44,674 bases of DNA from contig JASHOJ010000227.1 in the NCBI GenBank assembly GCA_030041155.1, forward strand, positions 1 to 44,674, written 5' to 3'. Origin of the DNA: Candidatus Binataceae bacterium (GTDB lineage Bacteria; Desulfobacterota; Binatia; Binatales; Binataceae). Positions 1 to 44,674 of this stretch are shown piece after piece. The position numbers and the translations under genes were made by a program. Position 1 is the stretch's first letter, and each line of letters starts with the position of its first letter. The notes beneath the pieces were generated by a model. It did not search any database and was not told the origin of the DNA. It saw nothing but the letters and a program-made list of their open reading frames with translations.

Positions 1-369
1 CGGCGGCGCGCCGCGAAATAACCGCGGTGGTCGATCGCCTGTTCGCCTCGATCAGGACTCCAGGCGGAACCTGAAAATCGCATTTCGCGAAAAACGGCTT
101 ATAGCGCGTTTTGCGATCGCGCGATGATGTGCAACACGGGGAAAGCGTTGCCAAAGCTTTCCGGGGCACGCCAAGGGCCTTTAAATGGCACTCCTGAAGC
201 AACCGTCGGCTGCAATTTCGGCATTAGCGCCCTGCCCCCTTCTACAAGCTCATCTACGAGGCGATCAGATCACGAAACTACAAGTGTCCAGTTGCTAGCT
301 GCCTGTGATGTCACGACCCGCTATCCGACTAACGCGCGGAGGACGGCGTGAGATCCGTCGCACAACCTC
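1..369. other. Intergenic region, no supported gene
   Basis: No convincing gene is seen. The first 21 bases could be the last codons of a plus-strand gene entering from the left (reading Arg-Arg-Arg-Ala-Ala-Lys then TAA), but this is too little to name. A 75-codon plus-strand frame from 124 has no ribosome binding site and a random-looking composition, and is rejected. Confidence 0.5.
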
Positions 370-480
370 TCAGCGACCGCTCCGTAACTCTCGGCGCAGG
401 GTCTCGACGTCGCCCGAATACCCCAGCAGAGCTTCAGCCACTTTGGCTTCCGCCGCTGTCCGCGCATCAATCGTTAGCAT
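370..480 (-). other. Possible small ORF or gene fragment, 36 codons
   Basis: An ATG-to-TGA frame on the minus strand reads as a plausible amphipathic, Ala/Glu/Arg-rich peptide ending in ETLRRELRSGR. An in-frame TAG lies directly before the ATG and no ribosome binding site is visible, so it may be the degraded 3' end of an older gene rather than a working small protein. A dispersed repeat begins only about 16 bases upstream of its start. No function can be given. Confidence 0.2.
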
Positions 481-495
481 CTAGCGCATGAAGGT

Positions 496-556
496 TCGTC
501 ATCCTGAACGGAGTCTGCGAAGTGAAGGATCTCGCGCGGTTCCTCCGCGCGCCCCA
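496..556 (-). repeat. Dispersed intergenic repeat, copy 1
   Basis: Read on the minus strand this has the layout GAGATCCTTCACTTCGC, a short centre, then GTTCAGGATGAC. The copy at 6404-6453 has the same layout (GAGATTCCTCGACTTCGC ... GCTCGGAATGAC) on the plus strand. Both lie outside genes. The pattern resembles short non-coding repeats scattered in many soil-bacterial genomes. The role is unknown, and copy number elsewhere in the genome cannot be seen here. Confidence 0.45.
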
Positions 557-633
557 AGCGGCAGCCGTCAGGCTGCGGCCGGAACAAGACATGATTGAGT
601 CTCCAGGCTATCGTGAGCGCCCGCGTTGAGCGG

Positions 634-1014
634 TCACGTTGCCGACAAACCCCTATTTAACATCTGGAAACCCGCTCGTTGGTCGCGGCGGGTTGCGCGG
701 CGGAGCTGCGCAATCAGTTCTTCCCGCGAGGGCGAAACGGGCAGTGGAACCCGCCGCAACCCATCGTGGCAATCACTACATTCGGTCCTCAAGTTGTAGA
801 GGGCATCTTTTTCGCTTCCAAGGCGCTTGTGGATGTAACCGATGGTTAGGGTAAGCGACTCTCGCTGGTCGAAGCAGCTCCGATCACCAAGCCTTGCCCC
901 GCATACCCGACACGTATAGTTGTCGCGGCGAAACACTTTGTGCCCCAGCTTATGTAAAATACTACGACCAACCTGGGGTCGAGCATCCTTATGATGCCCT
1001 AATCGCTTGTCCAT
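634..1014 (-). CDS. HNH-type nuclease domain protein
   Basis: A 126-residue protein with the core of an HNH (beta-beta-alpha metal) nuclease. It has a basic lead-in (VFRRDNYTCRVCG) with a first CxxC near residue 36, then a histidine in GYIHK, then NLRTECSDCHDG carrying the conserved Asn, a second CxxC and a final His. The two CxxC pairs would bind a structural zinc. The usual Asp-His-Ile of motif 1 is replaced by Gly-Tyr-Ile-His, so the catalytic His is displaced or the protein is inactive. The gene starts 27 bases after the small conserved gene at 1042-1260 and is probably co-transcribed with it. Whether it is a free-standing nuclease or a mobile-element remnant is open. Confidence 0.55.
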   Translation of the reverse strand: MDKRLGHHKDARPQVGRSILHKLGHKVFRRDNYTCRVCGARLGDRSCFDQRESLTLTIGYIHKRLGSEKDALYNLRTECSDCHDGLRRVPLPVSPSREELIAQLRRATRRDQRAGFQMLNRGLSAT

Positions 1015-1041
1015 GATCGTCTTGCGCTTCCGAACCCCAGC

Positions 1042-1260
1042 CTAATCCATCCCGAAGTAATCCTTCAGAATTCTTCGCAGTTGCTCGAGGCCTTCGGGCG
1101 AAAATCGTATCGATTGGCTAACCTTTCCAGGCATTCGTCGCGCCTCTGATCCATAGGTGTCGATCTGCAAAGTCTTCGTCCCGTCGTCCTGCTGCACGAT
1201 AGAATAAGTCGCGTCAGTATCGGTGTGCGGCGTGTCTTTTTCCAAGACTCGCAACTTCAT
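1042..1260 (-). CDS. Small conserved protein of unknown function
   Basis: About 72 residues from the ATG at 1260 (MKLRVLEKD). The open frame continues upstream to 1335, but that extra part is Pro/Cys-rich and looks non-coding, and a GTG at 1278 is an alternative start. The second half has the pattern TLQIDTYGSEARR-PGKVSQSIRF, then an amphipathic helix LEQLRRILKDYFGMD. From memory this resembles short proteins often found next to HNH nucleases; I cannot verify that here. It lies 92 bases downstream of uvrB and 27 bases upstream of the HNH gene, all on the same strand. No enzymatic motif is visible. Confidence 0.5.
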   Translation of the reverse strand: MKLRVLEKDTPHTDTDATYSIVQQDDGTKTLQIDTYGSEARRMPGKVSQSIRFSPEGLEQLRRILKDYFGMD

Positions 1261-1352
1261 CTCGCGGATTATTGCCACGGAGATCCCCTGCACGAATCTA
1301 CAGCAAGGCGGCGGAACTCGAAAGGCGAGTGGCACCCGCTGTCAACACGCGG

Positions 1353-3611
<2,259 letters not shown>

Positions 3612-3980
3612 GTTGAAACGCCGATTCTAGCAGAGATCCATCGGCCTCTGAACTTCTCGGATCGAAACTGCCGCCGCTGGATAGGCGTGATAATTCGCGG
3701 TGGAACCAAATGGGACAGCGGCGGCGCAGCGTTGGCCGACGCGCCGGATGGATACCGCTCAATTGAGCCGTTTTGCAGGCACTATCTCCACGAAATCGAA
3801 CGAATAGGGTTTGTGGCGGCCCGAACCCGCGGCACGTCGATTGCTGCGCATTTCTTTGCTACAGGCTCTATGATAGTTGCGGTGTGAAGCCATAGAGCAG
3901 TACGGTAAATTGGAAGTTGGCCACAGAAACCCGAGGGGTCGGCGCATCCGCGCCAGCCATCACAAACGGAGGCATCGAGT
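3612..3980. other. Intergenic region between uvrB and a secreted-protein gene
   Basis: A divergent upstream region of 369 bases. It must hold the promoters of uvrB (-) and of the small secreted protein (+). A ribosome binding site GGAGG at 3968-3972 stands 8 bases before the ATG at 3981. A TATGAT hexamer at 3869-3874 could be a -10 element, but no well-spaced -35 was found. Open frames here are not gene-like. Confidence 0.5.
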
Positions 3981-4307
3981 ATGAGGAAACTCTTGATCAC
4001 GACGGGAGCCGCGATTCTCGCGCTGGCGGTCGCAGGACCCGCCTTGGCCCAGAACTACAATGACGCCAATGCCAAAGCGGTCAGCGGCGGCTTCTACCAG
4101 GTGGCTTACTTCCCTGGGGTAAACGGCGACTGGGACGAACATCATGTATGGCGCAGCCAGGCGTGGTGGATAAAGCACCATCCCAACGAATGGCGGCAGC
4201 GCTATCCCAAATGGGACCAGGGCGCATACGACGCGCAACACGTTTGGCGCGACAAGGCATGGTGGATAAAGAACCATCCCAACGAATGGCGCGCATCGCA
4301 TCGTTAG
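3981..4307 (+). CDS. Small secreted protein with tandem WWIK-HPNEWR repeat
   Basis: A 108-residue protein with a clear Sec signal peptide (basic start MRKLL, hydrophobic core, Ala-Leu-Ala-Gln cleavage site near residue 23). The mature part has two copies of a block of about 20 residues built as HVWR--AWWIK-HPNEWR, 32 residues apart. At DNA level 4161-4195 and 4257-4291 are nearly identical. The repeats are extremely rich in Trp and His, which suggests an extracytoplasmic role such as binding a metal, haem or cell-wall ligand; that is inference. A strong ribosome binding site (GGAGG, 8 bases upstream) fixes the start, and a Rho-independent terminator at 4377-4411 closes the unit. I do not recognise the family. 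Confidence 0.8.
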   Translation: MRKLLITTGAAILALAVAGPALAQNYNDANAKAVSGGFYQVAYFPGVNGDWDEHHVWRSQAWWIKHHPNEWRQRYPKWDQGAYDAQHVWRDKAWWIKNHPNEWRASHR

Positions 4308-4376
4308 GTCCACGTCGTCGCTGACGTCTGACGACTGGCCTCCCGCCCGCGTTGCCGAGCCGCAGGCCGGAGGGTC

Positions 4377-4411
4377 AAAAGGCCGAACCGAGAACCGGTT
4401 CGGCCTTTTTT
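4377..4411 (+). terminator. Rho-independent terminator
   Basis: A perfect 10-bp stem (GGCCGAACCG at 4381-4390 with CGGTTCGGCC at 4396-4405), a 5-base loop and a run of six T (4406-4411). Four A precede the stem, so it could also serve the opposite direction. It ends the transcript of the gene at 3981-4307. Confidence 0.93.
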
Positions 4412-4492
4412 ATCGTGGATAAAATATGCGATTACTGTCGATTAACGGGCGAAAACGGGTTTAAGTCGGGATGGAAAAATATCAGAGGCCAG

Positions 4493-4522
4493 TTGCATTC
4501 AGGGTCCGAATATAACTATATT
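4493..4522 (+). promoter_or_regulatory. Candidate sigma-70 promoter of the OmpA-type gene
   Basis: TTGCAT at 4493-4498 and TATATT at 4517-4522 are 18 bases apart, in the only AT-rich stretch before the gene at 4614. This leaves a leader of about 85 bases. The hexamers are good but not perfect, so this is a suggestion. Confidence 0.35.
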
Positions 4523-4613
4523 TGCTCCGCCAATTGGCTTTCAATGACGCGTTGTAGCGGCGAGCGAGGGGTACAAGCACCGCACAAACACGCACTTGGT
4601 TGAGGAGGAGTCC

Positions 4614-5324
4614 ATGATTCGACAGTCAGGCCTGGTCAAATCCGTAGCCGCGTTCGCCAGCGTCGCATTTGCGATGGGCGCGCTCGCCGGATGCGCCAAC
4701 ATGCGTCAACCGCGCAAGTGGGGAAGCTGCGCGATAATTGGCGGCGCGCTTGGAGCTGCGGCCGGAGCCGCATCGGGGATTGTCATTGCGGATAGGAGTA
4801 CTCGCGCCCCGGCCTCAAATGACGCCAGGGTATTTTCCGGCGTAGGTGGTGCTGTAATTGGAGGCGCTATTGGAGCGGTTGCCGGACATTATCTTTGCGA
4901 TGAGGTAATCCCGCCGCCACCACCGCCACCACCGCCGCCTCCACCTCCTCCGCCGCCACCACCGCCGCCTCCGCCGCCGGTCAAGCAGAAGATCGTGCTG
5001 CGTGGCGTGCACTTCGATTTCAACAAGTACAACATCCGCCCCGGCGATGCGGCGGTGTTGGATGAAGCTGCCTCAACGCTGCAGTCCAATCCGAACGTCA
5101 AGATCGACGTTAACGGTTACTGCGACTCGATTGGCAGCGAAGAGTACAACCTGAAGCTGTCGGATCGGCGCGCTGACGCGGTCGCCAGTTACCTTGAGGG
5201 TAAGGGCATCTCCGCTGACCGCCTGATTCCGCACGGCTACGGCAAGACGGACTTCGTCGCGCCAAACGACACCGCGGCTGGCCGCGCCCAGAACCGCCGC
5301 GTCGAACTGGTGCCGATCGAATAA
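4614..5324 (+). CDS. OmpA-family lipoprotein with glycine zipper and polyproline spacer
   Basis: A 236-residue outer-membrane lipoprotein of the Pal/OmpA type. The start at 4614 is chosen because GAGGAGG lies just upstream; an earlier ATG at 4596 has none. A lipobox LAGC at residues 24-27 predicts lipidation of Cys27. Residues 40-98 contain two Gly/Ala-rich glycine-zipper stretches. Residues 100-122 are 23 consecutive prolines. The rest is an OmpA C-terminal domain (HFDFNKYNIRPGDAAVLDEA, then GYCDSIGSEEYNLKLSDRRA and a final NRRVELV) that non-covalently holds peptidoglycan. It probably tethers the outer membrane to the cell wall across the periplasm. It is monocistronic, with a terminator directly behind it. 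No tol genes are nearby, so calling it pal would be too specific. Confidence 0.92.
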   Translation: MIRQSGLVKSVAAFASVAFAMGALAGCANMRQPRKWGSCAIIGGALGAAAGAASGIVIADRSTRAPASNDARVFSGVGGAVIGGAIGAVAGHYLCDEVIPPPPPPPPPPPPPPPPPPPPPPPVKQKIVLRGVHFDFNKYNIRPGDAAVLDEAASTLQSNPNVKIDVNGYCDSIGSEEYNLKLSDRRADAVASYLEGKGISADRLIPHGYGKTDFVAPNDTAAGRAQNRRVELVPIE

Positions 5325-5350
5325 GTCGCACCGTCAGCTTCGGCTGAACC

Positions 5351-5389
5351 GGCCGGAACTCCGCGAGGGGTTCCGGCCGTTCTTTTTTC
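5351..5389 (+). terminator. Rho-independent terminator
   Basis: A 9-bp stem (GGCCGGAAC at 5351-5359 with GTTCCGGCC at 5370-5378), a 10-base loop, then GTTCTTTTTTCT. It lies 26 bases after the stop codon of the OmpA-type lipoprotein gene. Confidence 0.9.
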
Positions 5390-5610
5390 TCTTTGGTTTC
5401 TGTCGAGCGGAACGCTCAGGCGTATTATTGGAGCGAGGCGAGGTCTCGATTTCTGGCCTGGCAAGATCTTCGATAGGGCAACCGTAAAACGGTCAAAATG
5501 CCGCACGTTATGAGTGCGTGCGTTGAGAACAATGAGCACGGCGTCGGTCGTTAGGTTCGAAAATTGCCGGATCGCCCTCGAATGACAGTGGAAAAGTATG
5601 CCGGGCTTTC

Positions 5611-5639
5611 CTGACGTGGGAAAAAAAATCTGGTATACA
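5611..5639 (+). promoter_or_regulatory. Near-consensus sigma-70 promoter giving an almost leaderless mRNA
   Basis: CTGACG at 5611-5616, a 17-base spacer, then TATACA at 5634-5639 preceded by TGG (an extended -10). The predicted transcription start, about 5646, is only one or two bases before the ATG at 5648, so the mRNA would carry essentially no leader. The signal peptide that begins at that ATG supports it as the true start. Confidence 0.6.
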
Positions 5640-5647
5640 CCATTTCC

Positions 5648-6364
5648 ATGAAAGCGTTGGCTATAGGCGGATTAAGCTTCTCGTTGATAACGGTGATTGC
5701 TATCGCGCCTGCGCCGCGAACTTTCGCGCAGAGCGCCGCGCCCTCAGTCGCTGCCACCAGCCCTCCACATCCAGCGGCCGCTATAGCGCCCGACGTGACC
5801 CAGCGCGCCAATCAGGCGGCGGCGGTCGCCGTTTCCGCATCCTCAGATGCGTCGTCGCCGCACGCCTCGGCCAGCGCCGCTGCGATGAACAATTTGCCGG
5901 AGGAGCTCGGCGGATCGGCGCCAAATCCCGAACCGACCGCGTCGGTTGCGAAGAAAAAAACCATCACTCAGAAGGTGAAGGCGGTGGTCAAAAGCCTGAG
6001 CCCCGCCCGGCTACTGATGGATCGCGAGTATAAGAAAGCCTCGGCGGCTTTTCCGGCCTTCTGCAAGAACTGGCAGGACAGACTCCACCAGCGCGAGGTG
6101 AACAATCTGCAGCACATCGCCTGGCGTTTTCAAAATGGATTCGAGACCGCGCTCTACACCGGCTACAGCACGGTCGAGAGCTGCGAAGCGCATGAGTCGG
6201 CCCAGGGCTTCGCTATCGGCAAGCTCAGCTACGAGGAATATCACTACCTTATAAAGGCCAAGGACGAGGCGGACGAGAAGACCGCCAAAGCGACTCCCGT
6301 CGACGATACGCATACGACTGAGATCTTTCGCTGGGACAAAGGCCGCTGGTTCGACTTCCGCTAG
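5648..6364 (+). CDS. Secreted protein of unknown function
   Basis: A 238-residue protein with an N-terminal signal peptide (hydrophobic stretch to about residue 22, Ala-Gln site near 28). Next comes a long low-complexity Ala/Ser/Pro region (about 29-95), a Lys-rich patch (VAKKKTITQKVKAVVK), and a compact C-terminal domain from about residue 120. That domain is rich in aromatic and charged residues (FCKNWQDRLHQREVNN, HIAWRFQNGFETALYTGYS, IFRWDKGRWFDFR) and holds two Cys that could pair in the periplasm. I do not recognise the family. The low-complexity part looks like a linker that holds the C-terminal domain away from the membrane. The gene stands alone with its own promoter. Confidence 0.75.
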   Translation: MKALAIGGLSFSLITVIAIAPAPRTFAQSAAPSVAATSPPHPAAAIAPDVTQRANQAAAVAVSASSDASSPHASASAAAMNNLPEELGGSAPNPEPTASVAKKKTITQKVKAVVKSLSPARLLMDREYKKASAAFPAFCKNWQDRLHQREVNNLQHIAWRFQNGFETALYTGYSTVESCEAHESAQGFAIGKLSYEEYHYLIKAKDEADEKTAKATPVDDTHTTEIFRWDKGRWFDFR

Positions 6365-6403
6365 TCGCGAGAATCTGGTACCTGCTTCGCTAACGCGAAG
6401 CGG

Positions 6404-6453
6404 TCCGAGATTCCTCGACTTCGCTCGCGTTGCTCGCTGCGCTCGGAATGACA
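6404..6453 (+). repeat. Dispersed intergenic repeat, copy 2
   Basis: Begins with TCCGAG and ends with CTCGGAATGACA, so its ends can pair, with a centre of short TCGCTCGCG-like units. It has the same layout as the element at 496-556 in the other orientation. A small hairpin (GCTTCGC at 6384-6390 with GCGAAGC at 6395-6401) lies just in front of it and could help end the transcript of the gene at 5648-6364. Confidence 0.5.
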
Positions 6454-6582
6454 TGCTAGGGACGTATGGCGCAGCATATTTTCCGGACGCTATACAAGGA
6501 AAAGCAAGGCGGCTGGAAGACTTGCCAAAGTCTAGGAATCGTTGCGCGGTTTCTATCGCGCTTGCGCGCGATAACAAAAGAC

Positions 6583-6658
6583 TGGAGCGGGTGATCGGTT
6601 TCGAACCGACGACCTCGTGCTTGGCAAGCACGCGCTCTACCAACTGAGCTACACCCGC
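6583..6658 (-). tRNA. tRNA-Gly (anticodon GCC)
   Basis: On the minus strand the sequence folds as a complete cloverleaf of 76 bases. The acceptor stem is GCGGGTG/CACCCGC with discriminator T and an encoded CCA. The D arm is GCTC-AGTTGGTA-GAGC. The anticodon arm is CGTGC-TTGCCAA-GCACG (anticodon GCC), and the T arm contains GGTTCGAAACC. It reads GGC/GGU glycine codons. It lies between pgsA and the unknown secreted-protein gene. Confidence 0.97.
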
Positions 6659-6708
6659 TCGCAACTGGGCGGAGCTAATCGTTTATCGAGGGCTGGGCGG
6701 CCTGTCAA

Positions 6709-7296
6709 TCAAACTATTGCGCGGCGGCCGGAACTGCCATGAGTTCCGCGCCCGATCGCGCGCGCGACCTTGAGGAAGTAATCGGCGCCGGACCACACGC
6801 TGACCACCATCGCGATCCAGAGTATGAACATCCCGAAGGCGAAGAAGTTCACGTGAAAGTAGGTGTAATGAATCAGGAGGCCGTGAATCGCGATCGCCTG
6901 CAGTGACATCTTGTATTTTCCGAGCTCCTCCGCCGCCAGCACCATCCCTTCCATCGCGGCCACTCCGCGAAGACCGGTCACCGCAATTTCGCGCGCGACC
7001 AGCACCACCACTATCCACGCCGGCACGTGCGGAATTCGCGGCATCGCGCAGAGCATGATCAGGACCGATGCGACCAGAACCTTGTCCGCCATCGGATCGA
7101 GGAATTTGCCGAGCGGAGTAACCGAGTTATAGCTGCGCGCCAGGTAACCATCCAGGTAGTCCGAGATGGTCGCGAGAAAGAAAACCGCCGCCGCAATCGC
7201 CGCCGGAATTGGCGCGGTATAGGTCAGTAGCCACACCAGAACCGGGACGGTCGCGATCCGAAACAGGGTAAGCAGATTAGGAGTCGTCAGTTCCAC
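6709..7296 (-). CDS. pgsA: CDP-diacylglycerol--glycerol-3-phosphate 3-phosphatidyltransferase
   Basis: A 195-residue integral membrane enzyme that makes phosphatidylglycerol phosphate, the first committed step to phosphatidylglycerol and cardiolipin. It carries the full CDP-alcohol phosphotransferase signature at residues 46-71 (D46..DG..AR........G...D...D71), whose aspartates bind the metal ions. Several hydrophobic helices follow. The N-terminus (MELTTPNLLTLFRIATVP) is typical of PgsA. Length is normal for the family. The tRNA-Gly gene lies about 50 bases downstream on the same strand. Confidence 0.93.
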   Translation of the reverse strand: MELTTPNLLTLFRIATVPVLVWLLTYTAPIPAAIAAAVFFLATISDYLDGYLARSYNSVTPLGKFLDPMADKVLVASVLIMLCAMPRIPHVPAWIVVVLVAREIAVTGLRGVAAMEGMVLAAEELGKYKMSLQAIAIHGLLIHYTYFHVNFFAFGMFILWIAMVVSVWSGADYFLKVARAIGRGTHGSSGRRAIV

Positions 7297-7482
7297 GGCT
7301 TGACCATAAGCCGCAATCGGCGGCGCCTGCCTTCACTTTTCAGAGTATGGCAATCGTAAGCAGCGGGCAAATTGCTTTCCGCTCGTACCATGTTGACTGC
7401 CAAAGCCCGCCTAACATAGCGTCAAATCGAAACGGCGGTGCGCGCGTTGACTGTATTCCGTGCACGCTGGCGTGCTCTCCTG

Positions 7483-9081
7483 ATGCGCCCGAACCTCACA
7501 ACCGACTTCCTGGTGATTGGCGGCGGTATCGCCGGGCTGATGTACGCCCTCAAAGCGTGCGAATCGGGATCGGTCACCGTGCTCACCAAGGCCGGCAGCA
7601 CTGAAGCCAATACCAATTATGCGCAGGGTGGAATCGCTAGCGTGTGGAGCGTCGACGACTCCTTCGAGTCGCACGTGCAGGACACGCTGATTGCGGGTGC
7701 GGGCCTATGCGACCGCGCCGCGGTTGAAAGTATCGTGCGCGACGGCCCCGACGTGGTGCGCGATCTGATCCGGTTCGGCACCCGCTTTAGCCGAATCGAG
7801 CATGGCGGCGAAGACGAGTACGACCTGGGCCGCGAAGGCGGCCATAGCCATCGCCGAGTCCTTCATGCGCAGGATTTGACCGGCCAGGAGATCATGCGCG
7901 CGTTGACTGAGGCCGCGCGGCGGCATCCGAATATCCGCACGCTGGAAAATCACGTCGCGATCGACCTTCTGATCGAAGACAGCACCGGCGGATCGCCCGG
8001 AGCGTGCTGGGGAGCGTACGCATACGACCGCGAGAGCCAGGAGATCGGCCGGATTCTCGCCCGCGCCACGATTCTCGCAACCGGCGGCGCCGGCAAAGTC
8101 TACTTGTACACGACCAATCCCGACATCGCGTCGGGCGACGGGCTTGCGATGGCGTATCGGGCGGGCGCTAAAGTCGGAAATCTCGAGTTCTACCAGTTCC
8201 ATCCGACCTGCCTGTTCCATCCGGCGGCCAAATCGTTTCTGATCTCCGAGGCGCTGCGTGGCGAAGGCGCAATCCTCAAGCTTCCCGACGGCACCCGATT
8301 CATGAAGCGCTATGCCGACGCGGCGGAGCTAGCACCGCGCGACATAGTTGCCAGAGCGATCGACTCCGAGATGAAGCGGCACGGGCTGGATTGCGTGTTC
8401 CTAGATCTAAGCCATCGCGACGCCGCTTTCATCCGCTCGCGGTTCCCGAACATTTACAGCCGATGCCTCGGCTACGGCTTCGATATCACGACGGGCCCGA
8501 TTCCGGTCGTGCCTGCGGCGCATTACATGTGCGGCGGCGTGATGACGGACTTGAACGCGGCGACCGAGATTCCGCGCCTGTATGCGGCGGGAGAAGTCGC
8601 GATGACGGGGCTGCATGGCGCAAACCGGCTGGCGTCGAACTCGCTTCTGGAGGCGGCGGTGATGGGCCGGCGGGCGGCATCGGCATCGGCGAAGATGCTT
8701 GGCGCGGTGGCGGCGAATCCGCCCGAGTTTCCCGAATGGGATCCCGGCCGCGCAATTCGCGGCGAAGAGCGGGTGCTAATCACTCAGAGCTGGGACGAGA
8801 TTCGCCGCCTAATGTGGAATTATGTCGGAATCGTCCGTAGCGATCGGCGGCTCGCGCGCGCCCTTCGGCGAATCGAGCTTCTGAAGGAAGAGATCCACAG
8901 CTACTACTGGGATCACATCATTGATTCCGACTTGATCGAACTGCGCAACCTGGTGACGGTCGCGGAGCTGGTGGTGCGGTCCGCGATGGCGCGCGAGGAA
9001 TCGCGTGGCCTGCACTACAACATCGACCATCCGGAGATCGGCGGCCCCGAATGGCTGCGCCCCACCGTCCTGCGCCGGTAG
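7483..9081 (+). CDS. nadB: L-aspartate oxidase
   Basis: FAD enzyme that oxidises L-aspartate to iminoaspartate, the first step of de novo NAD synthesis. From the ATG at 7483 the protein has 532 residues. The Rossmann motif VIGGGIAG is at residues 11-18 and NTNYAQGGIAS follows. Later come EFYQFHPTCL and the active-site segment HGANRLASNSLLEA, both family hallmarks, and a C-terminal helical domain. The frame is open back to a GTG at 7438, but that adds 15 residues before the flavin fold, so 7483 is preferred. No nadA or nadC lies in the window. The gene converges on clpA with only 18 bases between. Confidence 0.95.
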   Translation: MRPNLTTDFLVIGGGIAGLMYALKACESGSVTVLTKAGSTEANTNYAQGGIASVWSVDDSFESHVQDTLIAGAGLCDRAAVESIVRDGPDVVRDLIRFGTRFSRIEHGGEDEYDLGREGGHSHRRVLHAQDLTGQEIMRALTEAARRHPNIRTLENHVAIDLLIEDSTGGSPGACWGAYAYDRESQEIGRILARATILATGGAGKVYLYTTNPDIASGDGLAMAYRAGAKVGNLEFYQFHPTCLFHPAAKSFLISEALRGEGAILKLPDGTRFMKRYADAAELAPRDIVARAIDSEMKRHGLDCVFLDLSHRDAAFIRSRFPNIYSRCLGYGFDITTGPIPVVPAAHYMCGGVMTDLNAATEIPRLYAAGEVAMTGLHGANRLASNSLLEAAVMGRRAASASAKMLGAVAANPPEFPEWDPGRAIRGEERVLITQSWDEIRRLMWNYVGIVRSDRRLARALRRIELLKEEIHSYYWDHIIDSDLIELRNLVTVAELVVRSAMAREESRGLHYNIDHPEIGGPEWLRPTVLRR

Positions 9082-9099
9082 CAGGATCGGTTGGCGCTG

Positions 9100-11436
9100 C
9101 TACTCGACCGTAGCGGGGCGCTTCGTCGGAATATCGCTGTACGCGAAAGTCAGCTTGTCGTCGGCGACGTCGACCGTGACCTTGCCGCCCTTGGTCAGCT
9201 TACCGAACAGGACCTCGTCGGCGAGCACGCGCGCGATCTCATTCTCGATAAGCCGACCGAGCGGGCGCGCGCCGAAGCGCGGATCGTAGCCGCGTTCGGC
9301 AAGCCATTTTTTCGCCGCCTCGGTCGCGCTCAGCTCAACTTTCTGCTTGTCGAGGCGATCCTGCAGCTCGCGCAGGAATTTCTCGACCACGCGCTCGATA
9401 ACCGGGCCTCCAAGGGCTGAGAACTCGATAATCGCGGAAAGGCGGTTGCGAAATTCGGGACTGAACATCCGCTCGATAATCGATTTGGGATTGCCCATCC
9501 CGACTCCGCCCTGGAAGCCGATCGTGCCGCGCGCCAGCTCCTGCGCTCCCGCATTGGTGGTCATCACCAGGATCACGTTGCGAAAATCAGCCTTGCGTCC
9601 GTTGTTGTCGGTCAGCGTCGCGTGATCCATCACCTGAAGCAGGATGTTGAACAAATCCGGATGCGCTTTCTCAATCTCGTCGAGCAGCAGAACCGAGTGC
9701 GGAGTCTTGTTGATCGCGTCAGTCAAAAGACCGCCCTGATCGAAGCCGACATAACCCGGCGGCGCGCCGATAAGCCGCGAGACCGTGTGCCGCTCCATGT
9801 ACTCCGACATGTCAAAGCGGATAAATTCCACGCCCATCACCTTGGCGAGCTGGCGCGCAACCTCGGTCTTGCCGACGCCAGTGGGACCGGCGAACAGGAA
9901 TGCGCCAACCGGGCGATCCGGATGGCTCAGGCCGGATCGCGCGAGCTTGATCGCGCGCGCGACCGCGTCGATCGCGGGATCCTGGCCGAACACCGCCGCC
10001 TTCAACTCCTCTTCGAGGCTTTGCAGCCGCGCCCGATCGGTTGCCGATACGGTGCGCTCCGGAATCTTGGCCATCCGCGCAACCGTGCGCTCGATATCGC
10101 GAATTCCGACTGTCACCGGATCGGTCGCGCCTTTGCCGCGCAGATGGCCCGCGACTCCGGCTTCATCCATCACGTCAATAGCCTTGTCGGGCAGAAAACG
10201 ATCGTTGATATAGCGCGCGCTCAGATCCACCGCGGAGCGCAGCGCGGGCGACGTGTAGCGCACGTTATGATGTTTCTCGTAATATGACTTCAGCCCTTCG
10301 AGTATTTGGACAGCCTCTTCCTGGCTTGGCTCCAGAACGTCGATTCGCTGAAAGCGGCGCGCCAGCGCCTTGTCGCGATCGAACGATCGCTTGTACTCCT
10401 GATAGGTCGTCGAGCCGATGCATCGAAGCTCGCCCGACGCAAGCGCCGGCTTCAGCAGATTAGATGCATCCATGGTCGAGCCCGATGCCGCGCCGGCGCC
10501 GACGATGGTATGGATCTCGTCAATAAAAAGAATTCGCTTCGGATTGCCGGCGACCGCCTTAATGACCGCCTTCAGCCGCTGCTCGAAATCACCGCGAAAG
10601 CGGGTACCCGCGAGCAGCGCGCCCATATCGAGCGCGTAAAGCTCGACCCCCTTGAGCGCATCGGGCACCTCGCCGTGATGGATCGCGAGGCCAAGCCCTT
10701 CCGCGAGCGCGGTTTTGCCGACTCCGGCCTCTCCGACAAACACCGGGTTGTTCTTGCGCCGGCGCAGGAGCACGTGGATGGCGCGCTCAAGTTCGTTCTT
10801 GCGCCCGACCAGTGGATCGATTTTTCCCTGCGCCGCGCGCGCGGTCAGGTTGGTGGCATAGGTCTGCAGCGCCTTTGAAGGCGAGAGCTTGCGCTCGCCC
10901 TCCTCGTCAGCGTCGGCGTGCGGGTCTTCGTCGCCCTCGCCCTCGCCTTCGCCGTCATCCGCTTTCTCGTTCGCGCCGCCCGCGTCGTGCATCTCGTCCT
11001 CGCCGACCTTCGAGACGCCGTGAGAAATAAAATTGATCACGTCGAAGCGGCTGACGCCCTGCTCCTGCAGGAAGAACAGTGCGGGCGACTCGGCCTCCTG
11101 AAACATCGCGACCAGCACGTTGCCGCCGTTGATCTCGGTGCGGCCGGCCGATTGGGTGTGCACGGCGGCGCGCTGCAGCGCGCGCTGCACGCCGAGCGCA
11201 TAGCGGGGCGAAATTTCCTCGCCGCGCGGCACAGGCTCGACCTGCTCGTTCAGGTAGCGTTCGAGCTTGCGCTTGAGCGCATCCAGATCCGCGCCGCAAT
11301 GCTTCAGGATATTGCTAGCGGTCACGTCGTGAAGCATCGCGTAGAGCAGATGCTCCAGACATACGTATTCGTGGCGGCGATTCACCGCTTCGGTCATCGC
11401 GAGCTGCAGCGTGACCTGCAATTCGCGGCTAATCAT
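9100..11436 (-). CDS. clpA: ATP-dependent Clp protease ATP-binding subunit ClpA
   Basis: AAA+ unfoldase that feeds substrates, including ClpS-delivered N-degron proteins, into ClpP. About 778 residues from the ATG at 11436; an ATG six codons earlier (11454) is also possible. The order is: Clp N-domain (two helical repeats, start [14 protein letters not shown]), an acidic linker, a first AAA+ module with Walker A GEAGVGKT, and a second with GPTGVGKT. The loop TIGFQGG near residue 610 corresponds to the IGF/IGL loop that docks on ClpP. The linker between N-domain and D1 (about residues 155-190) is unusually acidic, nearly all Glu/Asp/Gly. It sits directly downstream of clpS, so the pair is a classic operon. 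No clpP is in view. Confidence 0.96.
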
Positions 11437-11485
11437 GATGTTATTGGACGGCATCTACAAATCATCAACGCGGGTCCCCGCGTCC

Positions 11486-11881
11486 CTATTCCTTTTCCAT
11501 TACGCATTTGAGCGGATACTGCGCCTGACGCGCCAATTCCTCGACGCTGCGCACCTTGGTCTCCGCTATTTCGAATGTGTACACGCCGGCAACGCCCATC
11601 CCGTTCTGATGCACGTGCAGCATGATTCGGGTCGCCTCGGCATGCGGTTTATGAAAGACCGCCTTCAGCACCTCGACCACGAATTCCATCGGCGTGTAGT
11701 CGTCGTTGAGCAGAATGACTTTGAACAACGGCGGCTTGGCGGTTTTCGCGCGGGTTTTGGTGCGCCGCTCGACGACGGCGCCACCGCCCGTATCTCGGCC
11801 GTTGCCGCTATCGTCCTCGCGGCGCGCGCTGATAACGATGCGCTCTGCGGCAGCGGCTTTTGAATTACCTGTGCGGCGCAT
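11486..11881 (-). CDS. clpS: ATP-dependent Clp protease adaptor ClpS
   Basis: Adaptor that recognises N-terminal bulky residues of N-end-rule substrates and delivers them to ClpA. The C-terminal 85 residues are a complete ClpS core: [19 protein letters not shown] with the substrate-pocket Asn-Asp-Asp, then a His-containing helix ([12 protein letters not shown]) and CVMEKE at the end. About 48 residues of basic, Gly/Ala-rich, probably disordered sequence precede the core, longer than in most ClpS. ClpS needs its flexible N-terminal extension to engage ClpA (known for the family). The gene lies 49 bases upstream of clpA on the same strand. Confidence 0.95.
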
Positions 11882-12047
11882 AATTCTTCTGGGCGCAAAT
11901 CAAATCCGCAGGCACAGGATATCAAATCCGCACCGGCAATAGGGAGTACTGTTGTGCGCGGAAATCGGTTTCGCGCCCGCGGCGCGATTGTTACGCTCTA
12001 CCGAACGCGATCGTTTTGCGAAAATGTTGCCGCAAGCATGTGCGAAG

Positions 12048-13241
12048 ATGAACGACGACAGCGCCGAACAATTCGAGCTTGAGATCGCTGAAGGCATCGG
12101 CACTATCGCGCGCGCCGACTGGGACGCGGCGCTCAAGACCGACGATTCGCCGTTTCTCGAATGGGACTGGCTGGAAGCGATGGAGCGCTCGGGAGCGGCG
12201 ACGCGCGAAACCGGATGGGCGCCGTTCCATATTGTCATCCGGGATCATCGCACGCGCCGAATCGCCGCCGCCTGCCCGGTGTATCTAAAATCGCACAGCA
12301 TGGGCGAATTCGTGTTCGATCACGGATGGGCCGACGCCGCATCGCGCGCCGGACTCCGCTATTACCCGAAACTTCTGGTCGGCGTGCCGTTCACCCCGCA
12401 TACCGGGCGGCGCCTGATCACGGCGCCGCACGTGGATCGGGCCACGATGCTGCGGGTGTTGGCGGGCGCGCTCGTAACGCTATGCGACGACAACAAGCTA
12501 TCCGGCGTGCACGTGAACTTCTGCGAAGCGGATGAAGCCGCGGCGCTCAAGCGCGCGGGATTCCTGGAGCGCGCGGGCTATCAATATCACTGGACCAACA
12601 ACGGCTTTCACACGTTCCACGATTATCTGCTGCGGCTCAAGCATAAGCGGCGCGCGGCGGTCCGCCATGAGCGCGAAGCTATCGCGCAGGCAGGAATCGA
12701 AATCCGGGTCCATTCGGGCGAGGAAATCCCGGACGCGATGTTTCCGACCATGTACCGGATCTATCTTTCGACCATCGAAAAGCTCTACTGGGGACGCCAG
12801 TACCTGACCGAGGAATTCTTCACGCTGCTCGGCAAGAACTTCAAGCGAAACATGAGCTTTGTCGCGGCCTACTCGAACCGCAGGGTAATCGCCGGTGCGA
12901 TCTGCCTCGAGAAGGCGGGCGTCCTCTACGGCCGCTACTGGGGATGTTTCAAGGATGTGCGCTTTCTCCATTTCAACGTCTGCTACTATGCGGGAATCGA
13001 GCATGCGATCGATCGCGGGCTGGTCCGCTTCGAGCCCGGCGCCGGCGGGGAATACAAATGGCTGCGCGGATTCGATCCGGCGCTGACCCGCAGCATGCAC
13101 TACATCGCGCATCCGGGATTGCGCAAAGCGGTGGCGGATTTTGTCGGGCGCGAGCGGCGCGAAGTTCAGCGCTGGATCGAGGCGGGACACGAGAAATCGC
13201 AGCTCAAGCCTCCGCCGCCGAGCGACGAGGAGCAGCAGTAG
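12048..13241 (+). CDS. FemAB-like GNAT-fold acyltransferase
   Basis: A 397-residue protein of the FemAB-like/DUF482 group, GNAT-fold proteins annotated for peptidoglycan biosynthesis or recognition. Seen: ADWDAALKTDDSPFLEWDWL near residue 20, GEFVFDHGWADAASRAG, YYPKLLVGVPFTPHTGRRL, a basic patch KHKRRAAVRHEREA, and the C-terminal core YWGCFKDVRFLHFNVCYY, which matches the conserved segment of this family. The start at 12048 is a choice; the frame is open to 11952, but the extra part looks unrelated. The natural acyl donor and acceptor are not known for most members. It is divergent from clpS and converges on rmuC with eight bases between stop codons. Confidence 0.8.
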   Translation: MNDDSAEQFELEIAEGIGTIARADWDAALKTDDSPFLEWDWLEAMERSGAATRETGWAPFHIVIRDHRTRRIAAACPVYLKSHSMGEFVFDHGWADAASRAGLRYYPKLLVGVPFTPHTGRRLITAPHVDRATMLRVLAGALVTLCDDNKLSGVHVNFCEADEAAALKRAGFLERAGYQYHWTNNGFHTFHDYLLRLKHKRRAAVRHEREAIAQAGIEIRVHSGEEIPDAMFPTMYRIYLSTIEKLYWGRQYLTEEFFTLLGKNFKRNMSFVAAYSNRRVIAGAICLEKAGVLYGRYWGCFKDVRFLHFNVCYYAGIEHAIDRGLVRFEPGAGGEYKWLRGFDPALTRSMHYIAHPGLRKAVADFVGRERREVQRWIEAGHEKSQLKPPPPSDEEQQ

Positions 13242-13249
13242 ATTGGTGC

Positions 13250-14608
13250 TCAAGTTGTCTTCAGAGATGACGATTCCCCGAGCGCCAGTGCGTCCTGAAT
13301 GTGATGGGGCATCGTTTCCACCTGCGAGATGGCGATTTCTTTGTCGCTGCTGATGCCGAGTTCCTTGAATCGGCGCGCCGCCGGAACGACACGGGTTTCA
13401 AAAGACCCCACCCCTCGATTGAAAGCATCCACAGCGCGCCCGAGATTCGCGCCCATGTTGGTAAAAGACTCCAGCATCGTGGCAAGCCGCTCGTAGAGAT
13501 CGCGCCCCAGCATTCGAATCTTATCCGCGTTTTCGGCGGTCTCCTGCTGCATCCATCCGTACGCGACAGCTCGCAACAGCGCGATGAGCGTGGTGGGAGT
13601 GGCGAGTACCACGCGATCTCCGCCGGTCTCGATCAGGCTCGAATCCTGTTCTAGCGCGGCGCTGAAGAAGCTTTCACCGGGCAGGAACATCACGACGAAC
13701 TGCGGCGTCGGTTCGAATTGCTCCCAATATGCCTTGGTCTCCAGCGCCTTCATGTGATCACGCACCTGGCGGGCATGCTCCTTGAGCTTCGCTTGGCGGA
13801 TCGCGTCGCTTGGCGCCTCGACCGCTTCAAGATAGGCAAGAAGCGGCGTCTTCGCGTCAACGATGATGCTGCGGCCGCCGGGAAGCTGGATGCGCAAATC
13901 GGGTCGCAGCCTCCCATTTGAAGTGGTGACGCTCTCCTGGGTGTAGAAATCGCATCGATCCACCATCCCGGCCAGCTCGACTACCCGCTTGAGTTGTATC
14001 TCACCCCATCGTCCCCGCACCTGCGGTGTACGCAACGCTTTCACGAGATTGGCGGTTTCCGACCGCAATTCGCCCTCGGTCGTGACAAGCGATCGCACCT
14101 GATTCTCCAGCGCGCCGTAAGCCTGGCTCCGTGAGCGTTCCATCGCCTGAACTTGCTGATTCATCGCCATCAGCGATTCGCCAAGCGGCTTGACCATCGT
14201 CTCGATCGCCACCTTGCGCGCCTCCGCATCGCCGGTCGCCGCGGCGGTAATCGTGTTCAGCCGTTCGTTTGCAAGTTCGAGGAAACTTTTGCTGCTTTGC
14301 GCCAGCGCCTCTCCCGCCAAAGCATTGAAGGTGTCCTTAAGCTTGTCCTCTGCCTGCGACAGCAGCTCGCGCTCCTCCGCGATTCGCTTTTCGGCTTCGC
14401 TCAGCATGGCTTCCGCGCGCGCCCTCGCCTCTTGCACCTCAGCCACCCGCGAGTTCAACTCTGCGCAAGCCGCCTCGGCGCGCTCGCGCGCTTCACGCTC
14501 CTGCTGCGCGGTCGCCCTCGCCGCCATCGCGTTTCCCCGCGTCACCAGCCACCCGATAAACACCCCTGCTGCCAGGCCGGCAATCAATATTGCGAGTACT
14601 TCCATCAC
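13250..14608 (-). CDS. rmuC: DNA recombination protein RmuC
   Basis: A 452-residue RmuC-family protein. It starts with one transmembrane helix (MMEVLAILIAGLAAGVFIGWLV), then a long coiled coil rich in Ala/Glu/Arg (about 30-170). The nuclease-like RmuC core follows (RTPQVRGRWGEIQLKRVVEL, LPGGRSIIVDAKTPL, VMFLPGESFFSAAL). RmuC is linked genetically to limiting recombination at inverted repeats; its biochemical activity is not settled. The start could be the second Met. The gene is transcribed away from the ArsA-like gene, the two sharing a divergent region of about 160 bases. Confidence 0.93.
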   Translation of the reverse strand: MMEVLAILIAGLAAGVFIGWLVTRGNAMAARATAQQEREARERAEAACAELNSRVAEVQEARARAEAMLSEAEKRIAEERELLSQAEDKLKDTFNALAGEALAQSSKSFLELANERLNTITAAATGDAEARKVAIETMVKPLGESLMAMNQQVQAMERSRSQAYGALENQVRSLVTTEGELRSETANLVKALRTPQVRGRWGEIQLKRVVELAGMVDRCDFYTQESVTTSNGRLRPDLRIQLPGGRSIIVDAKTPLLAYLEAVEAPSDAIRQAKLKEHARQVRDHMKALETKAYWEQFEPTPQFVVMFLPGESFFSAALEQDSSLIETGGDRVVLATPTTLIALLRAVAYGWMQQETAENADKIRMLGRDLYERLATMLESFTNMGANLGRAVDAFNRGVGSFETRVVPAARRFKELGISSDKEIAISQVETMPHHIQDALALGESSSLKTT

Positions 14609-14772
14609 TTCCCCCTGATACCCTGACGCAAATTGTAGGCTCGAAGATGGTGCTGCGAAACCGGGTCGGCGGCTTAGAAGACAACCGTTGACATCAGGTG
14701 TTCACAGGCCTTTGTGCGATGCGTCCACAGGTACGGCCTGCTATCTTTCAGAAGATTCCGCCTGGTTGCGCA

Positions 14773-15993
14773 ATGAAGGATCTGCTCAGGAAAGGATCGA
14801 TCGTGATCATGCTCGGCACCGGCGGGGTGGGAAAAACCACCGTTGCCGCCGCGCTGGGAATTGCGGGCGCGCAGGCGTATCTCGAAACCGCGCTTATCAC
14901 CGTTGATCCCGCTCCTCGCCTGCGCGACGCGCTGGGACTGGAACGCCTGGGCGGCAAGCCCGCGCGTCTTACGCAGCGCCATCTGCGATCCGCCGGGCTT
15001 CGAGCCGATCTGAAGCTCTCGGCGCTGATGCTCGACGTGAAGGGAGTATGGGACGCGATGGTCGAGCGGTTCGTTTCCGATCCGCAGGCCCGCAAACGAA
15101 TTCTGCAAAATCCATTCTATCGGAACCTCTCGGCGGAGTTCGCCGGCTCGGAGTCATTCGCCGCGCTGCAGGAGTTATACGAACTGCACCAGGCGGGCCG
15201 TTTCGATCTGGAGGTTGTTGATACGCCGCCTGCTGCATACGCGTTCGATTTTCTGGAAGCGCCAGCCCGATTCGTGCGCCTGTTCGATCTGCCAGGCGCG
15301 CGATGGCTCTTCACGCCGTCGCTCTCTGCGAGTCGAATCGCGATGAGGATAGCCAGCAATGCAGCGCGCTTCGTGGTGCGCGAGCTCGAGCGCTTTGCGG
15401 GTCGCGGGGTGCTCTCCACGATCGCGGATTTTTTTGCCGCCGCGGCCGAGTCTCTGGACGCGGTTGTGGACAGACTCCACAAGACGCAGGCGCTGATGCG
15501 GTCGCCGGCCGTGCGCTTCGTGATGGTGACGACCGCGGAGGAGGATCGTCTGCGGCAGGCGAGCGATTTAATCGCCGAGATGAAGAAGCGCGAACTTAAT
15601 CTCTCCGCGATCGTAATCAATCGCTTTCTCGACGAGCGCACCTGGCGCGAGACTGCGGAAGGCACCTCCGCGCTCGACTATCTGGGTGAAATCGCGAGGC
15701 TCCAGTCGAATTCGTCATCCGATGCCGCACCCGCACACGTATCGACGCCGCTTGTAGACTATCTTGCGTGCTATCGCGAGCGAACGCTCGGCGCGATCGA
15801 TCGGATTGGAGCATTTGCGCGCGATTTACCCGCTGGTATCAGACTCGCTTTCGCGCCGGAGATGGGCGACGGCGTGCCGGACTTGCGCGCGCTCGCGCAG
15901 GTCGCGGAATATATCGGGCGCGGCGCGGAATTCCTGCACTTGATCGAAAACGCCGCCGATTACGCCAGGCGCGCCGAAACAGTAGCAAACTGA
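14773..15993 (+). CDS. ArsA/GET3-like P-loop ATPase
   Basis: A 406-residue SIMIBI-class ATPase of the anion-transporting ATPase (ArsA-like) superfamily. From the chosen ATG the deviant Walker A GTGGVGKTT is at residues 15-23. The nucleotide-binding segment TALITVDPAPRLRDALG follows, then DLEVVDTPPAAYAFDFL (a switch II-like segment) and VTTAEEDRLRQA in the second half. Only one P-loop is present. It lacks an arsenite-pump context (no arsB or arsR) and, unlike tail-anchor targeting GET3, has no obvious hydrophobic-groove insert, so its cargo is unknown. It lies 70 bases ahead of cofG on the same strand and may be the first gene of that transcript. Confidence 0.75.
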   Translation: MKDLLRKGSIVIMLGTGGVGKTTVAAALGIAGAQAYLETALITVDPAPRLRDALGLERLGGKPARLTQRHLRSAGLRADLKLSALMLDVKGVWDAMVERFVSDPQARKRILQNPFYRNLSAEFAGSESFAALQELYELHQAGRFDLEVVDTPPAAYAFDFLEAPARFVRLFDLPGARWLFTPSLSASRIAMRIASNAARFVVRELERFAGRGVLSTIADFFAAAAESLDAVVDRLHKTQALMRSPAVRFVMVTTAEEDRLRQASDLIAEMKKRELNLSAIVINRFLDERTWRETAEGTSALDYLGEIARLQSNSSSDAAPAHVSTPLVDYLACYRERTLGAIDRIGAFARDLPAGIRLAFAPEMGDGVPDLRALAQVAEYIGRGAEFLHLIENAADYARRAETVAN

Positions 15994-16063
15994 AACTCGT
16001 TCGGTTGCCTGCGTCAGGACGATAGCCTATAAGTCCCGAAGAAGTTGCGAAGAGTTTGCCAAG

Positions 16064-17263
16064 ATGGCTTCCGTAGAGCTTTTATCCGCTTCCTCAGCTC
16101 GCGCGGCAGTGCCGATCCGCGAAGTGCTGGACCGCGCCTTGGCCGGTGATCGGCTTTCTGAGGCCGACGCGATCGCGCTTATCGAGAGCCCGGACTCAAG
16201 CCTTGCCGATCTGCTCGACTGCGCCGCCGAGTTGCGCGATCGCGGCAAGGGTCGCGAGGTCACCTACTCGCGCAAAGTCTTCCTGCCGATAACCAATCTA
16301 TGCCGTGATCGATGCACCTACTGCACGTTTCGCAAGGATCCCGGTGATCCCGGCGCGTGGACCATGATGCCGTCCGAGATTGCCGCGTGGTCGCGCCGCG
16401 GACGCGAGCTTGGATGCAAGGAAGCGCTGATGTGTCTTGGCGACAAGCCGGAGGTTGCGTTTAAGGAATATCGCGCAACGCTCGCGACACTCGGCGCACG
16501 CAGCACAATCGAGTACGTCGGCCGCGCGTGTGAGATCGCAATCGCGGAGGGGCTGCTGCCGCATACCAATGCCGGCCTTATGACGCGCGACGAGATGGCG
16601 ATGCTCAGGCCACTCAACGCCTCGATGGGACTGATGCTGGAATCCATTTCATCGCGCCTGCGTATGAGCGGCGGAGCGCATCAGGCCGCGCCCGATAAGG
16701 ATCCCGCGCTCAGGATGAAGATGATCGACGAGGCGGGCGAGCTGAAGATTCCGTTCACCAGCGGAATTCTGCTCGGAATTGGCGAAACCGTGGCCGAGCG
16801 CGCGCTTAGCCTGGTCGCGATCCGCGATTCGCATGAGCGCCACGGCCACATTCAGGAAGTGATAATCCAGAATTTCCGCGCCAAGCCTGAGATCGCGATG
16901 GCCGATGCGCCCGAGCCAGAGGCATTCGAGATGGCGCGCGCGATCGCAACCGCGCGCTTGGTGCTGGGACCCGCGATGAACGTGCAGGCGCCGCCGAATC
17001 TGTCGCCCGGCGAAATCGAGCTGTTTTTGCGCTCTGGAATAAACGATTGGGGCGGAATCTCGCCGCTTTCGAAGGACTACGTAAATCCCGAGGCGCCGTG
17101 GCCGCATCTCGAGCGCCTTGGTGAAAGGTGCGCTGGCGCGGGCTTTAAGCTCGGCGAGCGTCTGGCAATTTACCCGGAATATATTGATGACGAATGGCTC
17201 GACCCGGCGGTCGCGACCAATGTGCGCGCGATTTGGGAACGAACCCGGAGAGTCTCGGCATGA
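16064..17263 (+). CDS. cofG: FO synthase subunit CofG (radical SAM)
   Basis: 7,8-didemethyl-8-hydroxy-5-deazariboflavin synthase subunit 1. With CofH it builds the deazaflavin chromophore FO from tyrosine and a ribityl-diaminouracil. The 399-residue protein has the radical SAM cluster ligands C80, C84 and C87 in CRDRCTYC. Further family motifs are CLGDKPE, GLLPHTNAGLM, TSGILLGIGET, and NLSPGEIELFLRSGINDWGG near the end. It is a separate CofG rather than half of the fused FbiC seen in actinobacteria. Its stop overlaps the start of cofH by four bases (ATGA), so the two subunits are probably translationally coupled and made in equal amounts. Confidence 0.96.
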   Translation: MASVELLSASSARAAVPIREVLDRALAGDRLSEADAIALIESPDSSLADLLDCAAELRDRGKGREVTYSRKVFLPITNLCRDRCTYCTFRKDPGDPGAWTMMPSEIAAWSRRGRELGCKEALMCLGDKPEVAFKEYRATLATLGARSTIEYVGRACEIAIAEGLLPHTNAGLMTRDEMAMLRPLNASMGLMLESISSRLRMSGGAHQAAPDKDPALRMKMIDEAGELKIPFTSGILLGIGETVAERALSLVAIRDSHERHGHIQEVIIQNFRAKPEIAMADAPEPEAFEMARAIATARLVLGPAMNVQAPPNLSPGEIELFLRSGINDWGGISPLSKDYVNPEAPWPHLERLGERCAGAGFKLGERLAIYPEYIDDEWLDPAVATNVRAIWERTRRVSA

Positions 17264-18513
17264 ATTACGACGCGTGGAAAAACTGGGTCGACGAGATCGA
17301 AGCGACGCCGCTCGAAAGCCTGCTAGCGAGAGCCAATCCGCAGGTGCGCGCGCCGCTGGAGGGATGCCTTGAGCGCCGTGAAATCACGCCCGAAGAGGGA
17401 CTCGCGCTCTACACCGCGACCGGCGACGATCTGCGCGCGATGGTGAAGTGCGCGGATATAGCGCGCGCCGAAGACGTTGGCGACGAGGTCACCTACGTTG
17501 TCAACCGCAATCTCAATTTCACCAATATCTGCTTCGTCGGATGCCAGTTCTGCGGGTTCAAGCGCCAGCGCTGGGAATCCGATGCTTACGATCATTCCGA
17601 TGCCACGATTCTGGGCAAGCTCGCCGACGCGGTCGCGCGCGGCGCAACCGAAGTCTGCATGCAGGGCGGAATAAATCCCGACATGCCGGCGTTCAAATAT
17701 CGCGACCTGCTCGACACGATTAAGGGCGCGTACCCGCAAATCCATGTGCATGCGTTCTCGCCGATGGAGATCATGTACGGATCGCGCCGCACCCGCATGG
17801 AGTATCCGGAATATATCGCGATGCTGCGCGAGCACGGCCTCGGCTCGATTCCCGGCACCGCGGCGGAAATTCTGGATGACTCGGTGCGCGAGATTCTAAG
17901 CCATAAGAAGGTCGATGTAGCGGCGTGGGTCGATATAATCACCAGCGCGCACGCCTGCGGAGTCCCCACCACCTCGACCGTGATGTACGGTCATATCGAG
18001 ACGCCGCGGCAGGTCGTGAATCATCTCGATCTGATGCGCACGATCCAGAAAGAAACTCACGGCTTCACCGAGTTCGTGCCCCTGCGCTTCATCCATCAGA
18101 ACACCGTGATGTACCGCAAAGGGCTGGTGAAACCGATTCCGATGGGCGTGCTCGACTTCCAGATGTACGCGTTCTCGCGCGTGTTCTTGCGCGGCTGGAT
18201 CAATAATCTCCAGACCTCGTGGGTGAAGCTCGGAGTCGATCTTGCCGCGCTGACGCTCAAGGCTGGATGCAACGACTTCTCCGGCACCCTGATGGAGGAG
18301 AGCATCACCGCTCAGGCCGGCGGCGAGTCCGGCGAGTTCGTTCCGGTCGATTTGATCGAAGACAAGGCGCGTGAAATGGGCCGCGTCGCGGTAGAACGCA
18401 CCACCCTGTACAAGAAGCTCTACGGCAGAAAGGCACCCAATGGAGCGCGGCCGATCACCACGTCCTCTCCGCAACCAGATAGTCACGCTTGCGGGGGGAG
18501 TGGGTGCAGCTAA
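17260..18513 (+). CDS. cofH: FO synthase subunit CofH (radical SAM)
   Basis: Second radical SAM subunit of FO synthase; it adds tyrosine-derived hydroxybenzyl carbon to the ribityl-diaminouracil before CofG closes the ring. It has 417 residues from the ATG that overlaps the cofG stop. The cluster ligands C91, C95 and C98 lie in CFVGCQFC. Also seen are TEVCMQGGINPDMP, HAFSPMEIMYG and DFSGTLMEESITAQAGG, which are conserved in CofH and its relatives MqnC and MqnE. Its partner cofG directly upstream and cofD directly downstream separate it from the menaquinone (futalosine) enzymes. Its last 74 bases overlap the start of cofD in another frame. Confidence 0.96.
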   Translation: MNYDAWKNWVDEIEATPLESLLARANPQVRAPLEGCLERREITPEEGLALYTATGDDLRAMVKCADIARAEDVGDEVTYVVNRNLNFTNICFVGCQFCGFKRQRWESDAYDHSDATILGKLADAVARGATEVCMQGGINPDMPAFKYRDLLDTIKGAYPQIHVHAFSPMEIMYGSRRTRMEYPEYIAMLREHGLGSIPGTAAEILDDSVREILSHKKVDVAAWVDIITSAHACGVPTTSTVMYGHIETPRQVVNHLDLMRTIQKETHGFTEFVPLRFIHQNTVMYRKGLVKPIPMGVLDFQMYAFSRVFLRGWINNLQTSWVKLGVDLAALTLKAGCNDFSGTLMEESITAQAGGESGEFVPVDLIEDKAREMGRVAVERTTLYKKLYGRKAPNGARPITTSSPQPDSHACGGSGCS

Positions 18514-19402
18514 GTTTATCCGCGGGCTTGCCAGGCGTATTCCGGCCGAACGGCTGACCGTGATCGTCAACACCGGCGATGACGACGTCTTCTATGGCCT
18601 CCACGTCTCTCCCGATATCGACACGGTCACCTATACGCTGGCGGGCGTGGCGGGCGCACAGGGATGGGGCCGCGCCGATGAATCCTACGCGACTCTCGGT
18701 GCTCTCGACCGCTTCTATGGGCCGCATTGGTTTACCCTCGGTGACCGCGATTTCGCGACTCATCTTTACCGAACCGACAGGATGCGCGCCGGAACGAAGC
18801 TTTCGCGAATTACGGCGGAGATCGCTCGGGCGCTCGGCGTGCGGGCCAGGATATTGCCGATGAGCGACGATCCGGTGCGCACTTTCGTCAAGCTTCGCGG
18901 CCGCGCGCCGCTCCCGTTCCAGCAATATTTCGTTCGCGGTCGAGCGCGTGGCGCAGTTGAAAGGATCGAGCTGCGCGGCGCCACGTCCGCCCGGTCCGCG
19001 CCAGGAGTTATGGAGGCAATTCGCGGTGCGGGAGCGATAATCCTGGCGCCGTCGAATCCCTTCGTGTCGCTCGGACCGATATTCGCGCTTCGCGGCGTAC
19101 GTGCAGCGCTTAAACGCCGGCGCGCGCGAGTCGCCGCTGTCAGTCCGATAATCGGCGGCAAACCGGTAAAGGGACCGGCGGACAAGATGTTGCGCGGGCT
19201 CGGGATGCAGGTCTCCGCGCTGGGTGTCGCACGCCTCTACCGCGACATAGCGAGTGTTTTCGTTTTCGATAAAATCGATTCCGCGCTTGCGCCGGATATC
19301 GCCTCGCTCGGGATGCGTCCAGTCACGACCGACACGATAATGAGCAATCCCGCCAAAGCGGCGCGTCTCGCCGAAGTGGTTCTACGCGCACTGCCAGTGT
19401 AG
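18440..19402 (+). CDS. cofD: 2-phospho-L-lactate (or PEP) transferase CofD
   Basis: Transfers the phospholactyl or enolpyruvyl-phosphate group from a GDP/GTP-activated donor to FO, giving F420-0 or dehydro-F420-0. The 320-residue protein has the Rossmann-type start VTLAGGVGAAKF with GGVGAAK at residues 19-25, NTGDD at 44-48, LHVSPDIDTVTY just after, and later a NPFVSLGPI segment, all typical of CofD/FbiA. The only usable start is the ATG at 18440, inside cofH, with an AGAAAGG ribosome binding site in front. The overlap is therefore real and implies coupling. The enzyme that makes the donor (CofC/FbiD) is not in this window. Confidence 0.95.
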   Translation: MERGRSPRPLRNQIVTLAGGVGAAKFIRGLARRIPAERLTVIVNTGDDDVFYGLHVSPDIDTVTYTLAGVAGAQGWGRADESYATLGALDRFYGPHWFTLGDRDFATHLYRTDRMRAGTKLSRITAEIARALGVRARILPMSDDPVRTFVKLRGRAPLPFQQYFVRGRARGAVERIELRGATSARSAPGVMEAIRGAGAIILAPSNPFVSLGPIFALRGVRAALKRRRARVAAVSPIIGGKPVKGPADKMLRGLGMQVSALGVARLYRDIASVFVFDKIDSALAPDIASLGMRPVTTDTIMSNPAKAARLAEVVLRALPV

Positions 19403-19415
19403 GCTCTCATCCACG

Positions 19416-20168
19416 ATGCGCTCGATTACGCTTACCGCGATCGAAGGAATCCCGATGGTGAAAGCCGGCGACGATCTCGGCGCGCTGGTCGCCTCGGGAC
19501 TCGAGCACAGCGGCCTTAAGCTCGAGGCCGGCGATATCGTGGTTGTGTGCCAGAAGATCGTTTCCAAGTCGGAGGGCCGCCTGGTGAGCCTCAGGGAGAT
19601 CGAGCCCTCTGAATTCGCCTCCAACCTCGCACGGCGATGGGAAAAAGATCCGCGTGCGGTCGAGCTTGTGCTGAGGCAGACTGATCGTATTGTGCGCAAC
19701 GATCGCGGCGTAATTATCGTGGAAACGGGACCGGGATGGGTTTGCGCCAACGCCGGGATGGACGAATCCAACAGCCTAGCCGATGATACCGCCATCCTAT
19801 TGCCGCTCGATCCTGACCGCTCCGCGCGCGAGCTGCGCGACTCGCTGCGCAAGCGTTACGGGGCAGATGTCGCCGTGCTGGTGACAGACACTTTCGGACG
19901 GCCATGGCGCGACGGCCTGACCGAGGTTTGCCTGGGGATTGCCGGGATGAACGCGATGCTCGACTTGCGCGGTACCAGCGATCTCGGCGGACGCGAGCTG
20001 CATCACACGGTCGTCGCAATCGCGGATGAGCTTGCCTGCGCAGCAGGATTGTTGATGGAGAAAGCGGGCGCGATTCCCGCCGTGCTGGTGCGTGGCTACC
20101 CCTATCAACCGTTCGAAGGCAGCGCGAAGGTATTGATTCGACCTGCCGAAGCAGATTTATTCCGCTAA
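19416..20168 (+). CDS. cofE: Coenzyme F420-0:L-glutamate ligase CofE
   Basis: GTP-dependent ligase that adds the first and further glutamates to F420-0. At 250 residues it is a stand-alone CofE; the extra FMN-binding domain of the actinobacterial FbiB fusion is absent. Family motifs: AIEGIPMVKAGDDL at the start, GDIVVVCQKIVSKSEGR, GWVCANAGMDESN, LVTDTFGRPWRDGLTEVCLG and ADELACAAGLLMEKAG. The gene lies 13 bases after cofD and 3 bases before the polyprenyl synthase gene, in the middle of a compact operon. Confidence 0.96.
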   Translation: MRSITLTAIEGIPMVKAGDDLGALVASGLEHSGLKLEAGDIVVVCQKIVSKSEGRLVSLREIEPSEFASNLARRWEKDPRAVELVLRQTDRIVRNDRGVIIVETGPGWVCANAGMDESNSLADDTAILLPLDPDRSARELRDSLRKRYGADVAVLVTDTFGRPWRDGLTEVCLGIAGMNAMLDLRGTSDLGGRELHHTVVAIADELACAAGLLMEKAGAIPAVLVRGYPYQPFEGSAKVLIRPAEADLFR

Positions 20169-20171
20169 CCC

Positions 20172-21182
20172 GTGAAAAAAACCACCGCCATCGAGCTTGC
20201 CACCCGCCGCGGCACAGAACCGGCAAACCCTGCTCGTCCGGTGGAAGCGGATCTGGCGGCGGTCGAAGCAAAACTGACCCGCCTGCTGGATTCCAACGAG
20301 TCTCTGATTGCGGAAATCTGCCATTACCTGATCGACGGCGCGGGCAAGCGCCTACGCCCGACCTTCATCCTGCTGGTCTATCGCGCCTGCGGTGGAGGCG
20401 ACGATAAAGTCGAGGACGCAATCGACGCCGCGATCGCGCTGGAGCTGATTCATTCCGCCACGCTCTTGCACGACGACATTATCGATGGCGGCAAGCTGCG
20501 CCGCGGCAAGCCATCGGCTCTCGCCCGCTACGGGTTCGCTCCGACTCTGATTGCCGGCGACTATCTTTTCTGCCGTGCGTTTGAATTGTGCGGCCGTTTC
20601 GAGGAGCACCTGGTGCGAATCGCGGCCACGGCATGCATGGAGCTGACCGAGGGCGAGGTGATGGAGGGGCGGCTGCGCCATAGCGCCGCGGCCAGCCTTG
20701 CGGACTATCGCAAGGTTATCACCCGCAAAACCGCATCGTTGTTTTTCGCGGGCGGAAAAGTGGCCGCCGACCTGGCTGGGATGCCGGCGCGAGGCGTCAC
20801 CGCGATGGCCTCGCTTGGACTTTCGATGGGACTTGCGTTTCAGATGATCGACGACATCCTGGATATCCTCGGTCCCGAAGAAAAAATCGGCAAGCCGGTC
20901 GGATCCGATCTGCGCGAGGGTATTCCGTCGCTGCCGGTCGTGCTTGCGGTCGCCCACGATCCCGAGCTCAGGCAAATGTTTCTTGATGGCACCGAGATGT
21001 CGGGCGCGGCGTTCGAGCGCGCGCTCAAAATCCTGCGCGACCCGAAACTTATCGCGCGGGCGCGCGCGATGGCGGCGGCGGAGGTGAGGAACGCGCGCGA
21101 AATCGTGCGCGAGCTCAGACCTTCGATCTATCGCGACAGCCTGGCGATGCTCATCGACGAACAGATCGATCGCGAGGTCTAG
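20172..21182 (+). CDS. Long-chain all-trans polyprenyl diphosphate synthase
   Basis: Condenses isopentenyl diphosphate units to make a long isoprenoid chain, normally for quinone side chains. The 336-residue protein starts at a GTG three bases after cofE. It has both Asp-rich motifs: DDIID at residues 101-105 (in LLHDDIIDGG) and DDILD at 227-231, plus GKRLRP near 58-63 for IPP binding. The residues just before the first motif are small (Ser-Ala-Thr), which in this family goes with long products, about C35-C50; the exact length cannot be read. Its location in the F420 operon is unusual. The next gene continues in the same frame after its TAG stop. Confidence 0.92.
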   Translation: MKKTTAIELATRRGTEPANPARPVEADLAAVEAKLTRLLDSNESLIAEICHYLIDGAGKRLRPTFILLVYRACGGGDDKVEDAIDAAIALELIHSATLLHDDIIDGGKLRRGKPSALARYGFAPTLIAGDYLFCRAFELCGRFEEHLVRIAATACMELTEGEVMEGRLRHSAAASLADYRKVITRKTASLFFAGGKVAADLAGMPARGVTAMASLGLSMGLAFQMIDDILDILGPEEKIGKPVGSDLREGIPSLPVVLAVAHDPELRQMFLDGTEMSGAAFERALKILRDPKLIARARAMAAAEVRNAREIVRELRPSIYRDSLAMLIDEQIDREV

Positions 21183-21218
21183 TTCAGGCAGAGAGGGGAC
21201 TTTGCCGCGGCTTCATCG

Positions 21219-22412
21219 CTGATAATAGTCGGCGCCGGACCGGCTGGCGCACTGCTCGGCTATCGGCTGGCGCGCCGCGGCGTGAACGTCACTCTGCTCG
21301 AACGGCAGACCGACTTTGGCCGCGAATTTCGCGGCGAGATGCTGATGCCGTCGGGGATCGCGGCGCTCGAACGCGCGGGACTGGGCGAACAAGTTAAGCG
21401 CCTGCCGCAGACCGCGATCGCGGCGGTCGAGATCTTTCGTGGAACGAAAAAGATCGCTCAGATACCGTTCTTCAGCTTGCCGGTTGCCCCTACCGTCGTG
21501 CCTCAGCCGCCGATGCTCGAGATGATCACCGCGGAGGCGGCAAAATTCCCGAATTTCAAGCTCGAGCGCGGCACCACTGTGCGCGATCTGATAAGCGAGA
21601 GCGGCCGCGTTGTGGGCGTCCGCGCTGACACCGTGCACGGGCCGCGCGAATTTCGCGCTGATTTCCTGGTAGCAACCGACGGCCGCACCTCGGTGGTGCG
21701 TAAGCGGCTTGGCGCCGCGGTCGATCGAATCGAGCAGCGCTTCGACGTCGTGTGGACTCACGTTCCCGGCGAATTTCTCGATAGCCGCACCGCGCAATTC
21801 GTCTTTTGCCGGGGACATCTGTTTATCATCTATCCCTCGCCCGAAGGGCATCTCCAGATCGGATGGATAATTCAGAAGGGGCACTTTGGAGAACTGCGCA
21901 GTCTCGGCGGTGAAGGATGGTTTGCCGCGATGACGCCGTTTCTGCCGCGCGATTTGATCGAGTTTCTGAGCCCCAATCGCGAGGCGATGGCTCATCCCGT
22001 GCTGCTGGATGTCGTCTGCGATCGCCTGCGCGATTGGATGGCGCCTGGCGTGCTGCTTATCGGCGACGCGGCCCATCCGATGTCGCCGGTGGGAGCGCAG
22101 GGAATCAATATCGCGATGCGCGACGCGATCGTCACCGCCGCTCATCTGGGACGCGCGATGAGCGATAATGCGCCCGCGGAAAAAATCGACACGGCGGCGC
22201 GCGCGGTTGAGTCCGAGCGCGCGCCCGAGGTTGTGAGAATCCAGGAGCTGCAACAGCTCGGCCCTCGCCTCATGTTCACCGACACGCTTTACAGCCGCGC
22301 GATGATGAGTGCGCCGTTCGTATGGTTCGCGAAAAATTTTCTATCCGGGATTCTGATCCGCCGCCTTTCGCCGATGCTGAACGGCGCAACCGACCTCAAT
22401 CCTGAGGCATGA
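21219..22412 (+). CDS. Group A FAD-dependent monooxygenase (UbiH/PHBH-like), start uncertain
   Basis: Aromatic-ring or quinone-type hydroxylase. The GxGxxG flavin motif (IIVGAGPAGALLGYRLARRG) begins at 21222, before the first GTG (21282), so the gene must start earlier. The only usual codon between the preceding TAG (21180) and that motif is CTG at 21219; no ATG, GTG or TTG exists in frame. AGAGGGGA at 21192-21199 could be a ribosome binding site, though 19 bases away. Further motifs are FLVATDGRTSVVRKRLG (the DG motif) and LLIGDAAHPMSPVGAQGIN (the GD motif), both diagnostic of this class. The substrate is unknown. Adjacency to a polyprenyl synthase hints at a prenylated quinone or other isoprenoid; that is inference. 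Confidence 0.8.
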   Translation: MIIVGAGPAGALLGYRLARRGVNVTLLERQTDFGREFRGEMLMPSGIAALERAGLGEQVKRLPQTAIAAVEIFRGTKKIAQIPFFSLPVAPTVVPQPPMLEMITAEAAKFPNFKLERGTTVRDLISESGRVVGVRADTVHGPREFRADFLVATDGRTSVVRKRLGAAVDRIEQRFDVVWTHVPGEFLDSRTAQFVFCRGHLFIIYPSPEGHLQIGWIIQKGHFGELRSLGGEGWFAAMTPFLPRDLIEFLSPNREAMAHPVLLDVVCDRLRDWMAPGVLLIGDAAHPMSPVGAQGINIAMRDAIVTAAHLGRAMSDNAPAEKIDTAARAVESERAPEVVRIQELQQLGPRLMFTDTLYSRAMMSAPFVWFAKNFLSGILIRRLSPMLNGATDLNPEA

Positions 22413-22512
22413 CGCGCTCGCCCGCGCCAACAGAATCTAAAGTGTTGTATCAGCTTTTACGTATATTTATAGCCATTGACAGTAAGGCGAAGAAAGAGCG
22501 AAAACATGATCC

Positions 22513-22893
22513 ATGACGGCGGCATCGCTAAACCTGCGGATTCCCCGAAGATCCCTGGCAAATGCCGCCAGCCGACTCGCATCCCCGCTCGTCGATAGGT
22601 CACAAATAACTGATTTTGCAGGAGTTTTTCGCGGTCGCGAGCTTACCCACAAAACCCGCCGATTAGCCTCGGAAATCGCCCCGATTGACTCCCTGGTGGG
22701 CGGCGGAATCGCTCGCGGACGCCTGAGCGAAATTATCGGACGTCCGGGCAGCGGTCGAACCTCGCTTGCGGCCGCGTTCGCCGCCGCCGCTACCCGCCAC
22801 GGCGAGATTGCCTCATGGTTGGAAGCTTCGGATGCGTTCGATCCTCCTAGTATCGCGGCGGCGGGCGTCGATCTATCGCGCTTGCTATGGGCC
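22513..22893 (+). pseudogene. imuA: Remnant of imuA (RecA-like mutagenesis accessory protein)
   Basis: The first 127 codons match the N-terminal half of ImuA: APIDSLVGGGIARGRLSEII, a P-loop GRPGSGRTSL (Arg in place of the usual Lys), and SDAFDPPSIAAAGVDLSRLL. The sequence then passes in frame, at about 22891-22910, into dnaE2 sequence. The second half of imuA, any imuB, and the PHP domain of dnaE2 are therefore gone. In many bacteria imuA-imuB-dnaE2 form one SOS-induced translesion cassette. The upstream 100 bases are AT-rich and may keep the old promoter; no LexA box was recognised there. Confidence 0.75.
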
Positions 22894-24855
22894 GCGATCA
22901 CTATGAGCTGTATCCGGCTCAAGACCACGCTCGAGGAGGCCGTACGCACGTTGTGGGTCAACAGCAACCGTCACCTGAAACCGCCCGCCGAGAAGGTCGC
23001 CCTGTTTCGCGATCTTCCCGGCGCGATCGCCGCGACCCGCGCAATCGCTGATCAATGCGAATTCATTCTGACATGGGCTATCGTTTTCCCGATTATCCGC
23101 TGCCGCCGGGTGAAACCACCGACAGCTACTTGCGAATCCTCACTTACGCCGGCGCGCGAGAGAAATGGGGCGCAAAGCTCGACGAGCGCACGCGCCGCCA
23201 GCTCGAGCACGAGCTTTCCGTAATCGAGCAACTAAAGCTCGCGGGCTACTTTTTGATTGTATGGGATATCGTTCAGTTCTGCCGCGAAAGCCGCATCATG
23301 GTGCAGGGACGCGGATCGGCGGCCAACAGCGCGGTCTGCTACGCGCTTGGAATCACCGCGGTCGACGCGATTAACATGGACCTGCTGTTCGAGCGTTTTC
23401 TTTCCGAGGAACGCGGCGAATGGCCCGATATCGATCTCGATCTGCCAAGCGGCGACGAGCGCGAACAGGTTATCCAGTATGTTTACCGGCGCTACGGAGA
23501 TCGCGGCGCCGCGATGACCGCGAATGTGATCACGTACCGCACCAAAAGCGCGGTGCGCGAGGTCGGCAAGGTGCTGGGCTTCACCGCAGAGCAGGTCGAC
23601 AGGCTCGCCAAGCTCAACCAGGTTTACGAATTCCGCGACCGTCACGACGATATCGTCGAGCTTCTGCGGCGCGGCGGAATCGATGCCGAGGCGCCGCGAA
23701 TCCTGATGCTGGTCGATCTCGTCCGGCGCATCCAGAACGCGCCGCGCCATCTTGGGCAGCATAGCGGCGGAATGGTAATTGCCGCACAGCCGCTTGACGA
23801 GATCGTGTCGCTGGAGCCGGCCACGATGCCGGGGCGGGTCGTGCTCCAGTGGGACAAGGACGATTGCGCCGACCTGGGGATAATCAAGATTGACCTGCTC
23901 GGACTAGGGATGTTGGCGGTGTTGGAAGAGGCGATCGCTACGCTTCATGAGCGCCAGGGCGTCGGGATCGACCTTGCGCATCTGCCGCCCGACGACCCCG
24001 ACGTGTATGCGATGCTCAGGCGGGCGGACACGGTCGGAGTTTTCCAGATCGAAAGTCGCGCCCAGATGGCGACGCTGCCGCGGATGAAACCGGAGCGCTT
24101 TTATGACCTGGTGGTCGAGGTAGCGATAATCCGGCCGGGACCGATTGTCGGCAAAATGGTGCATCCGTACCTGGATCGCCGCAACGGGCGCGCTCCCGTC
24201 ACATATCCGCATCCCGCTCTTGAGCCGATATTGCGCCGCACGCTCGGAGTGCCGCTGTTCCAGGAGCAACTGCTTCGTATCGCGATGGCAGTGGGTGGGT
24301 TCACCGGCGGCGAGGCCGAAGAACTGCGCCGCGCGATGGGCTTCAAGCGATCGGTGGAGCGGATGCAAAAAATCGATGCGCGACTGCGCGCCGGGATGCT
24401 GCGCAACGGGATTTCCGGCGCTCTGGCGGACAGTATCGCGCGGTCAATAACCTCATTCGCGCTCTATGGATTTCCTGAGTCGCACGCCGCGAGCTTCGCG
24501 TTTATTGCATACGCGTCGGCCTACCTTAAGTGTCATTATTCCGCGGCTTTTTTCGCGGCGATGCTCAACTGCTATCCGCTCGGCTTTTATCATCCTTCAA
24601 CCCTGGTCAAGGATGCTGAACGCCGCGGCGTCCTGGTGTTGCCGATCGACGTTGCGGTGTCGGATTGGAACTGCACGCTCGAACCGCATCGCCTCCGACG
24701 TGTTTCAGAAAAATCGCATGCTCCTGCGCAGCGTGGGAATCCTATACGCCGAAGGATGGCTGCAACGCGTCGATGGCGTCACGGCGATTCGCGCCCGTCG
24801 ATTTGGCGAGCTGAAACTGCCGAGCGCGACACCACCGTCGCACGACTTTCGCTAG
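22894..24855 (+). pseudogene. dnaE2: Degenerate dnaE2/imuC (error-prone DNA polymerase III alpha)
   Basis: Three pieces of one DnaE2 gene. Piece 1 (about 22894-23065) begins just after where the PHP domain should end (LKTTLEEAVRTL, NRHLKPPAEKVALFRDLP). A one-base frameshift near 23065-23075 leads to piece 2 (to about 24690), which has the polymerase core: QGRGSAANSAVCYALGITAVD, PDIDLDLPSGDERE with catalytic Asp residues, LGQHSGGMVI, QWDKDDCADLGIIKIDLLGL and YGFPESHAASFAF. After DWNCTLEP about 350 residues are missing and the frame changes. Piece 3 (about 24690-24855) is the true C-terminus (DVFQKNRMLLRSVGILYAEG to SHDFR, stop 24855). The frame of piece 2 reads on into the next gene only because its stop was lost. 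Confidence 0.85.
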
Positions 24856-24920
24856 CGGCTTTGCGTCTGTATCACAAATTACCTGCTTCAGTGTTAGATG
24901 ACATTAGAGGCCTCCGACCA

Positions 24921-25778
24921 ATGAGCCATCCAACCCAGATAGAAAAAGCCGAAACGTTCCGCAAGATGCATGACCGTTCGCGAATTCTCGTCCTGCCAAA
25001 CGCATGGGACGCGGCAAGCGCCCTCATCTTTGAGGAAGCGGGATTCAAAGCGATCGCGACCACCAGTTCGGGAGTCGCCAACTCGCTCGGTTATCCCGAC
25101 GGGCAAGTTATTCCACGAAGCGAGATGCTGTTCGTGATCGGAAGAATCGCCCGCAGCGTCAGCGTTCCAGTCACAGCCGATATCGAGGCTGGCTATGCGG
25201 ATGACCTCGCGACCCTTGGCGAGACGATCCGTATGGTGATCGAGGCCGGCGCGATCGGGATAAATCTCGAGGATTCGATGATGAATCGGGGCAAGCCCCT
25301 CCTCGATCTCGAAACTTCGGTCGAGCGGGTGCGCGCAGCGCGTCAGGCCGCTATGGCAGCCGGCGTTCCGATCGTAATCAATGCGCGCACCGACGTTTTC
25401 CTGCACGGAATCGGCGAGCGGGAGGCGCGTTTCGATGAAGCAGTGCGCCGCGTGAATGCGTACCGCGCGGCAGGCGCTGATTCGCTGTTCGTGCCTGGGG
25501 TGCGCAATCCGGATGTGATCGGCAAACTCGCGGCCGCGATTACGGGTCCGCTGAATATCCTGGCGGGACCCGGAACTCCATCTGTCTCGGAACTGGAAAA
25601 GCTCGGCGTCGCGCGCGTCAGCGTTGGCGGTGGACCAGCGCGTGGCGCGATGACGGCTACTCGCAGAGTCGCGCGCGAGCTTCTCGACCATGGCACCTAC
25701 AACACGTTTGTCGACGATGTGATCGCGCATCCCGATGCGAACAAGCTGATGCTTCGCAATCGGGCTACTCCGGCATAA
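24921..25778 (+). CDS. Isocitrate lyase/PEP mutase superfamily protein
   Basis: A 285-residue TIM-barrel protein of the PEP mutase/methylisocitrate lyase superfamily. The start at 24921 has AGAGG 10 bases upstream. Seen: VLPNAWDAASALIFEEAGFKAI, TSSGVANSLGYPDG, the metal-binding segment TADIEAGYAD (D87, E89), GINLEDS (E117), and NARTDVF. The KKCGH loop of true isocitrate lyases is absent. Members of this branch include oxaloacetate decarboxylase-like and carboxy-PEP mutase-like enzymes, so it probably makes or breaks a C-C bond in a small oxo-acid. It is open in frame with dnaE2 debris upstream, which is accidental. It converges on the next SDR gene, and their ends overlap by 14 bases. Confidence 0.88.
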   Translation: MSHPTQIEKAETFRKMHDRSRILVLPNAWDAASALIFEEAGFKAIATTSSGVANSLGYPDGQVIPRSEMLFVIGRIARSVSVPVTADIEAGYADDLATLGETIRMVIEAGAIGINLEDSMMNRGKPLLDLETSVERVRAARQAAMAAGVPIVINARTDVFLHGIGEREARFDEAVRRVNAYRAAGADSLFVPGVRNPDVIGKLAAAITGPLNILAGPGTPSVSELEKLGVARVSVGGGPARGAMTATRRVARELLDHGTYNTFVDDVIAHPDANKLMLRNRATPA

Positions 25779-26571
25779 ACGACGGACTCCCGGTCTTGGC
25801 AGTCTGGCCGCCGTCGGCAACAAATGCGGCGCCGGTGACAAACGATGCGAGGTCGGACGCGAGAAACAGGATCACATTCGCCATTTCCTCGGGCTTGCCG
25901 AGCCTTCCCATCGGGATTGCCTCGTAAAAGCGCTCGGCAAATCCGGGAAAGGCAAGTGCAGGCGCCAAAAGCGGTGTGTCGATCGCGCCCGGGCATATGC
26001 AATTCACGCGCACGCCGTTGCGCGCATATTCGATTGCGGCGACCCGAGTCAGATTGATCACCCCCGCTTTAGCCGCGTTGTATGCGGCGATACCGTAATC
26101 CGCTCGCAAACCCGAGATGGACGCGGTATTCACGATCGCGCCCGAGCGCTGCGCCTGCATGATCGGCAGCACCAGCTTCATCGCGCGCCAGACCGAGGTA
26201 AGTCCGAGATCGATCATATGATTCCAGACGTTGTCGGCAACGTCGGCCAACCGCCCCGCTGTTTGAGCGCTCGCCTGGATCGCGGGTGGGACTCCGAAGG
26301 CATTGTTGTGCAGGAAATCGATTCGTCCAAATCGATTCTTAGTGTCGGAAATCAGCTTTTCCAGCTCCGCCGCGCTGGTCACGTCCGCCGTCACAGCAAG
26401 CGCTCGGCCACCGGCTGCTTCGATCTCGGAAGCGACTTTGCGCGCGTTGTCACGATCAATATCCGCGACAACGATCGTGCCGCCTGAGGCCGCAAACCCG
26501 ATCGCGGTCGCACGGCCGATTCCTGAGCCGCCACCGGTCACTATTCCTACTTTTCCTTTGAAGTCCATCAT
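25765..26571 (-). CDS. Short-chain dehydrogenase/reductase (SDR) 1
   Basis: A 268-residue classical SDR, NAD(P)-dependent. The start at 26571 has GGAG five bases upstream; the frame is open to 26694, but that part is not SDR sequence. It has TGGGSGIG near residues 13-20, DVTSAAEL, NNAFG (a variant of NNAG), a catalytic Ser in NTASISGL, the YxxxK in AAYNAAKAG, and ICPGAIDTPLL. The substrate cannot be told. It is transcribed divergently from SDR 2 across a 158-base region holding a perfect palindrome, and overlaps the PEP mutase-like gene tail to tail. Confidence 0.92.
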   Translation of the reverse strand: MMDFKGKVGIVTGGGSGIGRATAIGFAASGGTIVVADIDRDNARKVASEIEAAGGRALAVTADVTSAAELEKLISDTKNRFGRIDFLHNNAFGVPPAIQASAQTAGRLADVADNVWNHMIDLGLTSVWRAMKLVLPIMQAQRSGAIVNTASISGLRADYGIAAYNAAKAGVINLTRVAAIEYARNGVRVNCICPGAIDTPLLAPALAFPGFAERFYEAIPMGRLGKPEEMANVILFLASDLASFVTGAAFVADGGQTAKTGSPSFMPE

Positions 26572-26674
26572 CGATTCTCCGCAGGCGTTTTGTTGCCGTA
26601 TGGTCGCGTAGCAGACTCGAGACGGAGATGTAAATCTCGCAATCGCCCTACCCCGCCGGCACCTGCCTGGAGTA

Positions 26675-26694
26675 TTGTCCGCCGTGGCGGACAA
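26675..26694. promoter_or_regulatory. Perfect palindrome between divergent SDR genes
   Basis: TTGTCCGCC (26675-26683), a two-base centre GT, then GGCGGACAA (26686-26694), giving 9-bp perfect arms. It lies 35 bases before the start of SDR 2 and about 100 bases before SDR 1. Two-fold symmetry and position suit an operator for a dimeric repressor controlling one or both genes. It has no T-run, so it is not a terminator. Confidence 0.45.
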
Positions 26695-26729
26695 AATCAG
26701 GATATTTCCGCCGTCGCGGGAGAATTTAC

Positions 26730-27485
26730 ATGAAACTCAGCGGAAAAGTGGCGCTCATAACAGGTGCCGGATCAGGGATGGGCCGCGCCGCCGCGATTCT
26801 GTTCGCGCGCGAAGGAGCAAAGGTCGGCGTGGTCGACGTGAACGAAGCCTCGGCGAAGGAAACCGCCGCCGAAATATCAAAGAGTGGCGGAGCGGCATTC
26901 GCGATGCGCGCCGACGTGTCGAATTCCGAGGACGCATGCGCGATGGCCGACGAAACCGCGCGCCGATTCGGCGGCCTGGATATCAGTTACAACAACGCCG
27001 GAATTGAAGGCGAAGGCGGATTTCTGGCGCAGCTCAGCGAAGAAGGATTCGACCGCGTGATCGCGATCAATCTGCGCGGAGTGTGGCTCGGCATGAAATA
27101 CGCGCTGCCGCATCTTATCAAGCGCGGCGGCGGCTCGATCATCAACACCGCGTCAGTGGCGGGCATAGTGGCGATCAAAGGCGCCGCCGCATACTGTGCC
27201 GCGAAAGCCGGTGTAATCTCGTTGACTCGCGTCGCAGCGCTCGAATACGGCCGCTATAACATCCGGGCCAACTGCATTTGCCCAGGCGTGATCGACACTC
27301 CGATGGCACGACGGGTATCCGAGGAAGGCGGCGTCACTTCGCAATCGAACAATCGGCTCTCGGTGCTCGGCAGAGTGGGATCGGCTGACGAAATCGCGCG
27401 CACCGCGCTATTCCTCGCAAGCGACGACGCACCATTCGCGACCGGCGCGCCGTTTATAGTCGACGGCGGCTGGGTTGCGCGATAA
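26730..27485 (+). CDS. Short-chain dehydrogenase/reductase (SDR) 2
   Basis: A 251-residue classical SDR. It has TGAGSGMG near residues 11-18, DVSNSEDA, NNAGIEGEG, a catalytic Ser in NTASVAGI, Tyr and Lys in AAYCAAKAG, ICPGVIDTPMA, and a C-terminal FIVDGGW. GGGAGAA stands just before the ATG. The substrate is unknown; the C-terminal VDGG ending is typical of dehydrogenases of the FabG/2,5-diketogluconate type. SDR 3 follows after 15 bases, so both are probably co-transcribed. Confidence 0.93.
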   Translation: MKLSGKVALITGAGSGMGRAAAILFAREGAKVGVVDVNEASAKETAAEISKSGGAAFAMRADVSNSEDACAMADETARRFGGLDISYNNAGIEGEGGFLAQLSEEGFDRVIAINLRGVWLGMKYALPHLIKRGGGSIINTASVAGIVAIKGAAAYCAAKAGVISLTRVAALEYGRYNIRANCICPGVIDTPMARRVSEEGGVTSQSNNRLSVLGRVGSADEIARTALFLASDDAPFATGAPFIVDGGWVAR

Positions 27486-27500
27486 TCGGCGGGGGCAAAA

Positions 27501-28271
27501 ATGGAATCGAGTGCTACGCGGCTTGGTGGACAGGTCGCGATAGTAACCGGTGCGGCGCGCGGAATCGGGCGCGCAATCGCGACCCGGCTGTCGAGCGAGG
27601 GCGCCGCGGTCGCGATTGCCGATCTTCAGGCGGAATTGGCCGAGAACGTAGCCGTGGAGTTGCGCAAAAGCGGCGCGCGCGCGATGGCGATTTCCCTGGA
27701 CGTGACAAACTTCGAGAACGCGGCGGACGCGGCCGCTCGCGTCGAGCGCGAACTCGGACCGGTATCGATCCTGGTAAACAATGCGGGATGGGATAAAGTA
27801 GAGCCATTTATCGATAGCGTGCCTGAAATCTGGCAACGCATCATCGCGATCAACTACATCGGAGTGCTGAATTGCTGCAGGGCGATCGCGCCGCTGATGA
27901 AGACGCGAGGCAGCGGAAAGATCATTTCGATCTCGTCGGACGCCGCGCGAGTAGGATCGACCGGCGAAGCGGTCTATGCGGGATGCAAAGCCGCGATCAT
28001 CGGCTTTTCAAAAACACTCGCGCGCGAACTGGCGCGTTATAAAATCAACGTTAATGTCGTGTGCCCCGGACCGACTGAAACCGCCCTACTGCGGGACGCG
28101 ATGGCGGGGCGTGAGGGCGTGCTGGAGGCGATGGCGCGCGGGATCCCGTTCAGGCGCCTGGGTCAGCCGGCCGATCTTGCCGGAGCGGTCGCGTTTTTTG
28201 CCTCATCGGACGCCGATTACGTTACTGGCCAGGTGTTAAGTGTGAGCGGTGGCCTTACCATGGCCGGATAG
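27501..28271 (+). CDS. Short-chain dehydrogenase/reductase (SDR) 3
   Basis: A 256-residue classical SDR. It has TGAARGIG near residues 16-23, DVTNFENA, NNAGWDKVEPFID, a catalytic Ser in ISSDAARVG and YxxxK in AVYAGCKAA, CPGPTETAL, and a C-terminal SVSGGLTMAG. NNAGWDK together with SSDAARVGSTGE recalls the SDRs of anaerobic-type ring degradation (BadH, 2-hydroxycyclohexanecarboxyl-CoA dehydrogenase). That comparison is from memory and not proof. It is the last gene before the promoter and palindrome at 28301-28333. Confidence 0.9.
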   Translation: MESSATRLGGQVAIVTGAARGIGRAIATRLSSEGAAVAIADLQAELAENVAVELRKSGARAMAISLDVTNFENAADAAARVERELGPVSILVNNAGWDKVEPFIDSVPEIWQRIIAINYIGVLNCCRAIAPLMKTRGSGKIISISSDAARVGSTGEAVYAGCKAAIIGFSKTLARELARYKINVNVVCPGPTETALLRDAMAGREGVLEAMARGIPFRRLGQPADLAGAVAFFASSDADYVTGQVLSVSGGLTMAG

Positions 28272-28300
28272 CCTCGGCGGCGTCGGCTCCGGATCGCAAA

Positions 28301-28333
28301 TTGACCGTGGTAGCTATCTGAACTATCGTTCAG
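28301..28333 (+). promoter_or_regulatory. Promoter with overlapping palindromic operator
   Basis: TTGACC at 28301-28306 and TATCGT at 28324-28329 are 17 bases apart, a plausible sigma-70 promoter. The palindrome CTGAAC-TATC-GTTCAG (28318-28333) covers the -10 element. A dimeric repressor bound there would block the PaaA-like gene. The TetR regulator encoded 0.9 kb downstream is the obvious candidate. GAAC-N4-GTTC is also the core of the Gram-positive type LexA box, so SOS control is the alternative. Confidence 0.5.
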
Positions 28334-28418
28334 AGTGGCAACTTTTTTGTAGGTTTATTTCTTTGCGGGCTATCTTGGACGCGGCTTGCCCCGACGAGCT
28401 TGTACGAGGAACTTTCAA

Positions 28419-29159
28419 ATGAGTCAGACGGCTAATTCCTCCAGCGTCACGTTCTCCGGACCCGCGGGTCTGCCCGCGGACTATCGCGAGCTCCTGGTGC
28501 GGATGCTTTCGATCCAGTCGCGAATCGAATCCGAATACATGCTCGCGCCGGAACGCACATTGAACCGCCCGCTCGGGCTTGCGCCCACCCCGGAAGACAA
28601 AGCCGAGTACGCGGCATTCTGGTCTGACGAGGTTCGGCACGCCAGCTACTGGATGCGCCTGCTCGCTGAACTCGGCGTCAAGGTCGACGATGCGTTCATG
28701 GCGACGCCGATGCCTATCTATATTTTCGAGATGCGCGACCAGGCGCGTGATTGGATCGAATATGGTCTGTTCAGCTTCTTCGCCGATCGCCAAGGCGCCT
28801 ACATGGGATACGAATGGCTCGGATGTTCCTACGAACCGCTAGCGCGCATCGCCGACCGCGTTTACAAGGAGGAGCTCGGGCATGCCGCATTCGGCTATCG
28901 ACTGATGCGCCGCTATCTGCAGCGCGAGGGCGAAAGCGGACGTGCTCTGCTGATCCAGAATCTCAAGAAGTGGTATCCGGCCGGGCTGGACATGTTCGGC
29001 AAGTCGGGATCCAAGCGGCAGCTTGACTATCTGCGCTGGGGTCTCAGACGGCGGACCAACGAGCAGATGCGCGATCAATTCGAAGCCGAGGTTAACAATC
29101 TGTTGACCAAGCTCGAAATCGAAGCTCCCGACCCGTCCGCCGGACGCCGCTATCTTTGA
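28419..29159 (+). CDS. PaaA-like ferritin-fold di-iron protein
   Basis: A ferritin-like protein of the phenylacetyl-CoA epoxidase alpha (PaaA/PaaC) family. The product starts MSQTANSSS at the ATG at 28419 (the frame extends back to 28386 only by non-conserved codons) and has about 246 residues. It carries two ExxH iron motifs, EVRHASYW and ELGHAAFGY, with additional Glu in IQSRIESEY and GYEWLG. The tail LEIEAPDPSAGRRYL resembles the PaaA C-terminus. The other Paa epoxidase subunits (PaaB, C, D and the PaaE reductase) are absent, so it either acts alone with an unlinked reductase or on another acyl thioester. A promoter and palindrome lie just upstream. Confidence 0.8.
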   Translation: MSQTANSSSVTFSGPAGLPADYRELLVRMLSIQSRIESEYMLAPERTLNRPLGLAPTPEDKAEYAAFWSDEVRHASYWMRLLAELGVKVDDAFMATPMPIYIFEMRDQARDWIEYGLFSFFADRQGAYMGYEWLGCSYEPLARIADRVYKEELGHAAFGYRLMRRYLQREGESGRALLIQNLKKWYPAGLDMFGKSGSKRQLDYLRWGLRRRTNEQMRDQFEAEVNNLLTKLEIEAPDPSAGRRYL

Positions 29160-29221
29160 CCGGACGGCGCTTGCGCCTTGCGTACGCGTCGGTAAGCATG
29201 CCCTAGGAGGCGTGCCAAAGC

Positions 29222-29884
29222 GTGAAAAAAGTTGGTCCACACTCCGCAGTTTCGCGGGTAGTAAAGCTGAAACGTGATGGGCGTGCGCTGGCGCCAGACG
29301 AGCGATACGACGCGAACATCGACCATATTCTCCGCGCCGCGGCCGTGGTTTTCTCGGAGCGCAGTTTCGGACTCGCCTCAATCCGCGATATTGCGGCGCA
29401 GGCCAGGATCTCGTTTCCGCGAATTTACTATTACCTGCGCAACAAGGAAGAAATTCTCTACCTAATATCACGGCGCGCGTTCGAGGAGCTCTTGCGCCGC
29501 GCCGGAGACGCCGCGCGCTCGACGCCGGACGCATCGGCGCGCCTGCGCCAGTTCATCAGCGGCCATCTGGATTATCACATGAACAATCTTGCCGAGATGA
29601 AGGTGCTGGTGCGCGAAGCCGACTCGCTGTCGGGTCGTTATCAAGCAGATATCGCGCGGCTCAAGCGCGAGTATTCACGTTTGTGCCGCAAGATGATCGA
29701 GCAGCTTGCGGAGGAAAACGGCCATCCCCTCGATCGCGACCGGAGCCGCATCATCACCTCCCTGCTGTTCGGTTCAATGAACTGGTTTTACACCTGGTAC
29801 GACCCCGCTCGTGATTACGAGCAGCGCGCCCGAATCATGGACGAGGTATACCGGATGGCCGCCGGCGCAATCATTGGCGGCTAG
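29222..29884 (+). CDS. TetR/AcrR family transcriptional regulator
   Basis: A 220-residue repressor-type regulator. It starts at GTG 29222 with AGGAGG at 29205-29210 upstream. The N-terminal helix-turn-helix is clear at about residues 30-80: ILRAAAVVFSERSFGLASIR, DIAAQARISFPRIYYYLRNK and EEILYLI. The rest is the all-helical ligand and dimer domain. In this class, ligands such as acyl-CoAs often relieve repression. The gene lies between the PaaA-like gene and the aryl-AMP ligase, all on one strand, so it probably regulates this cluster. The palindrome at 28318-28333 is the best site seen. Confidence 0.92.
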   Translation: MKKVGPHSAVSRVVKLKRDGRALAPDERYDANIDHILRAAAVVFSERSFGLASIRDIAAQARISFPRIYYYLRNKEEILYLISRRAFEELLRRAGDAARSTPDASARLRQFISGHLDYHMNNLAEMKVLVREADSLSGRYQADIARLKREYSRLCRKMIEQLAEENGHPLDRDRSRIITSLLFGSMNWFYTWYDPARDYEQRARIMDEVYRMAAGAIIGG

Positions 29885-29906
29885 GCGATTGGACGGATCA
29901 ACACCG

Positions 29907-31562
29907 ATGCTTGACGGATGCACCCCCTACCCGCTCGAATTTATCGAGCGTTATCTGCGCCAGGGGCACTGGCGATCCGAGACGATTGTCGAGGCCGTTC
30001 TGGCTGCGGCAGCTGCGAACCGCGACAATTTGCGCTCACCTGTAGTTATCGACGCCTATCGCCGGCTCGGATATCCGGAGCTGTTGGAATGGGCATCGAG
30101 CATGGCAGGCGTGCTCGCCGATGGCGGTGTCGGGCGCGGGGATCGCGTTATCGTGCAGGTCCCGAATTGCGCCGATTTCGCGGCGGTGATGCTCGCCTGT
30201 ATCGAACTCGGCGCAATACCCCTGATGGTACTGCCGGCGCTCAGGCGCGCCGAGCTGGAACATCTCGCGGCGGTCTCTCAGGCGGCGGCGATCATCGTGC
30301 GCCCCACGCATCGCGGCTTCGACCACGTTGCGCTCGCGCGGGAGCTGCAGTCGGCGGTGCCGTCGCTTGGATCGATATTCAGCCTCGGACCCGCAAGCGG
30401 CGCGACCGATCTCAACGACGTCAGCTCAGCGCGGCCACGCACAATTGGCTCATCCGCGAATGATCCGTTCGATATCGCCCTCATGCTTCTATCCGGTGGC
30501 ACGACCGGCCTGCCGAAACTGATTCCGCGCACTCACGCGGATTTTCTGAGCGGCGCGCGAGCGTCCGCGGTCAGATGCGGTGTTGGAGTTAACGCCCGAA
30601 TCCTTTTCGCTCTGCCGATTGAGCACAATTTCGCGCTCGGCGCGCCTGGGCTGGTTGGATCGCTCGCAGCCGGCGCGACCGCGATTCTTACCGACACGAC
30701 AACCGCGGCGGACCTCGCGGCGATAATCGAGTCGGAAAAGGTGACGCATCTTCCCTGTGTTCCGACCATTGCTGCGTCCTTGCTCGCTCTGCCGGATCAT
30801 CTCATAGAATCGCTCGCGAGCCTTCGCGTGCTCACTATCGGTGGACAGCGCCTCCAGGAGCCCGTGGCTCGCGCCCTGCGAGCAATGTTTCCGCACGTGA
30901 AGGTGCAGCAGGTCCTTGGCATGAGCGAGGGAATGCTCTTCTACACCGGACTTGACGCTAACGACGACTTGGCATGCACTACGCAAGGCCGTCCTGCGTC
31001 CGAGGCCGACGAAATTCGGATCGTCGGAACAGACGGCTCCAACGTTCTGGAAGGCATGCCTGGCGAACTATGGTGCCGCGGACCGTCGACCATACGCGGC
31101 TACTATCGCGCGACGCGGGAGAACCTTGAAGCTTTTACCGGCGACGGCTTTTATCGCACCGGTGACCTGGTGCGCCGCAGTCCCTCGGGGAATCTCATCG
31201 TCGAGGGCAGAATCAAGGATCAGATTAATCGCGGCGGCGAAAAGATCAGCGCGGATGAAGTCGAACTGCACCTGATAAGCCATCCGGCGGTGGCGGCCGC
31301 CGCTGTGGTGCCGATGCCCGATGAGCGGCTCGGACAGAAAGCATGCGCGTACGTAACGCTGCGAGCGGGCGAGGCGCTGACCCTCGACGGCTTGCGCGAG
31401 TTTCTGTCGGAGCGCGGGCTCGCGCGATATAAATGGCCCGAGCGGCTCGAGATGGTCGACGCGATGCCGCTAACCAACGTCGGAAAGATCAAGCGTGCGG
31501 AATTGAGACGATGGATCGAGGCGCGAGTCGCAGCCGAGAGGAGTGAATCCGCAAATGGCTGA
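29907..31562 (+). CDS. EntE/DhbE-type aryl-AMP ligase (ANL superfamily)
   Basis: A 551-residue adenylate-forming enzyme most like 2,3-dihydroxybenzoate- or salicylate-AMP ligases. Seen: PLEFIERYLRQGHWRSETI at the N-terminus (typical of EntE), the P-loop segment LLSGGTTGLPKLIPRTH, PIEHNFALGAPGLVG with the His-Asn pair (in DhbE the Asn contacts the 2-hydroxyl), GMSEGMLFYT, YRTGDLVRR, and the C-terminal catalytic Lys in LTNVGKIKRAEL. It starts 22 bases after tetR at ATG 29907. EntE partners (isochorismatase, carrier protein, NRPS) are missing, so the acyl group may go to CoA or be used as the adenylate. The true acid is unknown. Confidence 0.88.
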   Translation: MLDGCTPYPLEFIERYLRQGHWRSETIVEAVLAAAAANRDNLRSPVVIDAYRRLGYPELLEWASSMAGVLADGGVGRGDRVIVQVPNCADFAAVMLACIELGAIPLMVLPALRRAELEHLAAVSQAAAIIVRPTHRGFDHVALARELQSAVPSLGSIFSLGPASGATDLNDVSSARPRTIGSSANDPFDIALMLLSGGTTGLPKLIPRTHADFLSGARASAVRCGVGVNARILFALPIEHNFALGAPGLVGSLAAGATAILTDTTTAADLAAIIESEKVTHLPCVPTIAASLLALPDHLIESLASLRVLTIGGQRLQEPVARALRAMFPHVKVQQVLGMSEGMLFYTGLDANDDLACTTQGRPASEADEIRIVGTDGSNVLEGMPGELWCRGPSTIRGYYRATRENLEAFTGDGFYRTGDLVRRSPSGNLIVEGRIKDQINRGGEKISADEVELHLISHPAVAAAAVVPMPDERLGQKACAYVTLRAGEALTLDGLREFLSERGLARYKWPERLEMVDAMPLTNVGKIKRAELRRWIEARVAAERSESANG

Positions 31563-31618
31563 ACCACCGCGAGTGCATCGCCCGATCACGTCACGGACAC
31601 CGCTAGGGAGAAGCCGCG

Positions 31619-32320
31619 ATGGATGTCCACAAGGGAATTGCGGAGCTTAATTCGCTGATCGCGCGCCTCGAACGCGGCCATCGCACGCTGCGCTCGCATC
31701 CTACGATCGAAAAGATCGAGCGCGGTCAGCTTTCGATCGAGCAGCTACGATGGTGGGCGACGCAGCTCTTCGCGGGCAACAAGGCGCACAACGCGAATAT
31801 CCTCGGGATGATATATGCGCGATGCGACGACTTTCCGGCGCGCAAAGCGATAGTCGAAAATCTAATCGAAGAGGAACTGGGCCGCGTCTCCGGCGTCGGC
31901 CGTTCGCATCCGGAACTCTACCTGGAGTTCGGCGAATCGATTGGCATCAAGCGCGCCGATCTCCTCTCGGCGCGGATGTCGCCCGATGCCACCGCGATGA
32001 AGCATTGGATGTACTGGCTCGCGGACTCGCGTCCCTGGTACGTGACGCTGGCGGGAATCAGTCTCGGCTCCGAGCTCTTCAACCCGGACGCATATGTGCG
32101 AGTTATCGAGGGTTTGCGCCGCCATTATCATCTATCCGATGACGCACTGCTGTTCTTCTCGGTTCATGTGAAGGTGGACAAGGATCACGGCGACAGCAGC
32201 GCCGGATCGATCTTCCGCGCGATTCCTGAAAGCGCGGCGGCCGAAACCCTGTGGGCGGTGGAAACACATATCGAGATGATGCGCCGGCTGTGGTCCGATA
32301 TCGATCCGCCAGTCGCATGA
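31619..32320 (+). CDS. Haem-oxygenase-like di-iron oxidase (HDO, TenA/PqqC/CADD fold)
   Basis: A 233-residue all-helical protein of the PqqC/TenA-like fold. The metal ligand pattern of HDO enzymes can be traced: Glu in the NLIEEELG stretch (84-86), H97 in SHPEL, E152 in LGSELF, then H183, D187 and H190 in SVHVKVDKDH (H-x3-D-x2-H). Known HDOs (CADD, UndA, SznF, BesC) use a transient di-iron centre for O2 chemistry on carboxylic or amino acids. It lies 56 bases behind the aryl-AMP ligase with AGGGAGAA as ribosome binding site. What it oxidises is unknown; the ligase product or a related acid is a reasonable guess. Confidence 0.8.
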   Translation: MDVHKGIAELNSLIARLERGHRTLRSHPTIEKIERGQLSIEQLRWWATQLFAGNKAHNANILGMIYARCDDFPARKAIVENLIEEELGRVSGVGRSHPELYLEFGESIGIKRADLLSARMSPDATAMKHWMYWLADSRPWYVTLAGISLGSELFNPDAYVRVIEGLRRHYHLSDDALLFFSVHVKVDKDHGDSSAGSIFRAIPESAAAETLWAVETHIEMMRRLWSDIDPPVA

Positions 32321-32389
32321 GAACGAGAGCATCACAGTCGGTTGAGAGTCGCGAATCCGTGATCTAGGCTCAGATCAGGAAGACACGCG

Positions 32390-32665
32390 ATGTCATCTTC
32401 AGTGAAATTCGATATCGATTTGAAGGCCGGCTTTTTGCAGAATTTGAAGCGCGAGGTACTGTCCGCCCTGACGCCCGAGGAGCGCGCCGTCATCGAGGTT
32501 TCGACCGGCGAGATGGGCAACAAGCCTGATGCGGTCAAGCTCGGATGGCTCAAGATGCGCACCAAGGAAACCTGGACCAAGCAGCGCTACTTGAAGGCAC
32601 TCGACCGCACGATGAAGAAGCTGCGCGAGGCCGTCGCAGCCGCGGAAAAGACGAAACAGAGCTGA
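32390..32665 (+). CDS. Small protein of unknown function
   Basis: A 91-residue, charged, helical-looking protein (SSVKFDIDLKAGFLQNLKRE, then LTPEERAVIEVSTGEMGNKP, then a Lys/Arg-rich end). AGGA lies upstream of the ATG. No signal peptide, Cys or enzyme motif is seen. It has no DSL-type phosphopantetheine site, so it is not the carrier protein that an EntE-type ligase would want. It follows the HDO gene by 70 bases on the same strand, and its codon use looks like that of its neighbours. It may be the last gene of the cluster or independent. Confidence 0.6.
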   Translation: MSSSVKFDIDLKAGFLQNLKREVLSALTPEERAVIEVSTGEMGNKPDAVKLGWLKMRTKETWTKQRYLKALDRTMKKLREAVAAAEKTKQS

Positions 32666-32673
32666 GGCTGTGC

Positions 32674-33873
32674 TCAGGGTTTGATGCGCGCGACGCGGCG
32701 CTTGCCGACCTCGATCACTTCGTGCTCGCCTGGTACGAATCTGAAATTCACGTCAGTGATGGTTTTGCCATCCACGCGCACGGCGCCCTGGCCGAGCAGG
32801 CGGCGCGCCTCGCTGGTGGACGGCGCAAACTTGAGCTGTTTCATCAATTCGCAAATCCATAAAGCGCTCGCGATCCTGAAGACCTGTGCGTCGCGAGGGA
32901 TTTCGCCGCGCTGAAAACGGGACTCGAAATGATGGCGAGCCGCACGCGCCGCGGCTGCGCCGTGATACTCGGTTATGATCGTCTCCGCCAGGCGCTTCTT
33001 CGCTTCCATCGGATGAATTTCATGCTTGCGGATTTTTTCGATCTCCGCCGTCGGCGTGTCCGTCAGAAGCTCGTAGTACCTGAGCATCAGCGTGTCGGAC
33101 ACTGACATCAGCTTGCCGAACATCTCATCGGCTGACTCGGTAATACCCACGTAATTGCCGAGCGACTTGGACATTTTGCGCACGCCGTCGAGGCCTTCCA
33201 GCAGCGGCATCGTCATTACTATTTGTGGTTCGTGGCTCATTGAGCGCTGCAGGTCGCGGCCAACGAGCAAATTGAATTTCTGATCCGTGCCGCCAAGCTC
33301 GACATCCGCGCCCAGCGCAACCGAGTCGTAGGCCTGGATGAGCGGGTACAACAGCTCGTGCAGGAACAGCGGCTCTTCGGCTTCGAGGCGTTTCTCAAAA
33401 TCGTCGCGCTCGAGCATCCGCGCCACACTCTGTCGTGCCGCAAGCTGGATAAGACGGCGGACACCCATCTCATCCATCCACTCGCTGTTGAAGCGCACCT
33501 CCGTGCGGTCTGGATCAAGAATCTTGAACGCCTGTGATCTGTAAGTCTCGGCGTTTGTGGAAATTTCCTCGCGGGTCAGCGGTTTGCGAGTCTCCGAGCG
33601 GCCGGTCGGGTCGCCGATCATGGCGGTGAAGTCTCCAACCAGGAAGATCACAGTGTGGCCATCGCGTTGAAAATCGCGCAGTTTCTTGAGGACCAGCGAA
33701 TGGCCCAGGTGCAAATCTGGCGCGGTGGGATCGAGCCCGAGCTTGATCCGCAGCGGACGGCCAAGCTTCAGCCGCTGCTCAAGTTCCGGCAGCGATATCA
33801 CTTCCGCAGCGCCGTGCATCAGGACGGCGGCACGCTGCGCGATATCATCTTTTACTTTCTTTGCACCGCTCAC
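32674..33873 (-). CDS. tyrS: Tyrosine--tRNA ligase
   Basis: Charges tRNA-Tyr. It has 399 residues from the GTG at 33873, chosen because AAAGGAAG lies 7 bases upstream; the frame can be read back to a TTG at 33897. Class I signatures: HLGH at residues 55-58, the KMSKSLG loop in the middle, and LGADVELGGTDQKFNLL for tyrosine and ATP binding. It ends with an S4 RNA-binding domain (LLGQGAVRVDGKTI). It is the last gene of the minus-strand run that starts at 37372, about 100 bases after pth, and converges on the 91-residue gene. Confidence 0.97.
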   Translation of the reverse strand: MSGAKKVKDDIAQRAAVLMHGAAEVISLPELEQRLKLGRPLRIKLGLDPTAPDLHLGHSLVLKKLRDFQRDGHTVIFLVGDFTAMIGDPTGRSETRKPLTREEISTNAETYRSQAFKILDPDRTEVRFNSEWMDEMGVRRLIQLAARQSVARMLERDDFEKRLEAEEPLFLHELLYPLIQAYDSVALGADVELGGTDQKFNLLVGRDLQRSMSHEPQIVMTMPLLEGLDGVRKMSKSLGNYVGITESADEMFGKLMSVSDTLMLRYYELLTDTPTAEIEKIRKHEIHPMEAKKRLAETIITEYHGAAAARAARHHFESRFQRGEIPRDAQVFRIASALWICELMKQLKFAPSTSEARRLLGQGAVRVDGKTITDVNFRFVPGEHEVIEVGKRRVARIKP

Positions 33874-33975
33874 GATGTGGCTTCCTTTCAACCTCAAGGT
33901 ATCGGAAAGCGCGACGCGATGAAAAATAGCGGCGACCCATGCACTCTTTCATGGCGTCTCTCCACGACGTGCAAC

Positions 33976-34623
33976 TCACGCGCGCTGATTGTACCGGTTC
34001 ATCGCGCGTTCGAGGCCATGCTCGATTATCGCGACCACCGCCTCCGCCGCCCGGTCAACAATCGGCGCGTGCGACTCCAGCTCGGCCGTGCGCATCGGCT
34101 TCAGCAAGTAGTCCTTTGGGTCCTCATCACCCGGCGGACGTCCAAGGCCGATACGCACGCGAATGAAATCCGGCGTACCGAGCGACTGCGCAATTGAGCG
34201 CACGCCGCGGTTGCCGGCGTCTCCGCCACCTCGTTTGACCCGCAACCGTCCGGCTTCAAGATCCATTTCGTCGTGGATGACGATCAGCCGGTCGGCTGGA
34301 ACTTTGAAGTAACCGAGCAACGCCGCCACGCAGTCACCCGACGCGTTGTAGAACGTCTCCGGCCTGACCAGAATAGCGCGCCTGTCCGCAAGCGTCGCCT
34401 GCGCGGTAATTCCGCCGAAGCGTCGGCGTTGAAGCTCCACTTGCGCGCTCTGGGCGAGACAATCGATCGCCATGAACCCGGAGTTATGGCGCGAGCGCGC
34501 ATACTCTCCTCCCGGATTTCCAAGCCCGGCCACCACCCATTCGATCGTGCTCGCCAGTTCGTCACTTTGGCTTGCACTCTTCTGCTTGCGAAACGCACCA
34601 AAGAGGTTCGCAAGCCGGCTCAT
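33976..34623 (-). CDS. pth: Peptidyl-tRNA hydrolase
   Basis: Recycles peptidyl-tRNA dropped by ribosomes. 215 residues. Conserved active-site parts: GLGNPG (N36), RHN with catalytic H46, ETFYNASG, and HDEMDLEAG with the key Asp. The next motif, normally GGHNG-type, reads GGGDAGNRGVRS, so the usual His-Asn pair is Asn-Arg here. About 28 residues precede the fold, making it longer than most Pth. The start is supported because its ATG overlaps the hisC stop by four bases (ATGA), implying coupled translation. Confidence 0.94.
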   Translation of the reverse strand: MSRLANLFGAFRKQKSASQSDELASTIEWVVAGLGNPGGEYARSRHNSGFMAIDCLAQSAQVELQRRRFGGITAQATLADRRAILVRPETFYNASGDCVAALLGYFKVPADRLIVIHDEMDLEAGRLRVKRGGGDAGNRGVRSIAQSLGTPDFIRVRIGLGRPPGDEDPKDYLLKPMRTAELESHAPIVDRAAEAVVAIIEHGLERAMNRYNQRA

Positions 34624-35702
34624 CGCATCGCCCGCCTGGAATGACGAGCTCTGCCGGCCATGAGCAGCGACTCGAGCGCGCGATACAGGGCTCTCATCTC
34701 GGCGGGCGTGCCGATCGAGATTCGCAGCGCGTCGCGCAGCAGCGCGGTTGCGAAGTGACGCACCAGAATTCCCGCCTTTCTGAGCTCGCGCGCAAGGTTT
34801 CCAAGATCACGTCCGGGCAATCGCGCGAGGATAAAGTTCGATTGCGACGGCGCCACCATAAAGCCCATAGCGGCAAGGCGGCGAGTCGCGGTCTCGCGAG
34901 TCTCGATTACGCGATCGACGTTGCGGCGCATCCAGCCGTGATCCTTAAGCGCCGCCTCACCGGCGGCCAGCGCGATCCGGTTAAGATTGTAGGAGTCCTT
35001 CACCTTCATCAGGTCGGCCGCGATTTCCGGATTGGCGAAGCACAATCCCAGCCGCATGCCGGCGAGGGAAAATGATTTCGAGAGCGTGCGCAATATGATC
35101 ACGTTGCGATGACGGCTCAGAAGGCGCAGCGCGTTATCGGCGGCAAAATCGACGTACGCCTCGTCAATCACCAGCAGACGCCCGGCCAGCGCCCGGGCGA
35201 GCGCGCTGAGCTTGCCGACCGGCGCGAAACTGCCCGAGGGCGAATTGGGATTGCAAATAATCGTGAGCGCGGCACGTGCGCGCGCGAGTTTTTCGTACGG
35301 CAGCTTGAACTCAGGACCGAAAGGAATTCGCCTGACTTTGGCTTCCTGCACTTCCGCCAGCGTGTCGTAAAGCGAATAGGTCGGAACCGGATAGGCGACG
35401 CTGTCCCCACGCCCCAGCGCCGCGCGGAAGATCATCGCAAGCAACTCGTCGGACCCATTGCCGGCAACGATCATTTCAGGATCGATACCGTACAGTCGGG
35501 ATGCAGCCGCGACAAATCCATCGGCGCGCGGCGGCGGATAAAGGCGAAGCGTCGCGCGCGCCGCGGCATTAACTGCCCGGCGAACCTTGGGCGACGGAGG
35601 ATACGGATTCTCGTTGGTGTTGAGCTTGATCAGATTCTCTCCGGCGCGCGGCTGCTCGCCTGGCGTGTACGGCGCCATCCGCCTGATCGAAGCTCGAAAC
35701 AT
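34620..35702 (-). CDS. hisC: Histidinol-phosphate aminotransferase
   Basis: PLP-dependent class II aminotransferase that converts imidazole-acetol phosphate to histidinol phosphate in histidine synthesis; related members also transaminate aromatic amino acids. 360 residues from ATG 35702. Seen: IRRMAPYTPGEQP at the start, KLNTNENPYPPSP, AGNGSDELL, CNPNSPSG, VIDEAYVDFA, and the PLP lysine in LRTLSKSFSLAGMRLG. Other his genes are absent here. It lies 14 bases after the Gfo/Idh gene and overlaps pth. The frame is open to 35768, but the extra codons overlap the gene upstream and look non-coding. Confidence 0.93.
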   Translation of the reverse strand: MFRASIRRMAPYTPGEQPRAGENLIKLNTNENPYPPSPKVRRAVNAAARATLRLYPPPRADGFVAAASRLYGIDPEMIVAGNGSDELLAMIFRAALGRGDSVAYPVPTYSLYDTLAEVQEAKVRRIPFGPEFKLPYEKLARARAALTIICNPNSPSGSFAPVGKLSALARALAGRLLVIDEAYVDFAADNALRLLSRHRNVIILRTLSKSFSLAGMRLGLCFANPEIAADLMKVKDSYNLNRIALAAGEAALKDHGWMRRNVDRVIETRETATRRLAAMGFMVAPSQSNFILARLPGRDLGNLARELRKAGILVRHFATALLRDALRISIGTPAEMRALYRALESLLMAGRARHSRRAMR

Positions 35703-35716
35703 CGTGGCTCGCTCTT

Positions 35717-36757
35717 TCACCGAAGTGGCAGATCCACGCGAGCTCCGGCCCTGGCGGAGCGGTAGCACGCCTCGATCACTTCGATGGCGCGCACCCCGTC
35801 TTCGCCGCTCGGAAATGGTTCGGCGCGCCCGGCAATAGCATCGGCGAAATTGTCGGCCAGCGCGCGGAATGGCGCTAGCAGATCACGCGGATCGAAGCCT
35901 GACAAGATTTCGGATCGCGAAAAGCCCGGCGCCTCGGACCCGTCCGCGCGCAGAATTGATATGTCGTTTCGCGGATAACCCATCATCACTCGCCCCGCGC
36001 TGCCATATATCTCGATAGCGGAAAGCGCCGGCGTGCTGCTCCAGCTTGCCTCGAGCACGCCCAATGATCCCGATTCGAACCTGAGCAGCGCCGCGCCGGT
36101 ATCTTCGACCTCGATGTTCTTGACCAGGTTTCCAATCTGGGCATTGACTGCGGCGACCGATCCCATGTACCAGAGCGCCAGATCCGCAACGTGAACTCCG
36201 AGATCGAGCATCGCGCCGCCGCCGGACTGGCGCGCAGTGGTGAACCAGGTCTGTCCCGGCGCCCATCCCTGAGGACCGCCGTGCGACAGGCGCGCGCGGA
36301 TAAAGTTCGGCGTGCCGATAGCGCCGCCGTCGAGAGCGCGCTTTACCGCTCGCTCAAGGCTGCCATATCTGCGCTGCATTGAGGTCATCAGCACCCGTCC
36401 TGCCCGCGCCGCGGCGTCGACCATCCGCCGCGCCTCATCAACATCTGGCGCAAGCGGTTTTTCGCATAACACATGCGCGCCCGCAGCAAATGCCATAAGC
36501 GCGTATTCGCAGTGAAGATTATTCGGCGTAAGGATTGCGACGGCGTCGGGGTTCACCCGCGAGAGCATCTCGGAAAAATTTCCATAGAACGCGGGCCGCG
36601 ATTCGGCGGCCGGCCATAGCGTCTCCGCGGCACGAACCGCCTTTTCGACCGTGCGAGACTGAAGCGCGACGACTTGGAAATGACCGGTCGCGCGAAGCGC
36701 TGGAATGTGCGCGCGCTCGGCAATCGCACCCACACCGGCGACCGCGATCCGTATCAT
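35717..36757 (-). CDS. Gfo/Idh/MocA family oxidoreductase
   Basis: A 346-residue NAD(P)-dependent dehydrogenase of the glucose-fructose oxidoreductase/inositol dehydrogenase family. The N-terminal Rossmann domain begins RIAVAGVGAIAERAHIPAL; the family motif is LCEKPLA with the catalytic Lys; the C-terminal domain includes GGGAMLDLGVHVADLALWYM. Sugars and their derivatives are the common substrates of the family; the one here is unknown. The start at 36757 overlaps the cutA stop by four bases (ATGA) and has AGAAAGAGAG in front. It lies between cutA and hisC in the same run. Confidence 0.9.
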   Translation of the reverse strand: MIRIAVAGVGAIAERAHIPALRATGHFQVVALQSRTVEKAVRAAETLWPAAESRPAFYGNFSEMLSRVNPDAVAILTPNNLHCEYALMAFAAGAHVLCEKPLAPDVDEARRMVDAAARAGRVLMTSMQRRYGSLERAVKRALDGGAIGTPNFIRARLSHGGPQGWAPGQTWFTTARQSGGGAMLDLGVHVADLALWYMGSVAAVNAQIGNLVKNIEVEDTGAALLRFESGSLGVLEASWSSTPALSAIEIYGSAGRVMMGYPRNDISILRADGSEAPGFSRSEILSGFDPRDLLAPFRALADNFADAIAGRAEPFPSGEDGVRAIEVIEACYRSARAGARVDLPLR

Positions 36758-37119
36758 GCTCTCTTTCTCCGCTTGGATTTGGCGCGCTTCGGTGCGGCTA
36801 CCGATTCGCAGAGCCATTCGAGATACGGAGCGGAGACGCTGTCGGCGGAAATCGACATCAGTTCCGGCACCTCGTAGCTGTGCAACGCGCGGATCCGCTT
36901 TTCGAGGGCTTCAAGAAGAGGCGCCACGGTTTTCACCAGCATTAAGACCTCGCGATCATCTTCGATAGCGCCGCGCCAGCGATAGATCGATCGAATTGGA
37001 CCGAAAATGTTAACGCACGCGGCGAGCCGCTCCGACACGAGGGCACGCGCGATCGCCGCGGCTTCTGGCTCGCCGGACACGGTGATGAGGACCAACCGAA
37101 CTGGATCAGCGTCGCGCAT
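36754..37119 (-). CDS. cutA: Divalent-cation tolerance protein CutA
   Basis: A small trimeric ferredoxin-fold protein of 121 residues. The core reads VRLVLITVSGEPEAAAIARA, RLAACVNIFGPIRSIYRWRG and LHSYEVPELMSI, which covers the whole family. CutA binds Cu and other divalent metals in vitro and was named from copper tolerance; its true role is not settled. The start at 37119 was chosen from homology; the frame runs on to 37326 through the glutaredoxin-like gene. It overlaps that gene by 14 bases. Confidence 0.93.
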   Translation of the reverse strand: MRDADPVRLVLITVSGEPEAAAIARALVSERLAACVNIFGPIRSIYRWRGAIEDDREVLMLVKTVAPLLEALEKRIRALHSYEVPELMSISADSVSAPYLEWLCESVAAPKRAKSKRRKRA

Positions 37120-37372
37120 CTGAGCCGCGCCGAACTTCGCGCAGCAACCGCTTGCGAAGCTCTCGTGGAGTGCATCGGAATTTGAACGCCTTGCGCCCGC
37201 TAACAAACAGCACCGGCACCTCGCCCCCGTAAGCCACCTCGAGTGCCGGATTGCCGTCGATCTCGACGCGTTCGATGTGCGCGTCGAAGCGCGGCAACTC
37301 GCCCTCGAGCGTCTGCTCCATCTCACGGCAAAGCCCGCAGCCAGATCGCGTGTACAAGGTTAGCAAAATCAT
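37106..37372 (-). CDS. Glutaredoxin-like protein
   Basis: An 88-residue thioredoxin-fold protein of the glutaredoxin-related (DUF836-like) group. It starts LLTLYTRSGCGLC, with a CxxC redox site at C12 and C15, followed by the Gly-Glu-Val-Pro-Val segment that gives the cis-Pro loop (GGEVPVLFV). It probably reduces disulfides or carries thiol intermediates in the cytoplasm. It is the first gene of the minus-strand run reaching tyrS. A gap of about 100 bases separates it from the AsmA-family gene. Confidence 0.85.
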   Translation of the reverse strand: MILLTLYTRSGCGLCREMEQTLEGELPRFDAHIERVEIDGNPALEVAYGGEVPVLFVSGRKAFKFRCTPRELRKRLLREVRRGSDARR

Positions 37373-37474
37373 CCGCCATCGCCCGCAAGCGCCATTGGCG
37401 CCTACGCGCGACGAAATACTTTAGCCGCGATTATTCGAGCAGTCCAAGAAGTCCATCGCGACCCGTCGGCGAGA

Positions 37475-40400
37475 TCACTTTATCGTGTTCGGACGAATGA
37501 TGTTGATCGGCATGCCAAGGGTTTTCTTGACGAACTCGGCAACCGAGGTTATCGGCATCGGGGCGACTTTAGGATCGCTCACCTTGCCGTGCACGTGCAT
37601 GTATGCGGCCAGCAAATCCGTTCCGCCCGCGACGTGTCCGCCAACCACGGGAATTTTGCTCACCAGCCAACTCACGGTGGTAAAGGGAAACAAGCCGAAC
37701 TTCATGTCCAGCGTGCTCTGCGCAAAATCGATGTTGCCGGTGCCGGTCATGATCATCACCGGGCCGTCAAGAAAGAAGTCCTTGGTCCAGAAAACGCCGT
37801 CCTCACCTTTCAGATCCATAAAGATAGTCTTAAAAGGCAACCCGGATACCCGAGGATCGGGAATATTAGCAGTGAGCCAGCTCTTCAGATTGATGAATGC
37901 GAGCATCCGCGAGATCATGGTGAACTTATTGATGGTGCCGTCGCGCATCGTGACCGAGATACGGCCCGCCAGGGTCTGAAAAAAATCCGCGTCAGTGTCG
38001 GCCCACAGATCTCCGGCAACCCACATCTTTCCGAGCACCGGCGACTCCTTGCGCTGGCCCGAAAGCATGAAAAGCGGCGCGGAATCGATGTCGGCTATCT
38101 TGCCAATGATGTGAATCCAGTCGTCCTTCTTGCGCCCGATGATGTCGAGATTGATTTTCCCGCGAAATGACTGGGCGGAATAGTTCCAAACCCGCCAGTT
38201 GCCGTCGTTGTAGCTGAAATCGGTCGCCACGGTGGTCATCGGAAATACGCCAAGATGCGCTCGGCCAACCTGGACGTGACCGGAAACTGGCACCGGAAAA
38301 TGCGTTGGCGGAGTCGCCGGCGACCACGGCAAGCGGATGAACTTGAGCGCTTCCATGTCCAGCACTTGCGCATCGGCGTCGATTCTCAGCGTCGGATGCT
38401 CCAGGTCCGGCACCGTCATCAGCAACGACAGCGACTCCCCTTCCAGCGTCGCCGAGGGCAGCGCAACTTGAACCATGTGCTTGTCGAAACGGATAGTCGC
38501 GCCCTGCACTTTCATCGGCGAGCGCAGGAATCCGAAGGTAATTTGGCCATGGGCCAACAAAAATCTGCCGTTCGCGACGATCTCGTCCGGTTTCGATCGA
38601 TCGCCGCGGAGTTCCAGTTTTCCGCCAATCGGGCCGTCGATACTGAGGTCGGATGGATCGATCGCCAGCGCCAGCCACAATCCCGCCTGCATCTGATGCA
38701 GTTCGATTGTCGCGGTCCGAACGTGGACCCCGTGCCGATTGAAATCCAGCTCGCCGCCCACGGATCCGTCGCCTCCGGTGGTAGCAAGCGCGATCCGCTC
38801 GATATCGATCCGGCCGGGCACGACCCTGATGACGCCGCGGCGAAAATCAACCGGCGCGGGAGTTCCCTTCACCCTCACGACCAGGTGATTGGGTTCGACG
38901 CGAAGGTTGTATTTGCCGGGCGGCGTCGGACGCGCAGTATCCAGCATTCCGTTGGCAAAGAACGCTACGGAGACTCTGCCGCCGACCGACGCGATGCGTT
39001 TGGCGAACTCTATCTTGAGGGATTCCAGCTCTGCGATTGCGGCTGGGTAGAGTTCGTCCGCTGCCGCATCGACATTCACCTCAAGCTTGTAATCAATCAG
39101 CGACAATCCGCGGTTGGTGGCAATTCTCGCGGACAGACCACTCAACCGGGATTTGCCAAGATCCGCCGAGCCCTGGCTCGCTGTCAGTACGCGATCCGCG
39201 TAATTGAGACTGACAGCGAGATTGGAGACCGGGGGCAGGCGATAGCCGTCGGGCAGTGGAAACGAAGCACCGATCAGGTTGGCATTGAAATCGAGCCCGA
39301 TTCTGATTGCCTCAAACGGATCAATCCGAAGTTGCTGGATTGGAGCGGTAAAGCTCGCGCTCGATATCACCATACGCGCGCTTTTCACCCGATCGAGCGT
39401 CGTGAGAAGTGGACGTGGGACGCGGCGGATGCGGCGCAGTAGCGCGCGCAGCGGAACCACGTCCAACGACATTGCCGAGGAGTGAATCGTGATCTCCGGA
39501 TTGTCGCTAAACGGGCTCGCGAGTTCGCTGTCACCCGAAAACACGGTCCTGCCGGATCGGGTGATCACAAGCTGATGCAGCGCAATCTCGCTTGATGCCG
39601 CGGTGAAGGCGGCTGAAATCGACAGGCTACCCAGCGCCTCGGTGCCGACAAGGTCCTGCCCGGTCAGCTTCAGGCTGCTAAACCCCAGATCGCCGCTGCC
39701 CGCCGCGCTTCCATCATCGGCGAGCGTGAAATCGATTTTTCCCGCCCCTCTGCCTTGCGCGTGGACGACCGCGCTTTCGGTCAGCGGCGCAAGGCGCGCG
39801 TTCCAGTACCAGAGCGTGCCGCGCGCCACCTGATGCGGCGGCGTGCGCTTTCCGATGCCGCCCACGATATGGCCGGCGATCTCGCAATCGCGAAACGGCG
39901 GGCGGAGCGCCTGCGCGCTGAAGGAGACCTGCCACACGTTGGAATCGAAATGACGCCGAAACGCGAACATTCCGACTCGATCGGCGATGGGGCCGCCATC
40001 AGGGCCGCGCAGCTCGCCATCGACGATCTCAATCCGCCATGCAATCCCGCCGAGATCGTGCAATGCGATAAGAATAGCGCGTACCGCATCTGATCCCGCT
40101 TGCGGCAGCGGAACCGCCTGCGCGCCCACCGCGCCAGCCGGCACCGTAATATCCGGATTGTCGAGCGCGATCGCGTAAAGCGGAAGACCGCGCGTGAAGA
40201 GCAGCGCATGATATCCGATCGACGCGCGGATTCGGGCAAGCTTCACCAGCTCGTGCGATCCGTTGACTATTCGCGGATGATCCAGCTCGACCACAAGATG
40301 GCTGCGCAGATGGAGCCGCGAACCCGAGACCGTAACCTGCACCCCGGTGCTCTGCCGCAGTCCCTGGAGGACGGCCGCAACAATCCGGTCCTGATTGAAG

Positions 40401-40477
40401 TAGAGAACCGCCGCTAGAGCTGCGATTACAAAAACGATTACAGCGACGATTATCGCGGCGAGCCGGAGGATTCGCAT
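37475..40477 (-). CDS. AsmA-family envelope protein
   Basis: A 1000-residue bacterial AsmA-like protein, related to the group with YhdP and TamB that bridges inner and outer membrane and helps move phospholipids. It begins with one transmembrane helix (about residues 5-28), continues as a long repetitive beta-rich periplasmic region, and ends in the AsmA-like C-terminal domain (around PDPRVSGLPFKTIFMDLKGE to LVSKIPVVGGHVAGGTDLLA). The C-terminus (NIIRPNTIK) lacks a second membrane helix. It starts 51 bases after typA on the same strand and may be co-transcribed. Which AsmA subtype it is cannot be told by eye. Confidence 0.85.
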   Translation of the reverse strand: MRILRLAAIIVAVIVFVIAALAAVLYFNQDRIVAAVLQGLRQSTGVQVTVSGSRLHLRSHLVVELDHPRIVNGSHELVKLARIRASIGYHALLFTRGLPLYAIALDNPDITVPAGAVGAQAVPLPQAGSDAVRAILIALHDLGGIAWRIEIVDGELRGPDGGPIADRVGMFAFRRHFDSNVWQVSFSAQALRPPFRDCEIAGHIVGGIGKRTPPHQVARGTLWYWNARLAPLTESAVVHAQGRGAGKIDFTLADDGSAAGSGDLGFSSLKLTGQDLVGTEALGSLSISAAFTAASSEIALHQLVITRSGRTVFSGDSELASPFSDNPEITIHSSAMSLDVVPLRALLRRIRRVPRPLLTTLDRVKSARMVISSASFTAPIQQLRIDPFEAIRIGLDFNANLIGASFPLPDGYRLPPVSNLAVSLNYADRVLTASQGSADLGKSRLSGLSARIATNRGLSLIDYKLEVNVDAAADELYPAAIAELESLKIEFAKRIASVGGRVSVAFFANGMLDTARPTPPGKYNLRVEPNHLVVRVKGTPAPVDFRRGVIRVVPGRIDIERIALATTGGDGSVGGELDFNRHGVHVRTATIELHQMQAGLWLALAIDPSDLSIDGPIGGKLELRGDRSKPDEIVANGRFLLAHGQITFGFLRSPMKVQGATIRFDKHMVQVALPSATLEGESLSLLMTVPDLEHPTLRIDADAQVLDMEALKFIRLPWSPATPPTHFPVPVSGHVQVGRAHLGVFPMTTVATDFSYNDGNWRVWNYSAQSFRGKINLDIIGRKKDDWIHIIGKIADIDSAPLFMLSGQRKESPVLGKMWVAGDLWADTDADFFQTLAGRISVTMRDGTINKFTMISRMLAFINLKSWLTANIPDPRVSGLPFKTIFMDLKGEDGVFWTKDFFLDGPVMIMTGTGNIDFAQSTLDMKFGLFPFTTVSWLVSKIPVVGGHVAGGTDLLAAYMHVHGKVSDPKVAPMPITSVAEFVKKTLGMPINIIRPNTIK

Positions 40478-40528
40478 GCTTGCTGGCCCGGAGCTTCCCG
40501 CCCTGATTCTTCAGCTCCTTGGCGAGGT

Positions 40529-42376
40529 TCAGTCGCCTTCCGCCAGTTCCTGCCCCGCGGTTTCGACGAAGCCGGCGCGATGCTTGTTGCGCAAAGCGGT
40601 CTTGAGGATCCGGTTTCGCATTCTGACCGACTTTGGTGTCACCTCGACCAGTTCCTCTTCGTCGATCCATTCCAGTGCGAGATCCAGCGTCATCTCGCGG
40701 ACCGGCGAGACCCGCACCGCCTCATCGTGGCCGGTTGCGCGCATGTTGGAGAGTTTCTTTTCGCGACAGACGTTGACCGGCAAGTTTATCTCGCGCGAAT
40801 ACTCGCCAACGATCATGCCCTCGTACACCGGCTCGCCAGGCCCGACAAAGAATCGGCCGCGTTCCTGTAGATGGAAGATTGCATACGGCGTGGCCACACC
40901 TTCACGATCGGAAACCATCGCACCGTTCGGCCGCGACATGATCGGTCCAGCCCAGGGAGCATAGCCATTGAACAGCGAATTCATCACGCCGCTGCCGCGA
41001 GTGCTTTCCAGAAATCTGCCGCGAAAGCCGATAAGTCCCCGCGCCGGAACCTCATATTCGAGCCTCACCCGGCCGTCCGCATGCGTCACCATCGTCCTCA
41101 TCCTTCCCTTCCGCATCGAAAGCGTCTGCGTCACGCCGCCAATATGCTCTTGCGGAATATCGACCGTCAGCAATTCCATCGGCTCCAGCACCTGCGCGCC
41201 AGACTGGCGCGTGAGCACGGTCGGCTTCGAGACTTGCAGCTCGTAGCCCTCGCGGCGCATGGTTTCGACAATCACCGCGAGCTGCAATTCCCCGCGACCC
41301 ATGACGCGCCACGAATCGGGCGAGAGTTGCTCAACCTTGATGCTGACGTTGCGGCGCGACTCCAAATCGAGACGCTCACCGAGCTTCCGCGAAGTTACGT
41401 AATCACCCTCGCGTCCGGCCCACGGCGCATTGTTGACCGAGAAAGTCATCGCAACCGTCGGCTCGTCGATGCGAATCGGCGGAAGCGGCCTAGGGTCTTC
41501 AAGATCCGCTATTGTCTCGCCGATAGCTACGTCCTCGATTCCCGCTACGATGACGATCTCCCCCGCCCTCGCGCTCTGAGTTTCGATTCGTTTGAGCCCC
41601 TGCCATCCGTAGAGATGCGCGATTTTGGCGGTGCCGCGCGATGCGTCGAGCCGGCAGAGCGAATAAGTGGCGCCGACCGTGATCGATCCGGCAAGGATGC
41701 GGCCAATCGCCAGCCGCCCGACATAATCATCGTAGTCAAGGTTATTTACCTGCAACTGAAGCGTCGCGTCCGGATCGACCTCCGGACCGGGCAGATGCGC
41801 AATGATCGCCTGGAACAGCGGACGCAGATTGGCGCCGGGCTGTTCCAGCTTCGCGGTCGCGGTGCCGAGCCTTGCATTTGTATAGAGGACCGGGAAATCG
41901 AGCTGCGCATCGTTGGCACCGAGGTCGATAAACAGATCGTAGACCTCGTCCAGGACTTCCGGCGCGCGCGCGTCGGAGCGATCGATCTTGTTGATGCAAA
42001 CTATCGCGCTAAGTCCAGCTTCGAGCGCCTTCTTGAGCACGAAACGGGTCTGCGGCAGAGGCCCTTCCGCTGCATCGACCAGCAGCAATATCCCGTCGAC
42101 CATCGAGAGCGTGCGTTCGACTTCGCCACCGAAATCCGAATGCCCGGGCGTATCGACGATGTTGATGCGAGTCGACTCCCAGAGAATCGAGGTGTTCTTT
42201 GCCATGATCGTGATGCCCCGTTCGCGTTCCAGCGCGAACGAATCCATCACCCGTTCCTGAACATTTTCGTTGGCGCGGAACACTCCCGCCTGGCGCAGCA
42301 TCGCATCCACCAGGGTGGTCTTGCCGTGATCGACGTGCGCCACGATCGCGAGGTTTCGAATATCCTGTCGTCGCAT
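40529..42376 (-). CDS. typA: Translational GTPase TypA/BipA
   Basis: Ribosome-binding GTPase involved in stress response and 50S assembly. 615 residues. G1 is AHVDHGKTT, close to the N-terminus; switch I is [16 protein letters not shown]3 is [10 protein letters not shown]4 is NKIDR. The effector-type domains II and III follow, then the BipA-specific C-terminal domain with [20 protein letters not shown], which separates it from EF-G and LepA. Length is normal. It appears monocistronic or transcribed with the AsmA-family gene downstream. Confidence 0.97.
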
Positions 42377-42489
42377 GTGCCGGGATGGCTACGGAGCGGG
42401 GCCGAGCCGCATCGGTTCGCGAAGACCCATAGTACCGACCATCTTTGGCGGAGTAAACGCGGAGCTGGAATATCGGACCAAATCGCGGC

Positions 42490-43035
42490 TCATGGCGAGG
42501 CGCCGGGCGCGGCATGCTGAGTCTGCAAGCGGGCGAGAAGCTGTTGGATGTTATCTACCTCGGTTATCATCCAGACGCCGCTCTCGCGCTTGAAATGGAT
42601 TTCCCAGGTCTGATTCTTACGGTCGGTGAATTTGGTGAACGCGGTGTCGCCACTGCGATGCATCAGCACAATTGAGCCGAGCACCGCCCCCCACGGCATC
42701 TGGACGTTCTTGTCACCCGATTCGACCTTCTGTTTGGCCTGCGACGCGACCAGTTGCGCCGCCGGCCGCGCGAACACCGCAAGCGCCGCCCGTCCGACAA
42801 GGGCGCCGAGCGGATTTCCTCCCGATTGCGCCTGCACCATCTGCTGACCCGCGTGTTCCACCACGCTCTGAAAATCGACGTAGCGTGCCGCGGCATCGCC
42901 GTCGCGCGCGTCGATTGCCTGTTTGAGCCGTAGCACCGACCAGGTCGGCGAATTAGGAAGATAAAAAATCAACCACCATCCCGCGACGATTACGATCAGA
43001 ATCGCGGTGATATTGCGCAGCGCAAACCGAAACAT
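42490..43035 (-). CDS. DUF2939 family membrane-anchored protein
   Basis: A 181-residue protein with one N-terminal membrane helix (ITAILIVIVAGWWLIFYL) and then SPTWSVLRLKQAIDARDGDA plus ARYVDFQSVVEH, the hallmark of DUF2939. The remainder is a cystatin/NTF2-like small domain ending in IHFKRESGVWMITEVDNI. The family function is unknown. It lies 79 bases downstream of pgl on the same strand. Confidence 0.85.
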   Translation of the reverse strand: MFRFALRNITAILIVIVAGWWLIFYLPNSPTWSVLRLKQAIDARDGDAAARYVDFQSVVEHAGQQMVQAQSGGNPLGALVGRAALAVFARPAAQLVASQAKQKVESGDKNVQMPWGAVLGSIVLMHRSGDTAFTKFTDRKNQTWEIHFKRESGVWMITEVDNIQQLLARLQTQHAAPGASP

Positions 43036-43114
43036 AACTAAATATCTTGCCCGGCTCTGGCAGGCATTGTCGAGCGGGTTTCAGAAACGCGCATGGAGAG
43101 CGTAATTTCGCCGC

Positions 43115-43861
43115 CTAGCGACTCGCGAGCTTGCTCGCCGCGGCACGATCGAGCATCCAGATCACCTCGCCATCGGTCGGCGCGATTATCTGGGCGGGAA
43201 ATCGGTCGGCGTCGCGCGGGCCTTCGATAACATCATGCACCGCATCGGCTTTCGCTGGTCCCGACACCACGAACATGAGGCGCTGCGCGTTGTTTGCGAC
43301 GGCTTGAGTAAAGCTGATTCGGTTGCGCGGCTCGGCATCGACGTTCACAGCGATCACCATTTTCTTGCTTTCGTGGATCGCACCGCGATCGCCCGGGAAC
43401 AGTGACAGGCAATGCCGATTGCTGCCCAGACCAAGCAGCACCAGGTCGAAGCGAGGCAAGCCGCCGTCGGTCAGATTAAAGCCGCGCGCTAATTCAGCCT
43501 CATAGGCGAGCGCGCCCTCCTCCGGCGCCAGTTCGCCTTTCATCCGATGAATCTGCGCGGGCTTGATCTCGAGCGGCGACAGCATCGTTCGATTTGCCAT
43601 CGCGTAGTTGGAGAGCTTGTCCTCAGGACCGACGCATCGCTCGTCACCCCAGTAGAACTGTACCTCTTTCCAATCGACACTCATTTCAAAACGTTGGGCG
43701 AGCAGCTCATAGATACCGGCAGGAGTTGAGCCTCCCGAAAGCGCGATAGTGAATTCGCCGTGGGTACAAATCGCTTCGCCGGCAAGATGTGCAATCTCTT
43801 CCGCGGCATGAACATGCAGTGACGCGGTATCGTCCAAGACAACAATTTTCGGCTCGCTCAT
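43115..43861 (-). CDS. pgl: 6-phosphogluconolactonase (variant active site)
   Basis: Hydrolyses 6-phosphogluconolactone in the oxidative pentose phosphate pathway. The 248-residue protein has the family parts FTIALSGGSTPAGIYELLA, VQFYWGDERCVGPEDKLSNY and RISFT, and a normal length. The signature normally read as GMGxDGHTASLFPG is here GLGSNRHCLSLFPG (residues 144-157). The catalytic His150 is kept, but Asp148, Gly149, Thr151 and Ala152 are replaced by Asn, Arg, Cys and Leu. The reading frame is intact, so this is a true variant or a drifted copy. It lies 39 bases after transketolase, which fits a pentose phosphate operon. Activity cannot be assured. Confidence 0.85.
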   Translation of the reverse strand: MSEPKIVVLDDTASLHVHAAEEIAHLAGEAICTHGEFTIALSGGSTPAGIYELLAQRFEMSVDWKEVQFYWGDERCVGPEDKLSNYAMANRTMLSPLEIKPAQIHRMKGELAPEEGALAYEAELARGFNLTDGGLPRFDLVLLGLGSNRHCLSLFPGDRGAIHESKKMVIAVNVDAEPRNRISFTQAVANNAQRLMFVVSGPAKADAVHDVIEGPRDADRFPAQIIAPTDGEVIWMLDRAAASKLASR

Positions 43862-43900
43862 CAGATTCTCACGACAGCTTGGTGTGGGGAGGCACCGCGC

Positions 43901-44674
43901 CTACTGCCCCAGCAGCTTGCGCGCGTGGGCAACCACGTTTTCGACCGTGAAGCCAAAGTGCTTCATGGTGTCCTGATATGGCGCAGAAGCGCCGAACGTC
44001 GTCATCCCAACGACATCACCATCGATACCTACCCACCGGTACCAGGACAGCGGGGATCCGGCCTCTATAGCCAGTCGCTTGCGAATTGACGGCGGCAGCA
44101 CCGAATCGCGATAAGCCTGATCCTGCTTCTCGAAAATCTCGAAACTCGGCATCGAGACCACCCGCACCGCCGCACCCTGCTTTTCCAGTTCTGGCTTTGC
44201 GTCGACTGCCAGTTGCAACTCCGATCCAGTCGCTATCAGGATAATGTCGGGGCGTTTGCCGGGCGTTTCCGTGAGCACGTAAGCTCCGCGCTGCAGTCCG
44301 CTCGCGGGCGCCATCTTGGTTCGATCCAGAGTTGGGATTTTCTGCCGGCACAACACCAGCATAGTCGGACCGCCGCGATGCCGGATCGCGGCGCGCCACG
44401 CTTCGGCAGCCTCATTGGCATCGCCGGGGCGAATCACGATTAGGTTTGGCACTGCGCGCATCGCAGTCAGATGCTCGACCGGCTGATGCGTTGGTCCATC
44501 TTCGCCAACTCCGATCGAATCGTGGGTAAATACGTAGATGACCTGGACGCCCATAATCGCCGAGAGCCGGATTGACGCCCGGCAGTAGTCGGTGAAAACG
44601 AAAAACGATGATCCATAGGGGATCAGAGCGCCGTGGAGCGCGATGCCGTTCAGGATCGAGCACATCCCGTGCTC
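43901..44674 (-). CDS. tkt: Transketolase, C-terminal part (cut by window edge)
   Basis: The last 257 residues of a transketolase; the gene continues beyond the right edge of the window. Visible are EHGM and ILNGIALHGALIPYGSSFFV of the pyrimidine-binding domain, YVFTHDSIGVGEDGPTHQP, IRPGDANEAAEAW, and the C-terminal domain with IATGSELQLAVDA and DTFGASAPY-like MTTFGASAPYQ. It transfers two-carbon ketol units between sugar phosphates with thiamine diphosphate, whose main binding domain lies outside the window. pgl follows 39 bases downstream. Confidence 0.95.
   Translation of the reverse strand, partial: EHGMCSILNGIALHGALIPYGSSFFVFTDYCRASIRLSAIMGVQVIYVFTHDSIGVGEDGPTHQPVEHLTAMRAVPNLIVIRPGDANEAAEAWRAAIRHRGGPTMLVLCRQKIPTLDRTKMAPASGLQRGAYVLTETPGKRPDIILIATGSELQLAVDAKPELEKQGAAVRVVSMPSFEIFEKQDQAYRDSVLPPSIRKRLAIEAGSPLSWYRWVGIDGDVVGMTTFGASAPYQDTMKHFGFTVENVVAHARKLLGQ

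Follow-up and report, generated by a model that had tools for sequence, protein, structure and literature searches.

A cofG-cofH-cofD-cofE cluster followed by a long-chain polyprenyl diphosphate synthase gene in the Binataceae

The gene for a long-chain polyprenyl diphosphate synthase (PPS) stands directly behind cofE, the last gene of a four-gene F420 biosynthesis cluster, in the Binataceae, a family of uncultured bacteria from soil. Adjacency was counted across 148 Binatia genomes: cofE and PPS were neighbours in all 38 Binataceae genomes carrying both genes and in 0/95 such genomes from other Binatia families, while outside this count lay seven genomes with PPS only, five with CofE only and three genomes of the family with neither. 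An association of 38/38 within the family vs. 0/95 outside it is not a matter of chance. As gene order, this extension of the F420 operon is well supported by the compared sequences, although it is unproven as physiology. We consider it likely that cofG, cofH, cofD, cofE and PPS form a Binataceae unit serving F420 and a probable menaquinone tail, which arose through one relocation and has been kept for co-expression; the unit is probably a lineage-specific operon in which two redox-carrier pathways are joined.

The cof genes and the F420 pathway

The window, that is, the whole analysed stretch of 44,674 nucleotides, corresponds to contig 320 in a genome of 4.5 Mb (94% complete, 4% contamination) from the class Binatia, family Binataceae, and an Rfam scan of it returned one tRNA. 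The four cof genes run in one direction, head to tail, and overlap or nearly touch one another (Table 1), in agreement with the sequence-only reading, which had described them as contiguous and partly overlapping. All four products scored above the curated NCBIfam cut-offs, with 446 bits for CofG (TIGR03550, cut-off 213), 444 bits for CofH (TIGR03551, cut-off 374), 295 bits for CofD (TIGR01819, cut-off 257) and 272 bits for CofE (TIGR01916, cut-off 181). The cofH gene starts at ATG 17260 in an ATGA overlap with the cofG stop, the scanned frame beginning three bases downstream of this ATG, and 74 bp are shared between cofH and cofD.

Table 1. Coordinates of the conserved genes and of the downstream monooxygenase frame in the window
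Gene	Product	Position	Strand	Model
cofG	7,8-didemethyl-8-hydroxy-5-deazariboflavin (FO) synthase subunit, radical SAM	16064..17263	+	TIGR03550
cofH	5-amino-6-ribitylaminouracil--tyrosine hydroxyphenyl transferase	17260..18513	+	TIGR03551
cofD	phosphoacid transferase making F420-0	18440..19402	+	TIGR01819
cofE	F420-0:glutamate ligase, single domain	19416..20168	+	TIGR01916
PPS	long-chain all-trans polyprenyl diphosphate synthase, GTG start	20172..21182	+	PF00348, 216 bits
Monooxygenase	group A FAD monooxygenase, open frame, outside conserved unit	21183..22412	+	PF01494, 144 bits

The actinobacterial FbiC/FbiB plan serves the same pathway, but in the window CofG and CofH are separate proteins and CofE, with 250 aa and one Pfam domain, is devoid of the nitroreductase domain of FbiB, so that the contrast drawn in the sequence-only reading holds. 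This split plan is not new, since separate CofG, CofH or CofE have already been described in archaea and some bacteria (PMC8498797). The cofG/cofH/cofD/cofE clusters of these organisms encode the same enzymes as the Binataceae unit, and the G-H-D-E order was also present in 10/13 loci of other Binatia families and in Marinobacterium, Halopseudomonas and Marinobacter loci among the best 80 of 577. In contrast to such clusters, the Binataceae unit carries PPS at its 3' end, and the cofC gene of the source genome lies on another contig.

This cofC gene, which the sequence-only reading had taken to be absent, was recovered by a PF01983 profile search of the source genome (G000:C31:1592-2218), and its product scored 115.8 bits against TIGR03552 (cut-off 105), which rules out a cofC-less F420 pathway. 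CofC was found in 36/38 relatives and in 33/34 of those with ≥90% completeness and ≤5% contamination. In other Binatia families, CofC matches were weak in G030 and G036, and none was obtained in G031. As predicted from these genes, the F420 pathway of the source genome is ordinary and complete: CofH and CofG would convert tyrosine and 5-amino-6-ribitylaminouracil to the deazaflavin FO, CofC together with CofD would attach the phosphoacid link, and CofE would add glutamates to give F420.

Several further features of these loci were recorded. The source-genome cofC precedes genes resembling an Mla-type transport cluster (named by reading the sequences), and in two genomes of another Binatia family, f2 (G024 and G037; loci L056 and L068) cofC lies between cofD and cofE, with cofH not found in the cluster. 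Directly upstream of cofG in the window, at 14698-15993, is an ArsA/GET3-like ATPase whose best match was the mycobacterial BagB model (196 bits, below the cut-off of 521) and which had no counterpart ahead of cofG in relatives when 17 upstream loci were compared.

Conservation and history of the cofE-PPS pair

In the window, 3 nt separate the cofE stop from the PPS start codon, the spacing given by the sequence-only reading. A candidate PPS start was present 2-47 nt past the cofE stop in 22/23 loci; in L041 (G009), one candidate overlaps cofE by 4 nt and another lies at 83 nt. All five genes occurred in order in 16 of the 22 Binataceae relatives read in detail, a count from which overlapping cross-hits were removed (a separate count puts the five-gene loci of the family at 17), and five loci were cut by contig ends. 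L041 was the exception: it keeps cofD-cofE-PPS, and neither cofG nor cofH was present within 8.4 kb upstream. The adjacency spans 16 genera with short spacing, while the outer neighbours are scrambled, a simple gene caller giving 12 gene families upstream in 17 loci and 18 downstream in 21. This scrambling of the flanking genes suggested that the cofG-cofH-cofD-cofE-PPS block itself has been maintained.

The sequence-only reading had held that relatives with F420 genes unlinked to the synthase would point to chance adjacency. Such relatives made up all 95 genomes counted in other Binatia families, but none was seen among the 38 Binataceae genomes; the pair is thus conserved inside the family and not elsewhere in the class. 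Long-chain PPS itself was present in 140/148 Binatia genomes. Where unlinked, it was often located beside moaA, mrp, coaBC or a gene resembling myo-inositol-phosphate synthase (14 loci outside the family, with gene names assigned from the sequences). When cofE and PPS shared a contig in these families, they were 77-120 kb apart in 5/8 pairs and 2.7-2.8 Mb apart in two, and in the eighth (G063) they would be separated by ~0.1 Mb if its single contig is circular.

Phylogenetic analysis of 89 sequences with IQ-TREE placed the 23 cofE-linked PPS in one clade (100/100), which nests in a clade of 37 Binatia PPS (99/99) including unlinked PPS of other families. Nearest to the linked PPS were two PPS of family f6, although this join was weaker (96/73), and the tree has some long branches, including that of the outgroup row og_L254 beside the Binatia clade. 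Since PPS is a class-wide ortholog that is placed elsewhere in other families, it moved behind cofE once. This single origin is shown by the sequences, as are the gene identities, the conservation of the pair and the location of cofC away from the cluster; co-transcription, a menaquinone end product and retention for co-expression are proposals. The simplest history would be one relocation of the ancestral long-chain synthase of the class into the cof operon, in the Binataceae ancestor. Because such a move is a single event, the 38 adjacent pairs are not 38 independent observations.

Two other accounts of the pair were rejected. Arrival of PPS by horizontal transfer together with the cof genes is ruled out by the nesting of linked PPS with Binatia PPS. 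A general bacterial cofE-PPS pair was rejected as well: among the best 80 of 577 loci from named genomes, many of them with flanks cut by contig ends, the loci with PPS were L110-L113, all from Binataceae or near kin, against 0/76 of the others. The position of PPS behind cofE is new, and no paper combining F420 biosynthesis, cofG, cofH and polyprenyl was found in the literature accessible to us.

The synthase, its probable product and the downstream monooxygenase

PPS has a DDxxD motif preceded by small residues (ELIHSATLLHDDIID), and the residues before DDxxD inform prenyl chain length. The protein resembles IspB-type long-chain synthases, its best relatives of solved structure being octa-, nona-, decaprenyl and solanesyl diphosphate synthases with near full-length matches, but it differs from them in its gene position and in falling short of the cut-offs of all NCBIfam models listed. 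PF00348 matches numbered 1 to 5 per genome in the 38 relatives and 2 in the source genome; among the fetched PF00348 proteins, one type carried DDxxD preceded by small residues, the others belonging to different types. The second PF00348 gene of the source genome carries DDxxxxD, a motif of short-chain enzymes, and no long-chain paralog of PPS is present there.

The source genome also encodes MenA (TIGR00751, 147 bits vs. a cut-off of 102). Four of its five PF01040 (UbiA-superfamily) matches were scanned and proved to be CyoE (heme o synthase), MenA and two DPPR-synthase-like proteins, with no 4-hydroxybenzoate UbiA among these four in this 94% complete genome; the fifth is a fragment which by eye resembles a second heme o synthase copy. 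The presence of MenA and the lack of a 4-hydroxybenzoate UbiA in this set make the menaquinone tail the likeliest predicted end product of PPS. The enzyme would supply a long all-trans prenyl diphosphate, which MenA would most likely join to the menaquinone head group, and the F420 and menaquinone-tail pathways would have no chemical step in common.

Two additional observations concern the same superfamily. The two heme o synthase genes are nearly identical and lie on different contigs (L228 and L232; C265 and C188), one being the fragment, a duplication that could stem from mixed strains or from the 4% contamination. The two DPPR-synthase-like proteins (L230 and L231; C281 and C213) match decaprenyl-phosphate phosphoribosyltransferase, which is known from mycobacteria as an enzyme of arabinan-precursor synthesis.

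The monooxygenase behind PPS, regarded in the sequence-only reading as a UbiH-like extension of the operon, adjoins PPS in just 2/23 loci, the window and L047, and a five-plus-one operon that includes it is thereby ruled out. It is missing from the same place in the same-genus genome G001, where no remnant was found, and the relatives ranking next within the class are located ~21 kb from cofE in G013 and on contigs without CofE in G036, G028 and G033. The protein shares the group A FAD monooxygenase type with the UbiH/UbiF/COQ6 hydroxylases, but it reached only 87.1 bits against TIGR01988 (cut-off 224.65) and was nearer to PRK06185-type FAD oxidoreductases, also below the cut-off; by cut-off it is not a UbiH. 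The listed GTG 21282 comes only after its dinucleotide-binding motif, and no in-frame ATG, GTG or TTG precedes this motif; the L047 ortholog has an ATG start.

A decayed ImuA-ImuB-DnaE2 mutasome cassette was noticed behind the operon (window 22513-24853). Compared with the same-genus locus L034 (8535-1982), ~3.3 kb is missing (the end of imuA, imuB and the start of dnaE2), as is another ~0.9 kb inside dnaE2, and the remainder is read into a PEP-mutase-like frame.

Competing explanations and F420 across the Binatia

The source genome has 50 PF00296 (luciferase-like) matches in 4.5 Mb, and many of the best 30 (L277-L306) fit mycobacterial F420 models. Classed by an E-value threshold instead of curated cut-offs, 13 of these 30 matched TIGR03619 at E 1e-40 or better, fewer matched other F420-named LLM models, and two matched FMN alkanesulfonate monooxygenase. 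In addition, 2/6 matches to the Rv1155-type TIGR03618 exceeded the cut-off. The genome is likely to encode many F420 users, as predicted from these matches, and none of them lies inside the cof-PPS unit.

Retention of the block is most likely explained by its transcription and translation as one unit, as we propose; a scan of the region for sigma-70-like promoters, which tests little in this lineage, found 0 vs. 2.0 expected by chance. A more far-reaching explanation is that the unit sets the supply of F420 and menaquinone together because F420H2 serves as electron donor to the menaquinone pool, by analogy with Ddn of Mycobacterium tuberculosis, proposed to be an F420H2-dependent menaquinone reductase (PMC3567243). 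The family-wide linkage amid scrambled flanks, the presence of MenA and the abundance of F420-type enzymes described above would all be consistent with such coupling, but the unit itself contains no F420:quinone reductase and F420 is made in other Binatia families without the cofE-PPS link, and we regard this coupling as unlikely. Slightly less likely again is the reading in which Binataceae control both supplies as one unit because F420H2 feeds the menaquinone pool; if true, an uncultured environmental phylum would possess a bacterial F420-to-quinone redox module that can be read from its gene order.

Alternatively, PPS may have landed behind cofE and stayed there since breaking an operon is costly, with co-expression bringing no benefit. 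The single origin of the linked PPS would fit, as would the 77-120 kb spacing in 5/8 same-contig pairs of other families, since genes at that distance could have been joined by local rearrangement. The pair was nevertheless kept at short spacing over 16 genera while nearly every outer neighbour changed, which makes neutral retention improbable in our view. A dedicated product, in which PPS, with the monooxygenase, would make a special prenylated compound for an F420-dependent reductase, would fit only the way the genes are arranged in the window and L047. Against it, PPS is the ortholog of a class-wide synthase with no long-chain paralog in the source genome, the monooxygenase is adjacent in 2/23 loci and the unit encodes no F420-dependent enzyme, and we give this explanation very little credence. 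The suggestion in the sequence-only reading of a reductase acting on a prenylated compound fails for the last of these reasons. Its other suggestion, that the cell makes F420 and an isoprenoid quinone side by side, gains from the gene organisation, namely the family-wide pair, the class-wide PPS ortholog and MenA, but had to be separated from the monooxygenase, the absence of cofC and the prenyl-acting reductase.

CofE was found in 138/148 Binatia genomes and in 94/95 of those with ≥90% completeness and ≤5% contamination, and F420 synthesis is predicted from genes to be close to universal in the class. In the literature accessible to us on Binatota, Binatia and Desulfobacterota_B, no paper reporting widespread F420 synthesis was found, and the available main text of the principal genomic survey of the phylum holds no occurrence of 'F420' (PMC8262859). 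This class-wide F420 synthesis may be a more useful result than the cofE-PPS operon. For the Binataceae, the linkage of the cof genes throughout the family to what is probably a quinone-tail enzyme offers a simple test of F420/quinone co-regulation.
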